From an uncultured Clostridia bacterium (lineage in GTDB: Bacteria; Bacillota; Clostridia; Christensenellales; UBA1242), in the NCBI GenBank assembly GCA_944384535.1, contig CALWTS010000031.1, positions 62,001-126,000 on the forward strand: a DNA stretch of 64,000 bases. The letters are read 5' to 3'. Numbering within the stretch: position 1 is the stretch's first letter; every line of letters starts with the position of its first letter. Of this stretch, positions 1 through 64,000 are shown one piece after another. A program made the translations under genes and the position numbers. Under the pieces are notes generated by a model. The model had not been told where the DNA came from. It saw only the letters and a program-made list of their open reading frames with translations, and did not search any database.

Positions 1-230
1 TAAATATCAATAAGTCTTTTGTGAGTTCTTGACTCAAATTGTTCACGACTATCCTTATCTTTGTGTGGTGAACGAATAATAGTTACCACTTCTCTGTCTG
101 TAGGAAGTGGAATTGGCCCTGCAACTTTTGCGCCGAACTTTTCAGCAGTATCAATAATTCTTTTACAAGCTTCATCGATAAGACTGTGTTCGAAGGCCTT
201 TAATTTAATTCTAATAACTTGTGTTGCCAT
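1..230 (-). CDS. rpsJ: 30S ribosomal protein S10 (3' end outside window)
   Basis: Partial gene: the first 76 or so residues of S10 are present, beginning [20 protein letters not shown], followed by the family-typical AGPIPLPT and [14 protein letters not shown] stretches; the stop lies beyond position 1. S10 is a 30S head protein (about 102 residues) that also acts as NusE in antitermination. The start is fixed by a perfect AGGAGGT ribosome binding site at 241-247. It is normally first in the S10 operon, and a promoter plus structured leader upstream (231-503) agrees with this. Confidence 0.97.
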
Positions 231-470
231 TAAATAAAATACCTCCTGTAATAGCAATGCTAACCATCAACATTTCCCCTTTAAACAATACTTCGTGTTA
301 AAATTTTACCAATGGTACACTTACCCACGTGTATCGCGCTGTAAGAGTTTAAAAAATGTGACTTTTGGTTAGTCGCCGTGGTCTAAAATGCCACGAACTT
401 GTCCACATAAATTCTCTTTGATTGCCGGTAATCAAAGTAACCTTATGTTTCAACCCATAATTCACAGCAA
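231..470 (-). promoter_or_regulatory. Structured 5' leader of the S10 operon
   Basis: About 240 nt lie between the promoter and rpsJ. Two clear hairpins are visible: CTTTGATT/AATCAAAG at 417-438 and GTGG/CCAC arms around 379-405. No ORF is supported here. S10 operons are regulated in several bacteria through their leader RNA (L4 in E. coli); whether this leader binds a ribosomal protein is inference. Confidence 0.5.
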
Positions 471-474
471 TACT

Positions 475-503
475 ATAATATCAAAATAAAGTAAATAAGT
501 CAA
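475..503 (-). promoter_or_regulatory. Promoter of the S10 operon
   Basis: Reading leftward, -35 TTGACT (498-503) and -10 TATTAT (475-480) are separated by exactly 17 nt. It points into the rpsJ leader. Confidence 0.75.
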
Positions 504-535
504 CAATTTTATTAAATAATTTAAAAGAATTTTAA

Positions 536-570
536 AAAAGAAAAAAGAGAATTAAAAACAATTCTCTTTA
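536..570 (-). terminator. Terminator after the repeat-domain membrane protein
   Basis: A hairpin with arms AAGAGAATT and AATTCTCTT, followed leftward by a T-rich tract (TTTTTTCTTTTTT), lies downstream of the gene ending at 620. Confidence 0.7.
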
Positions 571-619
571 TATCATATTTATAAAACCATTTTTGTTAAA
601 ACATATTCTTAATATAGTA

Positions 620-1222
620 TTAAGCACCAATTTCATTCAATAAACTAAAATCTGCATAAATAATTATGTTGGAGTTTGGCATTTTAATTTTATTATTGTC
701 GATTTCAAAAATAAGACGATCATCACCTTCTAGTACGTAATACATTTTTGATAATTCGTAATTTACACTTGGTATTGCAGATATAGTTATTTCTTCACCC
801 TCTATCGCATCATTTTTATTTGTTGTAATACTACCATTTTCAACACTACCTACCTGAACCTTATATAACTTATCATAGTTTGCTGTATATGTACCCACAG
901 AATTACTAAACACGCTAAAAGAATATTCTTTGCTTTTACTTATTTCTTTTCCTTGAAAAGACCAACTTCTAAATCTATACCCAGAAACATCTTGAGCCTT
1001 TATAGTTATATATTCTCCTTCATTATAATTTCCACTGCCATCTATTTGAATAGCTTCTATATTAGAATTTAATTCAATATGGTAAGTTTTATCTTTTGTA
1101 AGAGTAAATAAAAGGATAAAACCAATCAACATTAAAAACACAACAACCCCTAATATTATCCAATATAGGATATGTCTTTTATTATCACAAATACTAATTA
1201 CTTTCTCTTGTTTTTTATCCAT
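620..1222 (-). CDS. Membrane-anchored protein with InlB/Listeria-Bacteroides-type repeats
   Basis: 200 residues. A short basic cytoplasmic N-terminus is followed by one membrane segment at about residues 19-41 (YWIILGVVVFLMLIGFILLF). The outside part carries two copies of a beta-rich module: residues 45-110 (GNYNEGEYITIKAQDVSGYRF ending in SW) and 120-190 (GSITTNKNDAIEGEEITISA). The pattern 'G.ts..G..v.l.A....GY.F..W' is that of Listeria/Bacteroides surface repeat domains. Function is unknown; a cell-surface role is inferred. It lies 32 bp after recO in the same direction and could share its transcript. Confidence 0.7.
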   Translation of the reverse strand: MDKKQEKVISICDNKRHILYWIILGVVVFLMLIGFILLFTLTKDKTYHIELNSNIEAIQIDGSGNYNEGEYITIKAQDVSGYRFRSWSFQGKEISKSKEYSFSVFSNSVGTYTANYDKLYKVQVGSVENGSITTNKNDAIEGEEITISAIPSVNYELSKMYYVLEGDDRLIFEIDNNKIKMPNSNIIIYADFSLLNEIGA

Positions 1223-1253
1223 TTTTCCCCCTTGTTTTTATATTGAAATAATA

Positions 1254-1964
1254 CTAAATAATACTAATTACCTTATAACCAGTTCTCCAAATATAATTTG
1301 TAGTCAATAAATAGTGAATTTGACTTATAACCATTCCTTGAAAATGCACTGTTTCTAGTTTTTCATAATCCGTATTTGTCAATATTTTAATTGCATTATA
1401 ACACGCATCCGACACAGGCAAGCAATTATCTCTTTTACAAGCAGGACAAACAATTTCTCCTATTTCTAAATTTAAATACCTAACACCAAGTTTTGCACCG
1501 CACGATGAACAAGTTTCGTTAATAAATTTATAACCCATTGCATCTAAAACTGAAATTAAAAATTTATCTACAACATGAAACTTACTTACATCATCATAGC
1601 ATAAAGTTTTTAAAGCATCTAGCATTTCAATAAATAATTGCACATTGGGTTCTAATGCAATTTTCGAAACAATGTCAAGAATAGCACAACCCTCATAATA
1701 CTTTTCAATATTTGAAGTTATTTCATAGAAACTATTAATTATATCAACAGATGTTACAATATAGTAATTTTTTCCTTCTTCTAAAATAAAATCGCCAAAA
1801 CAAAACATTTCTTTTGCAGCTTTTAATTTTGCTTTATCTCCCCGAACTCCTTTCATTGTAACATTAATTATACCATTTTCAACTGTAAAAAGTTTTATAA
1901 CTTTATCTTTTTCTTTGATATTAGTTCCGCCAAGTACTATTCCTCTCACCTTTAAAGTAGCCAT
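1254..1964 (-). CDS. recO: DNA repair protein RecO
   Basis: RecO works with RecF/RecR to load RecA on SSB-coated DNA. The start MATLKVRGIVL is characteristic, with the N-terminal OB fold at about residues 1-80 and a helical C-terminal domain. A zinc-binding cluster CSSC ... CPAC is seen near residues 150-180. An upstream in-frame codon at 1988 would add 8 atypical residues; I chose the ATG at 1962-1964, 4 bp after the stop of the upstream small gene. 236 residues is near the usual 240-250. Confidence 0.93.
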   Translation of the reverse strand: MATLKVRGIVLGGTNIKEKDKVIKLFTVENGIINVTMKGVRGDKAKLKAAKEMFCFGDFILEEGKNYYIVTSVDIINSFYEITSNIEKYYEGCAILDIVSKIALEPNVQLFIEMLDALKTLCYDDVSKFHVVDKFLISVLDAMGYKFINETCSSCGAKLGVRYLNLEIGEIVCPACKRDNCLPVSDACYNAIKILTNTDYEKLETVHFQGMVISQIHYLLTTNYIWRTGYKVISII

Positions 1965-1968
1965 ATTC

Positions 1969-2157
1969 CTATTCCAACTCCAAATCATCTAATTTTATTT
2001 TCTGTTCTTCTAACTGCTTACAAAGGGAATCATATTTCTCTGTACACTCTATTAAAAACCTTAAGTCTTCAATATCTCCTGTATTTTTAGCAACAAACCA
2101 TATTTCCAAGAGTGCTTGCAAAGCATCAGTTACATCTTGTTGTAATGTTCTTTCCAT
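1969..2157 (-). CDS. Small acidic helical protein upstream of recO
   Basis: 62 residues, predicted all-helical, with a heptad-like acidic C-terminus (KQLEEQKIKLDDLELE). It has a strong ribosome binding site (GGGAGGG, about 2163-2169) and ends 4 bp before recO, so the two are translationally linked. I do not recognise the family and infer no function. Confidence 0.65.
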   Translation of the reverse strand: MERTLQQDVTDALQALLEIWFVAKNTGDIEDLRFLIECTEKYDSLCKQLEEQKIKLDDLELE

Positions 2158-2181
2158 ATTACCCTCCCTTTATATAAATAT

Positions 2182-2211
2182 AGTATATACTAAAAAAAAT
2201 GAAAACTACAA
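2182..2211 (-). promoter_or_regulatory. Promoter of the small gene - recO operon
   Basis: -35 TTGTAG (2206-2211) and -10 TATACT (2182-2187) with an 18-nt spacer, about 25 nt upstream of the start at 2157. Confidence 0.45.
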
Positions 2212-2261
2212 CAAAATTTTTAAATATTAAAAATATCTTTATAAAAATTTTCATACAAAAA

Positions 2262-2298
2262 AATAGACTTATTAAAAAATAACTCGCCTATTTTTTAG
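2262..2298 (-). terminator. Terminator of the BclA-like gene
   Basis: Arms AAAAATAG and CTATTTTT with a long loop, followed leftward by a T-rich run. It is located just after the stop at 2330. Confidence 0.5.
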
Positions 2299-2329
2299 AA
2301 AAAGTTGATTTGTAATATAAAATATCATT

Positions 2330-2851
2330 TTACAGTATTTTATTGATTGTAATATTTCCTCCATTTACTGTTTGAGCAAAGGAGTTTGTATTTATGACAG
2401 AAACTAAAGAGTTTGGCTGTGATATTTTTATATAAATATTATTTGAAACTGAAACATTATCATCAACACTACCATTTATTAATAAATTAGTCGATGGAAT
2501 ATAGATATCATTCTCATACAATGCAAAATTAAAATTACCATTACCAGCTATCTTTCCATTGATGTTTAATGTAATTATATATTCCCCATCACTTAGAAAG
2601 AAATTTCCATTATTATCATATATTATAGAACCCCCTTTATCCATAGATACTTGAAAATTAAGTTTTCCTTGAGGTAATGTTGTTTGAGCACTAGAAACTG
2701 AAGCAATTAAAATATTTTGTTTAATAGTAGGGTTAATAATTTGATTACCAGAGGAATTTAATAACGAAATTAAACTTCTTCCACAAGAAAAGATAGGTCG
2801 AGGATAATTAGAAGCAATATTACATTGATTAAAATTTAAATTACAAGGCAT
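2330..2851 (-). CDS. Beta-sandwich protein resembling BclA/C1q-type C-terminal domains
   Basis: 173 residues without a signal peptide or membrane segment. The C-terminal 120 residues are beta-rich with the pattern 'lnFqVs..Gg.I.Y...G.f.l..GeYiitLNIng' and 'lYeN..yIp.T.l', similar to the trimeric C1q/TNF-like heads of exosporium proteins such as BclA; no collagen-like repeats precede it. Assignment to the spore surface is inference, prompted by other spore genes nearby. The start has a GGAG site 5 nt upstream. It is a single gene between its own terminator and tRNA-Val. Confidence 0.45.
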   Translation of the reverse strand: MPCNLNFNQCNIASNYPRPIFSCGRSLISLLNSSGNQIINPTIKQNILIASVSSAQTTLPQGKLNFQVSMDKGGSIIYDNNGNFFLSDGEYIITLNINGKIAGNGNFNFALYENDIYIPSTNLLINGSVDDNVSVSNNIYIKISQPNSLVSVINTNSFAQTVNGGNITINKIL

Positions 2852-2918
2852 ATTTTCTCCAAAACAGCCCTCATAAACATTTTATAAAAAAGTAAAAAAA
2901 ATGTTGCTTCATAAAACA

Positions 2919-2944
2919 AAAAAGCACACAACGTGTGCTTTTTT
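2919..2944 (-). terminator. Terminator of tRNA-Val
   Basis: Perfect stem AAAGCACAC/GTGTGCTTT with a 3-nt loop, followed leftward by TTTTGTTTTA. Confidence 0.85.
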
Positions 2945-2945
2945 T

Positions 2946-3021
2946 TGGTGGAAGTTATAGGGCTCGAACCTATGACCTCCTGCTTGTAAGGCAGATGCTC
3001 TCCCAGCTGAGCTAAACTTCC
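2946..3021 (-). tRNA. tRNA-Val (anticodon TAC)
   Basis: 76 nt cloverleaf: acceptor stem GGAAGTT/AACTTCC, D-arm GCTCAGCTGGGAGAGC, anticodon loop CTTACAA (TAC, Val), T-loop GTTCGAG, discriminator A and encoded CCA. Own promoter and terminator flank it. Confidence 0.97.
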
Positions 3022-3043
3022 ATAACTTATCGTTACATGATAT

Positions 3044-3072
3044 AATATATCAAACTAACACAATTTTGTCAA
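3044..3072 (-). promoter_or_regulatory. Promoter of tRNA-Val
   Basis: -35 TTGACA (3067-3072), 17-nt spacer, -10 TATATT (3044-3049). Confidence 0.8.
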
Positions 3073-3132
3073 CATTTTTTATAAAATAAAAAAAATATTT
3101 TTATAAAAAATAAACATTTTATTATAAAAAGA

Positions 3133-3166
3133 AAAAAAACACGTTAGACAATATAACGTGTTTTTC
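3133..3166 (-). terminator. Terminator of the VirB6-like gene
   Basis: Stem AAACACGTTA/TAACGTGTTT with leftward T run TTTTTTTTC, immediately after the stop at 3185. Confidence 0.85.
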
Positions 3167-3184
3167 GATAGTAAACGATTATTA

Positions 3185-5626
3185 TCAGCTTCCAGAGCCA
3201 CCGCCACCAGAACTTCCACCGCCAGTATTTTTATTATTTTTAAGTTCAGTAAGAATATCTGTAAGTAATTTCTTTTGTTCTTTAGCTTCAGCTTCACGCT
3301 TATCACCTTGAGCCTTAACAAGTTTATCTCCAGTAGGAGGATTAGGATTCATGAATCCACCCTTGTTAGTAAGCGATGGTCTTAAGATGTCAACCATTCC
3401 AGCAATTGCTTTATCAAATCCTAAACTTGTAGAAGCTTCATTAACTGTTTTAGTAAATGTATCTGCAATTGTCTTACCAAAGCCTTTCCAAGAGCCCGCT
3501 TTATCAAGTCCTTCTAAAACTTTTTTGCCAAAACCAAGAACCTCTGCACCTGCATCCTTCAGTCCAACTTTAACTTTATCTATAGGATTTTTTACAAAAA
3601 TATCTTTTGCAACTTCTTTTTTATTTTTTCCACTAATATAATTACCAGCGGTATCCTTTTTAAGTCCATAAACTTTTCCAAGTTCTATCTCTTTAGCTTC
3701 AGCTTTTTTATATTTCTCTGTATTTTTAGTTAAACCATTTTCAACTTTTTTAAGTCTTTCTTTCTCTTTCTTATAAGATTCATCATTAGAAGATAAAATT
3801 TCCTCTGCATAAGCACGACTTGCTTTCTTTTGTGCTTTTTTTGCTTCTTCTTCAGTTTTACCTTCTCTTTTAGCGAGATTATAAGCATCTCTTCCTGCTC
3901 GTTTTGCACCAATATCACTTTCTGCAAAACTATTAACCTTTGCATTTAATCGCGTTTGAATAGATTTTTGAAGTGTCTGATATCGGTCAATTTTAGAACC
4001 AGCAAGCTCTCTTTCCTTTTTTATATCATTAGCTTTTGCTGCTGCTTTTCCAGTTGTAGCCACTCTTGCTATGTTTCTTCCTAATTTATAACCACCTTTT
4101 CCAACTTTATAAGCCGTTTTTCCCGCAAGTAATGCAGCCCCGCCCATAACTCTAGCAGTTCCAAGACCAACTTTAGCAGTCATGCCAGCACCTTTTTTAA
4201 TAGTTCCAGCGACTTCTCCTTTCATTCCTGAGCCAACAGAGTTTGCATCTGCACCACCAACAAATCCTGATACCATTGTTATAAAGTCTTTTGCCATAAT
4301 AAGACCAGTAATAAGTAAAACGACATTAACCATATAATTTAAAATATCAACTTGGAAGAAATTTATACTTTGAACATATGGAAGAAGTAATAATAATAAA
4401 TTAATTCCTAATATAGAGCCAAACGCCATAAAGAGTTGTTGCATAAAATTCTGTCCCCAACTCTTGAATGCCTTAAAATTATCAATCGGTGCCAACCCTA
4501 GTAAAGAAGGATAAATAATGAATAATGCGGCACCTTTAATAAGTCTAGTCATTAAACCCACGATAATAGATATCATTATAGCGAAAACTGAGAAAGATCC
4601 ACCAAATGCAGCAATAAAGTTTAATTCCCATAAATTGTAAAACAACCATACTGTCGAAACATCCCATTTCGAGAAAGCAGGTACATTCGATTTTTTAAAT
4701 ATATCAGTTCCAGACCATACCCTTACACTATCACCAACCTGATTTGTAAGTTCACTATAACTTAAAGAATTCTTAAAAGATAAACAATTAGCAAAAGCAT
4801 AGTCTATTTGATTTGCAACATATTCTATCTTTTCACCATCTGAATTCAAGCTACCTACAACATCGCTGTTACCAAATATTTGAACAGAACCCTGTTTAAT
4901 ATTACTAAACGTACCTAACGACATGCTTCCTGTTCTTGCTCTATTACATGAATATGCACTCGCCTTAAACAACATTCCACTGAAAGTTGTAGTATTACTT
5001 ACACTTCTTGAACCAAAGAAATCGTAATATGTATAACTATATGATTCAGACCCTACCATTTTTTCAGATCTAAATAATGCAGCAACGTCGCTTCCAAACA
5101 AATTTTCTACTTCACTTTCTTGTCTTGCCCCAGAAGTTATTTGATCCAATGTTTTTAAAACAAAATTAGAAACTTGAAGACCAATAAACACTGTAAATGG
5201 TATAATGGCAAATGTTAAAACTGCTTTTATTGCCGTGTATATGTATTTCCAAGGACTTGTCCCTGCTGTATCCTCATTATAGTGTGATTTAATAATGGCT
5301 GCAATTGTTGTAATAACAAGAATAATAACACCAAATATTGCTAAACTCCAAAACACCGTATTTAATGCTTCATAAATTTTAGCATTTTCGCCATAACCAA
5401 GAATTCCATATATAAATTCAGTTAATGGATCTGTTGTTTCTATTTTTTCACCAGTAGAAGATTGATAATAAACATCAAGACCTGCTAATTTTCTAACCAA
5501 TGATTGCATAGCATCAACGCCACTGGAGATAGCAGCAAAGATAAAATATATAACCTTAGGAATTATATCAGCAATTGTTATTATTTTATCGGTAAATCCA
5601 ATATTAAAAAGCGAATTATAATTCAA
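3185..5626 (-). CDS. VirB6/TrbL-like polytopic membrane protein (Mbov_0396-like)
   Basis: About 813 residues. N-terminal half: membrane segments near residues 13-40, 85-115 and 135-165, a roughly 150-residue extracytoplasmic insert rich in S/Y/N, then four or five more segments (WELNFIAAFGG, IIVGLMTRLIKGAALFIIY, LGINLLLLLLP, MVNVVLLITGLIM). The C-terminal 330 residues are cytoplasmic, Gly/Ala/Lys-rich and coiled-coil, ending in a GGGSSGGGGSGS tail. This layout matches VirB6/TrbL-type channel components and the ICE membrane protein family of mycoplasmas. No other secretion or conjugation gene is adjacent. An ATG at 5656 lies only 4 nt from the -10 box; the TTG at 5624-5626, preceded by GGAGG with 5-nt spacing, is the better start. 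Function is inferred. Confidence 0.6.
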   Translation of the reverse strand: MNYNSLFNIGFTDKIITIADIIPKVIYFIFAAISSGVDAMQSLVRKLAGLDVYYQSSTGEKIETTDPLTEFIYGILGYGENAKIYEALNTVFWSLAIFGVIILVITTIAAIIKSHYNEDTAGTSPWKYIYTAIKAVLTFAIIPFTVFIGLQVSNFVLKTLDQITSGARQESEVENLFGSDVAALFRSEKMVGSESYSYTYYDFFGSRSVSNTTTFSGMLFKASAYSCNRARTGSMSLGTFSNIKQGSVQIFGNSDVVGSLNSDGEKIEYVANQIDYAFANCLSFKNSLSYSELTNQVGDSVRVWSGTDIFKKSNVPAFSKWDVSTVWLFYNLWELNFIAAFGGSFSVFAIMISIIVGLMTRLIKGAALFIIYPSLLGLAPIDNFKAFKSWGQNFMQQLFMAFGSILGINLLLLLLPYVQSINFFQVDILNYMVNVVLLITGLIMAKDFITMVSGFVGGADANSVGSGMKGEVAGTIKKGAGMTAKVGLGTARVMGGAALLAGKTAYKVGKGGYKLGRNIARVATTGKAAAKANDIKKERELAGSKIDRYQTLQKSIQTRLNAKVNSFAESDIGAKRAGRDAYNLAKREGKTEEEAKKAQKKASRAYAEEILSSNDESYKKEKERLKKVENGLTKNTEKYKKAEAKEIELGKVYGLKKDTAGNYISGKNKKEVAKDIFVKNPIDKVKVGLKDAGAEVLGFGKKVLEGLDKAGSWKGFGKTIADTFTKTVNEASTSLGFDKAIAGMVDILRPSLTNKGGFMNPNPPTGDKLVKAQGDKREAEAKEQKKLLTDILTELKNNKNTGGGSSGGGGSGS

Positions 5627-5660
5627 CTCTCCCTCCAACCAACCTTTATTTATCATTTAC

Positions 5661-5689
5661 ATTATAACAAATAAAAATACAAAATACAA
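5661..5689 (-). promoter_or_regulatory. Promoter of the VirB6-like gene
   Basis: -35 TTGTAT (5684-5689), 17-nt spacer, -10 TATAAT (5661-5666). The expected start of transcription (about 5654) falls on the ATG at 5656, which argues for the downstream TTG start. Confidence 0.65.
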
Positions 5690-5710
5690 GAAAAAGATAA
5701 AATTTTATTA

Positions 5711-6487
5711 CTAAATATTAAGATAAATATTTATTAATTCATCAAGTGAAAAATCTTCTGGACGTAAATTTAAAAATTTTTCTTCTAAAAAATTAATTTT
5801 TTCAATTCTTGCAGGAAAACTATGTATTAAATTATTTTTTAAAGTTTTTCTCCGCATAACAAAACAGGCTTGAATAAATTTATAAAAATCTTTTTTGTCA
5901 ACAAAATCATATTTATCATTAATCTCAATTTTAACAACAGCAGAATCAACATTTGGTACAGGAAAAAATAATTTTCTATTTACGAAACGTGTTATTTTTG
6001 CACTTCCAAAAACTTTTATCATAATTGATAAAACACCATAATCTTTTGTTCCTTTATCAGCAATTATTCTTTGAGCAACTTCTTTTTGAACCATAATAGT
6101 TAATGATTTTAATTTTTTGGAATTATTTAAAAATTTAAAAATAATAGGTGTTGTTATATAATAGGGAAGATTTGCTATAATTTTATAATCTTTATCAAAA
6201 TTTTCTTCAATATTGTCAATATTTTCTTTCATTATATCATTAAAAATGAAACTAACATTTTTTAATTTTAAACCTTCTAAAACTTCTTTTAAATCTTTAT
6301 CTATTTCATAACTAACAACTTTTTTTGCTTTCAAAGATATTTCAGATGTTAAAGTTCCTAACCCCGCACCAATTTCCAAGACCTCGTCATTTTCATTTAT
6401 CTGCGCATCTTCGACAATAGCTTTAAGTAAATTTTTATCAGATATAAAATTTTGACCATATTTTTTTTTAAAATTATGTTCTATCAT
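5711..6487 (-). CDS. rsmA: 16S rRNA dimethyladenosine transferase KsgA/RsmA
   Basis: 258 residues. Dimethylates the two adjacent adenosines in helix 45 of 16S rRNA using SAM. N-terminal KKKYGQNFISD, SAM motif LEIGAGLGTLT (about residues 39-49), acidic SYEIDKD, and the catalytic NLPYY motif (about 104-108), then a small helical C-terminal domain (RPEDFSLDE). The gene overlaps the tatD stop by 4 bp (ATGA type), so the two are translationally coupled; the AAGGAG site lies within the end of tatD. Confidence 0.96.
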   Translation of the reverse strand: MIEHNFKKKYGQNFISDKNLLKAIVEDAQINENDEVLEIGAGLGTLTSEISLKAKKVVSYEIDKDLKEVLEGLKLKNVSFIFNDIMKENIDNIEENFDKDYKIIANLPYYITTPIIFKFLNNSKKLKSLTIMVQKEVAQRIIADKGTKDYGVLSIMIKVFGSAKITRFVNRKLFFPVPNVDSAVVKIEINDKYDFVDKKDFYKFIQACFVMRRKTLKNNLIHSFPARIEKINFLEEKFLNLRPEDFSLDELINIYLNI

Positions 6488-7251
6488 AAATTAAATAATC
6501 TCCTTGCATTTTCAGATGTCTTTTTACCAACATCTTCTATGTTTATATTTTTAATTTGTGCTAAATTTTCAGCTATTGAAAGAATATATTTTGGCTCATT
6601 TCTTTTTCCTCTAAAGGGAGTTGGTGTTAAATAAGGGCAATCAGTTTCTAAAACAATTCTATCAATTGGTAAAAATTTTACCATTTCTTTAACTGAAACT
6701 GCATTTTTAAATGTTGATACACCACCAACAGAAACATGAAATCCAAGTTCTAAAATTTCTTTTGCAATTTCAATACTCCCAGAAAAACAATGAAATGTTC
6801 CACCATTACTAATAAGATTTTTATTGTCTTTTAATAAATTCAACATATCCATATATGCATCACGACAATGAATAACTACAGGTTTTTTAAGTTCATACGC
6901 AAGTTTTAATTGTTTCAAAAAAACTTCCTTTTGTTTTTCTTTTGAGGGCATATTTGCAGTATACTGCAATCCAATCTCACCTATTGCGACAACTTTTGAA
7001 TTTTGTGCTAATTTTATTATTTCATTCTCAACTTCTTCGTTATATTCATATATATTTTCAGGATATACCCCTACTGAAACAAATAATCCCTCATATTGTT
7101 GAGCTAATAAAATAGCATCTTGAGAAGATTTTAAGTCATAACCGGATGTAATTATTTTCCTTATACCTGACTGAAAAGCATTTTCAATAACTATATCAAC
7201 ATCATCACTAAATTGCCTATCAGTTAAATGTGCATGAGTATCAATAAACAT
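6484..7251 (-). CDS. tatD: TatD family metal-dependent hydrolase/DNase
   Basis: 255 residues, TIM-barrel amidohydrolase. All metal ligands are visible: THAH at residues 4-7, the Glu of GEIGL, His of VIHCRDA, His of TFHCFSG and Asp of ETDCPYL. The usual GEIGLDYY is GEIGLQYT here, a change next to, not in, the metal site. TatD enzymes are 3'-5' DNases and are often next to rsmA in Firmicutes, as here. Start supported by TAGGAG 8 nt upstream. Confidence 0.93.
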   Translation of the reverse strand: MFIDTHAHLTDRQFSDDVDIVIENAFQSGIRKIITSGYDLKSSQDAILLAQQYEGLFVSVGVYPENIYEYNEEVENEIIKLAQNSKVVAIGEIGLQYTANMPSKEKQKEVFLKQLKLAYELKKPVVIHCRDAYMDMLNLLKDNKNLISNGGTFHCFSGSIEIAKEILELGFHVSVGGVSTFKNAVSVKEMVKFLPIDRIVLETDCPYLTPTPFRGKRNEPKYILSIAENLAQIKNINIEDVGKKTSENARRLFNL

Positions 7252-7359
7252 TATAAACTCCTATAATCTCAATCTTAATTTAATTCTAGTAACAAAAAAC
7301 AGAAAAGTCAAATATAAGAAAAAATTTCTAAATCAATAATTAAAGGAATATTATAGAAT

Positions 7360-7938
7360 ATGAATAAAATATGGTTTCTTATGGTAATAGGATCTATATC
7401 TTGTCTTATATGGACTGATCCTGCAAATGTACTTGACTCTATGATTAACGCCTCAACTGAAGCCTTTAATTTATCAATTGAATTATGTGCAGTTTATGCT
7501 GTTTGGTTGGGCTTTTTGGAACTTGTTGAAGAAAGTGGTTTGGGTGAAAAACTTGCTCATGCTTTGCATCCAGTAATAAAAAAACTATTTAACATACAAG
7601 ATTCACAAACAGAAAAAATGATAGCTTTAAATATTTCTGCAAATATGTTAGGATTAGGAAATGCTGCTACGCCAATGGGAATAGAAGCAATGAAAAGACT
7701 TGATGATGGCAGTGGTGTCGCAACACCAGCTATGATTATGCTTATAGTTTTAAATGCTACATCTATACAATTATTACCAACAACTATTATAGGTTTACGT
7801 TCTGCAGCTGGTTCAAATAACCCTTCCGATATAATAATTCCTACTTTAATTGCAACATTTTTCACTTGTCTTCTTGGTATTCTTCTTACAAAAACAATAG
7901 AAAAACTAAAAAATAAATTAAAGAGGAATAAAAAATGA
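7360..7938 (+). CDS. spmA: Spore maturation protein A
   Basis: 192 residues, polytopic membrane protein of the nucleoside-recognition (Gate) family. Characteristic stretches are AVWLGFLELVEESGLGEKLA, ANMLGLGNAATPMG and ATSIQLLPTT, matching SpmA. SpmA and SpmB are needed for full dehydration of the spore core in Bacillus. It is followed by spmB with a 4-bp ATGA overlap. AAAGGA lies rather far (13 nt) upstream of the ATG; a TATTAT box ends 5 nt before the ATG. Confidence 0.93.
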   Translation: MNKIWFLMVIGSISCLIWTDPANVLDSMINASTEAFNLSIELCAVYAVWLGFLELVEESGLGEKLAHALHPVIKKLFNIQDSQTEKMIALNISANMLGLGNAATPMGIEAMKRLDDGSGVATPAMIMLIVLNATSIQLLPTTIIGLRSAAGSNNPSDIIIPTLIATFFTCLLGILLTKTIEKLKNKLKRNKK

Positions 7939-8441
7939 GTTCGTATATAATCCCTTTAATTTTTATTATACTTTTTTGCTATGCTAAACATAAAAAAGTC
8001 AATACTTATGATACATTTGTTAAGGGCGCAAAAAAGTCTATCCCACTAGTAGTTAGTATATTTCCTTATATAGCAACTATAATGATTGCAGTTGCTTTGC
8101 TAAGAGTAAGCGGAATAACGACATTTCTTGCAAATCTATTATCTCCAATATTTGGATTTTTTGGGATTCCTACTGAATTAATTGAATTAATTCTTTTACG
8201 TCCATTTACTGGATCTGGAAGTTTTGCTTTGTTAAACGATGTACTAACAAATTATGGACCTGATTCATATATTTCAAGATGTGCTTGTGTTATTTTAGGT
8301 TGTAGTGAAACAATTTTTTATGTTACTACTGTCTATATCTCTCAAACGAAAGTAAAAAAATTACTATATGCAATACCTATCGCATTATTCTGTGCATTAT
8401 TTGGCTCAATTTTAGCTTGTCTTTTGTGTAAAATTTTGTAA
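7935..8441 (+). CDS. spmB: Spore maturation protein B
   Basis: 168 residues, membrane protein paired with SpmA. Typical SpmB features: an N-terminal hydrophobic segment, YDTFVKGAKKSIPLVVSIFPY, LLRPFTGSGSFALL and CSETIFYVTTVY. The AGAGG site lies inside the end of spmA. It ends 5 bp before the convergent small gene at 8446. Confidence 0.93.
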   Translation: MSSYIIPLIFIILFCYAKHKKVNTYDTFVKGAKKSIPLVVSIFPYIATIMIAVALLRVSGITTFLANLLSPIFGFFGIPTELIELILLRPFTGSGSFALLNDVLTNYGPDSYISRCACVILGCSETIFYVTTVYISQTKVKKLLYAIPIALFCALFGSILACLLCKIL

Positions 8442-8445
8442 ATAA

Positions 8446-8622
8446 TTATTTCCCCTCAATCTCAATTATGGTAATATTGGTTGCTATTGACTGAAAAAAC
8501 AATTTCAATCTTCTTAAATCTTCACAATCATATTGTTTAGAAAAACTAATAGCCAAACTACAAGCTAATGAAATTAACTCCGGACCTGACATGTTAAGTT
8601 TTTTCCTTTCACAATCTTTCAT
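8446..8622 (-). CDS. Small helical protein, DUF6774-like
   Basis: 58 residues, missed by length filters. The translation has a core ELISLACSLAISFSKQY then LRRLKLFFQSIATNITIIE, i.e. two amphipathic helices with the 'lsalA.alA..l....l..L..ff..l...L..ia' pattern of the short DUF6774 family found widely in Clostridia. No function is known. An internal ATG at codon 11 has an AAAGGA site and may be the true start. It is convergent with spmB. Resemblance is from memory of the pattern, so moderate confidence. Confidence 0.55.
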   Translation of the reverse strand: MKDCERKKLNMSGPELISLACSLAISFSKQYDCEDLRRLKLFFQSIATNITIIEIEGK

Positions 8623-8668
8623 AACATTATTTATTCATTTAAAATATTTATTGTTAATAATGTTTGTT

Positions 8669-8696
8669 TTGAAAAATTTTTGTAATTTGATAAAAT
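8669..8696 (+). promoter_or_regulatory. Promoter giving an apparently leaderless MGMT-type mRNA
   Basis: -35 TTGAAA (8669-8674), 16-nt spacer, -10 TAAAAT (8691-8696). The ATG at 8703 begins 7 nt after the -10 box, where transcription should start, and no Shine-Dalgarno sequence is present. Confidence 0.55.
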
Positions 8697-8702
8697 AACT
8701 CT

Positions 8703-9014
8703 ATGGAAGAAGATTTTTATAAAAAAGTTTACTTTTTAGTAAAACAAATACCAAAGGGATATGTTACCACTTATGGAGAAATTGCAAAATGTCTAGGGAA
8801 TAAAAACATGTCAAGACAAGTTGGACAAGCTTTACACCATAACAAAAACTCGATATTAATTCCATGTCACAGAGTAGTATTTAAAGATGGAAGCTTATCT
8901 TCATCTTATGCTTTTGGAGGAAAATTAAAACAAAAAGAAAAGTTGCTAAAAGAAGGCATCAATTTTTGCGATGATAAGGTAGATTTGAAAAACCATTTTT
9001 ATAAAATAGTTTAA
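8703..9014 (+). CDS. MGMT family protein (DNA-binding/active-site domain only)
   Basis: 103 residues. It covers only the C-terminal helix-turn-helix and active-site domain of O6-alkylguanine-DNA alkyltransferases: GYVTTYGEIAKCLG, SRQVGQAL, then the alkyl-acceptor motif PCHRVV (Cys about residue 59) and FGGKLKQKEKLLKEG. The acceptor Cys is retained, so repair activity is possible; alkyltransferase-like proteins without activity have Trp there. It lacks the N-terminal domain of Ada/Ogt. Its mRNA appears leaderless. Confidence 0.85.
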   Translation: MEEDFYKKVYFLVKQIPKGYVTTYGEIAKCLGNKNMSRQVGQALHHNKNSILIPCHRVVFKDGSLSSSYAFGGKLKQKEKLLKEGINFCDDKVDLKNHFYKIV

Positions 9015-9016
9015 AA

Positions 9017-9044
9017 AAAAAAGACTTTGGTTAAGTCTTTTTTT
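9017..9044. terminator. Bidirectional terminator between MGMT-type gene and gltX
   Basis: Stem AAAAGACTT/AAGTCTTTT with A-rich and T-rich flanks on both sides; it can serve both converging genes. Confidence 0.85.
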
Positions 9045-10680
9045 AAAATTTATGATTTAAACGTTTTTTTACTTCATCTATTCCTAAAATATCCATTATA
9101 TTAAATAATGTTGGAGAATTTTTTCTTCCAGTAATCGCAATCCTGATAAATTCACAAACTTTTGCAATATTTCCTTTAAAACTATTAGGATTTTCTTTAT
9201 ATAGTTTATTATCTACAGCATAACCCATTTTACCAGCAATTTCTTTTACATTATTAAACCACTCTTCATTACTATTAAAACATTTATATTGCTTTGAATA
9301 TTCATAAAGAAATTCATTTGCTTGATCTTTGTCTATATCATCGATTTCAAATAAAATTGGTGCGTTAAAAATATAATCAAAATAATCTTTCATCATACTT
9401 AAATTATAAATGTCTTTTCTAGGTTTAGAAGAATTTTCTCTATCCATTTGACATAACTTAATAAATTTCTTTTGATCCTTCAATAAAATTTCTTCTAAAC
9501 TTTTATCAAAACTCTTAGCCCACCCCAACCATTTAAAATACAATTCCTCGCCTGACAATTTGGAAATTATATTTTTTGAAATATCATTTAATTTAACAAT
9601 ATCAAATACAGGTGCGATTGTAGTTATGTCATTTATTCCAAACTTAAAGTCTCTCCAACTTAAATTAGGATTGTTTTTTCTCCATGTTTCAAACCCTGAA
9701 TTTATCAAATTCAACAAATATTCAAGAACAGCCTCTTTTGGATAACCATTATTAATATAAAATCTCATATCTGCTTCAGGATCTTTTCTTTTGGAAATTT
9801 TTCTTTTATTTCCATTTTCATCAATTTTCCAAATTAAAGGATTATGACAATAATGAATTGGTTTAAAATTAAGATCTTCAAAAAGTTCAATATGCATTTG
9901 AGTTGAAGAAATATATTCTTCACCTCTCACAACAATTGTTGTTCCCATTAATGTATCATCAATTGCATGAGCAAACGCATAAGGAGGAATTCCATCATTT
10001 TTTAATAAGATAAAATCTTTACTGTTTGCTTTAACATCTATCTCACCTTTAATTAAATCATAAAACTTAATCCTTTGAGAACCATCATTTCGAGTTTTAA
10101 GTCGAATTGCAAAAGGTTCTTTATTTTCTAAATGTCTTTTAACTTCTTCATATGATAAATCTCTACAAGGATCATATTCTTTTTCATCATCTTGTTCAAA
10201 CTTAGACTCTCTAAGTCTTAAAACATCTTCTTTTCCCTCCGTTTTCTTACAAAAACAAGGAAAAGCTTTTCCTTCTGCAACAAGTTTTTTAGCAAAAGCT
10301 TTATAAATTTCAACTCTTTGACTCTGAACATAGGGACCATATTCTCCATGGTCAACACCATCAAGATCTTGATATTCATCTGGCCAAATTTCAAATTCTT
10401 TGAGAATTTGAAAAATAACATCTTTTGCTTCTTTAATTTCCCTTTTACTGTCAGTATCTTCAAATCTTACATAGAAAATCCCATTAGTATTTTTAGCTAA
10501 ATTATAACTTATGAAAGCTTGAAAAAAATTACCAATATGCATAAGTCCTGTTGGACTTGGAGCATAACGAGTGACCTGACAGTTGTTACCCAATTCCCTT
10601 TTAGGATATTTTTTAAAAATCTCATCAATTGATAATTCTATATTAGGAAACAATAATTCAGCTATTTTTAAATTATTCAT
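9043..10680 (-). CDS. gltX: Glutamyl-tRNA synthetase
   Basis: 545 residues, class I synthetase. APSPTGLMHIGN at about residues 41-52 carries the HIGH signature; FVRFEDTDSKR follows, and KISKR (about 298-302) is the KMSKS loop. With gatCAB present in the window, the enzyme may also charge tRNA-Gln for transamidation, but discrimination cannot be read from sequence. AAGGAG sits 5 nt before the ATG and overlaps the stop of the upstream lipoprotein gene. Last gene of the six-gene operon that begins with typA. Confidence 0.96.
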   Translation of the reverse strand: MNNLKIAELLFPNIELSIDEIFKKYPKRELGNNCQVTRYAPSPTGLMHIGNFFQAFISYNLAKNTNGIFYVRFEDTDSKREIKEAKDVIFQILKEFEIWPDEYQDLDGVDHGEYGPYVQSQRVEIYKAFAKKLVAEGKAFPCFCKKTEGKEDVLRLRESKFEQDDEKEYDPCRDLSYEEVKRHLENKEPFAIRLKTRNDGSQRIKFYDLIKGEIDVKANSKDFILLKNDGIPPYAFAHAIDDTLMGTTIVVRGEEYISSTQMHIELFEDLNFKPIHYCHNPLIWKIDENGNKRKISKRKDPEADMRFYINNGYPKEAVLEYLLNLINSGFETWRKNNPNLSWRDFKFGINDITTIAPVFDIVKLNDISKNIISKLSGEELYFKWLGWAKSFDKSLEEILLKDQKKFIKLCQMDRENSSKPRKDIYNLSMMKDYFDYIFNAPILFEIDDIDKDQANEFLYEYSKQYKCFNSNEEWFNNVKEIAGKMGYAVDNKLYKENPNSFKGNIAKVCEFIRIAITGRKNSPTLFNIMDILGIDEVKKRLNHKF

Positions 10681-10688
10681 AATTCTCC

Positions 10689-11708
10689 TTATTCACTAAC
10701 TACAATGTTTTCACGAATATAATGATGAGTTAATAAAATAATGCTATTTGTGTTGCAATAATAATTATAAATTTGATTATAGTAAACATCAGCATTACTA
10801 TTAACATTAACATAGGCGTCTATAGAACCCTCATAAGTGTTTAAATAATCATAAATCGAAAAATTATCTATAGCTTTATAGAAAATATCCCTTTGATTGT
10901 TTATAGCCGAAAAAACATAAACAACATCTTTCATATTTTCAGGAGTAAATGTTTTTAATTGTTTTACCTGTTCTGTAGCAATAAATTTTAAATAAGAATA
11001 AGAAGTATTATAAATGGAATTTCCACTCAAATCCTGTCCTTTACAACTTTGCAAAAGTGTTAAACGGAAATCATTATAAATTAGTAAAAATTGATGATCA
11101 ATATAAAATTTTACTTCTTCATCTGTTTGTAAATCGGTTGCTAAATTTTCAGTATATTTTACATTATTAATTAAGAACTCACCTAAATCTATAGCTGTTT
11201 GATAAACTTTGTTAATAAATTCTTTTGTATAAAGTTTATACCTTGCAAAATATCCATTATAAATTTCATTTTCGGCAGTATCTTCAATATTTGCAACATT
11301 AAGATTTTCTATTTTTAACTCTTCATAACTTACATTCATTTCATCTATATCATTCATCAAAGTAGTATAGTTATAACTACCCTTTAAATTTTCAATCAAA
11401 ACATAATATTTATCAATAAAATTTAAACCTGTTGCTGTTAAAATATAATATTGATAAAAATCTTCAGAATTTAAACCATCATTATTTTTGACAAAAAAAT
11501 TATTTAAATAAAAATCAGTTTCCATGTTTATTTCTGAAATTGTACTGTGAGAAAAAAGATTAGTATTTTCTTTATATGTTTGCATCGTACTTTGAAATGC
11601 CTGAAAAGTGTCTTTTGCTGTCCCTATATCTCCACATGCAAAAAGAACCATACTTGAAGTAATCAAAATAGCGGTTAATAATGAAATAATAAGATTTTTT
11701 CTTTTCAT
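10689..11708 (-). CDS. Predicted lipoprotein, helical
   Basis: 339 residues. Signal peptide with a lipobox (SSMVLFAC, Cys about residue 25), so probably anchored to the outer face of the membrane. The rest is predicted mostly helical, Tyr/Asn-rich, with no motif I recognise. It lies 3 bp after the single-pass membrane protein gene at 11712 and overlaps the gltX ribosome binding site. The two adjacent genes probably work together; their location between dnaB and gltX says only that they are co-expressed with housekeeping genes. Confidence 0.65.
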   Translation of the reverse strand: MKRKNLIISLLTAILITSSMVLFACGDIGTAKDTFQAFQSTMQTYKENTNLFSHSTISEINMETDFYLNNFFVKNNDGLNSEDFYQYYILTATGLNFIDKYYVLIENLKGSYNYTTLMNDIDEMNVSYEELKIENLNVANIEDTAENEIYNGYFARYKLYTKEFINKVYQTAIDLGEFLINNVKYTENLATDLQTDEEVKFYIDHQFLLIYNDFRLTLLQSCKGQDLSGNSIYNTSYSYLKFIATEQVKQLKTFTPENMKDVVYVFSAINNQRDIFYKAIDNFSIYDYLNTYEGSIDAYVNVNSNADVYYNQIYNYYCNTNSIILLTHHYIRENIVVSE

Positions 11709-11711
11709 GTT

Positions 11712-12701
11712 TTACCCCCTACAATCTAAGAAATCTTTTACAGTGTTATAAAGACCTTCTTTATCGTTAACACCACTATAAACCTTAGAAATTACACCAT
11801 CTGAACTACTGCTAATTGAAGCTAACACCTCATAAAAATTATTTTCTTCATATAACTCAAAAAATTTACTTATTTTTTCGTATTTCTCTTGAATTGTTTT
11901 ATCAAAAGTATAATTTCTTATTTCACTTTTATTTGAAATATAATTATCAACAAAACTTTCAAAATAAAGTACAGTATTGTGAGATTTATAGTTATAATTA
12001 CTGCTTGAAAGATTACTTTTTACATCAGAAGAAACAATCACTTTAAATTCATCTTTTATAACATCTACATAATCGTTAATGGTATTTAATATAGTCGTAG
12101 ATGCTAAGTTAGAAGTAACAGATTCTTTAAAACACCCTTCATAACATTTACTTAATCTCTCTAAAGCCTGTTGATAATTATTTAGCCAATTATAATATTC
12201 AGTACGCAAATCTATCATTGCATTTTGTAAGTAAGATGCAGCTGTTTCCGTTAATCTTGCAATTTCTGTTAAAATATTATTTAAATTTTTTTGATTTTCT
12301 TGAGCATTTTTTAAACTTTCATCAATACCTTTATAATTATCTTTCATAACATTATTTTGATCAGCAAAAGCAATAAAATCATTATAATAAACCATTACAT
12401 CACTCAATGTATCAGAAATTATAATTATGTCTGACATCTCTTCAGAATAATACTTCACGATTGAATTGTTTTTAATTTTATTTTGAAAATCCTCATACTT
12501 ATCTCTTTCATCTTGGTTCTTAAGAAATGAGGTGTCTGCTGTTGTTTGTAATGTTTCAATCATTCCACTAGTATTTGCTGGAATAACCATTAAAATAATA
12601 ACTACTGCTATAACAAGGAAAACTAAAACACCTAAAATAACCAACCATTTCTTATTGCCTGTTGTATAAACTTTTTCTTCACCAGACTTTTTCTTTCCCA
12701 T
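11712..12701 (-). CDS. Single-pass membrane protein with coiled-coil exterior
   Basis: 329 residues. Lys-rich cytoplasmic N-terminus (MGKKKSGEEK), one membrane segment at about 19-41 (WLVILGVLVFLVIAVVIILMV), then about 285 extracytoplasmic residues predicted as long helices with coiled-coil character. No enzymatic motif seen. It follows dnaB by 12 bp with an AAGGAGG site and precedes the lipoprotein gene by 3 bp. Function unknown; a membrane-tethered scaffold is a guess from architecture only. Confidence 0.6.
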   Translation of the reverse strand: MGKKKSGEEKVYTTGNKKWLVILGVLVFLVIAVVIILMVIPANTSGMIETLQTTADTSFLKNQDERDKYEDFQNKIKNNSIVKYYSEEMSDIIIISDTLSDVMVYYNDFIAFADQNNVMKDNYKGIDESLKNAQENQKNLNNILTEIARLTETAASYLQNAMIDLRTEYYNWLNNYQQALERLSKCYEGCFKESVTSNLASTTILNTINDYVDVIKDEFKVIVSSDVKSNLSSSNYNYKSHNTVLYFESFVDNYISNKSEIRNYTFDKTIQEKYEKISKFFELYEENNFYEVLASISSSSDGVISKVYSGVNDKEGLYNTVKDFLDCRG

Positions 12702-12713
12702 ATTTCCTCCTTA

Positions 12714-14150
12714 TTATTCTTCATCTCCAAAAACATCGATAGATGATGGGTTCTCAATAGGTTTTTCTTCTATTTTTTGTGCATCTATATACTCTTTTTT
12801 AGATAAATAAACTTTTTCATTTAAATTTGTAAAAGTTGTATATTCTCCAATCCACCTTAATTTCACCGTTCCTTGTCTACCATTTCTGTGCTTCGCAATT
12901 ATAAGTTCAACTGTACCTGGTTCATCTTCTTGTGGAACATCGTTATATTTTTCTGGATTATATAAAAACAAAACAATATCTGCATCTTGTTCAATAGAAC
13001 CAGAATCACGCAAATCTGAAAGCAAAGGTCTGTGATCACCTTGTCTACTTTCCACACTACGTGATAATTGAGAAAGTGCTATTATTGGAACATTTAATTC
13101 TTTCGCCGCTATTTTTAAGCTTCTAGAAATCTCTGAAACTTCAATTTGACGATTCTCTGTTTTCTTTTTCCCAGAGTACATTAATTGAATGTAGTCAATC
13201 ATTATTAAATTGATATCCTCTTTTGCTTTCAATCTTCTACATTTTGCCAGTACATCTGCTGGAGTTGTTAACGACGAATCATCAACGTATAATCCACTTT
13301 GTTCTAATTTTTTTGTAGCTGCCCAAATCCGTTTCCACTCTTCAGCATCCATCGTTCCATTAAGTGCTTTTGCCATACTTACTTTAGCCAAAGAACATAT
13401 TGCCCTTTGCATTAATTGTTCTCTACTCATCTCTAACGAAAAAATAGCACACTTTTTTCCTTCTTCAGTTGCTGCATGAACTAAAACATTCATAGCAAAA
13501 GATGTTTTACCAACTCCCGGTCTTGCAGCTAATAAAATTAAATCAGAGTTTTGTAAACCATTTGTTATTTTATCAAACTCATAAAATCCTGTTGCTATAC
13601 CATTAAGAGAGGTTGGATCTTTTGCAATTTTATCAAATTTATCTATAACATTTTTAATAGCACCATTTGTTATTCCAACATGTTCAAGAGTTGACCCTCC
13701 TTGCTTTTGAGAAATATCAAAAATTTCTTTTTGAGCAAAATTCAAAGTTTCTTCTTGATCGCTATTATCATAAGCATCTTCAATAATACGCTGTCCCGCA
13801 TTAATAAGCTTTCTTCTTGTTGAATCAGCTTTAACAATATCGCAATAATAATTAAAATTAGCAGCTGAAGGAACAACATTTGACAATGTTGTAATGTATG
13901 AAATCCCTCCAACCTTTTCTAGTATTTTATCTTTATCAAGTTGATCAGATAATGTTACAAAATCGACAGGTATTGATTTTAAATAAACTTTATTCATAGC
14001 CATGAATATATCTTTATGAGCCTGTGAATAAAAATCATCCTCTTTCATAGTAGACAAAATATCAGCTTGACTTTGAACATCAATTAAAATACACCCCAAA
14101 ACAGCTTGTTCTGCTTCAATATTGTGAGGCATAATTTTAAAGTTTTGCAT
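12714..14150 (-). CDS. dnaB: Replicative DNA helicase DnaB
   Basis: 478 residues. N-terminal domain begins MPHNIEAEQAVLGCIL; the RecA-like domain has Walker A ARPGVGKTSFA (about residues 210-220), Walker B LIMIDYIQLM (about 318-327), SQLSRSVE and a C-terminal arginine-finger region (RHGRQGTVKL pattern, KHRNGRQG here). The helicase unwinds DNA at the replication fork as a hexamer. It is in the typA-gltX operon, 8 bp after the small membrane gene. Confidence 0.97.
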   Translation of the reverse strand: MQNFKIMPHNIEAEQAVLGCILIDVQSQADILSTMKEDDFYSQAHKDIFMAMNKVYLKSIPVDFVTLSDQLDKDKILEKVGGISYITTLSNVVPSAANFNYYCDIVKADSTRRKLINAGQRIIEDAYDNSDQEETLNFAQKEIFDISQKQGGSTLEHVGITNGAIKNVIDKFDKIAKDPTSLNGIATGFYEFDKITNGLQNSDLILLAARPGVGKTSFAMNVLVHAATEEGKKCAIFSLEMSREQLMQRAICSLAKVSMAKALNGTMDAEEWKRIWAATKKLEQSGLYVDDSSLTTPADVLAKCRRLKAKEDINLIMIDYIQLMYSGKKKTENRQIEVSEISRSLKIAAKELNVPIIALSQLSRSVESRQGDHRPLLSDLRDSGSIEQDADIVLFLYNPEKYNDVPQEDEPGTVELIIAKHRNGRQGTVKLRWIGEYTTFTNLNEKVYLSKKEYIDAQKIEEKPIENPSSIDVFGDEE

Positions 14151-14158
14151 AAATCCTC

Positions 14159-14425
14159 CTAATTATGCGAGAAAGGATCTTTCTTCCCAGACTTCTCAAG
14201 TTTTTCTTTCTTCTTTTTATCAATTTTAGCACAGATAAATAAAAAGAGCAAGTATAAAACTGAGGTAATACAAATGATAATAAAACCACAAAGAACTTTA
14301 TTTAATGATGTGTATGTCAAAAAAAGAAAACATATAAAAGCATCTAAAACAAAAACACCAATTAAAAACCATATCAAACGCTTATAAGTAATTTTAAGAT
14401 CTCTTTTTTCTTTAGGTAATAGCAT
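14159..14425 (-). CDS. Small two-span membrane protein
   Basis: 88 residues. Two membrane segments (about 19-38 and 45-68: LIWFLIGVFVLDAFICFLFL and VLCGFIIICITSVLYLLFLFI), followed by a Lys/Glu-rich tail. Unrecognised. It sits between typA (20 bp upstream, with a GGAGGTGAC ribosome binding site) and dnaB, so it is co-expressed with them. Confidence 0.6.
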   Translation of the reverse strand: MLLPKEKRDLKITYKRLIWFLIGVFVLDAFICFLFLTYTSLNKVLCGFIIICITSVLYLLFLFICAKIDKKKKEKLEKSGKKDPFSHN

Positions 14426-14445
14426 TTGTCACCTCCTTTTATAAA

Positions 14446-16278
14446 TTAAATTTCACCTCTTAAAACCTTTCCACGTTCTCTAAGGCGCATATTATGATCG
14501 AGGATAATTTTTCTAATTCTAAGACTTTTTGGAGTAACTTCTAAAATTTCATCATCAGCGAGAAACTCTATATCATCTTCTAGACTCATCTTTCGAGGTG
14601 GGGTAAGTCTTAGCGCTTCATCAGAACCTGAAGCACGACAATTTGAAAGATGTTTTCTTTTGCAAACATTGACAACAATATCATCTCCTTTTGGATTAGC
14701 TCCAACAACCATTCCTGCATAAACAGGGACTCCAGGTCCTATAAACAAATTTCCTCTTTCTTGTGCGTTAAATAAACCATATACTATAGATTCTCCACTT
14801 TCATGAGCAATTAAAGAACCGTAATCTCTTCTTTTAATCTCACCTTTCCAAGGTTCATAATCATAGAAAATAGAATTTATAACACCTTCCCCTTTTGTAT
14901 CAGTTAATAATTCACTTTTAAAGCCAAACAAACCTCTTGATGGAATAAGAAATTCCATTTTCATTCTATTTCCGTGTGGTGTCATTTGCACCAACTCACC
15001 TTTTCTAATTCCCATTTTTTGCATAACTGTCCCAGTACAATCTTCGGGAACATCTAAAAACAATCTATCAATAGGTTCACATTTTACTCCGTTAATTTCT
15101 TTTATTAATACCTTTGGCATTGAAACTTGAAATTCATATCCATCTCGACGCATATTTTCAATAAGTATTGATAAATGCATTTCTCCCCTACCGCTTACTT
15201 TAAACTGCTCTGCGGTTCTTCCATCTTCAACTCTTAATGATAAATCTTTAACAGCTTCTTTATATAACCTATCTCTTAAATGTCTTGATGTAACAAATTT
15301 CCCTTCTTTACCAGCAAAAGGACTATCATTTACCATAAAAGTCATTTCAACACTTGGTTCAGCAATTTTTACAAATTCTATTGGTTCAACATTTTCACTT
15401 GCACAAATGGTGTCTCCAATTTGGATTCCCTCCAAACCAGCAACACATACAATTTCTCCAATATTTGCGGTTTGTACAGGTGTTTTCTTTAAACCTTCAA
15501 AAACAAATAAACTTACTACTTTAGATTTAATTTTTTTATTTTGGTCATGATAATTACATAAAACTACATTTTGCCCAACACTTAAACTACCTCGACTAAT
15601 TTTACCAACTGCAAGTTTTCCAACATAGTCATTATGTTCAGCAGATGAAACAAGCATTTGACATGGAGCCTTATCGTCTCCTTCTGGAGCAGGTATATAT
15701 TCAATAATTTTTTCAAAAAGAGGATTCATGTTTTTTCCCATAATGTTTTTATCAATACTTGCAATACCTGCACGGGCAGATGCAAAAACAAATGGAGAGT
15801 TTAATTGCTCTTCATCTGCATCAAGCTCTAAAAACAATTCAAGAACTTCATCTATAACCTCATTAATTCTTGCATCATATCTATCAATTTTGTTTATAAC
15901 AACAATAACTTTTAATTTTAAAGCAAGAGCCTTTTCTAGAACAAATCTGGTTTGAGGCATAGGACCTTCATAAGCATCTACTACAAGCAAAACGCCATCA
16001 ACCATTTTTAAAACACGTTCTACTTCTCCGCCAAAATCTGCATGTCCTGGAGTATCAATAATATTTATTTTTACATCATTGTATAAACAAGAACAGTTTT
16101 TAGATAAAATAGTAATTCCTCTTTCTCTTTCCAAAGCATTTGAATCCATTACCCTATCTTCAACAACCTGATTATCTCTAAACACACTTCCTTGTTTAAG
16201 AAGTTCATTAACTAATGAAGTTTTTCCATGATCTACATGTGCAATAATTGCAATATTCCTAATCTTTTCGTTTTTCAT
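14446..16278 (-). CDS. typA: Ribosome-associated translational GTPase TypA/BipA
   Basis: 610 residues. GTPase motifs: G1 AHVDHGKTS (about 13-21), G2 ERGITI, G3 DTPGHADF, G4 NKIDR, G5 SARAG; the rest follows the EF-G-like order with the BipA-specific C-terminal domain (RGSGSDEAL-like stretch ASGSDEALRL). TypA binds 70S ribosomes and is important for assembly and growth under stress. First gene of the leftward operon ending in gltX. Confidence 0.96.
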   Translation of the reverse strand: MKNEKIRNIAIIAHVDHGKTSLVNELLKQGSVFRDNQVVEDRVMDSNALERERGITILSKNCSCLYNDVKINIIDTPGHADFGGEVERVLKMVDGVLLVVDAYEGPMPQTRFVLEKALALKLKVIVVINKIDRYDARINEVIDEVLELFLELDADEEQLNSPFVFASARAGIASIDKNIMGKNMNPLFEKIIEYIPAPEGDDKAPCQMLVSSAEHNDYVGKLAVGKISRGSLSVGQNVVLCNYHDQNKKIKSKVVSLFVFEGLKKTPVQTANIGEIVCVAGLEGIQIGDTICASENVEPIEFVKIAEPSVEMTFMVNDSPFAGKEGKFVTSRHLRDRLYKEAVKDLSLRVEDGRTAEQFKVSGRGEMHLSILIENMRRDGYEFQVSMPKVLIKEINGVKCEPIDRLFLDVPEDCTGTVMQKMGIRKGELVQMTPHGNRMKMEFLIPSRGLFGFKSELLTDTKGEGVINSIFYDYEPWKGEIKRRDYGSLIAHESGESIVYGLFNAQERGNLFIGPGVPVYAGMVVGANPKGDDIVVNVCKRKHLSNCRASGSDEALRLTPPRKMSLEDDIEFLADDEILEVTPKSLRIRKIILDHNMRLRERGKVLRGEI

Positions 16279-16412
16279 TTTATTTTATCCCTTTTAACCG
16301 ATATATTTTAGCATAATAAAAGCAATTTTACAAGTAAGATAAAATAAATTCTAGCAAAATCAAAAATGAAACAAAAAAAAGAGCTTATTAAGGACTATAA
16401 ACTTTGAAACTA

Positions 16413-16446
16413 GCAAAAAAATGAACCTAGAAATTTCTAGGTCATT
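16413..16446 (-). terminator. Terminator of the AAA+ ATPase gene
   Basis: Stem TGACCTAGAAA/TTTCTAGGTTCA reading leftward, followed by TTTTTTTGC. Confidence 0.8.
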
Positions 16447-16448
16447 TT

Positions 16449-18242
16449 TTATTCTTCTTCAAATTGTTTAAGTCTTCCTATATCTTCATTAGATACACTT
16501 GATTTTAATTCTTTTGAAACATTTAACGCATCTTCCATAGTTATTAAATGTTCTTCGCCAGTCTTAATACTTTGATTTATGGCTTGCATCTTCAGCCTTT
16601 CACAAAACTCTGTAATATCTGCGCCATTAAATCCGTTTGTTAATTTTGCTAATTCTTCAAAATCTAGTTCTTCAGTTGGAATACCTTTCAATTTTATTTC
16701 AAACAATTTTATTCTTGCTTCTTTGTCTGGCAATGGTATATAGATTTTTTCATCAAATCTTCCTGGTCTTAGAAAAGCACTATCTATTGACCAAGGCTTA
16801 TTTGTTGCAGCAATCACAACAATAGTCGAGTCATTTGCAGAAGTTCCAACACCTTGCATTTCGGCAAGAATTTCCGGAACTAAATCATTATTCCCATTGT
16901 CTGCACTTTCTGTTCTTTTTGAGCCAATCGCCTCAAATTCATCAAAGAATATAACTGCTCTTTGGGCTTTTCTTGCTTTTGTAAAGATTTCTTTAACTTT
17001 CTGCTCAGATTCTCCATACCATTTTGACTTTATATCCGAGCATTTAACTGGCAAAAACAAAGCATCAACTTCATTAGATGCGGCTTCTGCAAACATTGTC
17101 TTTCCAGTTCCTGGCAATCCATACAGAAGAATTCCACCACCAGCTTTCTTACCAAATTTTTTGTATAACTCTGGGTGTTCAAAAGGCAAAATTACTTTTT
17201 CTCTAAAGGCATCTTTTGCTTTATCAAGACCTGCAATATCGTTAAATGTTATAGAACTTGTTTTAACTTTTTTATTGCTGTCATTAGATTTTTTACTTGA
17301 TTTTTGCAACACCGAAGAATCTCCACCAGCGTAAGCGACTATAGCATTTATCAGATCAGATTTTTTTGTTCCAGACGCAACAATACCTATTTTATCACAA
17401 TACTCTGCCAAATCATCTTTTCTAATTTGTTGTAATGCACTTTTGTTTGTTCCACATTCACTAACTAATGCCGTTAGTTTTTTATAATATTTTTCTTCCT
17501 TTTTATGTTCAATTTTCTCACTCATTTTTCCAAAAGGATTCAAGTTATTCATATCTAACAATGCTTTTATTCCAGACATCAAAAGACATAATAAGACTGT
17601 CGCAACAACTCCAATTAAACATATTATTAACGGAAACCAATTTGCCGAGCCACTCACAAAAGGAGATATAAAACTTAAACCAAGAATTACTGCAGTTCCT
17701 ATCCAAGTTCCTACACTTTCAAAAATATCTGACAATTCTAAATCTTTAAATAAAATAATAAAAAGATAAACTAACGCCAGTATAATAGGAGCAATGATTA
17801 TTATCAGCCACCAAGTTTGATAAGTATTCCAAAGGTTATCAAATGTAGCAGTCCACGAATCAAGTTCCAATTTGTCTATATTCCCGTCAACAACTATATA
17901 ACTATTTCTTGTTCCATTATTATTAGCTTTAACACCAAAATCCCAATAAAATTTCACATTTTTAACAAACTGATTATCTTTATACAACCTAAAAGTGCAA
18001 TCTTCTTTTATCATATTATATATGGTATTATTTTCAAAATATAGCAAAAAATCAATTCTTGTTGTGTCATTCTCAGCATTATATGTGTATGTAATTTCTT
18101 TTGAAGTTGCACAACCAGTTTGAGTTTTATCTGTTGATGCACAACCAGTAAATAAAGTCATAACAAAAAATAATACAACAAATGCTAGAAATATTTTTAA
18201 TATTAAACTTTTTCTATTATTAAGAGTTTCTAAATGTTCCAT
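16449..18242 (-). CDS. Membrane-anchored AAA+ ATPase (FtsH-like topology, no protease domain)
   Basis: 597 residues from the ATG at 18240-18242, which has an AAAGGT site; the frame is open further upstream but that stretch is repeat DNA. Residues 12-34 form a hydrophobic leader ending in a lipobox-like LFTGC. About 105 extracytoplasmic residues follow, then three membrane segments (about 144-166, 180-198, 203-222). A SAP-like helix-turn-helix motif (DDLAEYCDKIGIVASGTKK) lies at about 276-294. The AAA+ domain has Walker A GLPGTGKT (about 375-382), Walker B VIFFDEFEAIG and the second region of homology RPGRFDEKIYIPLPD. No HExxH protease follows. The ATPase most resembles the VPS4/FtsH clade. 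A role in pulling or remodelling membrane proteins is inferred. Confidence 0.8.
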   Translation of the reverse strand: MEHLETLNNRKSLILKIFLAFVVLFFVMTLFTGCASTDKTQTGCATSKEITYTYNAENDTTRIDFLLYFENNTIYNMIKEDCTFRLYKDNQFVKNVKFYWDFGVKANNNGTRNSYIVVDGNIDKLELDSWTATFDNLWNTYQTWWLIIIIAPIILALVYLFIILFKDLELSDIFESVGTWIGTAVILGLSFISPFVSGSANWFPLIICLIGVVATVLLCLLMSGIKALLDMNNLNPFGKMSEKIEHKKEEKYYKKLTALVSECGTNKSALQQIRKDDLAEYCDKIGIVASGTKKSDLINAIVAYAGGDSSVLQKSSKKSNDSNKKVKTSSITFNDIAGLDKAKDAFREKVILPFEHPELYKKFGKKAGGGILLYGLPGTGKTMFAEAASNEVDALFLPVKCSDIKSKWYGESEQKVKEIFTKARKAQRAVIFFDEFEAIGSKRTESADNGNNDLVPEILAEMQGVGTSANDSTIVVIAATNKPWSIDSAFLRPGRFDEKIYIPLPDKEARIKLFEIKLKGIPTEELDFEELAKLTNGFNGADITEFCERLKMQAINQSIKTGEEHLITMEDALNVSKELKSSVSNEDIGRLKQFEEE

Positions 18243-18336
18243 AATTTTACCTTTAATAAAAATATCAATTTCATTATAACATATAAAATTGCAAATTGTG
18301 CTAATAAAATATAAATAATATATAAATTTTATTATT

Positions 18337-18407
18337 TGGCATTTAGGCGTGTGCTTGTCTTGATACAAGTCGGTGTCGCTTCGCTCCACCGAAAGACAAG
18401 CACACGC
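18337..18407 (+). repeat. Palindromic dispersed repeat, copy 1
   Basis: Begins TGGCATTTA, then a 15-bp inverted repeat GCGTGTGCTTGTCTT (18347-18361) and its complement (18393-18407), enclosing a GC-richer core GTCGGTGTCGCTTCGCTC. The same sequence occurs in opposite orientation at 62615-62682 with one base fewer. The copy lies in the leader of the AAA+ ATPase gene. Confidence 0.85.
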
Positions 18408-18428
18408 TAATAATCCAATTGTGTTACA

Positions 18429-18471
18429 AAAAGAGCGGTTGCTGGCAGAGCGTAACGCAATCCGCTCTTTT
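18429..18471 (-). terminator. Terminator-like hairpin in the AAA+ ATPase leader
   Basis: Leftward: GAGCGGATTGC ... GCAACCGCTC followed by TTTTTG, between the promoter at 18491-18518 and the gene. An alternative pairing of GAGCG with an internal CGCTC exists, so attenuation is conceivable. Confidence 0.55.
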
Positions 18472-18490
18472 GTTTTTTCTCTCTTTTTCT

Positions 18491-18518
18491 AGTATAAACG
18501 AATATTCTTTGTTGTCAA
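18491..18518 (-). promoter_or_regulatory. Promoter of the AAA+ ATPase gene
   Basis: -35 TTGACA (18513-18518), 16-nt spacer, -10 TATACT (18491-18496). It implies a leader of about 240 nt containing the hairpin and the palindromic repeat. Confidence 0.6.
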
Positions 18519-18628
18519 TGTTAAATTGAATGTCTAAAAATTTGCAAATTGAAAATTATAATAACAACCTATGACAACGGCAGAAGTATTCGTTTTTTTT
18601 GCAATTAAGAGAGAATTAAGCGCAAAAG

Positions 18629-18657
18629 AAAACATAGGTGGTTTTTACCTATGTTTC
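18629..18657 (-). terminator. Terminator of the giant-lipoprotein operon
   Basis: Stem AACATAGGT/ACCTATGTT (18631-18655) followed leftward by TTCTTTTG, downstream of the stop at 18692. Confidence 0.7.
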
Positions 18658-18691
18658 TCTTTAATATTCTGCTAGTTTCAAAATTGCTTGC

Positions 18692-19570
18692 CTAAGCACT
18701 CCTTTTTTTTCTATTTTTTTTTATTTTTATAATTAAAAAAGATAACAATATAAATAATAATGTTATAAAAATTGCAAATACATACCACCAGCCATAATTG
18801 ATTATTAATAGATAAATAGATACCAAATTTTCATCATTTATATTTTCAAACTCAACTGTCCAAATGTGATAAAAAATGTTATTGTTCGAAAATTGATAAT
18901 TTGCATTAGATTGTATTTTATCAAAAACAGTAGAATAACTATAGATAAAACTAGGTTTATAATTGTTCTTAATATAAGATTCAAATGATAAACCTTGAGA
19001 AGAATTTATAAACTTTTGAGCATAAATTTCTCCTATAGTTTTTTCCTCTCCATTCATTGTTGATTTGTTTGAAAAAATAAATTTTCCGTTTGAGATTTTT
19101 TTATTATAAAAAATATTTCCTTCTGATGGAACATTGCTAGATGAGTTGTTTCCATTACTATTGTAATAACTCCAAGCCTGCAAGGAACTAAATACAACAC
19201 TAAATCCTATTACCTTTTGATCACTATTGTAAGTTACATCTGATAGCAACACTCCTTTATTAATTTTAAATTCCTCAATTGGATTTTGCAGGTAAGTCAA
19301 AGCATAATTAAATAAAAAATTATTTCGAATCTCAACAATCTCTTCCTTTAGGTTTTGTTTAAATATTTCAAAATCCTTTTCATTTGATAAAGAAATTATT
19401 TTGTCCTCATCTAACGAAAAATATAGCATTTGCTTAACTTGACTTTCACCAATATCTAAAGCAAAAACTATAAAATCATCAGTAGTATCATATAAAATAG
19501 AATTATTTTGAAATCCAGATAAAAATAAAAAAGAGAATATCAATATAATTATGAATGAGTATTTTTTCAT
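18692..19570 (-). CDS. Exported protein with C-terminal membrane anchor
   Basis: 292 residues. Signal peptide at about 1-20 (SFIIILIFSFLFLSG), an extracytoplasmic domain of about 225 residues and one membrane span near 258-282 (WWYVFAIFITLLFILLSFLII) with a basic tail, giving a type I topology. The outer domain is of a type I do not recognise. It follows the giant lipoprotein gene by 48 bp with no strong terminator between, so the two may act together at the cell surface. Confidence 0.6.
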   Translation of the reverse strand: MKKYSFIIILIFSFLFLSGFQNNSILYDTTDDFIVFALDIGESQVKQMLYFSLDEDKIISLSNEKDFEIFKQNLKEEIVEIRNNFLFNYALTYLQNPIEEFKINKGVLLSDVTYNSDQKVIGFSVVFSSLQAWSYYNSNGNNSSSNVPSEGNIFYNKKISNGKFIFSNKSTMNGEEKTIGEIYAQKFINSSQGLSFESYIKNNYKPSFIYSYSTVFDKIQSNANYQFSNNNIFYHIWTVEFENINDENLVSIYLLIINYGWWYVFAIFITLLFILLSFLIIKIKKNRKKRSA

Positions 19571-19618
19571 ATTATTATGATATTCTCTTATTTTAATTTA
19601 ATAACCTTTTATAGTTAA

Positions 19619-22600
19619 TTACTTTGTAATTGCCGCTTTATAAGTAGTTCCACTAACCAAACTAACAACTAATTTGTACCCAGTTGATCCGCAATTAATT
19701 TGCATTTCCGTTAAAGCTTTTGTTGTTATATTAACTATTCCACTACCAATATTCGAATAAACTGATCCTTTGATAGTAGGTATGCTAGAATAACTACTAA
19801 AACATTTAATATTTGAAGTATCAACTATATTATTAATTGTTCCGCCTAAAAGATTATATGAAATTCCGCTAGATCTTAATGTTGCAAAACTAGAGTTTTT
19901 TGTAAAACTTCCATTATTATAAACATACTCTAATGTGCCATTATCATTTGATAATGTAATTCCTACAAAATAAGCTGTCACTTCCGCAGAACCTGATGTA
20001 TTAATTACAAAATTACCATCATTTCCACAAGCAGATATCTTTCCTAAATTAATTATACTAATTCCAGAACTAATTACAATATTATTGGTAACTGTCCCTG
20101 TAAAAATTTTATTTCCACTATTGAAACAACCTACGATACTTCCATTACTGGTGTTAAAAGCACATATTCCAGCGTAAGCGACCTTCAAAACTAATCGTTG
20201 TGCCATCGTATATGTAAAATCAACGGTATTTTTAGAATTCATAATTTGTCCATAATTAATAGAAACAATAGATGAAATTATTACATTATTTCCATAACCA
20301 TTACCATTAATATTTTCAAGATTAAATTCTGTTAAAGAAACATTATCAATATTTCCATAATTATATAATGCCAGTGGAGCAAATAGAATATTGTTGTTTG
20401 AAAGTTTATTAAATGATAATTTGTAACTAATTATTAAATTTTTAATAGTTGCAGTTTTATCTATTTTTTTAAAAATTGATGCAAATTTATTAAATGAAAC
20501 ACTGCCCATGCCAGAAACATTTGTAGAATACGCATCCATGTCGTAAATTGAATTCGTTTCAATTGTTATTTTATGATTATTTCCATCAAGAATGCCATAG
20601 AAAGTTTCCATTAAATGAATATAAATTTCGGCTCCAGTTTCTTCATCAAGTTGTGAAACATAAAGGTCACTATTTTTTATAACGATATCGCTTGTTAATT
20701 TAAAATAGAATGTTTGACCTTCTAAATTTCTCTTACTTATATTTAAAAAGTCTTGAGAATTATTTATTAGATAAGGATTATTTTTGGTTCCATCTCCGCC
20801 ATCAAAAACATTAAATGTTATAACTTCATTGAGATTAATAGCATCACTAAATAAGTAAATATTTTGCATTGTATCATCTATTAATCTTACCCTTATCATA
20901 AACATACTTACTTCACCACTTCGTCTAGGCATATAGAAATAATTATAAGTATATGCATCATCTCCTTCTGAACCTGAAACAGTATCGGGTTCTTTAATAC
21001 CATCAATTAACATACTTACCCAGAACTGGTATCTTCCAGAATTTTCTGATTTCCACTTCCATTCAAATTTGGCATCATTTTCATTCCATGAAACAGATAA
21101 ATCACTTGCATCAGTATTATAGATATTGATTTTAACTATATCACTATTCAACAGTAATTTAGGGTTTGATTGTGTACTATCTTGTGCATCAATAACTTGT
21201 ATAGATAAAACCTTCCCTACCATAGACGTATCTAATACAAATATTTGTTCTCCATTTTTGGATAGATATTTAACATTTTCTTCAACACCTTCAAAATTTT
21301 CAATTGAAACTTTTATTTGATAACAATAATAGTCATTATTTATACTTATTGCAGTAAAATACTTTGAAAAATCAATATATGTCTTGCCATCTTCATTAAG
21401 TTTAATTTCATAATATGCTTCAGAAACTTTTGTAAGCTTATTAATAGAAGAAATACATAACGGTTTTGAATTTATTTTACCTTCGCAATAAATGTAAATT
21501 TTAATATCAAATTCTCCAATATTGTTTAATTGACCTTGATCAAGTGTAAATGTAACAAATTTGTAATCTTTATTTCCTTGAGCAGAATCATCGGTAAATG
21601 AGAAACTTCCTGTCAATTTAATAGTATAAATTTTGGATAATCTTTCGTATTCTGCAAAAATTGAAATTCTGTTGTTGATATCTTCACTAGAACCTGTATC
21701 TTCATAAAGTTTTTTATCAATAACAAAATTAATCTTCCCTTCATAAATTCCTGTTTGATTTTCTGTCAAGAATGGAGATTCTGTTCTTACTAAATATCCT
21801 TTTTCGGTACCATATAAAATCGTTTCTTGACTTCTTAAAACAGCAGTCTTGTTTGTATCTTCACTGTTATAATAAACAGTTTTTTCAAAGATGTAATATT
21901 CACCTTCAACAGTGTGTTTTGCTGAACTATTATTTTCATCCGAAGCTACTCCTGCTAAAGCATTAACAATAATTCTATAATAAGAATACTTCTCACTAAT
22001 ATAATTTGAAGACAATGTGTTTGATTTTGTATAGTAAACATCTTCATATCCTTGTTTAACAAAAGTTTCCCCATCAACGTCTAAAACATAATACAAAACA
22101 GAAACTTCGTAAATCAACTCGCCTTTATTTCCATCAGCATCTACGAAATCTAAATCCTCTAAAGCTGTCCAACTTATATCACCACCTACTGCATTTATCA
22201 AGCTTATCTTAGAAATCATTTTTGCTTTCAAATATGTAACATCTGATGATAATACCGGATACCTACTGCTACCAACAAAATTTAATAAATGGTCAGCAGA
22301 TTGCGTTTGTGTTGAAAAAGTTTCATCACTTTCCTCAAATCCTCCAGAATTACCATTCAAATAAGCTTGAAATTGACTAGCTGTTAACTCTGATGGATAT
22401 ATGATATTTCCTTCTTCATCTTTTGAACCAATTATATAAGAAACTCCATTTGAATCTTTTGTAAAATCGTTTTGATAATAATATCCTTCATCACCTTTAT
22501 CATAGCCATCACTTAAACTAATATTATTTCCCATATTAAATTTCAATGTTGGCATATAAGTTACTGAAATTGAGCTAAATGTTACTTGAATATTGTTATT

Positions 22601-25600
22601 AACAACTTTTAATATTGGTTCATCTAATTTGTAAACTTCTAATACAGCATAAGTATCACTTTCTATATTCATTAAATTGTAAGATATAGATCCATTGATT
22701 GATAAAATTAAGTATTCATAAAGTCCACTATCCTGCAAATTAATTTTTGCGACACCATCTGAAAAATTAGTTGTCATTGAATCCGGTGCCAATCCCTCCT
22801 TGACATACCTTACTAAAACCTCAAAAGTATTATCTAAACCTGCTTCAATTATGAATTGTCCATTTTCAAATTTTATGTTTTCTTGTATCAAATCCAAATA
22901 ATTAATACTAAAAATAGCAGATTTACCGTTCACAACATAATCATTTTGTTCATGATTTGATTCTTGTGACTTGTTTGAAACTAAATATGCAAAAATGTCT
23001 ACATTAATTAAAGTATTAATAGGTATCAAATTTTTATCATCACAAGATTTTCTTAATGAAGTCAAATTTAATTTGAAACCAGGAATATCAAAAGAAGATT
23101 CTATATTGGATAAAATTGGAATATTTTCATCACTAGGCTCTATTTTTTCATTATTATATGATATATCCCACTGATTACCTGAATATTGAATAATAAATTC
23201 TATAATTTTTTCTTCTTTGTTAGATGTTGTATATCTAAAAACCATTTTGTAAGACTGTGCAGTAACTATACTCAATAGGTTAGGTTCTCCATCATTTCCC
23301 CAGTTCTTAACATAGTAAGTTGAAACAGGTAAAATATTCACAGTATATTGACTTTTTTCTTGTATCTTTTCATTTTGTAAAGAAATTTCTGGCGCTGCAG
23401 TAACATAAACTTTACAAGATACAGATGACTCTGAATCGAGAAATACTCCTATTCCTGTTTGTTTCACGCTTACTGCATAATCCCCTGCTGGAATTTGACG
23501 CGCAATATCATCAAGTAAAATTGAATTATCACCAATTCCTTTATTTGTAGAAACAAGAGTAGTTACAAAAGTCTTAAAATTTTTTATTGCATTATTTTCT
23601 TCTCCACTTATTGACTGATAATCTTGCACTAATAAGTCAATATAAGACTTTTTTTGAGCAGAATAATCTAAATGAACAGAAATTTGGATATCTGGGAATA
23701 ATTGAGATGCATTAACTACTATTTCATAACTTGTATTTGTCAAGGCACCATCTTTCTTTAATGTGAATTTTAACACTAAATTTGTAACATTTGTTCCAAA
23801 TTCACCAATACTAAAATATATAGGATCTTTCCATACTTGATTAAGTAAATCATAAATCTTTGTATCACTACCCTTAGGTTTATTATAGTGATCAATAATT
23901 GTTTGCATAAAACTTGTTTCTAAAAATTGCTTTTCGTTAAAGACTAATTTACCATCTTTGACAGCAATGCCAATTGGTTGAGTATATTTTGTTGTAGAAA
24001 CCGAATTTGATATATCAGAACTTATAATATTTGACTGTGAAGAAAAAGCAATAATAGAAATATTATAATTATCTCCTCCATCAAGCATAACATCTAATAA
24101 ATTCAAAGCTTTTTTATAAGAAATAATTTGAATTTTTGTCTGATCAATAGTATTTTCAAAAACAACATAAAATCCAGTTGGCTGAACATTTAAATATTGT
24201 TCGTTAACATCTATTTGATTCCATTGCCAATATAAAACATTATCTTCTATAATTATACTATCTTGTTCTTGATTGGAAATAGGGGCTAATTTATAAACCT
24301 CAAAAGCGTATTCAGAATATTGCTCGAAAACATCATCATTCTTACCTATACGAGAAATTAAGAAATTAACTTGTCCAAACTGAATTTCTCCAATAATTTC
24401 ATTGACAGATACTCCAAAACATTCTGTATAAGTAAATCCAACTTCTGTTCCTTTATCTTTGGTAAATTCAATTATAGAATTATCTGAATTTGTTTTCCAA
24501 TATCCTAAACAGTCATCTGCTGTAAAATATTTAACATAACTATCTTCTTGTGTTTGTATAAGAACTCTAAAAGAAATTGTATTATCATTTTTGCTAAAAA
24601 TTATATAATCTTGTGTTAAATTTGATTCTCTTTTTAAACTAGGTTCACTATCTATACAATAATCAAATGTTAAATTTATCCAATCAGCATCAACAGAACC
24701 ACTTTTTCGTACAGTAAAGTCAAATGATAAAGTTTGTCCTTGCAGTGTTAGTACATCGTTATACAACTTTATTAAATCAATCATTGCAATTTTAAATTGG
24801 TTACTCGTATCCTCCTTAAATGGAGTAAATGATTTAATTATATAGTCGCTGCCTTTTTTATATCTTACACTAAAAACAAGATCATTAAAATCATCAACAA
24901 TTAATGTTAAGACAATGTTTCCATTGTTGTCTACACTTACATTATCTATTCCTTCAAGTTTATAACCTTTAATAACAACCTCAAGACTAGAAGGTAATTT
25001 TTGGAATGAATTATCAAATGCTACTATTTTAACAATATATGCTCCAATTTTTCCACTTAAATATTCATTAGTCATAAGATTGATTTCTTTTGAAAAATTT
25101 TCCTGATCGACAATTAGTAATTTTTCTATTATTTGATCTTCTGTTGTAATTTGAATTAAAAATGATTGATTTTGATTGTCTGTAATGGTTAATACTCCAG
25201 AATCAGAAATTGCAATATCTTCAACACTCTTCAGTCTTTCAATATCAATAGACTTCACTTCAGAACTTATATTTCCCGTATTTATTACCTGAATATCTAT
25301 TTTATTCAGTCCACTTTTAATAACATTTTTAAATAAAGTTAACTGATATGTTTGATCTAAACTATCTAAAATTAATTTGTAATCATCATGGTTATCACCA
25401 TTTTTTAATAACAATTCAACTTTTTCATCATTTTCATAATTAATAGTAATTTTAAATTTAATATTTTCAAAAGTTGACCACTCATCATGCCATTTTATAA
25501 CAGTATAAGCATTAAGTTTTTGATCTAATATTGTAGCTTTAGTTGTGTCATCAAAAATTTCCACTGTTGTATCGCTAATTTGATTTAACTTAAATAGATT

Positions 25601-28600
25601 TAAACTTGATGATGCTTTTTCTCCAAAATAACCTATTGCGTTACCATTTTGAGAAGATAAAGAATAATTTTCTGCTATGTTGGCGGTAATTATTATTTCA
25701 ACATTATCATTAAGTTTCGCACTAATTTTATTTTCTATATCTTGAATAGAACAGCTTAACTCCTTAGTAACAATATAATAATCCTTATCATTAATTATTT
25801 TAATTGTATATTCAACAGGATTAATGTCTGCCCCAGATAAATCTTTTACAACATTGTTCCATACAATGGTATCATCTTGCAAAGAGACATCAAAATTGCA
25901 ATCACTTAAATTATATAAAGTAAAAGTTGAGATATTTGAATTGATAAAATAATTTGTTTCATTTAAATTTTTATAAATTAATTGAACATTAAATTCGTTT
26001 ACCCCTAAGAAGTCTTTTATTTTAATTTTAGCTATATTCCCACCCTGTGAATAATCTACATTATCAACACTTCCATTAACTTGAACCTCTTTAATATTTG
26101 CAGTGTTTGACAAAATAGGAATTGAAACTACCCAATCTTCACCATCTTTGGCGATATTAATATTTGTTATAGTCTGTAATTTTTTGATAGAAATAACATT
26201 TGAATTATTTGAGTCTAAATATTGCTTATTATTACTTTTAACATATACATTTTTAGCAACCAACCAATCAATGTCATTAATATCGTTTAAATTTAGACTA
26301 GTTGCAGAATAGTTTTCTATTTTTAAAACATCATCTACATATATATCATATGAAGTATTTTCAGAGACATTATTCCAACTTAAAATCATACTCTCACTAT
26401 CAAAAGCAATTGTTGGGGCATCCAACTTATATATATCTAGTTTATTCTTACCTAATAAAGTTGTACCGTTGTCAGAAGGTAAATAATAAATGTTTCCAAT
26501 TTCTCCGATTTTATGAGAGAACAACTCTACTTGTATATAATCAAGCATCCTATACGCATTTTTAAAATCCTGATTATTTTGTAATAAATCATTAATCTTT
26601 TCTTGCAAATTAAATGATAAACTATTATCTTCTGTAAAAAATCTATTATAATAATTACCATTTTGGGAATTAACAATTGTAATAGTTACATAATAATTCT
26701 CTATTTTACTGCTATCTACACTATTAAATGTAATTATACCATCAGAATAACCAATCGCAGACGGTGCTGATACCCTTTGAAAATTAATCTCTTTGAGTTC
26801 ACTATTTAAATAATAATGATCATCTTTATTAGTAGTAGCAACATACATGATTGTCATTTCAAATTCTGTATCAAAAATTGAATAGTCAATCATATCTATA
26901 ATTTTTTCATTGCTTTTATTTATGATTTCCCCATTTAATTTAATGACAGGATAAACTGCATTGTCAATCATTTGAACTTCTAAGTATTCATGTATTTTTT
27001 TATCATTATCAAATTCGTCAAAAACCTCACTAATGTTAAATGTAGGTGTTGCAAGTTTTGTAATAACCAATTTGTAAGGATCACTATTTAAATGAATGTT
27101 TCCATCAAAAGAAGTTCCACTTGTTGCAATTATAGAAATGTTGTAATCTTTTGCTAATTCGAATCCTTCTTCAAAAGTATATTCTACATATTCTGGAAGA
27201 TCGCCAGCGCCTAAAATTACTCCTCCATCATATTTCCCATCAACATAAATAGAGTATCCACCACCAAATTCAACCGTGTTGATAATTAATCGATTTTGTC
27301 CTAAATTATTGTCAAAAACAACACTAGGAGTTTCTAAATCTTTTGTTACAATAATGTTTTTTGAATAAACATTTTGAATATTATTAAAATTTGAATCTAA
27401 ATATAAATTAGTATTTTCTGATTTTGATGCAATTTCAATAACATAATAACCAAATTCAAGAGTTTCTTTAATTTGATTTGCTTTTGTATTCCCTGTAATG
27501 ATAGCTTCTGAACTTTCATCTTTGATAAAATTTTTGTCTGTTTTGTAGATTTTATATTCATAGTAAGTCATATCGTTATCTAAGATATTCCACTTAAAAG
27601 AACCATTTATTTGCTCTTCACTAATATCCGATACGATAGATAAAATGTCAAGTTCTTTAACAATTTCTATTTTTGTAGAACATTCTATGTTTTGTTCATT
27701 TATCCTGTAGGCAACAATTTTGATAAAATATTTATCTCCAAAACTTTGATATCCTTTTAAATTATTAAGACGTATCTCAATATATGTATTTTCATCTTTA
27801 ACTTCGTAATTATTCGTATTTACCAATTCATCGTTAACATAAACTAAATAACTGTTTGCATTATCAATTTTATCAACTTTTATAATAGAAATATTACTAT
27901 AACTATCATAACTATGCTCTACGTAATTTAATTCATCTAAAACATAAAAGTCTAAGACATAATCATCAGAGTTAAGTACATTTGAAGTTTTATTTCCATT
28001 AATTTCAATTTGTTGAACCTTTCCATCAACAACTGTTGGTAATGCGGTTATCCTAAAAGTATATTTGCCAACATCTAAACCATTAAGATCTATAGTTTTT
28101 TCTAATCCATCTTGAGTATTAAAAATTATGCTTTCATCAGCCCAAGTAATTCTATAGTTTTCTACATAATCATTTTCCTTAAAACTAAATCTAACTTCTT
28201 TATTTTTAAAAGAAACTTCTACACTTGGAATTTGCAATTTCGCAACTAATAACTGTTCCTTAACCTCACTATTTAAATAATAAATATTATCTAAATTTTT
28301 ACCACCTTTTGATATTACACTTACAAAATAAACTCCATATTCTTTACCTTCTAAAATATAACTATTTTCAAAAGCATCTGCAGAATATTCTATAATTTCC
28401 TTTTGACCAATTGTTTGATTGTCAACTATCTCGAAGCAATAACCGCTTGCATTTTGAATTTCGTTAAAAGACAAGAAACCATTATTATTCTTTAGATTAT
28501 ATGTCAAATCAGGATAATCCAATTTTTGAAGGTAAACTATGGTTGATGATGACATTAATTGATTTGTTAAATCTTTGGAAACAATCTTAATAGTTACATA

Positions 28601-29401
28601 TTTGTCAATGGAATAAATTTGATAATTTATCGTAATAAAATTATCAATAATATTTTCATAAATCTTTATACCATCAATATAAACATCATACTGAACATTC
28701 TGTTGTTTATCCCAAGACATAACAACTTCAGGTGTACCAAAATCATAACTATATGTAAAATCAATATTTTCTAATATTCCAACTACACCCACATTAATAA
28801 TTTCTTCTTGTGAAAATTCAGAATCATCTGTTGTTATATTATCCCCTAAAGCTCTAACCTTAACAAAATATGAACCTTTTTCTTCAAAAATAAAATAATT
28901 ATCATCTATTATTTTGTAGACATACTCTATTCTTGAAAAATCTGTTGTGTCATCTATTAGACAATATCCAATTTCATATTGTGTAGCGTAAACTTCATTT
29001 CCATCTACTACTGTAAATGATTTCTCCCAAGTATAAAATCCATTTTCCTCTAAAATGAAACCTTTAGGAGTAATTTGATTATATTTTACTCTAACCTTAA
29101 CAGAAGCAATCGTATTGTCATTATAATTTGCAAATACATACGCCTCTCCAGACTCAACAGCTTTAAAATTTGAGTTATCTTCTTTTTTTATAATATTTTC
29201 ATTAGAAGATACAAATGAAATTTTATTTTTTTCAACTCCAGAAACATTTAAAGATTGAGAAAAATCTATTGAATCACCAATTGAAACAATATATTCTTTT
29301 TTATCAAAATTACCAATTACACTTGATTGACTGTTACAAGCTGTAAAACAAAATATCGTTAACAATGACAACATTATAACAGCAAATATATTTTTTTTCA
29401 T
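19619..29401 (-). CDS. Giant surface lipoprotein with Ig/FnIII-like repeats
   Basis: 3260 residues from the ATG at 29399-29401 (GAGGG site; an in-frame TTG directly upstream is less likely). Signal peptide and lipobox FCFTAC put the lipid-modified Cys at residue 22. Residues 25-110 look like a BIG2-type Ig domain. Then many repeats of 90-120 residues recur with the pattern 'kl..P.i......l.W..v.....Y.i.v......', typical of FnIII/Ig folds: KLDAPTIAFDSESMILSWN and LDYPDLTYN are examples. Near the C-terminus GGDGTKNNPYLINNSQDF starts a right-handed beta-helix-like region rich in N/G/I (YNYGNIDNVSL, NSGNKIFTG). No cell-wall sorting signal is seen. A role in adhesion or glycan binding is inferred. 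Length is extreme for a genome of this type. Confidence 0.8.
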   Translation of the reverse strand: MKKNIFAVIMLSLLTIFCFTACNSQSSVIGNFDKKEYIVSIGDSIDFSQSLNVSGVEKNKISFVSSNENIIKKEDNSNFKAVESGEAYVFANYNDNTIASVKVRVKYNQITPKGFILEENGFYTWEKSFTVVDGNEVYATQYEIGYCLIDDTTDFSRIEYVYKIIDDNYFIFEEKGSYFVKVRALGDNITTDDSEFSQEEIINVGVVGILENIDFTYSYDFGTPEVVMSWDKQQNVQYDVYIDGIKIYENIIDNFITINYQIYSIDKYVTIKIVSKDLTNQLMSSSTIVYLQKLDYPDLTYNLKNNNGFLSFNEIQNASGYCFEIVDNQTIGQKEIIEYSADAFENSYILEGKEYGVYFVSVISKGGKNLDNIYYLNSEVKEQLLVAKLQIPSVEVSFKNKEVRFSFKENDYVENYRITWADESIIFNTQDGLEKTIDLNGLDVGKYTFRITALPTVVDGKVQQIEINGNKTSNVLNSDDYVLDFYVLDELNYVEHSYDSYSNISIIKVDKIDNANSYLVYVNDELVNTNNYEVKDENTYIEIRLNNLKGYQSFGDKYFIKIVAYRINEQNIECSTKIEIVKELDILSIVSDISEEQINGSFKWNILDNDMTYYEYKIYKTDKNFIKDESSEAIITGNTKANQIKETLEFGYYVIEIASKSENTNLYLDSNFNNIQNVYSKNIIVTKDLETPSVVFDNNLGQNRLIINTVEFGGGYSIYVDGKYDGGVILGAGDLPEYVEYTFEEGFELAKDYNISIIATSGTSFDGNIHLNSDPYKLVITKLATPTFNISEVFDEFDNDKKIHEYLEVQMIDNAVYPVIKLNGEIINKSNEKIIDMIDYSIFDTEFEMTIMYVATTNKDDHYYLNSELKEINFQRVSAPSAIGYSDGIITFNSVDSSKIENYYVTITIVNSQNGNYYNRFFTEDNSLSFNLQEKINDLLQNNQDFKNAYRMLDYIQVELFSHKIGEIGNIYYLPSDNGTTLLGKNKLDIYKLDAPTIAFDSESMILSWNNVSENTSYDIYVDDVLKIENYSATSLNLNDINDIDWLVAKNVYVKSNNKQYLDSNNSNVISIKKLQTITNINIAKDGEDWVVSIPILSNTANIKEVQVNGSVDNVDYSQGGNIAKIKIKDFLGVNEFNVQLIYKNLNETNYFINSNISTFTLYNLSDCNFDVSLQDDTIVWNNVVKDLSGADINPVEYTIKIINDKDYYIVTKELSCSIQDIENKISAKLNDNVEIIITANIAENYSLSSQNGNAIGYFGEKASSSLNLFKLNQISDTTVEIFDDTTKATILDQKLNAYTVIKWHDEWSTFENIKFKITINYENDEKVELLLKNGDNHDDYKLILDSLDQTYQLTLFKNVIKSGLNKIDIQVINTGNISSEVKSIDIERLKSVEDIAISDSGVLTITDNQNQSFLIQITTEDQIIEKLLIVDQENFSKEINLMTNEYLSGKIGAYIVKIVAFDNSFQKLPSSLEVVIKGYKLEGIDNVSVDNNGNIVLTLIVDDFNDLVFSVRYKKGSDYIIKSFTPFKEDTSNQFKIAMIDLIKLYNDVLTLQGQTLSFDFTVRKSGSVDADWINLTFDYCIDSEPSLKRESNLTQDYIIFSKNDNTISFRVLIQTQEDSYVKYFTADDCLGYWKTNSDNSIIEFTKDKGTEVGFTYTECFGVSVNEIIGEIQFGQVNFLISRIGKNDDVFEQYSEYAFEVYKLAPISNQEQDSIIIEDNVLYWQWNQIDVNEQYLNVQPTGFYVVFENTIDQTKIQIISYKKALNLLDVMLDGGDNYNISIIAFSSQSNIISSDISNSVSTTKYTQPIGIAVKDGKLVFNEKQFLETSFMQTIIDHYNKPKGSDTKIYDLLNQVWKDPIYFSIGEFGTNVTNLVLKFTLKKDGALTNTSYEIVVNASQLFPDIQISVHLDYSAQKKSYIDLLVQDYQSISGEENNAIKNFKTFVTTLVSTNKGIGDNSILLDDIARQIPAGDYAVSVKQTGIGVFLDSESSVSCKVYVTAAPEISLQNEKIQEKSQYTVNILPVSTYYVKNWGNDGEPNLLSIVTAQSYKMVFRYTTSNKEEKIIEFIIQYSGNQWDISYNNEKIEPSDENIPILSNIESSFDIPGFKLNLTSLRKSCDDKNLIPINTLINVDIFAYLVSNKSQESNHEQNDYVVNGKSAIFSINYLDLIQENIKFENGQFIIEAGLDNTFEVLVRYVKEGLAPDSMTTNFSDGVAKINLQDSGLYEYLILSINGSISYNLMNIESDTYAVLEVYKLDEPILKVVNNNIQVTFSSISVTYMPTLKFNMGNNISLSDGYDKGDEGYYYQNDFTKDSNGVSYIIGSKDEEGNIIYPSELTASQFQAYLNGNSGGFEESDETFSTQTQSADHLLNFVGSSRYPVLSSDVTYLKAKMISKISLINAVGGDISWTALEDLDFVDADGNKGELIYEVSVLYYVLDVDGETFVKQGYEDVYYTKSNTLSSNYISEKYSYYRIIVNALAGVASDENNSSAKHTVEGEYYIFEKTVYYNSEDTNKTAVLRSQETILYGTEKGYLVRTESPFLTENQTGIYEGKINFVIDKKLYEDTGSSEDINNRISIFAEYERLSKIYTIKLTGSFSFTDDSAQGNKDYKFVTFTLDQGQLNNIGEFDIKIYIYCEGKINSKPLCISSINKLTKVSEAYYEIKLNEDGKTYIDFSKYFTAISINNDYYCYQIKVSIENFEGVEENVKYLSKNGEQIFVLDTSMVGKVLSIQVIDAQDSTQSNPKLLLNSDIVKINIYNTDASDLSVSWNENDAKFEWKWKSENSGRYQFWVSMLIDGIKEPDTVSGSEGDDAYTYNYFYMPRRSGEVSMFMIRVRLIDDTMQNIYLFSDAINLNEVITFNVFDGGDGTKNNPYLINNSQDFLNISKRNLEGQTFYFKLTSDIVIKNSDLYVSQLDEETGAEIYIHLMETFYGILDGNNHKITIETNSIYDMDAYSTNVSGMGSVSFNKFASIFKKIDKTATIKNLIISYKLSFNKLSNNNILFAPLALYNYGNIDNVSLTEFNLENINGNGYGNNVIISSIVSINYGQIMNSKNTVDFTYTMAQRLVLKVAYAGICAFNTSNGSIVGCFNSGNKIFTGTVTNNIVISSGISIINLGKISACGNDGNFVINTSGSAEVTAYFVGITLSNDNGTLEYVYNNGSFTKNSSFATLRSSGISYNLLGGTINNIVDTSNIKCFSSYSSIPTIKGSVYSNIGSGIVNITTKALTEMQINCGSTGYKLVVSLVSGTTYKAAITK

Positions 29402-29529
29402 CAATCCCTCTACCCTTTAGTATTATCATGATAACATTTTTTTAATCTTTAAAGCAAATATTTTGAGAACTTTTATTAATTATAATAATTATATACAATT
29501 ACAAGTAATCCTCGATAGATGAATTAAAA

Positions 29530-29560
29530 ATAAAAAATAGGTTAGCTAACCTATTTTTTA
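29530..29560 (-). terminator. Terminator of the HEPN-motif gene
   Basis: Perfect palindrome AAAAAATAGGTTAGCTAACC continuing with the complementary arm to 29559; the T-rich arm serves as the U tract. Confidence 0.8.
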
Positions 29561-29562
29561 CC

Positions 29563-31047
29563 TTATTCACTTTCAACTTCATCTTCTACAACGTTTTCAA
29601 CATCTAAGTCTCTCATTATATCACATAACTTCTCAAACTCATCTAAACTTAACCATAAAATCATTTCTGTTTTTTGATCAATAGTTTCCCTATGAGTTTT
29701 TTCTTTTTCTAAACTTTGTAAAGATTTTTCTCTTTTTAGTTCTTTTCTTTCCTTATCATATTTACCGACTATCTTTACAACTTCTTCTTTAAATCTTTTA
29801 GCTAAATAGCTCTTTTTGTTATCAAAAACAGTGATTCCAAACTTTTTTGCAAAATATTCTCTCAATTGATTACTATGTCCCAAATTAATATGCGAACTTA
29901 AATTTGGATTTTTAGCCATATCCTCAACTAATGATTCCTCAATTTTGCTTTTTGGTTGTTTTAAAAATCTCTTTAATTCTTTACTGCCTGTCAACTCTAA
30001 CACTTTTTTTGCTATATCAATAAAAAGTTGTACGGTATCAACTTTAATTTTTTCTCTCTCTAATCCAATATTCTTAATTTCCTCATCATATTCAGCTTTA
30101 TCATATCGTCCTTGATCAGTCAATCCATTAAAAACAACTATAGGTTTTCTCACGCTAATTGTATTTCCATTTTCATCTTTTTCATTAACAATCATCTCTG
30201 TAATTTCATATCTACCATGAATCACTGCATTTCTTATATCATCTGTAACAACATCCCAATCTCTATTACCAACTCCATTTAAAAAGATTTTTCCACTGTA
30301 GTTATATCTTTCCTTATATTTTGGACTAGAAAAAACAAAAGATGAATAAGTGATAAGATCAAAAGCATGAATTGAATCGTTACTTTCAAAAAATTCATGC
30401 ACGTTTTTGTTTTCTTCATTACCTGCATTCTGTTTATCCAATTCATCCAAAAACTTTTTCTTTAATTCACTCCATTTCATTTTGGGATTTTTAAACATTA
30501 TTTCAGTTAATAATGCTGACCCTTTTACTAAATCAGAATATCTTGCGTCTAAATATTCGTTTTGAATTGTTCCATAAAATTTAAATAACTTGTTTCTTTG
30601 TCTTAACTCTGCAATATTATTTAAATTTGCAAGTTTTAAAATAACACCAACAATTTTTACATTACCAGAACTATCAATAAATGCATTTTCATTTATCGAA
30701 TATTGAATTTCTCCATGAGCAAATTTATTCCTAAAAGACCTCCCTTTTTGTTCTTGTTCTTTAGCACCATTCAAAACCTTTACTGTAAAATTAGGATTGT
30801 ATAGATTTTCTTCAAAAATATAATTGTTTTCAAGTAACTTATAAAAACTAGATATCAAATTTTTATCCTTCAGTTTATCTACATATTCTTTAGCTTCAGG
30901 CTCATCTTTTAAAAAATTTTCAATTCCTTCTTCAAAGTTTAAATCATTTCTAATCATTCTTTCCCTAATCCTGACAAAAGAACTTAAAACCTTCCCGAAA
31001 TATTGTGCATTTTCAAATTCTTTCGCGATTTTTTCTCTATCTATCAT
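29563..31047 (-). CDS. Double-HEPN-motif protein, putative RNase
   Basis: 494 residues. Two Rx4H motifs with Asn after the Arg, the HEPN RNase signature: RNKFAH at 106-111 and RNAVIH at 272-277. Both are followed by Gly and then a similar beta-hairpin segment (EIQYSINENAFIDSSGNVKIVGV and RYEITEMIVNEKDENGNTISVRK share spacing), suggesting an internal duplication. The C-terminal 130 residues are Lys/Glu-rich and helical. Two HEPN motifs in one chain is the layout of Cas13 nucleases; AbiF/Abi_2 abortive-infection proteins have one. No CRISPR array is visible within the window. The gene has its own promoter and an AAGGAG site. Toxin or defence RNase is inference. Confidence 0.6.
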   Translation of the reverse strand: MIDREKIAKEFENAQYFGKVLSSFVRIRERMIRNDLNFEEGIENFLKDEPEAKEYVDKLKDKNLISSFYKLLENNYIFEENLYNPNFTVKVLNGAKEQEQKGRSFRNKFAHGEIQYSINENAFIDSSGNVKIVGVILKLANLNNIAELRQRNKLFKFYGTIQNEYLDARYSDLVKGSALLTEIMFKNPKMKWSELKKKFLDELDKQNAGNEENKNVHEFFESNDSIHAFDLITYSSFVFSSPKYKERYNYSGKIFLNGVGNRDWDVVTDDIRNAVIHGRYEITEMIVNEKDENGNTISVRKPIVVFNGLTDQGRYDKAEYDEEIKNIGLEREKIKVDTVQLFIDIAKKVLELTGSKELKRFLKQPKSKIEESLVEDMAKNPNLSSHINLGHSNQLREYFAKKFGITVFDNKKSYLAKRFKEEVVKIVGKYDKERKELKREKSLQSLEKEKTHRETIDQKTEMILWLSLDEFEKLCDIMRDLDVENVVEDEVESE

Positions 31048-31068
31048 CTATATTTCTCCTTAATGTTC

Positions 31069-31096
31069 ATTATATCATTTTAATAAAAAAAGTCAA
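31069..31096 (-). promoter_or_regulatory. Promoter of the double-HEPN gene
   Basis: -35 TTGACT (31091-31096), 16-nt spacer, -10 TATAAT (31069-31074), giving a leader of only about 15-20 nt with an AAGGAG site. Confidence 0.75.
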
Positions 31097-31157
31097 TAAA
31101 AGAGATTTTTTAAAATCATTTTTTACAAAAATATTTATATTTTTACAAAAAAAATAC

Positions 31158-31250
31158 TTGACTCACATTAAAAATATTTGTAAAATAAAACAACATAGCA
31201 AATACTTGTTGCACTTTCTTGAGAACAAGCATTTTGCCGTGTTAAATCAT
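31158..31250 (+). ncRNA. Candidate small hairpin RNA next to the HEPN gene
   Basis: A rightward promoter, TTGACT (31158-31163), 17 nt, TAAAAT (31181-31186), opens onto a long hairpin at 31192-31243 (AACA..GCAAA..CTTGTT pairing with AACAAG..TTTGC..TGTT). No ORF with a ribosome binding site follows and no clear terminator is seen. The hairpin could also form in leftward transcripts. A short RNA beside a HEPN nuclease recalls AbiF-type modules; this is inference. Confidence 0.35.
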
Positions 31251-31316
31251 ATCTCCTAAATAAAACATCAAATCGTTTAGAAAGATAAAAGTTTAAATAG
31301 AACTATTCTTTCATAA

Positions 31317-31357
31317 ACAAAAAATGCTTACATCTTAAGATATAAGCATTTTTTTCT
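31317..31357 (-). terminator. Terminator of the FkbM gene
   Basis: Stem AAAATGCTTA/TAAGCATTTT (31321-31352) with A/T-rich flanks on both sides; located 24 bp after the stop at 31381. Confidence 0.75.
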
Positions 31358-31380
31358 ATAATATTTTTTTAAACAAAAAA

Positions 31381-32310
31381 TTACTTATTTATCGCAAACA
31401 ATACAATTTCTGTTGGATAAATGTCTCCGCCATAATAACGTAAATAGAATTTATAGTTTTTATTTATTGAATGAATATATTGAGGAATTTGCCAAAGATG
31501 ATTATTTTTATGATAGATGGAAACCAAAAGTATGGGATTATCGTTTTTAATATGAGTTTTTGCTCCTTTAAGAGCCAAAAGTTCATCCCCTTCTATATCC
31601 ATCTTTATTAAATCAATTTTTTCCATTACATCTTTATCTAAACAAATACTTTCTATCTTTATATTACCTTCATTCGAAGTTTTATTGGATGAAAATTCAA
31701 AACTTTCGCTAAGATATAAAGTATCAAATTTGTTTTTGACTGCTTTATTTTTACAAAAAATATTTTCATACTTGGATAAATTATTTTGTAATTTTTGAAA
31801 AACACTCGGTGTAATTTCATAACAATATGCTTTTTTGTAACTATTTTCACCATAACAACTTATATAATCAATCATGCTATCTCCATAATAAGCACCAACA
31901 TCAATGATAACCTTATTTTTTAAATTTGGTAAAATATCTAAATCAAAATAATGTTTAAATTTTGTTTCACATGCTTTTTTAAGAGATTTGAAATCATAAT
32001 TGAAATAGTTATTTAAAATAGCAAATAAAATAAATTTGGAAGTATAGTCTTCTAATTTATTATATAACCAAATTAGCTTATCTAAATATTTATTTAACAA
32101 TACCGCCTTTCTTTCAATTTCATCAAAATTTCCAACTTTAATATCCAATTGACCCCAAAATTTATATTTATTAAAGTAATTTTGCAAAATATTTTGAAAA
32201 CTATAAGGTAATTTCAAAAAATTCAACTTAATTTTACCTAAAAGTTCTTCATAAGAGTTATTTCTAATCTCTTTTATAAGTTTTTTAAATTTATAGTCAA
32301 TCTCATTCAT
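31381..32310 (-). CDS. FkbM family SAM-dependent methyltransferase
   Basis: 309 residues. The C-terminal 180 residues hold the fold: VIIDVGAYYGDSMIDY (motif I, about 134-149), YCYEITPSVFQKLQNNL, IDLIKMDIEGDELLALKGA (the MDIEG motif, about 233-251) and a final beta strand pair, all typical of FkbM methyltransferases, which modify sugars and other small groups. The N-terminal 125 residues are helical and unrecognised. Single gene with its own terminator; AAGGA site upstream. Substrate unknown. Confidence 0.85.
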   Translation of the reverse strand: MNEIDYKFKKLIKEIRNNSYEELLGKIKLNFLKLPYSFQNILQNYFNKYKFWGQLDIKVGNFDEIERKAVLLNKYLDKLIWLYNKLEDYTSKFILFAILNNYFNYDFKSLKKACETKFKHYFDLDILPNLKNKVIIDVGAYYGDSMIDYISCYGENSYKKAYCYEITPSVFQKLQNNLSKYENIFCKNKAVKNKFDTLYLSESFEFSSNKTSNEGNIKIESICLDKDVMEKIDLIKMDIEGDELLALKGAKTHIKNDNPILLVSIYHKNNHLWQIPQYIHSINKNYKFYLRYYGGDIYPTEIVLFAINK

Positions 32311-32401
32311 ACTATCCTTCCTATATTAATTTATTACAAATTTACTCTCTTTGATACATAACAAAATAAAATGCGGTAATGAAATAAAATCTAATTTATC
32401 A

Positions 32402-32430
32402 TTGACAAAATAATAAAATATTTGTAAAAT
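32402..32430 (+). promoter_or_regulatory. Promoter giving an apparently leaderless hydrolase mRNA
   Basis: -35 TTGACA (32402-32407), 17-nt spacer, -10 TAAAAT (32425-32430). The ATG at 32437 lies 7 nt downstream of the -10 box, at the expected +1, and there is no ribosome binding site. Confidence 0.7.
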
Positions 32431-32436
32431 AATGAT

Positions 32437-33228
32437 ATGGAAGTCACAAACTTAAATGTAGATGCATATTTATTTGCAAAAGAAAAACATAAAGGTCAAA
32501 AACGCACAGGCTCTAATAAACCATATTTTTCGCATTGCATCAATACCGCAGACATAATAATAAAACTTTTTAAAAAAAATAATCTTGTTAATTTTGACCA
32601 AACATTAGCAGAAAACATCGCCTTACTGCACGATGTATTAGAAGATACTGACACAACTTTTGAAGAAATAAAAAAAAAATTTGGAGAAAAAATTGCAAAT
32701 TCTGTACAAGCACTTACAAAAAACAAAAATTTATCTTACAATGAACAATTGAAAGATAGTTTAAAAAGAATATCAAAATTAAGTAATGAAGTTGCTTTAG
32801 TAAAAATGGCTGACAGAATTGATAACCTTAGTTCATTAAATCCCATTTGGGATAAAGATAGAGCATTATGGTATGTTGAACAGTCTTTATTAATAGCTGA
32901 TATGCTACAAACCAAATGCCCAGCAATGAGCTTAAAACTTATTGACTCCATCTATAGTTATATGGATCTTATAGATAAAAAAACAAAGGAAGGAGGTTAT
33001 ATGATTTTTTTACAAGCCAAAGGAGGATATTTATTTGCGTACGACCCTGACACTGGAGTTACTTTGAAATTTGTAGAGAACGATTGGCAACTTTCAGATA
33101 TAAGTTATGCTGAACTTTCTCATGACACAGATTTAATACCACTCACTCCTGTAGAAGCTAAAATTATTTATAATGAAAAGAATCCTAAAGATAAAATAAT
33201 AGATTTTGAAAATATTTTAAAGTTTTGA
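32437..33228 (+). CDS. HD-domain alarmone hydrolase (small alarmone hydrolase/MESH1-like) with extra C-terminal domain
   Basis: 263 residues. HD hydrolase core in residues 1-170: RTGSNKPYFSHC, LLHDVLEDTDTTFEEI (HD motif about 69-70) and ALVKMADRIDNL, all typical of SpoT-type hydrolases and MESH1-like small alarmone hydrolases, which remove pyrophosphate from (p)ppGpp. Residues 185-263 form an extra domain I do not recognise (MIFLQAKGGYLFAYDPDTG). It is followed 10 bp later by a RelA/SpoT-type synthetase gene, the order of hydrolase-antitoxin then synthetase-toxin being plausible. Transcript appears leaderless. Confidence 0.8.
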   Translation: MEVTNLNVDAYLFAKEKHKGQKRTGSNKPYFSHCINTADIIIKLFKKNNLVNFDQTLAENIALLHDVLEDTDTTFEEIKKKFGEKIANSVQALTKNKNLSYNEQLKDSLKRISKLSNEVALVKMADRIDNLSSLNPIWDKDRALWYVEQSLLIADMLQTKCPAMSLKLIDSIYSYMDLIDKKTKEGGYMIFLQAKGGYLFAYDPDTGVTLKFVENDWQLSDISYAELSHDTDLIPLTPVEAKIIYNEKNPKDKIIDFENILKF

Positions 33229-33238
33229 GGAGGAAAAA

Positions 33239-34441
33239 ATGCTCGATAAACTCGCTAAATATTATGAATATTACAACATTAAAGCTCCTACAGAAAAATT
33301 TGATGTCATTCAAAATCCTGGAGCAAAAACAATATCTAGTTTAATTGATAAAGTTAAAAGAAATGTTGAAATACAGGGAAGAAAAAATTTTACATTGAAT
33401 GATATCTCTGATATGGCCAGGTGCTCGGTTTTATTTAATTCATACAGCGACATACCACCTTTTTTGAAAGGATTAAAACAAAGAATTCCTAGTCTAACAG
33501 GATATATATCTAGATTTCCTAGTGGTTACCGTGGTATTCATCTTAATTTTGAAATTGATGGAATAACAGTAGAAATTCAACTGAGTACTCAACGTGCTTG
33601 GGAAGTAAAGCAATTAACAGAAAATTTTTATACAAAATGGAGAGGGTTTAATCTCCAACAAAAAAATAAAGAAATTATTGACTTATCAAATGAAATTAAG
33701 GATTTGGAACAAAAACTTACAAATTCAACAAATGACGAAAATTTAAAACAAAATTTAGAAGAAAAAAAATTACTATTGAGAAATTTAAAAAAAGACTTAA
33801 AAACAAGCATTGATTTACAAAATGCAGAAAGCAAAATGACAAAAGATTTATATACAGAACTACATAGCGATGGTCAATTTGCTGTGGTTGAAGATGAAAT
33901 AGAAAGTTTATTGTTATCATTCGAAGCAACAAAAACAATTTCACAAGAAAAAGAAGAACTTAAATTTTTAAAAGAAACATTTTCTATTGATCAAAATGGA
34001 AATGTTAATGAAAATGAAGTTAGATTACGTGCTACAAATGCAAATTCAATGGCACAATCTGTTCAAAAAAATTTAATAGAGAATGTTAAACAAACACTTC
34101 TAGTAAAAAATGATAACATCTTAGTAGACGATAAAATTAATGAGGGTATGAAATTAATACACAAAATTATTAATGCATACAATGAAAACTTACAAAAAGT
34201 ATATCAAGGAAAAGAGGAAAATATTTTAGATAATATAAATATTATATCTTATCAGAGGTACAACATAGCTGTTGAGGTAACAAAATTTGCTTTAAAACAT
34301 AATTTAACAAAACAAGATATACCTACCCTTTTATACGAGTTCTACAATAATGTAGCAAAAAATCCAGATCAATTTTCATCTAAAAATTTAGATTTTCCAA
34401 ATTTAGATAATTACCTAAAAGAAGAACTATTTTTAGAATGA
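33239..34441 (+). CDS. RelA/SpoT-type nucleotidyl pyrophosphokinase, possible ToxSAS-like toxin
   Basis: 400 residues. Residues 1-135 match the RelA/SpoT synthetase fold: FTLNDISDMARCSVLF (substrate-binding Asp region), SGYRGIHLNF and VEIQLSTQRAWEV (catalytic Glu). The middle is coiled coil (LSNEIKDLEQKL to about 195) and the C-terminal 200 residues are helical. There is no TGS or ACT regulatory domain, so it is not a long RSH enzyme. Strong GAGGAG site; 10 bp after the hydrolase gene. Such synthetases can be alarmone synthetases or toxins that pyrophosphorylate adenosine nucleotides or tRNA; the hydrolase partner suggests neutralisation. Activity is inference. Confidence 0.72.
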   Translation: MLDKLAKYYEYYNIKAPTEKFDVIQNPGAKTISSLIDKVKRNVEIQGRKNFTLNDISDMARCSVLFNSYSDIPPFLKGLKQRIPSLTGYISRFPSGYRGIHLNFEIDGITVEIQLSTQRAWEVKQLTENFYTKWRGFNLQQKNKEIIDLSNEIKDLEQKLTNSTNDENLKQNLEEKKLLLRNLKKDLKTSIDLQNAESKMTKDLYTELHSDGQFAVVEDEIESLLLSFEATKTISQEKEELKFLKETFSIDQNGNVNENEVRLRATNANSMAQSVQKNLIENVKQTLLVKNDNILVDDKINEGMKLIHKIINAYNENLQKVYQGKEENILDNINIISYQRYNIAVEVTKFALKHNLTKQDIPTLLYEFYNNVAKNPDQFSSKNLDFPNLDNYLKEELFLE

Positions 34442-34457
34442 TAGAAGAAGTGTATTT

Positions 34458-34499
34458 GATATTATAGAAGCGGACATGAATGTCCGCTTCTATAATATC
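34458..34499. repeat. Perfect 20-bp inverted repeat
   Basis: Arm GATATTATAGAAGCGGACAT, 2-nt loop GA, then the exact complement. It lies between convergent genes. There is no T run directly after it, but it probably terminates transcription from one or both sides. Confidence 0.8.
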
Positions 34500-34551
34500 T
34501 ACTAAAAACAATAGTTCTTAATACAAATCTGTTTTTTTATTCTTAAATCTT

Positions 34552-35308
34552 TCAGTCTTTTTTAGTTTCTGAATTCTCTTCTTTTATTATTTCATCTATT
34601 CTTAATTGCTCAACAATAATTTTCTTTTTATTAAACTTTCTTTTTATCAATTCATAGGAAACCATAAAAATAACATACATCACACCTACAATCGGAGCCA
34701 AAACCCAAACAGTAAGAGGAGTCCCTGATAAAATTGGTTCAAAAATATAAAAAGAATCCATTAAACCAAATACCGAAGTTAAAAAAGCACCTAATGTTAT
34801 ATAACACAAAAACCCTATTACAAAACTTGGCCATTTCTTATAATCTGGTTTAAACCACCCGACAAGACATAATAGAATAACCAAGTATAAACTGATTGCA
34901 TGATGTAATAGCCCTGAAATTGTTTTTCCGTAGAAGAAGGAAATATTTTGTCCTATAAAATCAGGATAAATTAGTGTTAAAACACTTCCTAAAAATACTA
35001 AATAAACAACAAAATGTAAAACAATATTATTTCTTTTTCCAAACATAACTGTTAACGATAAAACAAAACTACTCATACCACAAAAACTATTTGGAATAAT
35101 GTACGCCCAATTGTTATTAGAAACGACTAATTCAATCCTATTCCATACAACCAAAATAAAAAGAAGGAGCCCTACACAACGAACGACTATATCTTGCTTT
35201 TTAATATCCTTAACAAAATGTTTAATAATAAATAAGTGTTACTATAGATAAAACTAAATAAACTGCCAAAAAAGTAAAATGTTCCCAACCAAAAACCTGA
35301 GGATTCAT
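34552..35308 (-). pseudogene. Frameshifted YwaF/TIGR02206-type membrane protein
   Basis: The main frame (34552-35154, 200 residues) has at least five membrane segments (PNSFCGMSSFVLSLTVMFG, LHFVVYLVFLGSVLTLIYP, HHAISLYLVILLCLVGWF) like the YwaF/TMEM164 family. Upstream, a second frame starts at an ATG at 35308 with an AAAGGAG site and encodes MNPQVFGWEHFTFLAVYLVL then stops after 28 codons near 35225. Removing one T near 35230 would join the two into a protein of about 250 residues, the family's usual size. This is a single-base frameshift, either a real mutation or a sequencing error in a T/A run. Confidence 0.7.
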
Positions 35309-35415
35309 TTTTAATCTCCTTTAATCATAATTATTATACTCAAAATTTATGTTTTTGCAAATAATTTAAAAACCTCTTTTAATAAAATAAACATGTTTAT
35401 GAATTATCTTTTACA

Positions 35416-35450
35416 AAAAAAAGGAATTAATTATAATTCCTTCTTTTTAG
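35416..35450 (-). terminator. Terminator of tRNA-Asn
   Basis: Stem AAGGAATTA/TAATTCCTT followed leftward by TTTTTTTTG. Confidence 0.75.
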
Positions 35451-35491
35451 TATTAACTTTTAAACAACATTTTTATTAATACAAAAAACTG

Positions 35492-35566
35492 TGGCTCCCC
35501 AGGTAGGATTCGAACCTACGGCCTATCGGTTAACAGCCGAGCGCTCCACCACTGAGCTACTGGGGA
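35492..35566 (-). tRNA. tRNA-Asn (anticodon GTT)
   Basis: 75 nt: acceptor TCCCCAG/CTGGGGA, discriminator G, encoded CCA, anticodon loop CTGTTAA (GTT), T-loop GTTCGAA. It is a substrate expected for the AspRS/GatCAB route encoded 4 kb away. Confidence 0.97.
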
Positions 35567-35595
35567 ATATAACATTTATTTACAAATGCAACAAT

Positions 35596-35624
35596 ATAAT
35601 AACAAACTTTTCCCCCTTTGTCAA
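35596..35624 (-). promoter_or_regulatory. Promoter of tRNA-Asn
   Basis: -35 TTGACA (35619-35624), 17-nt spacer, -10 TATTAT (35596-35601). Confidence 0.8.
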
Positions 35625-35669
35625 TTATTTTTTTTACTTTTTCAATTATTTTTTTAAAAAAATTTCATC

Positions 35670-35698
35670 TTGTAATTCATAATTAAAAATGTTATAAT
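35670..35698 (+). promoter_or_regulatory. Promoter of the HExxH protein gene
   Basis: -35 TTGTAA (35670-35675), 17-nt spacer, -10 TATAAT (35693-35698); a TGAGGT ribosome binding site follows before the ATG at 35724. Confidence 0.7.
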
Positions 35699-35723
35699 CC
35701 TTATAAACATATGAGGTATTTTT

Positions 35724-37514
35724 ATGAATAGTGTAATAGTTAATAATGTAGATTTATTTAATCCTATTGGCGACAATATGCCAAAAATCATTGAATATTT
35801 TGTAAAATTTTATGGTGAAAAGTATCGCAACCAAATTGAAAAAACTTTAAATAATTTAAAAATTATTATTGTAGGTGGAAACTCTTTATCAAATAGTCCT
35901 AAAAAGAATCTCAAATGTTATTATAATGACAAAATATATCAAATCGAAAAATCTTTTATTGACAGTCTCAAAACTAAGGATTTTTCAAAATTCTATTATA
36001 TCCCTTTTGACAATATGGATAAAATAAAGAACTTATTAAACAGTACTTATTACAATGAAGTAATATTTGAAATCATTTCTACTTTTAATCCTAAAATAAT
36101 AAAATCAGAAAAATATTACAATCAAACCCTTCAATGTAATAATGATGAACAACAAAATAATTTAGTCAATAGTTGGCTTTCAGATGAATCATCAAAAAAA
36201 GAATTAACTGAAATTTTTGATAACATTATAAAATTTTGGGAAGAAAATTACTCTGCACAATACAATCAATTAATCTCCGAAAAAGAAGAAAAAATGGAAC
36301 TTTTGCAAGAATATGATAGTGCAATAATAAGCTCTATGTCAAAAAATGATGACTATAATAAAGATTTTGTTTTTCAAATTTTATCTCAAAATAAAATATT
36401 TAAAATATCAAATTTGAATGAATTAATTAATGATAAATCTTTTGTAAATGACTTTTTAGAAATAATAGAAAAATTTCCAATTTTTGAAATGTCATTTGAC
36501 AGAAGTCGTTTTATAAAAGTTTTTAATCAACTTGGTTTTAATTTAGGAACAAGTTTACAAGAATATACCAACAACATGGATATAATTAAGTTATTTGACA
36601 ACCAAGAATTAAAAGAAAAATATACAGACTTTAAAAAAGAAGTAAAAAAACAAGAAATAATAAATAACAGAAACATTATGTCTATTATTAATGAACTTGT
36701 TCAAATGGGATTTTACGGAATAAACGATATTGTAAATGATCTGGTTTCTTTTTCTTATAATTCGAGTTGTTTGGCATATGTTACTTTTGTACAACATGAT
36801 GAAGGATTTACAGATTTATGCGTACTTCCAACTGGTGAAACTTTATGCAATCATACAGTCATTCATGAATTTAACCATATTATAGAGACTAATATAATTT
36901 TTCACGATGGTAAATATGTTGCTAAATGCGGATATGATATTTTAAGAATTGACAGCACAAAAGATAAATTTGAAAAAGATAATTTATTTAGCGAAACTAG
37001 AAATTCCGGCAAAAGAGAGGCTGAACTTTTCAATGAAGTTATCAATGATTATCTATCAAAAAAAATTTGCAAATTGATGGAAAGAGACAATTTTCAAATA
37101 GGACTTAATGATGAAATAGATTCATCTTATAGCATAGGATTTGTTTTACTTGAAGATTTCATAGAAGAAAATCTTGATATCATTATAGAATCAAGATTTT
37201 CGCCCGATATTAATGCTTTAGCAAATAAAATTGGAAAAAATAATTTAAATAGATTGACTAAACTCACTGACAAATTTTTAAAATTTTCAATATTTACCAT
37301 CGCAGACTTTTTAAAACTAATGACATCAAAATATAATTTAACAAAAACTGAATTAAAAAACTTTCTTTCTAATGGTAATTTATCAAAAGTAAAAGTATCA
37401 AAAACACATAAAGAAATATTAGATTGTTTTATTGAAATGAATAAAATAAAAAAATCAATCGAAGAATTTAAAAATTGTCAAAAAGATAATTTGGTCGATA
37501 TAGAATCAGAATAA
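35724..37514 (+). CDS. Large cytoplasmic protein with HExxH zinc-protease-like motif
   Basis: 596 residues, no signal peptide or membrane span. The only catalytic motif is TVIHEFNHIIET at about residues 382-393 (HEFNH, HExxH type), with several downstream acidic residues (KREAELFNEVINDYLSK at about 430) that could supply the third ligand as in gluzincin-like folds. The rest is helical and Lys/Asn-rich. I do not recognise the family. The gene stands alone with its own promoter and a convergent terminator; there is no partner gene to suggest a substrate. Confidence 0.55.
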   Translation: MNSVIVNNVDLFNPIGDNMPKIIEYFVKFYGEKYRNQIEKTLNNLKIIIVGGNSLSNSPKKNLKCYYNDKIYQIEKSFIDSLKTKDFSKFYYIPFDNMDKIKNLLNSTYYNEVIFEIISTFNPKIIKSEKYYNQTLQCNNDEQQNNLVNSWLSDESSKKELTEIFDNIIKFWEENYSAQYNQLISEKEEKMELLQEYDSAIISSMSKNDDYNKDFVFQILSQNKIFKISNLNELINDKSFVNDFLEIIEKFPIFEMSFDRSRFIKVFNQLGFNLGTSLQEYTNNMDIIKLFDNQELKEKYTDFKKEVKKQEIINNRNIMSIINELVQMGFYGINDIVNDLVSFSYNSSCLAYVTFVQHDEGFTDLCVLPTGETLCNHTVIHEFNHIIETNIIFHDGKYVAKCGYDILRIDSTKDKFEKDNLFSETRNSGKREAELFNEVINDYLSKKICKLMERDNFQIGLNDEIDSSYSIGFVLLEDFIEENLDIIIESRFSPDINALANKIGKNNLNRLTKLTDKFLKFSIFTIADFLKLMTSKYNLTKTELKNFLSNGNLSKVKVSKTHKEILDCFIEMNKIKKSIEEFKNCQKDNLVDIESE

Positions 37515-37541
37515 AATAACCTTATCTACTTTTATTCTGAT
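37505..37541. terminator. Bidirectional terminator between convergent genes
   Basis: Stem ATCAGAATAAAA (37505-37516) / TTTTATTCTGAT (37530-37541), overlapping the stop codons of both neighbours. Confidence 0.65.
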
Positions 37542-37702
37542 GGTAATATAGACTCTATTTCATCATTTTTATCCTTTAAATCATTTAACTCTTTTTGCTT
37601 GTAATTTATGACTATTGAAGTTATTATTACAAATAAAACAAGTATAGATATTCCTATCCACATCAATAAATTATTTAATTTTCTTTTTTTCTTTTCTTCC
37701 AT
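37532..37702 (-). CDS. DivIC/FtsB-like small septum protein
   Basis: 56 residues: basic N-terminus MEEKKKRKLN, one membrane segment (LLMWIGISILVLFVIITSIVI), then a short coiled coil (NYKQKELNDLKDKNDEIES). This architecture and the position directly after yabP and yabQ match the DivIC/FtsB-like gene of Firmicutes. DivIC works with FtsL in the divisome. It is shorter than B. subtilis DivIC (125 residues). It overlaps the end of yabQ by 28 bp; too short for most ORF callers. Confidence 0.65.
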   Translation of the reverse strand: MEEKKKRKLNNLLMWIGISILVLFVIITSIVINYKQKELNDLKDKNDEIESILPSE

Positions 37703-38049
37703 TTTGACTTCTCTACCATCTTTTTTTGTTTTAAATTAAACGCACTATACCACTTTTTTATTAATTTACACCAAATTAACTTAATAATTAATCTTTCTAA
37801 AGTTAATCCTGCTATAAATAATACTATAACATAAATTCTAAATTGTCCATAATTAATTTTTAAATTTACAAAAAAGAAAATAAAAAAAGAAAATAAAATA
37901 GTTAAAAAATCAAAAAAAGATTTTGTAATCTTATCATTCCCACAAATCGCCGTTAAAAGTTTAAAAATATCAAAAATTCCCCCACATAACAATCCTGTGA
38001 GAAAAATAACAACTATAATTATTGGCTGATTAACTGTAGGATAAAGCAA
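37675..38049 (-). CDS. yabQ: Spore cortex biosynthesis protein YabQ
   Basis: 124 residues with three or four membrane segments (IIIVVIFLTGLLCGGIFDIF, FFDFLTILFSFFIFFFV, YVIVLFIAGLTLERLIIKLIW) and a basic tail. The GLLCGGIFDIFKLL stretch near the N-terminus and FFDFLxxLFxF are YabQ hallmarks. YabQ is needed for cortex formation in the outer forespore membrane. It follows yabP by 9 bp. Confidence 0.88.
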   Translation of the reverse strand: MLYPTVNQPIIIVVIFLTGLLCGGIFDIFKLLTAICGNDKITKSFFDFLTILFSFFIFFFVNLKINYGQFRIYVIVLFIAGLTLERLIIKLIWCKLIKKWYSAFNLKQKKMVEKSKWKKRKKEN

Positions 38050-38058
38050 AATTCCTTC

Positions 38059-38310
38059 CTATTTAAAAATCCTTTTTAATAAAGGAGTTTTTTTTGTATT
38101 TATAGAACCTAATTTTAAATTTAAAAAATTACCTGTAAGAACAACATCTTCATCTTCTAAATCTAATTTTTTAACTTCAATATTATTACCTGTTATTATT
38201 ACACCACTTGAACTTGTTTCAACAACCGCTTGTGTTTGTGTAGAAGAAACAACTTTTGTTGCACCTTTAATTTGTAAACAGTCTCCCTCTAAATGTATAT
38301 AACTTTCCAT
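38059..38310 (-). CDS. yabP: Sporulation protein YabP
   Basis: 83 residues, YabP/YqfC domain: a repetitive beta strand protein with GVIITGNNIEVKKLDLEDEDVVLTG, where LDLEDxxVxLxG is diagnostic. It localises to the forespore surface in Bacillus with YabQ. Strong GAGGGGG site upstream. The yabP-yabQ-divIC order is conserved in spore formers. Confidence 0.92.
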   Translation of the reverse strand: MESYIHLEGDCLQIKGATKVVSSTQTQAVVETSSSGVIITGNNIEVKKLDLEDEDVVLTGNFLNLKLGSINTKKTPLLKRIFK

Positions 38311-38392
38311 ATTATTCCCCCTCTTTAATTAATATTCTCATAAATTGCTAAAAATGATAGATTAATTGTTAAAAATGTTTTAAAATATAAAT

Positions 38393-39220
38393 ATGGAAAA
38401 ATTAGTGCTGATTTCAAATAAAAACGACAAACTTTTTAACATTTTATCTAATCAAGGATTTTCTTTTAATGCAATAAATAAACTTTTAAGAAAAAAAGAT
38501 ATAATAGTTAATGGACAACGAATTAAGGAAAATTTAGATATTTATATTCAAGATGAAATAATTATTTTTTTTGACCCATCTATGAAAAACGAAAAAAAAA
38601 TTGACATTGTTTACGAAGATGAAAACATCTTAATTGTAAATAAACCTATTGGTATAGAAGTAGAAGGCGAAAATGGTTTATCTAATATATTGAAAGCTAT
38701 TCCTGTACATAGACTTGATAGAAATACAACGGGTTTGATTATTTTTGCTAAAAATGAAGAGTCTAAAGAGATTTTGTTTAAATCTTTTAAAGAACATAAA
38801 ATAGAAAAAAAATATTTAGCTGAAGTGATTGGAAATACAAATTTTAAAAACACTATTTTTAATGCAAATCTAGTTAAGGATAGTAAAAACAGTATAGTAA
38901 AGATATACAAAAACAATGTAAAAAATTCTGTTAGAATTTCTACAATATTCAATACAATAAAATCTTCTCCTTCATCAAGTATCGTTGAATGCACTTTAAT
39001 AACAGGCAAAACTCATCAAATAAGAGCTTCTTTAGCATACTTAGGTCATGCAATAATTGGTGATGGAAAATATGGGAAAAATGAAGATAATAAAAAGTTT
39101 AAAACTTTCACACAAAAATTGCATTGTTATTATCTAAAGATTAACGAAAAACAAAATATACTATCTTATTTAAACGAAAAAACATTTATTGTATATCCAG
39201 ATTGGTATTTCCAAAATTAA
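38393..39220 (+). CDS. RluA family 23S rRNA/tRNA pseudouridine synthase
   Basis: 275 residues. S4-like N-terminal domain (about 15-70), then the catalytic motif VHRLDRNTTGLIIFAKN at about 103-119 (Asp of HRLD) and TGKTHQIRASLAYLGH near 205, typical of RluA-type synthases. The RNA position modified cannot be told. No ribosome binding site precedes the ATG; a TAAAAT box at 38381-38386 ends 6 nt before it, so the transcript may be leaderless. Confidence 0.92.
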   Translation: MEKLVLISNKNDKLFNILSNQGFSFNAINKLLRKKDIIVNGQRIKENLDIYIQDEIIIFFDPSMKNEKKIDIVYEDENILIVNKPIGIEVEGENGLSNILKAIPVHRLDRNTTGLIIFAKNEESKEILFKSFKEHKIEKKYLAEVIGNTNFKNTIFNANLVKDSKNSIVKIYKNNVKNSVRISTIFNTIKSSPSSSIVECTLITGKTHQIRASLAYLGHAIIGDGKYGKNEDNKKFKTFTQKLHCYYLKINEKQNILSYLNEKTFIVYPDWYFQN

Positions 39221-39254
39221 TTTTAAAAATTTATTTTTACTCTTTTAGTTATTG

Positions 39255-39283
39255 TTGACATATTTTTTTTTATAATGTATAAT
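39255..39283 (+). promoter_or_regulatory. Promoter of the aspS-gatCAB operon
   Basis: -35 TTGACA (39255-39260), 17-nt spacer, -10 TATAAT (39278-39283). Confidence 0.85.
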
Positions 39284-39289
39284 CATGTA

Positions 39290-39555
39290 AAAGCGTTGAT
39301 CAAGAAAAGTAACATAAAAACTTTTTTACAGAGAAGTGAGATTGCTGAGAACTCACTAAAAAGATTATGTGAAAGAACACTTGGGAGCTGTCTTTTCGAA
39401 AAATGATTTTAGTAGGGAAGATCGGGTCGCCCGTTATAGCGGTTTTAAATAAAGTGGAGATTTATTCTCAAGTTAGGTGGCACCGCGAGTCATTCGTCCT
39501 AACACTAAGACAAATAGTCTAGTGCTTAAGGCGGATGACTTTTTGTTTTGTTTGC
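39290..39555 (+). promoter_or_regulatory. T-box riboswitch leader of aspS-gatCAB
   Basis: The conserved T-box AGGTGGCACCGCGAG is at 39475-39489, and GAACACTTGGGAGC at about 39375 is the conserved segment after stem I. Stem I appears short: base ACATAA/TTATGT, TTTTT/AAAAA and AGTGAG/CTCACT. A terminator GTCATTCGTCC ... GGCGGATGAC TTTTTG follows at about 39490-39547. T-boxes sense uncharged tRNA. Candidate specifier codons are AAC (39350-39352) or GAT (39363-39365); I cannot decide between Asn and Asp, though Asn makes biological sense with gatCAB. Confidence 0.93.
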
Positions 39556-39587
39556 ATTTTATTTAATATATTTTAAAGGAGGTTTTT

Positions 39588-40889
39588 ATGGAAGAATATA
39601 TTAAAAGCAACCTTAAAGATGCTCAAGGTAAGGTTGAAGTTTGGGCATGGATTGAAAAAGTCCGTGATCAAAAAAGCATGCAATTTATTATTTTAAAAGA
39701 CAGAAGTGGTATGCTTCAAATGACTGTTGAAAAAAGCGCTAAGCCAGAAATGGCAGAAACTTTAGCTCACCTAACTCAAGATTGTTACATTAAAGTTCAT
39801 GGAACCATAGTAGCTAATGAATATGTTAAATTGGGTAAAAAAGAGCTTATTCCTGATTATTTAGAAGTCTTATCTAAAGCAGAGATTTCACCCATTGACA
39901 GTGAAAGCTCAATTGATCAAAGACTTGACTATCGCTGGATAGATTTAAGAGATCCTAAAAAAAGATTGATCTTTGAAGCTCAAACTGCCTTAACTCAAGG
40001 AATGAGAAATTACTGTATTGAAAATGGTTATATAGAAGTTCATTGTCCAACAACTATAAAAAATGAAAGCGAGTCTGGTTCAGGTGTTTTTGAGGTAAAA
40101 TATTTTGACAAAAAAGCTTATTTAATACAAAGTCCTCAATTTTATAAACAAATGGCAATCGCTGCTGGTTTTGAAAAAGTATTTATCGCAACTCCTATAT
40201 ATAGAGCAGAAAAATCTTTTACACGTAAACATGCTACTGAATTTTCAGGTTTTGATCTTGAATTTGCTAACGTTTCTAGTGTAGAAGATGTATTGAAAGT
40301 TGAAGAAGAACTTATCCATGCTGGCTTAAAAGAAGTTCATGATAAACTAGGAGATAAAATTAAAGAAATACTTGGAGTTGATGTTGTTGTTCCAACGCTA
40401 CCTTTCCCTAGAGTTACAATGAAAGAAGTTTATAAAATTTTAGATGAAGAATGTGACTACCCTCTTGATGAAGGTTCTGACCTTGACACTGAGGCTGAAA
40501 ACTTGCTTACTGCTTATATGCTTAAAAAGAATAAACACCAATTTTTCTTTGTAAAAGATTACCCAAGTGATGTTCGTCCTTTCTATTCTATGCGTAAAAC
40601 AGATGATCCGGCATATAGTGAAACTTATGACCTTTATTACAAAGATGTCGAAATCACAAGCGGAGCTATGAGAGAACATCGTGCCGACATTCTTGCTAAA
40701 CAAATAGCAGAAAAAGGAATTGATCCTAAAACAATGGAAGAAAATTATATTAATTTCTTTAAATATGGCTGTCCTCCTCACGGTGGCTTCGGAATAGGTC
40801 TCGATAGACTAACCATGCTTATGTTAGATATTCCTACTATTAAAGAAGCTATGTTTGTATTCCGTGGACCAGACAGACTTAATCCTTAA
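39588..40889 (+). CDS. aspS: Archaeal-type (non-discriminating) aspartyl-tRNA synthetase
   Basis: 433 residues, class IIb synthetase of the archaeal/eukaryal AspRS type: N-terminal OB fold (VEVWAWIEKVRDQ, FIILKDRSG), motif 2 PIYRAEKSFTRKHATEF, and motif 3 GGFGIGLDRLTMLML. It lacks the GAD insertion that makes bacterial AspRS about 590 residues. This type often charges both tRNA-Asp and tRNA-Asn. Its operon with gatCAB and a T-box implies a role in Asn-tRNA formation through Asp-tRNA(Asn). Asparagine-tRNA synthetase could look similar, but AsnRS would not need gatCAB. Strong GGAGG site. Confidence 0.9.
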   Translation: MEEYIKSNLKDAQGKVEVWAWIEKVRDQKSMQFIILKDRSGMLQMTVEKSAKPEMAETLAHLTQDCYIKVHGTIVANEYVKLGKKELIPDYLEVLSKAEISPIDSESSIDQRLDYRWIDLRDPKKRLIFEAQTALTQGMRNYCIENGYIEVHCPTTIKNESESGSGVFEVKYFDKKAYLIQSPQFYKQMAIAAGFEKVFIATPIYRAEKSFTRKHATEFSGFDLEFANVSSVEDVLKVEEELIHAGLKEVHDKLGDKIKEILGVDVVVPTLPFPRVTMKEVYKILDEECDYPLDEGSDLDTEAENLLTAYMLKKNKHQFFFVKDYPSDVRPFYSMRKTDDPAYSETYDLYYKDVEITSGAMREHRADILAKQIAEKGIDPKTMEENYINFFKYGCPPHGGFGIGLDRLTMLMLDIPTIKEAMFVFRGPDRLNP

Positions 40890-40899
40890 GGAGGTTTAA

Positions 40900-41193
40900 A
40901 TGAAAAAAACTAATGTTACAATCGAAGAGGTTAGAAGATTGGCAGCTCTTTCAGCTCTTGAATTTTCCGAAGAGGAACTACAAGCCTTTGTCCCTGAATT
41001 TGAAAATATCTTGGAACTTGTAGACCAAGTTAAAAATTGTGATGTTAGTGATGTTGAAGTTCAGTATTCATCACACAAACTATCACAACTAAGATCTGAT
41101 ATTGCAAAAGATAGTCTTCCTCAAGAAGAAATCTTATTAAACAGTCCAAAAACAAAAAAAGGCTCATTTTGTGTGCCTAAAATGTTGGATTAG
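40900..41193 (+). CDS. gatC: Asp-tRNA(Asn)/Glu-tRNA(Gln) amidotransferase subunit C
   Basis: 97 residues. Family pattern VRRLAALSALEFSEEELQ and FENILELVDQV near the N-terminus, with LRSD toward the middle. GatC wraps around GatA and GatB and stabilises the complex. It follows aspS by 10 bp with an AAGGAGG site. Confidence 0.93.
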   Translation: MKKTNVTIEEVRRLAALSALEFSEEELQAFVPEFENILELVDQVKNCDVSDVEVQYSSHKLSQLRSDIAKDSLPQEEILLNSPKTKKGSFCVPKMLD

Positions 41194-41204
41194 GGAGGTG
41201 TTAA

Positions 41205-42635
41205 ATGAATTTTGAAAACATGTCTCTTATAGAACTTGCTTCTCTTATTCAAGAACAAAAAGTAAGCTCTGTCGAGGTGACAAAGTATTTTATAGATAAA
41301 TGTGTTGAAAAACAAAACCTTAATGCAATCCTTGAAATTTTTGATGATGCAATATCTCAAGCTGAAGAAATGGACAAAAAAATTAAAAATGGATTTAAGG
41401 GAAAACTTGCTGGTGTACCTGTAATTATTAAAGATAATATCTTATATAAAGGGAAAAAAGCTTCATGTTCTTCAAAATTTCTAGAAAATTATGTGGCTCA
41501 ATATAATTCAACCGTAGTTGATCATATGCTTAAAGAAGGAGCTATTATTCTAGGTCGAGCAAATATGGATGAATTTGCAATGGGTTCATCAACTGAAAAC
41601 TCCGCTTTTGTAACTACTCTCAACGCCTTGGATCCTACTCGTGTTCCCGGTGGTTCAAGTGGTGGATCTGCCTGCGCTGTTGCTGCAGGTTTGTGTCCTG
41701 TTGCTCTTGGAACAGATACTGGAGGTTCTATTCGTCAACCTGCTTCCTACAATGGAGTTGTAGGAATTAAACCAACTTATGGTCGAGTTTCACGTTATGG
41801 AGTTGTCGCGTTTGCTAGTTCTCTTGAACAAGTTGGTCCTATAACCAAAAATGTTAAAGATAACGCTTACATGTTAAGTGTGCTAGCTGGCGGAAGCGAA
41901 AACGATGAAACTTCTCTTAAAATTGATGTTCCTGACTTTCTGTCTTACATTAAAGATAATATAAAAGGTATGAAAATTGCCGTTTTAAAAGAAGTTGAAG
42001 AAGTTGTAAAAGGTTTAGATGTTGAAAAAACTTATCACGATGTTATAAAATTTTTATCAAATAATGGTGCCGAAATAATCAATGCTTCAATTCCAGATTT
42101 TACTTTAACTCTTCCTTGTTATTACATTATTGCACCTGCTGAAGCAACAAGTAATCTTGGTCGTTTTGATGGAGTAAAATATTCTAGAAGAAGTCAATCT
42201 GCAACAAACATTGATGACATTTACCTAAAAAGCAGAAGTGAAGGTTTTGGAAAAGAAGTTAAAAGAAGAATTATGCTGGGAAACTTTGTTTTGAGTTCAG
42301 GATATTTTGATGCTTATTACAATAAAGCTAAAAAATTACAACAAAAACTAAAACTCGAAGCAAGCAAAGTCTTTTCAGTTTGTGATGCTATTATTCTTCC
42401 TACAACAACTGGAGAAGCTTTTAAGATTGGAGAAAAAGTAAACGACCCTATTTCTATGTACAAGGAAGACTTGTTTACAATCTTGGCTAATGTATTAGGT
42501 GTTCCTTCTATTTCAATCCCTTGTGGAAAAGGTAAAAATAATCTTCCTTTTGGTATTCAAATAATCGCAAACAATTTAAATGAAGGAATTATTTATGATA
42601 TTGCTAACTTTATAGAAAAGGAATATAGGGGGTAA
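41205..42635 (+). CDS. gatA: Asp/Glu-tRNA amidotransferase subunit A
   Basis: 476 residues, amidase-signature enzyme that releases ammonia from glutamine. The Ser-cisSer-Lys site is visible: Lys in VIIKDNIL (about 76), the GGSSGGSA loop (about 148-155), and TGGSIRQPASYNG (about 170-182). Start supported by GGGAGGTG. It lies 11 bp after gatC. Confidence 0.96.
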   Translation: MNFENMSLIELASLIQEQKVSSVEVTKYFIDKCVEKQNLNAILEIFDDAISQAEEMDKKIKNGFKGKLAGVPVIIKDNILYKGKKASCSSKFLENYVAQYNSTVVDHMLKEGAIILGRANMDEFAMGSSTENSAFVTTLNALDPTRVPGGSSGGSACAVAAGLCPVALGTDTGGSIRQPASYNGVVGIKPTYGRVSRYGVVAFASSLEQVGPITKNVKDNAYMLSVLAGGSENDETSLKIDVPDFLSYIKDNIKGMKIAVLKEVEEVVKGLDVEKTYHDVIKFLSNNGAEIINASIPDFTLTLPCYYIIAPAEATSNLGRFDGVKYSRRSQSATNIDDIYLKSRSEGFGKEVKRRIMLGNFVLSSGYFDAYYNKAKKLQQKLKLEASKVFSVCDAIILPTTTGEAFKIGEKVNDPISMYKEDLFTILANVLGVPSISIPCGKGKNNLPFGIQIIANNLNEGIIYDIANFIEKEYRG

Positions 42636-42637
42636 TT

Positions 42638-44050
42638 ATGCAAGAATATGATATAGTTATTGGACTTGAAGTTCATGCAGAATTAAAAACTGATAGTAAA
42701 GTCTTTTGTACTTGTAAAAATCAATTTGGTTCATCTCCAAATACTAATTGTTGTCCTGTTTGTGTAGGCTTACCGGGTGCACTCCCCGTTTTAAATAAAA
42801 AAGCTGTTGAACTTGTTATTAAGGCAGGACTAACAATGGATTGCGAAATTAATAATTTAGCTGTTTTTGAAAGAAAAAATTATTTTTATCCTGACCTTGC
42901 AAAAGCTTATCAAATTAGTCAACTTGTGAGACCTATATGTATCGGTGGACATATAAATTTAAAGAATAAATCGGTACGATTAAATAGAATACACCTCGAA
43001 GAGGATGCCGGTAAACTTATACACTCTACACAGGCAATAGGAACACTTATTGATTATAATCGTGGTGGTGTTCCTTTAATGGAGTTAGTTACCGAACCGG
43101 ATATCTCAAGTGCAGATGAGGCTGTTGAATTTTTAACAAAACTCCGTGCTAGGTTGATTTTTGCTGATGTTGCAGAATGTAAAATGGAACAAGGTGGAAT
43201 GAGATGTGATGTTAATATTTCTGTTAAACCAAAAGGCAGTAAAATTTTTGGTCAACGAACTGAAATGAAAAATCTTAACTCTTTTAAAAGTGTTTATAGA
43301 GCAATTAAATATGAAGCTAACAGACAAATTGAAATATTGTCTAATGGTGGAAAAATTACTCAAGAAACAAGGAAATGGGATGATAACCACGAAAAAAGTA
43401 TTTCTATGAGAAAAAAAGAAACTTCACAAGATTATAGGTACTTCCCTGACCCTGATTTGCTCGCTGTGGAAATTAGCAAAGAAGAAGTTGATAAAATCAA
43501 AAAGACACTTCCACTTATGCCAGAAGAACTTAAACAAAAATATATTAAAGATTATTCCCTTACAGAATATGATGCAGATGTTATTACTAAAGATAAAGAG
43601 ATTATAAATTATTTTGAAGAAACCATAAAATTCTATAATAATCCAAAAATTGTTGCGAACTGGCTTTTAACAGATATCTTAAGTAAAATAAAAGATGAGG
43701 AAAATGCTGAAATAAAAATCACTCCAAAAAATCTTGCAAAAATATTAACTTTACTCGAAGAAGGAAAAATTTCTAGAACAGTTGCAAAAGATATTTTCGC
43801 AAAAGTATGGGAAGAAAATGCTGATATTGATGAACTCGCAAAACAGTTAGGTGGAAATGTAGATGAAAATAGTTTAAAAGATATTATTTCTTCTATTGTA
43901 AAAAACAACCCAAAAGCAGTTGAAGATTATAAAACAAGTGACACTCCAGACAAAGTATTTAGGTGGTTTGTTGGACAGGTTATGAAAGAAACGAAAGGAA
44001 AAGCCAACGCTATTATAGCGGAAAAAATAATAAAAGAATTTCTAAATTAA
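42638..44050 (+). CDS. gatB: Asp/Glu-tRNA amidotransferase subunit B
   Basis: 470 residues. Starts with IGLEVHAELKTDSKVFC, then the Zn-binding cysteines CxC...CCPVC and the kinase-like active site (GGMRCDVNISV, QDYRYFPDPDL). A C-terminal tail domain (YqeY-like) binds tRNA. GatB activates the tRNA-bound Asp or Glu and receives ammonia from GatA. Last gene of the T-box operon; ends at a strong terminator. Confidence 0.96.
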   Translation: MQEYDIVIGLEVHAELKTDSKVFCTCKNQFGSSPNTNCCPVCVGLPGALPVLNKKAVELVIKAGLTMDCEINNLAVFERKNYFYPDLAKAYQISQLVRPICIGGHINLKNKSVRLNRIHLEEDAGKLIHSTQAIGTLIDYNRGGVPLMELVTEPDISSADEAVEFLTKLRARLIFADVAECKMEQGGMRCDVNISVKPKGSKIFGQRTEMKNLNSFKSVYRAIKYEANRQIEILSNGGKITQETRKWDDNHEKSISMRKKETSQDYRYFPDPDLLAVEISKEEVDKIKKTLPLMPEELKQKYIKDYSLTEYDADVITKDKEIINYFEETIKFYNNPKIVANWLLTDILSKIKDEENAEIKITPKNLAKILTLLEEGKISRTVAKDIFAKVWEENADIDELAKQLGGNVDENSLKDIISSIVKNNPKAVEDYKTSDTPDKVFRWFVGQVMKETKGKANAIIAEKIIKEFLN

Positions 44051-44818
44051 AAAAAAGACGCTGTCGCGTCTTTTTTTTAGCCAAGTATTTTCTATGTTGT
44101 GGCAACTTACGACCATTGGAGGTGGATGTAATTCTTTCACACTTATTGTTCGCATGAAAGATTTTATGATTTTATTGTATATTTTAAAATTATCTTTTAC
44201 AACGTTGGACTGATTATATCTATAGGGATTTTTCCCTTCCGTCATAAAATTATATGATAATTTTTTTTGTGTTGCATTTTTTATTGTTATTTCTTGCTTC
44301 TTTCTTGTCTTAATAAACTCAATATTTGTCATAACTAGCAAATATATCGCTTCAAATCCATCTTCTAAAGCACTGGCATATGCCATAACCATAAAATCAT
44401 AAATCGTCAATAATACATTAGGAAAAACATACATAATTTTTATTGTTTTAATATCTTTAAAGCACAATATGATTGAGAACCATACATACGTTACTATTGG
44501 GATAATATCCCAATATGATTCCATCATAAAATAGCCAATTACTATAAAAATAGTTATAAACATTAAAACAATGATTTTGGGTATCTGTCTACTCTTTTTA
44601 TCAAAAAAACTTATCAATAAATATTGTAAACATGACACAATAGCAATTATTCCTGCCCCTAATGAACCTATAAACAAAAAGGTTATTCCATAAATTACAT
44701 CTCCAAACAAACCTAAAAATAAAAAATTTTTTTTATTTTTAGCATTATAAGACATACACATTATTAATGTCGCCACAACCCCTAACACTTGAGCTATAAT
44801 AAAATTGACATTAATCAT
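44042..44818 (-). CDS. YgjV-like membrane protein
   Basis: 258 residues. The first 170 residues have five or six membrane spans (LGVVATLIMCMSYNAKNKKN, LFGDVIYGITFLFIGSLGAG, IIVLMFITIFIVIGYFM) as in the YgjV family of unknown function. The last 80 residues are hydrophilic and do not belong to the family; the final ones (KKRRDSVFFLI) are encoded by the gatB terminator hairpin, and the gene overlaps gatB by 9 bp. The original stop may have been lost. A long structured RNA precedes the gene; no clear ribosome binding site is seen. Confidence 0.65.
   Translation of the reverse strand: MINVNFIIAQVLGVVATLIMCMSYNAKNKKNFLFLGLFGDVIYGITFLFIGSLGAGIIAIVSCLQYLLISFFDKKSRQIPKIIVLMFITIFIVIGYFMMESYWDIIPIVTYVWFSIILCFKDIKTIKIMYVFPNVLLTIYDFMVMAYASALEDGFEAIYLLVMTNIEFIKTRKKQEITIKNATQKKLSYNFMTEGKNPYRYNQSNVVKDNFKIYNKIIKSFMRTISVKELHPPPMVVSCHNIENTWLKKRRDSVFFLI
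44049..44078 (+). terminator. Terminator of the aspS-gatCAB operon
   Basis: Stem AAAAGACGC/GCGTCTTTT with loop TGTC and a T run to 44078. Confidence 0.9.
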
Positions 44819-44938
44819 GAATAATAAATAAGAATACCCCTTGTCGCCATAAATTTATAACCTTGTTATCATAGACTAATTTTTACTTTTTAGTTTGCCA
44901 TTACTTTATAAATAAAAATTCCACATAGTAAACAAGAA

Positions 44939-45095
44939 TTTATGACTTAGTTTTCTCAAAAATTGAGATTTCAGGACTTGTGATGTTATACCAACCACCA
45001 GAAATGTTTTTTTGGATTGAAGACTTCTTCATGCAACACACATTTCTAATGGCTTATGAGACAGTCCATAAATATAACACTTATCTACGCCTGAC
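44939..45095 (-). ncRNA. Structured RNA or leader upstream of the YgjV-like gene
   Basis: About 157 nt between a strong promoter and the gene. Closing stem TTTATG..ACT (45063-45072) with AGTCATAAA (44939-44948); inner stem AGAAATGT/ACATTTCT, and a terminal TGAAG/CTTCA hairpin. The rod shape with unpaired internal loops could be a 6S-like RNA or a riboswitch; I could not match it to a known class. No terminator follows, so it may be read into the gene. Confidence 0.45.
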
Positions 45096-45101
45096 TATAT
45101 A

Positions 45102-45130
45102 AATATAGCATATTTTAATAAAAATGTCAA
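45102..45130 (-). promoter_or_regulatory. Promoter of the structured RNA/YgjV-like gene
   Basis: -35 TTGACA (45125-45130), 17-nt spacer, -10 TATATT (45102-45107). Confidence 0.75.
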
Positions 45131-45147
45131 TTTGATAAAATTTTGCT

Positions 45148-45178
45148 TAAAATAAAAAAACAGACTTATTTGTCTGAT
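45148..45178 (-). terminator. Terminator of the 117-residue membrane protein gene
   Basis: Stem CAGAC/GTCTG overlapping the stop codon, followed leftward by TTTTTTTATTTT. Confidence 0.7.
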
Positions 45179-45519
45179 TTTTTATTTTTATTGTTTAAAA
45201 CTACTTTATTATCATCGATAAGTTTACCTTCTTTATAAATTTCTACCCTTAACTTATTTCCATATGAATTAGTTTGACATCTTATGTTATATTCTTTTTC
45301 ATCAATCTTTATATCATAAACTTCACCATTTATTAATTGAGGCATAGATGCCGTTAAAATATTTTTATTATCTAACAAAATTTTTAACTTGCTTCCCCTA
45401 TTATAAATTGTCAAATCTTTTTCATCAATTTTAAAAGTGTATTTCTTTATAGTTATTAAATATGTTACTAAAATAAATAAAACAAACAATGAAACTATAA
45501 CTATACAAGCTATTAACAT
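45166..45519 (-). CDS. Single-pass membrane protein, unrecognised
   Basis: 117 residues: an N-terminal membrane segment (about 3-26, ACIVIVSLFVLFILVTYLI), then about 85 residues forming probable beta strands (YTFKIDEKDLTIYNRGSKLK) that resemble a small all-beta domain, and a Lys-rich tail. No known family recognised. It is followed by a terminator and lies 35 bp after the SecB-like gene; the two may be co-transcribed. Confidence 0.6.
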   Translation of the reverse strand: MLIACIVIVSLFVLFILVTYLITIKKYTFKIDEKDLTIYNRGSKLKILLDNKNILTASMPQLINGEVYDIKIDEKEYNIRCQTNSYGNKLRVEIYKEGKLIDDNKVVLNNKNKKSDK

Positions 45520-45553
45520 AACTCACTCCTAAAAACCATCTTTTGAAATATCT

Positions 45554-45949
45554 TTATTGTGGAAACTGCACAACAGGAGCAGTAATCATTGGCCCTATTT
45601 GAGAATGAAGGGTTAATCCAGATAAAATACAAGAAATATTACTAGCCAATAACCTTGCAACAGGACTTGTTTTAAAATATTCCTCACAATCATCAAGTTT
45701 ATCATACTCTGCCGTATTAATTAAAACCTCAACACTCAATGCAACTTCTATTGAAAAAATACATTCTGGTTCAGGTTTTACAAATCTTCTTAGGATAACC
45801 TTAACTGCATCAGATCTTAATCTTTCAACTTTTATTTCATCCCAAACTCTCATATTAACTGTTGCACTTGGTTGAGGTTCTCCTAATCTTTTATAATCAA
45901 TTTCCTCAATTATAGGTTTAAAATTCATGTTTCTTATTACATTTGCCAT
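45554..45949 (-). CDS. Small soluble protein, weakly SecB-like
   Basis: 131 residues without signal or membrane segment. Alternating strands (ATVNMRVWDEIKVERL, AVKVILRRFVKPEPECIFSIEVALSVEV) followed by a long helix (SPVARLLASNISCILSGLTLHSQIG) and a Pro-terminated end (TAPVVQFPQ). The strand-strand-strand-helix order with a proline-rich end recalls SecB-type chaperones, but the similarity is weak and not based on a motif. Function unknown. Confidence 0.5.
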   Translation of the reverse strand: MANVIRNMNFKPIIEEIDYKRLGEPQPSATVNMRVWDEIKVERLRSDAVKVILRRFVKPEPECIFSIEVALSVEVLINTAEYDKLDDCEEYFKTSPVARLLASNISCILSGLTLHSQIGPMITAPVVQFPQ

Positions 45950-46042
45950 ATTTATCTCCTTACATATACTATTCTATCTATAGTAGTCTATCATAATTTA
46001 ATATTTAAAACAAGTAAACACAAGATTTTTAAAAATAAATTT

Positions 46043-46459
46043 TTAATCTTCTCGCAGGATTTTCTTTAATTTCTCATCTTGAAGCTGACTATTTAAATTA
46101 TCCTTTAAAAGATCTAGCTTTATTTTTTCAACGATTATTGAAATCAATTCACTGTTGGATGGCTTATAATCATTTTTGTAAATTATTGTATTATAAACAT
46201 TGTTAAGTCCTAAAAGGCCCTTACTTTTGTACGACTGATTTATAGCATTCCTTATACACCTTTCAATTATAGATGATTTAACAGAAAAATATTTTCCTAC
46301 CATTGGATATAATTTTGTTGTAATATTATTTATTAAATCTTCATCTAAAACACACAATTCAATAGATTTTCTTAAATAGTCAAAACCAAGCATTTCAGGT
46401 TGTATCTTTAACTCTAATAGAATATTGGTAGCCTGCTCATATATTTTTTCTTCATCCAT
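46043..46459 (-). CDS. Stand-alone Spo0A C-terminal DNA-binding domain protein
   Basis: 138 residues from the ATG at 46457-46459 (TAGGAG site). Residues 5-110 align along their length with the effector domain of Spo0A: ILLELKIQPEMLGFDYLRKSI, then ITTKLYPMVGKYF and the recognition helix SIIERCIRNAINQSY, and KPSNSELISIIVEKI (TNSEFIA in Spo0A). The phospho-receiver domain is absent. Spo0A is the master regulator of sporulation and binds 0A boxes; this protein could compete for or share its sites. It is not preceded by any receiver domain gene here. Role inferred. Confidence 0.82.
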   Translation of the reverse strand: MDEEKIYEQATNILLELKIQPEMLGFDYLRKSIELCVLDEDLINNITTKLYPMVGKYFSVKSSIIERCIRNAINQSYKSKGLLGLNNVYNTIIYKNDYKPSNSELISIIVEKIKLDLLKDNLNSQLQDEKLKKILRED

Positions 46460-46552
46460 AGTAATTCTCCTACTGAGTAATATACCATACAATATTAATT
46501 TTGTAAAATATTTTAATATTTTTTACAAAATAATTTATAAATATTTTGTAAA

Positions 46553-47031
46553 TTATGCGTACTTTAATTTATTACGTATCTTTATAAATTTATAAAAGTA
46601 AGCATTTATAAGTTTTAATTTATTTGCCTTTAGATGAGCAGTAAAATTTTCTGTCTGCATATGAAACCCTGCTGTAACTGGAATATTATACTCATTAGCA
46701 ATTTTTGTTGCAAACATACCTAACATTAATGGAAGCATAACATGTACAACATCTGATCCCTGTATTGTCGTTCTAACAATATTTTCATCTGGTTTAGCAA
46801 GTGTAACACCAACTTTTTTAACATATTTATCTATGATTTTAGGAAAATTATAATTTGGTACTACGAAAAAACCTTGTTCTCCTTTTTTATTTTGATCAGC
46901 ACAAAGAACTCTAACTATATGTCCTTGTGATTTTAAAAATCTAATAAGATTCATTTAAGATTCATTGCAGCAATAGTCGTACCATTATTTTCTTCTCCCA
47001 AAACATCACAAACGATTGTAATTTTCGTCAT
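46553..47031 (-). pseudogene. Broken glycosyltransferase (GT4-type), frameshifted and truncated
   Basis: An ATG at 47029-47031 begins MTKITIVCDVLGEENNGTTI, the usual N-terminus of a GT4 glycosyltransferase. After AAMNLK it stops; the frame continues from 46954 as MNLIRFLKSQGHIVRVLCAD. The break is an 11-bp tandem duplication (ATGAATCTTAA/ATGAATCTTAT); deleting one copy restores AAMNLIRFLK. The reading also ends early at 46553 after about 155 residues, so roughly 200 C-terminal residues (the nucleotide-sugar domain) are missing. Related enzymes glycosylate membrane lipids. The remnant is unlikely to work. Confidence 0.85.
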
Positions 47032-47236
47032 AGTACTCCTTTATATCAACAATAAAATAATTATGGTTATAAATAAACTTATATAAAATGTTATTAACAA
47101 TCTTTTTAATTATAAATATTTTTGGATACAAACTTCATTGGTTAACTTTTAAGCAATTTAATTAAATTTTAATTTGTTTATGCGAGTATAAAAAAATTAT
47201 AAGGTTAATATTTAAACAAAAATCAACTAATCTTTA

Positions 47237-47968
47237 TTAATTTTTAAAATCATTAGATTCAAAATTCTCAACATTTTCTTCATCTTTGATTTTGCTGTCT
47301 TTTTCTTCATTATAATTTTCTTTAAAATTATCTTCTTCTTTTATTTGAATTTCTAATTCGTTTCCTTTTTTCTTTTTTGACTTTTTTGATTTTCTATCAA
47401 TGTGAAAAATACTCATAAATTTCCCAACAAATAATATTATTGGCTCACTATGAATCATAGAATACCTTTTCATTAAAGCTTTTCCAGAAATAATCAAAGC
47501 CGCAATAATAGCAGACACCAATGATGCAATAACTATTGTTAAAAATGTTGACATACTGTCTTTAATAAATGCAGCTGTTACAGTCGCTCCTGCAGCACCA
47601 CTTAAGATACCACATATATCTCCTAATATGTCAGCAAATATGCTTGCAACTCTATCTGCATGTTTTTTTAAAGATATTGCCTCTTTAGCTCCCCTTACTT
47701 TTCTTGATGCCATTGCTCTAAAATATTTGATATCAGCTGCAGTAACCGCTACACCTATCATATCTGTAATTATCGAAATAATAAGAAAAACTAAAATAAC
47801 GACTATTGATATTATAACACTTGCATTACTTAATGCAATTTCACTCAAAATACCAAACGCCATTGATAAAACAAATGATATTATTAACACAATTAACGGC
47901 CATTTATACCATAATGCAAACTTTGATTGTTGTTTTGTTGTTTTTTTCTTCTTGGAATGTTCTTCCAT
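47237..47968 (-). CDS. Membrane protein related to CorB/DUF21-type N-terminal domains
   Basis: 243 residues: basic cytoplasmic start, four membrane segments (WPLIVLIISFVLSMAFGIL, VIISIVVILVFLIISIITDMIG, a helical loop with SRKVRGAKEAISLKKHADRVASIFADILGD, and FLTIVIASLVSAIIAALII), and a long Lys/Glu tail. The central loop resembles CNNM/CorB-type (DUF21) membrane domains; the CBS and CorC domains are absent. A role in ion transport is not shown. Confidence 0.55.
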   Translation of the reverse strand: MEEHSKKKKTTKQQSKFALWYKWPLIVLIISFVLSMAFGILSEIALSNASVIISIVVILVFLIISIITDMIGVAVTAADIKYFRAMASRKVRGAKEAISLKKHADRVASIFADILGDICGILSGAAGATVTAAFIKDSMSTFLTIVIASLVSAIIAALIISGKALMKRYSMIHSEPIILFVGKFMSIFHIDRKSKKSKKKKGNELEIQIKEEDNFKENYNEEKDSKIKDEENVENFESNDFKN

Positions 47969-48002
47969 TATATTTTTTACCTCTTTTAATTTTTAGTTTA
48001 TT

Positions 48003-48033
48003 TTAAAAAATATAGAGCCTTGATAGGCTCTAT
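48003..48033 (-). terminator. Terminator of the large ncRNA
   Basis: Perfect stem ATAGAGCC/GGCTCTAT with loop TATCAA (leftward), followed by ATATTTTTTAAAA. Confidence 0.85.
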
Positions 48034-48585
48034 TTGAAGGTAATAACGCAAGTAAACCTTGTGCCATAGGTTCGGTCGGATTTCCCATTCTCGCACTCAA
48101 CGTCACCGTTTAAGCAGTTTCCTTTTAAGCAAGACATAACACCGAATCGCCACTTAGGACACACTATAATCCTCACGTTATCTACAGAACGTAACAGTCT
48201 AGAAGTTTTCCTTAACATCTTAAAATATTATTCTCCTGTTTTGCAAATACTGTTTCATAAGCAGGTACATTTTTTATTGGCCGATAAAATTTGCACGTTT
48301 AAACTTAATCCCCAAGCATTCACTCAAGGCAGGCTACACTGCACACGACTTTTACCGCAATACAGGTTCTTCTCAGTGAGTAATCGCTCACCCTTTCTGA
48401 GTCTCCACGATAATTGGGACGGATACTATATGCCGTTATAGTGCGCCCAAAAATCTTAACTTCCAGCACCAGCCCCAGTTTGGGCAACCAAAGCAAGCAC
48501 CAGAAACTTCACAGATATGCCAACCGATGCCATTAAATTCATCTTCCTAATATTTTAAAAATGACTAGAATACTGCACCTTCACA
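48004..48585 (-). ncRNA. Large structured non-coding RNA (about 582 nt)
   Basis: A strong extended -10 promoter (48592-48620) and an intrinsic terminator (48003-48033) define a transcript of about 582 nt with no supported ORF. The ends pair: 5' GAAGGT (48577-48582) with 3' ACCTTC (48036-48041). Further stems: AACCT/AGGTT at 48056-48072, AGGA/TCCT at about 48156-48173, TTTTAT/ATAAAA at about 48272-48289, nested CTCAG/CTGAG and GTGAG/CTCAC at about 48371-48401, ACTATA/TATAGT at about 48425-48442, and CCC/GGG at 48474-48485. The size is close to ROOL and OLE classes. It does not fit RNase P RNA, tmRNA or SRP RNA. Confidence 0.7.
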
Positions 48586-48591
48586 CTTATA

Positions 48592-48620
48592 ATTATAGCA
48601 TACTTTTGTAAAAAATGCAA
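48592..48620 (-). promoter_or_regulatory. Promoter of the large ncRNA
   Basis: -35 TTGCAT (48615-48620), 17-nt spacer, -10 TATAAT (48592-48597) preceded by TGC (extended -10). Confidence 0.8.
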
Positions 48621-48646
48621 TAGTGATAGTAAATAATTATAATAAT

Positions 48647-49321
48647 TCATTGTCTAACATTGTGAAGAATATCGTATTCATAATCAAAACCTAATATATC
48701 TTCAGCAAACAAATGATTATATTTTGCACAATATGCATCTTCCTCATTTGTATATTGATTAAATTTTTTGCACAACCCAAAACAGTTTGTTCTTGTCATA
48801 GCACTTATCACATCATTATCAAAATAATTACCTAGATGCTTCAATGTATAAAATTGTTTTTGACTTAGGCCAACAATTGTTCTTTCTGTCTTACATTCTT
48901 CATATTGATAATTCCACTGCTCAATAATTTGCTCAATATTTTCTACATCCACAATCTTACCGAAACAATCATATCCAGGATAAAATTCCAACCCAGACAT
49001 AAAAGAAAAATACCTAACTGAATTCGTTAAATCAATACTATTCAACTTTAACCATAATGCCGTAATTATATGCTTATGACCAATAACTTTATAAATTTTT
49101 CCATCATTTGTAATAATCCCCTTATCTGGAAGATTAGTCATTTTAAGATCTACGTTTAAAATATTTTTTGGCAAAACTTTAACATTTATTGAAGAAAAAT
49201 AATCTAAAGGATACTCCTTAAAATACTTATTATAAATTTCTATAGCTTCTTTGTTATTTTTATTTATTTCATCTATTAATGAAGTTTTTCCTTCTAAAAT
49301 ATCTTTAATTAACTGACTCAT
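48647..49321 (-). CDS. Cytoplasmic protein of unknown function
   Basis: 224 residues, soluble, mixed helix/strand. The middle contains GHKHIITALWLKLNSIDLTNSVRYFSF and a Tyr/Cys-rich C-terminus (CFGLCKKFNQYTNEEDAYCAKYNHLF). I do not recognise it. A GAGGT ribosome binding site precedes the start. It is transcribed toward the large ncRNA's promoter and has no neighbour suggesting a role. Confidence 0.5.
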   Translation of the reverse strand: MSQLIKDILEGKTSLIDEINKNNKEAIEIYNKYFKEYPLDYFSSINVKVLPKNILNVDLKMTNLPDKGIITNDGKIYKVIGHKHIITALWLKLNSIDLTNSVRYFSFMSGLEFYPGYDCFGKIVDVENIEQIIEQWNYQYEECKTERTIVGLSQKQFYTLKHLGNYFDNDVISAMTRTNCFGLCKKFNQYTNEEDAYCAKYNHLFAEDILGFDYEYDILHNVRQ

Positions 49322-49466
49322 TCATCTATACCTCAATTTAAATTATATAAACATTATAATTTAAAAGTTCTTTTATGTAAATAAATTTTTTAAAATCTCT
49401 TTATTTTTTTCAACTTTGTTTTTTTATTAGTTAAGTTTCAAACATCTTGTGCTATAATATTTTTAT

Positions 49467-50372
49467 ATGGAAAGTAGATATTATCATTTAAACGATTATT
49501 TAAAAAATCTTTTTAATGAAAAAGTTTTAAAAATTTGCATTAATGCAGACTTCTCATGTCCCAACAGAGATGGTAAATGCGGTTATGGAGGATGTATTTT
49601 TTGTAGCGAATCAGGAAGTGGTGAACATTTAAAAAAAATAAGTATATCTAATCAAGTTGAAACTTTTTTAAAAAGTTATAAGGGAAAACGAGCAAATAAA
49701 TTTATAGTTTATTTCCAAAATTTTTCAAATACTTACGACAACATATCTTCACTCAAATTAAAGTATGATAGTGCGCTTATAAGTGATAAAATTGTAGGAA
49801 TTTCAATAGCAACAAGACCAGATTGCATAGATGAAGAAATTGTAAAATTAATTTCTTCTTACAAAGACAAGTATTATGTATGTGTAGAATTAGGACTGCA
49901 AACAGCAAATGATGAAACAGCATTATTAATTAATCGTTGCTATAAAACTAAAGTTTTTAAAAATGCTGTTCAATTATTGCATAAGTACAATATTCCTGTT
50001 GTTACACATATAATGATAGGTCTACCTAACGAAAAAGATTGTGATGTTTTAAATACAATAAAACTAATTAACGACCTAAATATAGAAGGAATAAAAATTC
50101 ACTCAACTTATGTTGTAAAGAATACAAAACTTTGTCAAATGTATGAAAATAAAAAATATTCACCTATATTATTGGAAGATTATATAAAGACTACATGCCT
50201 TGCGCTTTCTTTTTTGAATCCAAATATTGTAATTCATCGCTTAAGTGGCGATGCTCCAAAAGAAATTTTAGTCGCACCGGACTGGAATTTACATAAAAAA
50301 TGGATTTTAAATGGTATAAATAAATATTTAAAAGAGCACAATATTTATCAAGGTATGAATTTTAATAAATAA
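49467..50372 (+). CDS. Radical SAM protein, TIGR01212/YhcC-like
   Basis: 301 residues. The N-terminus YHLNDYLKNLFNEKVLKICINADFSCPNRDGK with CGYGGCIFCSESGSG contains the CxxxxxxCxxC-type cluster motif of this family. VVTHIMIGLPNEKD and a C-terminal HRLSGDAP are also typical. Members bind a 4Fe-4S cluster and SAM; the reaction for YhcC-like proteins is unknown. The ATG follows a TGCTATAAT extended -10 box (49450-49458) by 8 nt with no ribosome binding site, suggesting a leaderless mRNA. Confidence 0.92.
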   Translation: MESRYYHLNDYLKNLFNEKVLKICINADFSCPNRDGKCGYGGCIFCSESGSGEHLKKISISNQVETFLKSYKGKRANKFIVYFQNFSNTYDNISSLKLKYDSALISDKIVGISIATRPDCIDEEIVKLISSYKDKYYVCVELGLQTANDETALLINRCYKTKVFKNAVQLLHKYNIPVVTHIMIGLPNEKDCDVLNTIKLINDLNIEGIKIHSTYVVKNTKLCQMYENKKYSPILLEDYIKTTCLALSFLNPNIVIHRLSGDAPKEILVAPDWNLHKKWILNGINKYLKEHNIYQGMNFNK

Positions 50373-50403
50373 AAATACAAGTTAAAATCCTTGTATTTTT
50401 TTT
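50372..50403. terminator. Bidirectional terminator
   Basis: Stem AAAATACAAG (50372-50381) / CTTGTATTTT (50390-50399), T run on the right and A/T-rich flank on the left; lies between convergent genes. Confidence 0.85.
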
Positions 50404-50879
50404 GCAAAATTTTTATAACTTTCTGACCTTTTAACCGCCACCACAGTGTCTTTTTCATCTTTATAAAATTCAACATCAAAACTTTTGTTATTTATTATTT
50501 GATACATACCACTTATATGCGGTGAAATTTTTTTGTTTTCTTGTGCAATAAAGCAAATTTCTTTATTATTGTTGTGGCTAAGAAGATAAAAAACCTCCAT
50601 TCCCATACCTATAGAAGGTTCTGAAATGTCAACAACAACAAACTCGGCTTTATCTATACATTTAATTGCCCTCTCAAATATTAGTTTATCGCGGTTTTTG
50701 TTGTCATTTATAGATTCAATAAATGCCTTTGTATGGTTTGGATTTGATGATAAAATTACTGTTTTGGTATCACCTTTAATTACATTACAATTTATATTAG
50801 CAGCTAAAAACTGATATTGTTTGAGCGGTATACTAGATGCTCCTAAAATCAAAATTTTTTCATCTATTTCATCTTTCAT
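50382..50879 (-). CDS. Nucleoside deoxyribosyltransferase-like fold protein
   Basis: 165 residues, alpha/beta. KILILGASSIPLKQYQFLA at the start, FVVVDISEPSIGMGMEVFYLL in the middle (the DxSxPSxGxGxE pattern of nucleoside 2-deoxyribosyltransferase-like proteins, with the Glu of GMGMEV as a probable nucleophile), then ICFIAQENKKISPHISGMY. These enzymes transfer deoxyribose between bases or cleave nucleosides; the true substrate is unknown. Confidence 0.65.
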   Translation of the reverse strand: MKDEIDEKILILGASSIPLKQYQFLAANINCNVIKGDTKTVILSSNPNHTKAFIESINDNKNRDKLIFERAIKCIDKAEFVVVDISEPSIGMGMEVFYLLSHNNNKEICFIAQENKKISPHISGMYQIINNKSFDVEFYKDEKDTVVAVKRSESYKNFAKKIQGF

Positions 50880-50961
50880 TTTATCTTAAAATTCCTTTTT
50901 TAAAGAATAGCACAAAACAGTTTAAAACTCAATCTTTATCTCAAAATAAAATCTTTTTTTC

Positions 50962-50990
50962 TTGATTTTTTAAAGAAAAAGTTATATAAT
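50962..50990 (+). promoter_or_regulatory. Promoter of the CaCA exchanger gene
   Basis: -35 TTGATT (50962-50967), 17-nt spacer, -10 TATAAT (50985-50990). It overlaps an upstream in-frame ATG, which fixes the start of the gene downstream. Confidence 0.75.
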
Positions 50991-51009
50991 GATGTGCGAG
51001 GTAAAAAAA

Positions 51010-52089
51010 GTGATATTTCTTTATATTTTCATTCTTATAGTAAGTCTTTTTTGTGTAATCTATGGTGGAAATCTTTTTGTAGATTCTTCTATTAAATTAG
51101 CTAAAAGAACAAAAATTCCAATGATTATAATTGGTGCAACTATTGTTTCTATTGCAACAACATTACCTGAATTAATCGTAACAATTATATCTTCTAGTTC
51201 CGCTAATTATGAACTTGCTGTTGGAAATGCTTTAGGGTCGATTATTGCCAATACTGCACTTATTTGTGGACTTTCTATCGCAATTATTCCAATAATGATA
51301 AAAGATGGGTCATCTATGCTTAAATATGTTCTCGTTTTAATATCTTTCTTGGCTTTATCTTTATTCAGTATAGATTGTTCGGTAAGTTTATGGGAAGCTT
51401 GTATACTATTTTTATTGTTTATAGTTTTCATGTTGGTCAACACTTTAGAATCTGTTTATCAACATAAAAAAGAAAAACAATTTTCTTCTCCTGATCCAAA
51501 TAAAGTGAAATTTTCTGACGAAACAGTTAATAAAGATATTAATAATAAAGATGTTAATCAAACTAACCTTACTAATGAAACTAGTTCCCCAGTTATAGAA
51601 AAAAGAAGTGATAAATTATATTTTATTATTATTATGTTTATAATAGGTGCTGCTTTAATTGGTGGCGGAGCTTATGGATTGGTACAAAGCGCAACAGAAA
51701 TTTGTACTATAATAGGTCTAAGCGAACAATTCGTTGGATTGACAATTGTTGGATTAGGTACCAGTCTCCCAGAGCTTGCAACAACAATTATTGCAATACG
51801 TAAAAAGAATTCAGCTCTAGGTTATGGAAACATAATTGGCGCAAATATAATTAATGCAACACTCTTGATAGGAGTAAGTGGTTTCTTTGCCAATAAAAAT
51901 GGTCTTCCTCTTACACCTTTAACACTATATGTAAGTGTTCCTGTTATGGTCTTTGTAACACTAATAATGATTCTTCCTATGATGATTAAAAAAAGAACTT
52001 ATAGATGGCAAGGAATAACTTTACTTACAACTTTTGTATTATATTATATTTATCTTATCGTTATGACCTGTTTAGGATACACCGTTTAA
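51010..52089 (+). CDS. Ca2+/Na+ exchanger family (CaCA) membrane protein
   Basis: 359 residues from the GTG at 51010-51012, preceded by GAGGT; an ATG at 50989 overlaps the -10 box and cannot be in the transcript. Two inverted alpha repeats are seen: TTLPELIVTI with GNALGSIIANTALICG, and TSLPELATTIIAIRKKN with GNIIGANIINATLLIG. About ten membrane segments, with a charged cytoplasmic loop between the halves (residues 145-200). The acidic residues of the PEL motifs are the cation site. The ions exchanged cannot be told from sequence. Confidence 0.92.
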   Translation: MIFLYIFILIVSLFCVIYGGNLFVDSSIKLAKRTKIPMIIIGATIVSIATTLPELIVTIISSSSANYELAVGNALGSIIANTALICGLSIAIIPIMIKDGSSMLKYVLVLISFLALSLFSIDCSVSLWEACILFLLFIVFMLVNTLESVYQHKKEKQFSSPDPNKVKFSDETVNKDINNKDVNQTNLTNETSSPVIEKRSDKLYFIIIMFIIGAALIGGGAYGLVQSATEICTIIGLSEQFVGLTIVGLGTSLPELATTIIAIRKKNSALGYGNIIGANIINATLLIGVSGFFANKNGLPLTPLTLYVSVPVMVFVTLIMILPMMIKKRTYRWQGITLLTTFVLYYIYLIVMTCLGYTV

Positions 52090-52103
52090 CAAATTTATAA
52101 AAT

Positions 52104-52147
52104 AAAAAATCTAATCATTCTTAAATTGTTTGGTTAGATTTTTTTTG
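52104..52147 (+). terminator. Terminator of the CaCA exchanger gene
   Basis: Stem AAAATCTAA/TTAGATTTT with a loop of about 19 nt, then TTTTTTTTG. Confidence 0.7.
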
Positions 52148-52323
52148 TTAAATAAAAACTATCGCATTTTATTTTATATTCCTAAAACATTCTTATTAAC
52201 TCATGATACAAACCAATTATTGCCTAAAATTTCAAAATTATTGATTAAAGATTTTAAACCAATCAAATAAAATTATTGACATTTATAAATTATATGTTAA
52301 AATATTTAAAAGGAGAGTAATTT

Positions 52324-53046
52324 ATGGTATTTCAAAAAGATGAAAAATTAACAAATTTTTTAAAAGATGTTTTTGAGAAAGAAGAAAAAATTACTATTGA
52401 AGGAGTCAATGGTTATGGTGTAAAATTTAAAACTTCTGGTATTATTGCAGCTGATGATCATGGTCATCCTGGTATTTACGAAGACGACCTCATGATTCAA
52501 TTTAAATTTAATAAGAATGGTCTTGGAATAGATCCTGAAGATAGAATACTGGCACCTTTTCATACCCAAAGAAATCAAGTTTACTTTATGGATCCTTCTC
52601 TATATATTTTTACAATTTATGACTCAAAAGGTAATAAAATCTACGAAAATCCAAACAAAACACAAATTTTAGAAGAAATTAAAACTTTCAGCGCAGAACA
52701 TAAAAAAAGAAAAAAACTTGAAAGAAGAGATCTTGTAGAATTTGATGATGTTACAAAAGAACTTTTCAAATATATTGGAAAACCTATCATTTTAGTAGAA
52801 AAACAACAATGTTATACTGGTGTTCTTTCAGATATTAATGGTGCAAATAATGCTGGAGAAACCATGATTAATATAAGAGTGGCTACATTGTGTGGTGGAA
52901 TATCTGTTGGACCAGATACAACACTTTTTACAATAGATGATAAAAACAATATAAGGATAGTTGCTGATAATAGCCTTAATGCGAAAAATAAAGGTATAAT
53001 GAAAAGACGTGTAGATAGAATTTTTGAAGATGTAGAAAATGAATAA
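52324..53046 (+). CDS. Soluble protein of unknown function
   Basis: 240 residues, strand-rich with no membrane segment. Two halves: residues 1-90 with a repeated His-rich turn (DDHGHPGIYEDDLMIQFKF), and residues 145-240 (KYIGKPIILVEKQQCYTGVLSDINGA to a basic C-terminus). No family recognised. Strong AAAGGAGAG site 8 nt upstream and a terminator after it. It stands alone between two terminators. Confidence 0.55.
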   Translation: MVFQKDEKLTNFLKDVFEKEEKITIEGVNGYGVKFKTSGIIAADDHGHPGIYEDDLMIQFKFNKNGLGIDPEDRILAPFHTQRNQVYFMDPSLYIFTIYDSKGNKIYENPNKTQILEEIKTFSAEHKKRKKLERRDLVEFDDVTKELFKYIGKPIILVEKQQCYTGVLSDINGANNAGETMINIRVATLCGGISVGPDTTLFTIDDKNNIRIVADNSLNAKNKGIMKRRVDRIFEDVENE

Positions 53047-53078
53047 AGAACATTGAAAGATGTTCTTTATTTTTATAA
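53045..53078. terminator. Bidirectional terminator
   Basis: Stem AAAGAACAT (53045-53053) / ATGTTCTTT (53060-53068) followed by ATTTTTATAATTTTTT, lying between convergent genes. Confidence 0.8.
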
Positions 53079-53597
53079 TTTTTTTTCTATAACCAAAATC
53101 TTTTCTTTTTTGCCAAACCTTTCCCCCTCATATTCATCAATTATCTTAAAACCTAAATCAAAAAAAACCTTCAGAGCAAATTCACGATCTTGTGGAACAT
53201 TATCTATAAGAATTTCTATTCCTTCCTTTTTTGCTTGTTGACAAAGTTTAGATAACGCTGGTTTCATATAGCCTTTTCCTCTATACTTTGAATATATAAC
53301 AATTCCCATTGATGCTACATTATCATTTTCTTTTTTATTAAAATTAATATATCCTACGAATTCTTTTAAGTTGTTATCTAAAATATAAGCATAATAAAAA
53401 TTGGGATTATTCATTTTTTGCTTATACCAATCTTTCCATTTTTCTTTTGGAAAATCAATACAACCCGTATCATAGTGATATCCTTCATAATTTACATCAT
53501 ATCCTGCATTATAACTCATCGTTTCTTGGTCATTCATACATTTTTGTCTAAACCATAAATCTTTTAATTTAGGTTTTATTAAAGAAATTCTATTCAT
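53073..53597 (-). CDS. GNAT family N-acetyltransferase
   Basis: 174 residues. The acetyl-CoA loop is GIVIYSKYRGKGYMKPALS (RGKGY, about 106-110), followed by a helix and a C-terminal strand (LKVFFDLGFKIIDEYEG). The N-terminal half contains a Cys/Tyr-rich insertion (YNAGYDVNYEGYHYDTGC) atypical of simple GNATs. The substrate is unknown. AGGGGTG site before the start; convergent with the gene at 52324. Confidence 0.85.
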   Translation of the reverse strand: MNRISLIKPKLKDLWFRQKCMNDQETMSYNAGYDVNYEGYHYDTGCIDFPKEKWKDWYKQKMNNPNFYYAYILDNNLKEFVGYINFNKKENDNVASMGIVIYSKYRGKGYMKPALSKLCQQAKKEGIEILIDNVPQDREFALKVFFDLGFKIIDEYEGERFGKKEKILVIEKKL

Positions 53598-53664
53598 TAA
53601 ACACCCCTCTCTGAATTATAACAAACAAATTAAAAATAATTCAACTATTTTAAAAGGAATAAAA

Positions 53665-54129
53665 ATGAATCAGTATTATTATAAAAAATCAAAATTTTAT
53701 TACGAAACTTTTTTACAAAATAAATATGTCAAAAAAGTTTGTGCTATTATTAGAGATAAGAACAAATTTCTTGTTTTAATTAATAACAACAAAGTAAATA
53801 ATGTAGGTGGAACAGTTGAAAATAATGAATCAACAAAAGAAGCTATTATTAGAGAAGTCTTTGAAGAAACAAATGGACTTATTGAAAAAATAAGGTATTT
53901 AACTAAAAGTTATTATTCAGTTGAATGGGAATTTGAAAATAAAAAGTTTTTAAGTAAAAGAGTTGAATATTTCTATTTGTGTGAATTAAAAAATACAAAT
54001 CTAAAAATTAAAGGTTTAAAAAATGAATTTTCTAAAAATATCAATCTTAAATGGTGCACAATAGAAGAACTAGAATATTTTAATCTCAATTCAACAGAAC
54101 TAAATATTATAAAAAATTTAAAATTTTAG
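53665..54129 (+). CDS. NUDIX hydrolase
   Basis: 154 residues. The Nudix box GGTVENNESTKEAIIREVFEE TN (about residues 51-73) has all metal-binding glutamates of GX5EX7REUXEEXGU, except that N replaces part of the last position. These enzymes hydrolyse nucleoside diphosphates linked to other groups. The substrate is unknown. AAAGGA site; lies 40 bp upstream of the SPL-type gene and may be in the same transcript. Confidence 0.88.
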   Translation: MNQYYYKKSKFYYETFLQNKYVKKVCAIIRDKNKFLVLINNNKVNNVGGTVENNESTKEAIIREVFEETNGLIEKIRYLTKSYYSVEWEFENKKFLSKRVEYFYLCELKNTNLKIKGLKNEFSKNINLKWCTIEELEYFNLNSTELNIIKNLKF

Positions 54130-54169
54130 CAAAAACTGTAAAATAAAGAAACATTTATGGAGTTTAAAA

Positions 54170-54979
54170 ATGAAAGTAAACATTATCAATGTTCATAATT
54201 ATTTATCTGTAAGCAAACTTCCCGACTCAGATTTTGTAATAAACCCTTATATTGGTTGTCCTCACTCTTGCAAATATTGTTATGCTTCTTTTATGAAAAA
54301 ATTTACAAATCATTGCGAAAACTGGGGAGACTTTATTGATGTAAAAATATGTAATACACCAATTAACTTAAAAAAAATTAAAAATAAAAAAATTTTTTTA
54401 GGTTCTGTGACTGATTGCTATAATGATTTTGAAAAAGAATTTAAAATTACCCAAAATATTTTAAAACAGCTTATTAATTCAGATGCAGAAATAAGTATTT
54501 CTACAAAAAATAAATTAATTATTAGAGATATTGAAATTTTAAAAAATATTAAAAATCTAACCGTTTGTATATCTATAAACACATTAGATGAAACTTTTAA
54601 AAATGATATGGATAAAGCAAGCTCAATAGAAGATAGAATAAAATCTTTAAAAATATTACACGAAAACAAAATAAAAACTGTCTGTTTTATATCACCAATT
54701 TTTCCAATACTAACAGATTTTAAATCAATAATCGAACAAACAAAAAATTATTGTGATGAATATTGGTTTGAAAATCTTAACTTAAGATATCCTTACAGAA
54801 TTGAAATATTAAATTATATAAAAAACAAACATCCAAATTTATATCCTTTATACAAAAATATATTTATTGATAATGATATAACATTTTGGCAAAATCTTGA
54901 AAAAGAAATTACTAATTATTGTTTATCAAATAAAATAAATTTCAAAAATTATTTTTACCATGAAAAAATTAAAAAATAA
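54170..54979 (+). CDS. SPL-type radical SAM protein
   Basis: 269 residues. CPHSCKYCYASFM at about residues 31-43 is the CxxxCxxC cluster motif in the form used by spore photoproduct lyase-related radical SAM proteins; GSVTDCYNDFEKEFKITQNIL and TKNKLIIRDIEIL follow the same family. It is not long enough to be SplB itself. A GGAG site lies upstream. Reaction unknown; its stop abuts the convergent UDG gene. Confidence 0.8.
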   Translation: MKVNIINVHNYLSVSKLPDSDFVINPYIGCPHSCKYCYASFMKKFTNHCENWGDFIDVKICNTPINLKKIKNKKIFLGSVTDCYNDFEKEFKITQNILKQLINSDAEISISTKNKLIIRDIEILKNIKNLTVCISINTLDETFKNDMDKASSIEDRIKSLKILHENKIKTVCFISPIFPILTDFKSIIEQTKNYCDEYWFENLNLRYPYRIEILNYIKNKHPNLYPLYKNIFIDNDITFWQNLEKEITNYCLSNKINFKNYFYHEKIKK

Positions 54980-55645
54980 TTAATTTAAAATTTCTCTTAA
55001 AAGTTGAAAAGCACTAATATTCCCTGAATAACCTTTTGGATTTAGAGGACTTGGATGATAAATTGGAAACACTTTATATTCCTCCCCTTCTATATTAATT
55101 TTAAAAATTTTACCAACATAATTAGAAAATTTTTTAATTTTTACACCTAACAATACTTGTGTCGGATAGATTCCCATAGGAACTAAAATTCTACAAGGAA
55201 TGCTTTTTATTTGTTCCAACAAAATTGAAAAACAATTTTTCGAAGCCTTGGTAAGTAATTTTCTATCTTCTATTATACATTTACAACATTCTGTAAAATA
55301 AATATCTTTTATCGAATAATTAATTTCATTTAAAAGTTTTTCTAAAGTTCTTCCGCTTGCTTGAAGTTTAAAATCTTTATTGTAAAATGCTTTATGTGAA
55401 ATAATCCAGCCATCTTTTGCAGGACTTTCTCCAATAATAATAAAAGGAGTGGTACCGATTTGAATTGATACCTCTTTTAATTTTTTTAAGTTACCACACT
55501 TACAACAATCTAAAATTTCATTCTGAATTTTTTCTATCATAACCTTACAATAAGAAATTATATCGATTACCAACTTTTCTGTCAATAAAATATTTTTTAT
55601 TATCAAAGGTTTTGTTTTAATTAAAAAGTTTACTATACTAGGCAT
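54980..55645 (-). CDS. Uracil-DNA glycosylase family protein
   Basis: 221 residues (or 185 from the internal ATG at 55537). CCKCGNL near residue 48 and IIGESPAKDGW (about 73-83, the GxxPAxxG motif) plus the C-terminal HPSPLNPKG (about 199-207) are those of family 4/5 UDGs; a C...C...C pattern (CCKC, CCKC) may bind a 4Fe-4S cluster. The upstream start has no ribosome binding site; family members start near the internal ATG. It removes uracil from DNA. The start is uncertain. Confidence 0.8.
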   Translation of the reverse strand: MPSIVNFLIKTKPLIIKNILLTEKLVIDIISYCKVMIEKIQNEILDCCKCGNLKKLKEVSIQIGTTPFIIIGESPAKDGWIISHKAFYNKDFKLQASGRTLEKLLNEINYSIKDIYFTECCKCIIEDRKLLTKASKNCFSILLEQIKSIPCRILVPMGIYPTQVLLGVKIKKFSNYVGKIFKINIEGEEYKVFPIYHPSPLNPKGYSGNISAFQLLREILN

Positions 55646-55659
55646 ATAAAGGAGGATTT

Positions 55660-56139
55660 ATGAAAAAATTAGTAGTTTATTTTAGTGCAACAGGACACAC
55701 AAAAAAATTAGCCGAAAGAATTGCAAAACTTTCTAATTCAGACTTGTTTGAAATAAAACCTAAAATTCCATACTCCAATGATGACTTAAACTGGATGAAT
55801 GATAAAAGTCGATCATCTTTAGAAATGAAAAATCTTGACTTTAGACCAGAAATAGATGATGCGACAATTGAAATAAAAAATTATGATATTATATTTTTGG
55901 GATTTCCTATTTGGTGGTATATAGCTCCTACAATCATAAATACATTTTTAGAAAAATATAATTGGCAAAATAAAACAATTATTCCTTTTGCAACTTCCGG
56001 TGGCTCCAATATGGGAAAAACTAATTTATACCTTTTACCATCTTGTAATAATGCAAATTTAATAGAAGGAAAAAGATTTTTAACAACTGTTTCTGATAAA
56101 GAATTAAAGAATTGGATTGATGAAAAAATAAAAACATGA
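55660..56139 (+). CDS. Flavodoxin
   Basis: 159 residues. The FMN phosphate loop is FSATGHTKKLAERIA (SATGHTK, residues 9-15), and GFPIWWYIAPTIINTFLEKY with ATSGGSNMG completes the flavin-binding site, as in flavodoxin_4-type proteins of Clostridia. It carries electrons to unknown partners. AAGGAGG site. Nearby GNAT, NUDIX and UDG genes do not suggest a partner. Confidence 0.9.
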   Translation: MKKLVVYFSATGHTKKLAERIAKLSNSDLFEIKPKIPYSNDDLNWMNDKSRSSLEMKNLDFRPEIDDATIEIKNYDIIFLGFPIWWYIAPTIINTFLEKYNWQNKTIIPFATSGGSNMGKTNLYLLPSCNNANLIEGKRFLTTVSDKELKNWIDEKIKT

Positions 56140-56165
56140 TTTAAATATCATGTTTTTTATTTTAT
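56131..56165 (+). terminator. Terminator of the flavodoxin gene
   Basis: Stem AAAACATGAT/ATCATGTTTT with a T run at 56156-56165. Confidence 0.85.
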
Positions 56166-56210
56166 AAATTGTAAAAGCTTATATTTTTCTATTTCATAAA
56201 TTAAAAAATT

Positions 56211-56540
56211 TTATTTTTCACATCCACACTCAAAATCATATGCATATTCACTTGGCTTATTTTGATAGAAAACAGCATTATTGGCGGAAGCCCAAATATA
56301 ATTATCACAACATTTTGTTGTAAATGTTGCAGACTCCGACTCAGAATCTGCCCAAGTACCTATTTGATGTAAAACATTATGTCCATTTTCTTCAACAACT
56401 ACATACTTAAAAGTATTTTTACTATTTCCCCAATTATCAAAAACATTCCTATTTCCACAACCAGAAAAAGTTACTAATGATGTTAAAGTAAGTGTTACCA
56501 TTAAAGTCGCTAAAACTTTTCTTTTTGTATTGCTTTTCAT
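56211..56540 (-). CDS. Small secreted lipoprotein
   Basis: 109 residues. Signal peptide and lipobox VTFSGC (Cys about residue 28). The mature part has four further Cys (TKCCDNYIW, ECGCEK) and no known motif. It might be disulfide- or metal-binding. Strong GGAG site. Single gene; no partner visible. Confidence 0.6.
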   Translation of the reverse strand: MKSNTKRKVLATLMVTLTLTSLVTFSGCGNRNVFDNWGNSKNTFKYVVVEENGHNVLHQIGTWADSESESATFTTKCCDNYIWASANNAVFYQNKPSEYAYDFECGCEK

Positions 56541-56601
56541 TTTTAATTTCTCCTTTTCGAAGAATATTATCTCATATTAGATACCTATTGTCAATATGTT
56601 T

Positions 56602-57054
56602 TTAAATTTTAAACAAGCCTTTCATTATCGATAAAGAAAAATCTAAACTCTCTTTTTTATTTTCGGTACTACAATGAGTAATTGAATATATTATTTTATT
56701 ATTAACTAATGTTATAACTACTATAGTAAAATTAATTCCATCATAAAATATTAAATAATCGATACTTCTTCCATCTTCAGAAATCAGTTTATCTCTTTCT
56801 GTGAGTTTTAATTTTGCTTTATTATTTGCATCAATATATTCATCGATTATTTCATTATAATCGATTTTATTTCCATCTGTAAGATAATTTACAAGTAAAA
56901 TCCAATTAGTGTTTTCCCTTCCCAAAACAAGCAAACAATCTTTTTTTTGTTGATAAGTATAATTTAGTTTTTTTAAAAGTTCATCTTTTTTATAAATCAT
57001 TGTTCCTGAAGGCAAATAAAATTTTATTCCCATTTTCTCAAAATTTACTTCCAT
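56602..57054 (-). CDS. Small soluble protein of unknown function
   Basis: 150 residues, alternating strands and helices with no signal or membrane segment (MEVNFEKMGIKFYLPSGTMI, CLLVLGRENTNWILLVNYL, IIYSITHCSTEN). No motif recognised. A strong AGAGGA site precedes the ATG. It lies 41 bp downstream of the nucleotidyltransferase gene in the same direction, so the two may form one transcript. Confidence 0.5.
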   Translation of the reverse strand: MEVNFEKMGIKFYLPSGTMIYKKDELLKKLNYTYQQKKDCLLVLGRENTNWILLVNYLTDGNKIDYNEIIDEYIDANNKAKLKLTERDKLISEDGRSIDYLIFYDGINFTIVVITLVNNKIIYSITHCSTENKKESLDFSLSIMKGLFKI

Positions 57055-57095
57055 AAAATCCTCTTATTTAATAATTTTAAAATTCCATAAATCAT

Positions 57096-57890
57096 TTATG
57101 GTAATTCTACTTCATATTCTTCATCAAACTCTTTAGCAGAAGTTTTCACAAAATTATATAAATCAATTAAAGAATTTAATTTTTCCGTCAAATTATCACT
57201 AGGTTTTACACATTTGTTAAATAATTCTATAAACGTGTCGTTAGGTTTTGTGTTTCCAGCATCTTTACCTATATATTTATCATAATAATCCGGATTGTTA
57301 TAAACTTTATAAGCTTTAGCAAATCCAACTTGTGCTTCTCCATTAAATTTTGAATAAAAACTTCTTATCATTTCTAAAACATTGTAATATACATAATCAA
57401 ATTCTACATCATTCTTATCAAAAATGTTTTTCAGACTAGAAATTCTATTAGAAATTTGAGCTAATTCAAGTTTTAAATTTTGATTTTGTTGTTTATGATT
57501 TTTCACATAATAATCTTTAGCTGTTTTTAAAAAATTATTAACTAAACCATAATTATCTACTAAAATGAATCCATTTTGATACAAAGCAACCTGAGAAGGC
57601 GTGTTTGAATTTGTATATTTTATTGTCTCTGACAAAAATTCCTCTATAGGCTTAATAAAATATTCAAACTTTTGTCCTCTAAAAACTTTAACTCCACGAG
57701 TAACAAAATCAGCTTTATTCACCAATAACAACATATCAATATCACTAGAATTTTGAAAATTGCCAGTTGTTGAAGATCCATAAATTATACAACCTAATAT
57801 ATTTGTTGGATCTAACACTTTTTGCAATAACACCTCATTATAAAATGCCAATGATAATTTTTTTAAATTATCATCAATCTTTTCTAACAT
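57096..57890 (-). CDS. Nucleotidyltransferase-domain protein
   Basis: 264 residues from the ATG at 57888-57890 (TGAGG site; an upstream ATG would add 15 unlikely residues). The Pol-beta-type motif GSSTTGNFQNSSDIDMLLLV (GS...G..SDIDxxx, about residues 38-57) supplies the catalytic aspartates. The C-terminal 150 residues are helical, as in MNT/HEPN-type or aminoglycoside-type transferases. Substrate unknown. Confidence 0.75.
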   Translation of the reverse strand: MLEKIDDNLKKLSLAFYNEVLLQKVLDPTNILGCIIYGSSTTGNFQNSSDIDMLLLVNKADFVTRGVKVFRGQKFEYFIKPIEEFLSETIKYTNSNTPSQVALYQNGFILVDNYGLVNNFLKTAKDYYVKNHKQQNQNLKLELAQISNRISSLKNIFDKNDVEFDYVYYNVLEMIRSFYSKFNGEAQVGFAKAYKVYNNPDYYDKYIGKDAGNTKPNDTFIELFNKCVKPSDNLTEKLNSLIDLYNFVKTSAKEFDEEYEVELP

Positions 57891-58045
57891 ATTTACCTCA
57901 CACACAATTATAACATAAATCCAGGCTTTATGCATTATATTTTATAAAAATTATGCTATTATTTTTATTTTACAAAATCTTAAATTTATGATAAAATGAT
58001 TCAAAAGATAAAAGATAAATATAATAAAGATTATAAAGAGGAATT

Positions 58046-58552
58046 ATGTATTTTAGAAAAATTACAACCTTAGATGCAGAAAAATTAAGTGGTTTAATTA
58101 AAGAAATGAATGAAAATTTATTTAACAAATCATGGTTTTTAACCATGGAAAGTGACTTAAATAATGTTATAAAAATGATAAACAATGATCGTTTTTATAT
58201 CCTTGGTGCTTTTGATGGTGAAGATTTAGCGGGTATTGCATCTCTTGATTATAAAAACGGAAAATTACCACAAAAATATGAATTTCCAAATTGGTGTAAC
58301 ATTAGTAAAATGGTTGAATTTTCTTTTAGTATAGTCGCTTTGAAATATAGAGGAAAAGGTTTAATGTATGACTTGCTTAAGAAAATAAAAGAAATTGCCA
58401 TATCTCAAGGATTTGAATTTGCTTGTTGTACAGTGCACAATGATAACTACCCTAGTAAAAAAAATTTACTAAAAATAGGGTTTTCTTATTATATGTCAAT
58501 TGAACAATATACCGAATTTCCTAGAAACTTAATGCTAATGAAATTAAATTAA
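58046..58552 (+). CDS. GNAT family N-acetyltransferase
   Basis: 168 residues. The acetyl-CoA loop ALKYRGKGLMYDLLKKI (about 93-109) is followed by CCTVHNDNYPSKKNLLKIGFSYYM. N-terminal YFRKITTLDAEKLSGL and GAFDGEDLAGIASLDYKNGK fit the fold. Substrate unknown. AGAGGA site. It lies 20 bp before the Ham1-type pseudogene. Confidence 0.85.
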   Translation: MYFRKITTLDAEKLSGLIKEMNENLFNKSWFLTMESDLNNVIKMINNDRFYILGAFDGEDLAGIASLDYKNGKLPQKYEFPNWCNISKMVEFSFSIVALKYRGKGLMYDLLKKIKEIAISQGFEFACCTVHNDNYPSKKNLLKIGFSYYMSIEQYTEFPRNLMLMKLN

Positions 58553-58572
58553 TTTTATTTAAAAGGATACAT

Positions 58573-59152
58573 ATGTTTAACCTTATATTTGTTACCTCGA
58601 ATAAAGGAAAATTATTGTCTGCTCAAAATCAATTAAAAGATTTAGTAAATCTTGAATATTGTAATATTGATATAAAAGAACCAATGTAAATGATATTGAT
58701 TATATTGCAGAGTATAAAGTTAAAGAAGCTTATAAAATTGTTAATAAACCTTGTATTGTGCTTGATGCAGGATTTTATATTGTTAATTATCCCGGTAATC
58801 CATTATTTCCCAGAGCTTACCCTCGAAGAGAACTATTAGAAAAAATAGGAATTAAGGGATTATTAAAAAAAATGGAAAACATCGAAGATAGAAGTTGCTA
58901 TTTTAAAGAATGTCTTGCGTATTTTGATGGGAAAATATTAAAAAAATTTTATGGAATGAGTTCTGGCTCTTTATCAAAGGAAATAAGAGGTATTGATACT
59001 GAAATAAATGGTCAGAATTATGGTATGTTTTTATTCCACAAAATTGCATAAAAACGCTTGCGGAAATGAATGATATGGAAAGACAAACTAGAAAAGATGG
59101 ACACACAAATTCATTTTTAGAATTTAAAAAATGGGTTTTAAATTCTGAATAA
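58573..59152 (+). pseudogene. Frameshifted Ham1/RdgB-type NTP pyrophosphatase
   Basis: Starts MFNLIFVTSNKGKLLSAQNQ (the SNKGK motif of Ham1 family house-cleaning pyrophosphatases) with an AAAGG site. It stops at 58687; the next frame continues VNDIDYIAEYKVKEAYKIV and CIVLDAGFYIVNYPG, stops at 59051, and a third frame gives IPQNCIKTLAEM ... GHTNSFLEFKKW to 59152. Two single-base losses (near 58686 and in the T run near 59033) explain both breaks. The enzyme would hydrolyse non-canonical purine triphosphates; this copy is probably non-functional unless the reads contain errors. Confidence 0.8.
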
Positions 59153-59219
59153 TGAAATAAATAAAAAACAGACTAAATTAGTCATAGAAAATTGAAACTT
59201 GCAGTTTTTAGACTAAAAG

Positions 59220-59253
59220 ATAAAGAGCATATATTTGAATATGCTCTTTTTTC
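59220..59253. terminator. Terminator of the serine recombinase gene
   Basis: Stem AAAGAGCATAT/ATATGCTCTTT (59222-59249) with T and A runs on the two sides. Confidence 0.85.
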
Positions 59254-59258
59254 TTTGC

Positions 59259-60767
59259 CTAGATTACTGAATAGACATCATAAGTTAAAGTTTTTGTTCT
59301 AGTTGTTCCACCTTTGAAAGTTCTAGTTATTTCAAGTGTTTCAGTAAATGCATAACTTTTAATTGGTACATATTCGGTATTGCTTTGGTTTATTGAATAG
59401 TTAAGTCCAATTTCTATTTTATCTTCATATACTTTAACAAACTTTAGAAATAAATCTATTGCTTTGTCAGGACATTCTTTCATTGTTAATTTAAAGAAAT
59501 TTTGTATATCTTCTCTTGTTAATTCATAGCTAACTTTAGATTCTTCAATTATCAATTTTTCGCTTAAACCTTTTCTTTGTGTTTCAAGTTCTTCCAATCT
59601 AGATTTTGTTGTTTCAGTGATTATTCCTTTTTCTATTGCAGACATTATATTTGAAATAGCTGTATTTACTCTTTGCAAGTCAGATTTAATGCTTATAAGT
59701 GAATTGTTGTTCTTTGTTCGTTTCTTGTTTTCTTCATAGATTAAATCGGTTATTGTGTCTAGATTCTTTTGAATTGTGAATTGTTGTTTAAAGAATTTAT
59801 CTACAACACCTTCTATAAAGTTCTTTTCAGTAATTCTTGTTAAGCAGTTGTCATCTTTCTTTGTTGAAATACATTTGTAATATCTTAAATAGTTTCCATT
59901 TCTAGATTTTGTTGAAAATGGATACATTTTTCTATTACAATGACCACAATATAGTTTGTCTTTAATTCTAAAGATTTCGTGATTATCTTTTCTGCAACCA
60001 TATCTAGTTAAATTCATTCTTTTTTGTACTTTATCAAATAGTTCTTTAGTTATTATTTGTGGGTAAATTTTATCATATACTTTGCCATTAACTGAATATT
60101 CGCCAGTATATAGTTTTCTTTTGAGCATATCTCTTATTGTTTGTGGTATAAACTTATGTCCATTTCTTGTTATATTTTCTTTTTCAAAATCTCTTGATAT
60201 TTGCAATATTGTTTTTCCACTAGCATAATCTTCAAATATTCTTTTTAAAATTATTGCTTCTTCTTCATTTATCTTTAACATTTTATTCTCCTTTATATAG
60301 CCGAAAGATACATCTCCTATAACATGTCCTTTCATCCTTGATTCGTGAAGTCCACGACTTACTTTTTGAGCAAGTTCTTCACTAAAGTATTGATTCATTC
60401 CTTCGAGTAATGATTCAAGCAAAACTCCTTCAGGTGTTTCTGGAATATTTTCCATAGCGGACAAAAGTTTTATTCCATTATCTTTTAAGTGTTTTCTGTG
60501 TATTGCAGCTTCATATTTGTTTCTTGCAAATCTGTCTAATTTATACACCAAAACATAGCTCCATTTTTTGTTGTTGCTATCTTTTAACATTCTTTGGAAT
60601 GAATATCTTTCATCTGTTGTTCCACTTATTGCTCTGTCGATATATGAATCAACGATGATGATGTTGTTGCGTTTTGCAAAGTCTTGACATACATGTACTT
60701 GACCTTCAATACTTTGTTCAGTTTGGTTTGTACTGGAATATCTAGCATATATTACTGCTGTTTTCAT
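59259..60767 (-). CDS. Large serine recombinase of a mobile element
   Basis: 502 residues. Resolvase domain: YARYSSTNQTEQSIEGQ (nucleophile Ser about 10-11), YIDRAISGT, VYKLDRFARN. Recombinase domain: GYIKENKMLKINEEEAIILKRIF, IRDMLKRKLYTGEY. Zinc ribbon: CGHCNRKM ... RYYKCIST..C. A coiled coil follows near 360-415. Such enzymes integrate and excise elements at attP/attB without host cofactors. AGGAGAT site; 177 bp after rep, so it is transcribed with it. It may recognise att sites near 59160-59250 and beyond 62450, but I could not find a matching core. Confidence 0.93.
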   Translation of the reverse strand: MKTAVIYARYSSTNQTEQSIEGQVHVCQDFAKRNNIIIVDSYIDRAISGTTDERYSFQRMLKDSNNKKWSYVLVYKLDRFARNKYEAAIHRKHLKDNGIKLLSAMENIPETPEGVLLESLLEGMNQYFSEELAQKVSRGLHESRMKGHVIGDVSFGYIKENKMLKINEEEAIILKRIFEDYASGKTILQISRDFEKENITRNGHKFIPQTIRDMLKRKLYTGEYSVNGKVYDKIYPQIITKELFDKVQKRMNLTRYGCRKDNHEIFRIKDKLYCGHCNRKMYPFSTKSRNGNYLRYYKCISTKKDDNCLTRITEKNFIEGVVDKFFKQQFTIQKNLDTITDLIYEENKKRTKNNNSLISIKSDLQRVNTAISNIMSAIEKGIITETTKSRLEELETQRKGLSEKLIIEESKVSYELTREDIQNFFKLTMKECPDKAIDLFLKFVKVYEDKIEIGLNYSINQSNTEYVPIKSYAFTETLEITRTFKGGTTRTKTLTYDVYSVI

Positions 60768-60869
60768 TTGGTTTTATCTCCTTTTATATTTTTTTATTTA
60801 TCTTTCGATACCCAGCGAAAGAACAAAAAGGGATAATTATTTTTCAGTGTTATAATCTTTCTTTTAGTG

Positions 60870-60907
60870 GTCAAGGGTTGCGAAAAGCAATACAATTTAC
60901 CCTTGAC
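60870..60907. repeat. Nested inverted repeat between rep and recombinase
   Basis: Outer arms GTCAAGGG (60870-60877) / CCCTTGAC (60900-60907); inner TTGC/GCAA with loop GAAAA. It could be a nick-site hairpin of rolling-circle replication or a transcription signal. Confidence 0.6.
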
Positions 60908-60944
60908 AACTAAGACTTTTTGTGCACAATTCGCGGGCGAAAGA

Positions 60945-61820
60945 TTAATAACCCTTTGGTAGCTTATCTATTAACTCTTTGCTAACAGTTCCTAAAACCT
61001 CTCCAGTAGAAAAGTTCAAACATCTAAAGTTGTCAAATAGCAGTATCTTTCTATCTTCTTGTCCGATAGTGCAAACAACATCATCTTCGAGTATATCTGT
61101 TATGAAAAATGTCTGTAAGTGTTTTGAATAGATTACTTTTTCACCAGTTTTTCGTATATATTTAAGCATATACATAATGGATTCTTGAGTATGATTAGCA
61201 TTTTCTATTTTGCTAAAGTCATTTCTTCCAAAACTCTCCAAAAAGAATATGTTTTGGTGTGTAATTTGCATTTGATGAGTTTTGGTTGAATAATCTCTAG
61301 TTTCTATAATTTCGCCAACCATTTCGGCTATTACAAATATTCCATGAAAATGTAATCTTTTTTGTTCAGGGCTTCGTTCAAAGACTCCTATATATTTCCA
61401 ACCTTTGCGAGTGGAAAGGTGTCTTAAGCAATTTAGAAATTTAACTCTAAATTCTTCTTCAGTGAGTTTTGAAGAATCATAAGTGAAAGTGCAGAAGTAG
61501 TTCCATTGTTGTAAATTGGCTTTTCGGAATAATCTTGTAAGTCTTACAATTCTGTTTCGTTTTTCTTTTTCAATTACTTTGTTTACGATTTCTTTAGTTT
61601 TTTCAATATCTTTTACTTTTTCGTTTAGTTCATTTACAATTCGTTCTTTCTTTTCCTGTTTGGTTTCATCAGTACATTCATTTAACATTTCTTTAACTTT
61701 CGATTCTGTTTCAGTAGGTTTTACTGATTTATGCTTTTTCTTTTTCCAACTTTGAGTTGTTTTTGGTATGCCAATGTAATGACTACCATCGAAATATACT
61801 TTAGTTTCTTGATAGTCCAT
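60945..61820 (-). CDS. HUH-type replication initiation protein (rolling-circle Rep)
   Basis: 291 residues from the ATG at 61818-61820 (AAAGGAG site; an upstream TTG would add 7 residues). Motif 1 YFCTFTYD (about 108-115), motif 2 RLHFHGIFV (His157 and His159, the HUH pair), and motif 3 YMLKYIRKTG (catalytic Tyr217 and Lys220). This is the three-motif layout of rolling-circle replication initiators. A charged coiled coil fills residues 28-95. It nicks the element's origin. Its gene overlaps the 42-codon ORF upstream and precedes the recombinase. Confidence 0.85.
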   Translation of the reverse strand: MDYQETKVYFDGSHYIGIPKTTQSWKKKKHKSVKPTETESKVKEMLNECTDETKQEKKERIVNELNEKVKDIEKTKEIVNKVIEKEKRNRIVRLTRLFRKANLQQWNYFCTFTYDSSKLTEEEFRVKFLNCLRHLSTRKGWKYIGVFERSPEQKRLHFHGIFVIAEMVGEIIETRDYSTKTHQMQITHQNIFFLESFGRNDFSKIENANHTQESIMYMLKYIRKTGEKVIYSKHLQTFFITDILEDDVVCTIGQEDRKILLFDNFRCLNFSTGEVLGTVSKELIDKLPKGY

Positions 61821-61929
61821 TTTGTTTCTCCTTTTCTTCAAGGATTAAATTAAGCATGGCAACAATAAACTCATGGTCGATAAGCGATAAATCTAGCACA
61901 TTTTTGATTTCGTTAGTTGTTTTTTGCAT
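61801..61929 (-). CDS. Small acidic helical protein of the mobile element
   Basis: 42 residues (MQKTTNEIKNVLDLSLIDHE then FIVAMLNLILEEKEKQNG). AAAGGAG site 8 nt before the ATG. It overlaps the start of rep by 20 bp, so its translation may drive that of rep. No function recognised; possibly an accessory or copy-control protein. Confidence 0.6.
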   Translation of the reverse strand: MQKTTNEIKNVLDLSLIDHEFIVAMLNLILEEKEKQNGLSRN

Positions 61930-61959
61930 TTTTTTAACTCCTTTTTTAATTTTTTGGAA

Positions 61960-61996
61960 TTAAAAAAGACATAGAAAAAGATTGTTTTTCTACGCC
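61960..61996 (-). terminator. Terminator/attenuator in the rep leader
   Basis: Reading leftward, CGTAGAAAAA ... TTTTTCTATG followed by TCTTTTTTAA, located between the leader peptide and the first small gene. Upstream of it, GCCTTA/TAAGGC (about 62007-62030) forms a second hairpin that could compete. Confidence 0.65.
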
Positions 61997-62064
61997 AAAA
62001 TGTTTACTGCCTTATATTTTCCCTTAAGGCTAAGGTCGGTACTTTTTTTATTTTTAATGGTTAC

Positions 62065-62103
62065 TTAAAACCTAACTAACTTATTCTTATCTAAACTATA
62101 CAT
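62065..62103 (-). CDS. Putative 12-residue leader peptide
   Basis: ATG at 62101-62103, product MYSLDKNKLVRF, followed by a competing hairpin and a terminator before the rep operon. Its start has no clear ribosome binding site (an AAAAGGAC sits about 40 nt upstream and is nearer another ATG). Ribosome-coupled attenuation is plausible but unproven. Confidence 0.3.
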   Translation of the reverse strand: MYSLDKNKLVRF

Positions 62104-62369
62104 CTGTAATCTTTCTAATTGTTCAACATTTGCGTTGTCCTTTTAATTCAGTTGTTTTTGTGTTTCTAACTTGTGCACCAATTAAAAACACAATTTAGTA
62201 ATACCATTTGAAACTCAAAAAGTGAATGACATAACTTGACATCTTCTTGATGTTTATATGACTTATTTTTGATTTCATTTGATATGACTTAGCTTTTAGT
62301 TAGTCGACTTTCAACTAAAGGCACTTTGAGAGTATCACGAAAATTTTGAAAAAACAAGAAAGTAAACCT

Positions 62370-62411
62370 ATACTTTACCTATACAAAATCCAAACAAACA
62401 TATACTTTACC
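62370..62411. repeat. Direct and inverted repeats near the element's upstream end
   Basis: Two identical 11-mers TATACTTTACC at 62370-62380 and 62401-62411, 31 bp apart (about three helix turns), and the related reverse sequence GTTTGGGTAG at 62439-62448, facing TACCCAAAC at 62408-62416. Candidate operator or iteron set upstream of the leader. Confidence 0.6.
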
Positions 62412-62468
62412 CAAACTTAATGCAAACAAAAGTATAATGTTTGGGTAGTTTGTTAGGATTTGTATTCA

Positions 62469-62604
62469 AACTTGCTGCTTGAATGTTCCAGTGAAAATAC
62501 ATACATGAGCAAAAAAAAGAAGGCGTACCCACAATTGCTTTAGCATGTGGACGCCTTTTTTGCTCATGTTATTTTCCATTCAAGCAGTTTGGGCTCAGCA
62601 AGTT
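62469..62604 (-). terminator. Large nested hairpin with terminator core
   Basis: Outer AACTTG/CAAGTT, then CTGCTTGAATG (62475-62485)/CATTCAAGCAG (62577-62587), then ACATGAGCAAAAAA/TTTTTTGCTCATGT and an innermost GGCGT..CCCAC/GTGG.ACGCC. Leftward the inner stem is followed by TCTTTTTTTT, so it probably terminates the DUF1998 gene. Confidence 0.8.
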
Positions 62605-62614
62605 TTATTTAGAA

Positions 62615-62682
62615 GTGTGCTTGTCTTCGGTGGAGCGAAGCGACACCGACTTGTATCAAGACAAGCACACGTTTAAATGCCA
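62615..62682 (-). repeat. Palindromic dispersed repeat, copy 2
   Basis: Same element as at 18337-18407, opposite orientation: 13-bp inverted repeats GTGTGCTTGTCTT (62615-62627) and its complement (62658-62670), GC-richer core, and flank TAAATGCCA (62674-62682) matching TGGCATTTA. It lies 8 bp downstream of the stop of the DUF1998 gene. Confidence 0.85.
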
Positions 62683-62689
62683 TACATTT

Positions 62690-64000
62690 TTATTTATCAA
62701 ATGTTTGAATGATTTTATCGAGGAAATCTTTAGCAAGTGGCCTTCTTAAAAATTCATGGTATTTTTGGTTTTTGTAGTTTTTAATACAATTATAACAAGC
62801 AACATCACAGCAATTTTGACTTACTTTTTCATATGCATATTGGAAAGCTTTTAACATTTCTTGTTTATTTAACAACCTTTTAACATGTCCAGCTCCTCCA
62901 GGAACAGTATCAAATAAAACAAAAACATGCTTATTATTTTCGTTTACATATATACCATCTATGTCATTACGTTCTATATCAAAAGCAAAAGCAATCCCTT
63001 CTAATAATGCATACAAAGTAGAAATAGCTTGATTATAGCCCCCTTCAAAAGGAAGAGAGATTACCATTTTTAATACGTCTGTTTTATATGAAAAGCCCAA
63101 TCCTTGTCTAATTAGTTTTGTATTATTACATTTAAAATTGTTACCTTCATGTTTTTTATCTATATGTGGCAACATTGCATGTTCATTATCTATAATTGTA
63201 TATCCACAATCTTCACATACAAAGAAAGGATTTTCGTTTACGATTAAAAGTTCATCATTTTTTGTATTATAAAATTGCAAATAATCATTTACCTTTATAA
63301 CATCTCCATCCAAAGTACCATTTCCTATATATTTTACAGGAGAAGAATAAGATCTTTTAGGTTTTAACTCTGTAGCTGTATTTCTTTTTATTTCTCCTGT
63401 AAACCCAAACTTAGGTGTAATGAATTTACCCAATTCTTTCATTATTTCTTTATTTTTACACTCTGGGCATTCAAATGATTCTTGTTCAGAATATCTGAGA
63501 ACCGTTTTATGGCAATTTGGACATTCATAATAATAAGTTTGTAGTAAAGCGTTTGGCTTATTGATATACCTAGACACTATAGTCTTTTTATCCACCATAA
63601 TTTCTGAGTCAGGTGCGTATTCAGATAAAGCAATTTGCATATCTCTAGTTAAATCATAATTATCAGTTTTAACAGATATGTCTTTTATTCTCATTTCTAC
63701 TAAATCTGTTGGGAATCCATATTTAGGAATTAAATTGCCATCTGCTAATTTACATATAAGATCTTTATCTTTTGTAATTAAATTGATTTGTTTAGCGAAA
63801 TAAGAAATACCATTATCATCGTTATTATCTATTGCTTCCTGCTTTCCTTGTTCAAACTCATTTAATAATGTATCAATTTTTTCTTTAGAAAGCTTTATAT
63901 TTAATTCTGAATTACTCAAAACATTATCTATCCATGTCCCATTCATTAGTTCCTTTGCTTCTGAAGAACACAATACATCATTTGTACTTTTAATTAAAGA
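62690..64000 (-). CDS. C-terminal part of a DUF1998/helicase-associated protein (5' end outside window)
   Basis: At least 436 residues; the frame stays open to the window edge, so the gene continues upstream. KYGFPTDLVEMR is a conserved segment of helicase-linked C-terminal proteins. Three Cys clusters (YYYECPNC..K...FECPEC, FVCEDCGYT, and CDVACYNCIKNYKNQKYHEF) are present; the last, with DTVPGGAGHV before it, is the hallmark of the DUF1998 zinc domain. Such domains occur in Mrf-type repair helicases and in the DrmB and DpdJ-like proteins of defence systems. Which system this is cannot be known without the upstream part. It ends at the large nested hairpin. Confidence 0.75.
   Translation of the reverse strand, partial: SLIKSTNDVLCSSEAKELMNGTWIDNVLSNSELNIKLSKEKIDTLLNEFEQGKQEAIDNNDDNGISYFAKQINLITKDKDLICKLADGNLIPKYGFPTDLVEMRIKDISVKTDNYDLTRDMQIALSEYAPDSEIMVDKKTIVSRYINKPNALLQTYYYECPNCHKTVLRYSEQESFECPECKNKEIMKELGKFITPKFGFTGEIKRNTATELKPKRSYSSPVKYIGNGTLDGDVIKVNDYLQFYNTKNDELLIVNENPFFVCEDCGYTIIDNEHAMLPHIDKKHEGNNFKCNNTKLIRQGLGFSYKTDVLKMVISLPFEGGYNQAISTLYALLEGIAFAFDIERNDIDGIYVNENNKHVFVLFDTVPGGAGHVKRLLNKQEMLKAFQYAYEKVSQNCCDVACYNCIKNYKNQKYHEFLRRPLAKDFLDKIIQTFDK

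Follow-up and report, generated by a model that had tools for sequence, protein, structure and literature searches.

The OLE RNA gene and its signals

The window, that is, the whole stretch of 64,000 nucleotides analyzed here, belongs to a 1.24-Mb draft genome in 50 contigs (G000). The host appears to be an uncultured gut lineage of Clostridia and not an extremophile; a relative, Candidatus Caccopulliclostridium, is placed in the GTDB family UBA1242, order 4C28d-15, according to PMC8035907. On the minus strand of the window, the gene of a large RNA is followed by the gene of a putative partner protein. The features of this cassette are, in window coordinates:

47237..47968, minus strand: oapA1, OLE-linked OapA of 243 aa with DILGD and the loop residues M86/K90/K95 (motif, homology and predicted fold)
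48004..48585, minus strand: OLE RNA (RF01071), inferred start to terminator end (Rfam match; fold z -2.44)
48012..48033, minus strand: intrinsic terminator stem-loop, then a U run to about 48004 (terminator scan)
48036..48041, minus strand: closing end stem, 3' strand ACCUUC (MFE fold)
48279..48282, minus strand: GGCC palindrome in the loop of the long stem (read from the Rfam alignment and the sequence)
48577..48582, minus strand: closing end stem, 5' strand GAAGGU (MFE fold)
48592..48600, minus strand: extended -10 promoter element TGCTATAAT of the OLE gene (motif at the 5' end of the OLE match)

The Rfam model of OLE (RF01071) matches positions 48021-48597(-) over its entire length (model positions 1-616 of 616) with 359.4 bits and an E-value of 5.4e-102; the gathering score of this family is 50 bits. 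No other Rfam class, ROOL and GOLLD included, is above threshold in the stretch 48004-48585. The RNA at 48004-48585(-) is a new member of the known class OLE. The initial annotation had described about 582 nt as a structured, non-coding RNA, gave no strand, considered the length close to ROOL and OLE and left the choice between a known and a new class to an Rfam search. This search returns a known class, OLE, on the minus strand, and the full-length match and the stable fold bear out the structured RNA. The oapA gene downstream is absent from that account. ORFs of 40-66 aa overlap the stretch, but the conserved signal is RNA structure and a coding reading was rejected.

The promoter and the terminator that had been proposed to enclose the RNA are both present. 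The extended -10 element TGCTATAAT is located at 48600-48592(-) and transcription probably starts near 48585, which is the end coordinate given by the initial annotation; the first 12 bases of the Rfam match fall inside the promoter. The motif TGNTATAAT occurs 24 times in the window versus 9.4 times expected from shuffles, and the copy within TGCTATAAT is placed where the start of OLE is expected. A stricter two-hexamer promoter scan does not list this site, the -35 region of which is weak, and the scan yields no excess in the region (3 sites versus 3.2 expected). The terminator consists of a 9-bp stem (48033-48012(-)) followed by ATTTTTT; terminator-like sites number 2 versus 0.5 expected. 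The GC content of the OLE stretch is indeed unusual for this genome (40.2% versus 27.3% for the window). About 0.03% of the 582-nt stretches of the window are equally GC-rich, and the maximum begins at 48005.

The predicted fold (MFE -164.6 kcal/mol, z -2.44) is matched in stability by one of 100 shuffles. It contains the stems and the pairing of the 5' and 3' ends noted previously, with GAAGGU paired to ACCUUC. The middle stems, presumably P7-P9, are shortened, with deletions at model positions of about 213-227 and 479-498. The ~18 nt missing at model positions 479-498 are what we take to be the OapB-binding hairpin.

Covariation analysis covered the 3' core, for which 30 OLE RNAs of the family were aligned. 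RNAalifold gives 42 pairs, 28 of which show two-sided changes that keep the pair, and 95.2% of the cells are paired. The covariation score is 0.511 compared to a shuffled mean of 0.188 (0 of 500 as high), a test that is inflated by the kinship of the sequences, with a margin that is nonetheless large. The best slid pairing scores 0.154; as the structure is taken from the same alignment, it is favored over slid versions. The long stem carries the GGCC palindrome in its loop, and in published OLE structures the dimer makes its kissing contact through a loop of this type (PMC12286853).

OapA1 and a second OapA in the same genome

The gene directly downstream of OLE is oapA1. By sequence, OapA1 reaches 19.6 bits with the Pfam CNNM model, which is below the cut-off of 28.4, and OapA2, a second copy described below, has no Pfam match. 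The DxxxD motif reads DILGD in OapA1 and DVIGD in OapA2. This motif sets OapA apart from CNNM proteins, and OapA is without the proline that is conserved in CNNM domains, as described in PMC11332333. The AlphaFold models have a pLDDT of 82.3 (OapA1) and 90.4 (OapA2). For both, the first PDB match of Foldseek is the CNNM protein MtCorB (7m1t for OapA1), with E-values of 1.4e-3 and 1.3e-2, respectively, and a probability of 1.00 each. The models support, rather than prove, a CNNM-like fold without CBS or CorC domains for both proteins, since the E-values are modest and none is below 0.001. OapA1 is 61-66% identical to the OapAs of G131, G059, G092 and G008, all from genomes with OLE, and at most 56% identical to the other OapAs listed.

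An L7Ae-type protein (PF01248) has no match in the genome of the window and is present in 7 of 147 family genomes. OapC is, we assume, this L7Ae-type protein. It is reported to be dispensable in some clades (PMC11332333).

Upstream of OLE, a 224-aa protein is encoded at 48647-49321(-), which has no Pfam or NCBIfam match and is found in 2 of 21 genus genomes, its own included. The 133-aa ORF at 46553-46954(-) matches only the N-terminal region of glycosyltransferase family 4 and is possibly a gene fragment. A 149-aa ORF with the C-terminal domain of Spo0A only (46043-46492(-)) and two small ORFs without family match (45554-45949(-) and 45166-45519(-)) recur by the cassette in G161 and G163; sporulation-related genes are reported near ole (PMC11332333). 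Elsewhere in the window, a T-box leader (39287-39504(+), 144.2 bits) lies ~1.7 kb ahead of an Amidase/GatB gene pair (41205-44050). In two genomes of the genus, OapA is fused at its C-terminus to PF01663, a Type I phosphodiesterase/nucleotide pyrophosphatase (L337:4178-5971(+), 74.9 bits; L338:2837-4690(-), 67.1 bits). The fused OapAs have OLE upstream, in L337 with a 335-aa ORF between, and the fusion is a possible clue to the chemistry of the OLE complex.

A search with OapA1 located OapA2 on another contig of its own genome (G000:C5:84812-85330). It is 33% identical to OapA1 and is flanked by xseA, proS and xseB on one side and by infC on the other (neighbor gene names were checked on one member per cluster). 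No OLE was found when this locus was scanned. According to PMC11332333, OLE and OapA are almost completely mutually inclusive and might never occur apart.

All 40 genomes of the genus sample carry OapA and 12 of them carry OLE. In each of the 12 OLE genomes, two separate sites match OapA (for G161, one of these is a fragment located at a contig end, and G153 has a third, short fragment), whereas all 28 OLE-free genomes have a single match of OapA size. In 8 of these 28 genomes versus none of the 12 (Fisher p 0.079), a second, weak match is located in a frame of at least 456 aa and is MpfA-like.

Orphan OapAs, the reduced OLE and the history of the cassette

Within the family, OLE is present in 46 of 147 genomes. 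OapA without an OLE match from either of two models, termed orphan here, is found in 35 of the 147; an orphan genome has a best E-value of at most 1e-10 for OapA, a frame shorter than 300 aa and no OLE. In a sensitive Rfam re-search of the 35 orphan genomes, none was over the cut-off (best 14.3 bits). A model of the 3' core of the family's own OLE, R1, gave at most 20.0 bits in these genomes, compared to 120-180 bits in four included positives. Four orphan genomes (G034, G080, G100 and G118) are 98-100% complete in 8-10 contigs.

R1 detects OLE beside OapA in 71 of 80 loci of the genome collection, including distant ones of Agathobaculum and Bacilli. Seventy of these score at least 89.8 bits; L164, where the contig cuts OLE, scores 36.0 bits. 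Among the nine loci without a match, L110, L111 and L133 start close to a contig end. The other six (L148, L152, L168, L171, L178 and L179) are orphan-type loci: L178 clusters with this genus's orphans, and five of the six are taken as the loci of G077, G115, G055, G009 and G104. The set of 37 orphan rows comprises 34 of the 35 orphan genomes (G137, with a fragmented OapA, was left out) and the OapA2 of G000, G059 and G131. Two rows were removed from the OapA set, L018 because it is cut and L003 because it repeats the gene of L072; 22 of the 80 contig loci entered the OapA tree and 54 the loop count.

Flanking genes could be read for 29 OLE loci. Immediately upstream, 22 of these carry xseA/xseB or proS, and argR follows downstream in 20. 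At 34 of the 37 orphan loci, xseA, xseB or proS lies upstream of oapA in the same direction with no OLE between; argR, or infC in the genus of the window, mostly follows downstream. At 25 of the 34 measurable orphan loci, the upstream gene and oapA are separated by 32-98 nt, and at another 8 by 101-294 nt. The gap in L073 (G009) measures 1251 nt and holds ORFs of 160 and 85 aa; a hidden OLE was sought there, but Rfam returned nothing up to E 10 and an unfiltered R1 scan did not exceed 5.7 bits. The direct R1 scan of the 37 orphan loci reached at most 13.6 bits.

The orphan label must change 6 times on the OapA tree (97 rows, built by a quick method), and well-supported branches force at least 3 of these changes; the root and the long branches leave the number of OLE losses uncertain. 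In the g27 clade (100*), G026 with OLE stands beside G055, G077 and G115 without it. The median dN/dS is 0.138 for orphans (20 pairs) and 0.147 for OLE-linked genes (41 pairs), calculated from pairs more than 60% identical with dS of 0.1-2.5, many of them near saturation. These values indicate that the orphan oapA genes are under purifying selection like the OLE-linked ones. OLE was probably lost in place at the orphan loci, probably in several independent losses. The C-terminal tail was considered as a marker of OLE and rejected: its median length past the core is 23 residues in OLE-linked OapAs versus 4, but several OLE-linked OapAs are short.

OLE-linked OapAs carry M86, K90 and K95 (window numbering), which most orphans lack. 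Counted as M at 86, K, R or H at 90 and K or R at 95, the full signature is present in 69 of 69 nearby OLE-linked rows, in both OapAs of the genomes with a reduced OLE, in 17 of 21 distant OLE-linked OapAs and in 3 of 37 orphans, figures that are optimistic as statistics because the positions were chosen from the alignment used for counting. Part of the signature is lost in the remaining 34 orphans and 4 distant OapAs. The 69 nearby rows represent 67 distinct proteins (two repeats) and include L110 and L111, which are taken as OLE-linked, as the contig end cuts the upstream region. Two of the three orphans with the full signature belong to g27, where the loss of OLE looks recent, and one to g30. 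W23, D69, D113, G116, D117, K163 and K167 are conserved in OLE-linked and orphan OapAs alike, and the orphans retain their ion-site residues; D113, G116 and D117 are identical wherever the residue is present in 127 OLE-linked, distant and orphan rows. Since M86, K90 and K95 are kept with OLE and lost in most orphans, this loop is the likely meeting place of OapA and OLE. A conserved basic cluster on the cytoplasmic face of OapA has been speculated to bind OLE (PMC12265935), and we think that this cluster is the M86/K90/K95 loop.

Two genomes of g4, G003 and G044, have OLE RNAs of 244 and 245 nt (L102:1539-1782 and L104:1985-2229), in which the central ~340 nt are missing. A TATA box is followed by the 5' segment GGUGCAGUAUCCUAG, a short hairpin and the whole 3' core, and an end stem of 12-13 bp closes the RNA. 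Rfam gives 95.9 and 106.9 bits and R1 119.9 and 121.2 bits. The 5' motif and the core are 74 nt apart in both, compared to 397-456 nt in the remaining 65 of the 67 distinct OLEs that have both motifs (three further cores are without the 5' motif). The missing part looks like the P3-P9 stretch, with the ends that form domain 2 remaining; P3-P9 is described as domain 1 (PMC12265935). The OapAs of these genomes are not in line with OLE, being convergent in G003 and on another contig in G044. The published variants 1 and 2 are, as far as PMC11332333 describes them, less reduced, and an OLE of 244-245 nt was not found in the accessible text of the open-licence literature searched.

The trees place the two OapAs of the window's genome differently. 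OapA1 groups with the OapAs of g9 (G008), g12 (G092) and Candidatus Onthoplasma (support 90, quick tree), while the own OapA2 clusters with the other orphans of the genus (99*). The other g12 members and g32, the closest OLE carrier to g1 on the RpoB tree, fall elsewhere on the OapA tree. The RpoB tree holds 120 of the 147 genomes (17 have no match, and 10 of 130 matched ones were left out for a partial match or lower completeness), and g1, g9 and g12 form separate well-supported clades in it. Compared with RpoB, therefore, OapA2 looks vertical and the cassette looks horizontal. The ole-oapA1 cassette was probably gained, likely by horizontal transfer, or kept by only some species. G161 and G163 share the cassette neighborhood, which suggests that the cassette was probably also inherited after its arrival.

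A carrier of the cassette was sought in viral contigs, where neither OapA relatives nor the OLE core pattern were found, and among plasmids, which gave no match. Twelve viral contigs with the 15-base 5' motif have no OLE core and were taken as chance. An empty-site comparison yielded no comparable site, as the upstream neighbor is present in only 2 of 21 genus genomes. Likewise, no neighbors that would point to replacement of mpfA in place are shared, within a few kilobases, between mpfA (G047, G040) and the cassette (G008, G064).

MpfA (a CorC_HlyC protein) is encoded in 0 of 46 OLE genomes, 6 of 35 orphan genomes and 38 of 66 genomes with neither OLE nor OapA; the six orphan genomes thus carry both OapA and MpfA. 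In g9, OLE without MpfA occurs in G008, and the reverse, MpfA without OLE, in its relatives G047 and G070. The contrast of OLE with MpfA (0/46 versus 38/66) is not significant in phylogenetically independent pairs (n = 8, median p 0.25). An avoidance of MpfA by orphans is not claimed here: the raw counts point that way (Fisher p 1.2e-4), but the median p is 1 in the few independent pairs on the RpoB tree (n = 4).

A model of the cassette and comparison with known systems

The best overall explanation, to which we assign a probability of about 0.7, is an ole-oapA1 cassette in which the RNA is held at the membrane by OapA1, with OapA as the constant and OLE as the optional part and the loop as the likely contact. 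Seen directly are the identity of the RNA, its signals, the covariation of the 3' core in relatives and the adjoining OapA. OLE would be transcribed leftwards from its own promoter to its own terminator, with OapA1 encoded just downstream. By homology, the RNA would adopt the OLE shape and dimerize. OapA1, a CNNM-like four-helix protein, would hold it at the membrane, where OLE would adjust the handling of divalent metals (Mg2+/Mn2+) under stress. Membrane localization, dimerization and the stress role are taken from the published OLE of Halalkalibacterium halodurans and Clostridium. The published anticorrelation of OLE and MpfA (here 0/46) suggests that OLE most likely tunes a CNNM-like divalent-metal transporter, of which it would be a detachable cofactor.

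In this lineage OapA would be the constant and OLE the optional part, and the vertical OapA2 would persist without OLE. After loss of OLE, the loop facing the RNA would decay while the residues of the ion site stay conserved. Against this, H. halodurans shows similar defects whether ole or oapA is deleted singly (PMC10898510), so that OapA does not work in that species without the RNA. As both are needed there, an OapA that does without RNA would represent a derived state. It is about an even bet that the OLE machine of this family has been dismantled in three ways: OapA functions without OLE in whole genera, OLE is cut to its two ends (domain 2) in two species, having shed P3-P9, the domain for the membrane and the dimer, and the cassette moves between distant genera and rejoins an orphan OapA, as in the genome of the window.

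Orphan OapAs would not be alone, and the partnership would never have been broken, if their OLE were too divergent or reduced for either model. The OLE of 244-245 nt in the same family demonstrates that reduction can go far, three of the 37 orphan OapAs keep the full loop signature, L073 leaves 1251 nt between xseB and oapA, and a very odd OLE could escape the genome searches, which score candidates from a looser first look. However, both reduced OLEs are still detected by Rfam and R1, the orphan genomes, four of them nearly complete or complete, do not exceed 20.0 bits and the 37 loci 13.6 bits, and gaps of 32-98 nt (25/34) and 101-294 nt (8/34) offer too little space for a full OLE. The gap of L073 is occupied by two ORFs and shows neither an Rfam match up to E 10 nor more than 5.7 bits with R1. 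A hidden partner is thus unlikely. Similarly improbable is a hetero-oligomer of OapA1 and OapA2 that serves a single OLE complex, so that OapA2 would not be independent of the RNA. At least two copies of OapA are bound by OLE (PMC12265935), and all 12 OLE genomes of the genus sample have two OapA matches, but OapA2 is found just as well in the 28 genomes of the genus that have neither OLE nor OapA1, and its loop is without the full signature. That the stretch belongs to another large RNA class (ROOL, GOLLD) or to a new one would suit its size, its high GC content for the genome and its stable predicted fold; against the full-length OLE match of 359.4 bits (gathering score 50), with no other family over threshold, this is next to negligible.

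If the OLE machine has been dismantled in these three ways, OLE would be a removable and not an obligatory regulatory cofactor of a CNNM-type transporter, and domain 2 would have a function of its own. PMC11332333 still describes the function of OLE as open, almost 20 years after the RNA was first reported, and the published mutual inclusion leaves little genomic room to separate the contributions of OLE and OapA. This lineage offers natural counterparts: species that pair OLE with two OapAs, species whose single OapA is without OLE, species with apparently domain 2 only, and species with MpfA instead. They make it possible to test the metal transport of OapA alone, the RNA-contact residues of the M86/K90/K95 loop and the working of domain 2 without the domain that is modeled on the far side of the membrane.

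Compared to the full-length class, the OLE of the window matches the whole model, contains the conserved segments and has oapA directly downstream. It differs in its length of about 582 nt, its short middle stems, its own terminator before oapA and its unusual locus. The OLE of most family relatives lies beside argR, near Asp23/yqhY-type and nusB genes, and argR and yqhY are reported near ole (PMC10898510, PMC12265935). Variant 1, as described in PMC11332333, has shortened middle stems and is missing a hairpin near the OapB site, which would fit the OLE of the window; it is mostly reported there from TANB77, whereas the genome of the window is probably from UBA1242. Compared by description to the OapA of H. 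halodurans, OapA1 is likewise CNNM-like (predicted), has DxxxD and is encoded beside OLE; unlike there, the genome of the window has a second OapA without OLE. The CNNM transporters MpfA, CorC and CorB share the fold by model, with 7m1t/7m1u on top for OapA1 and OapA2 at modest E-values. OapA differs from them in being without the CorC_HlyC part and in carrying DxxxD.
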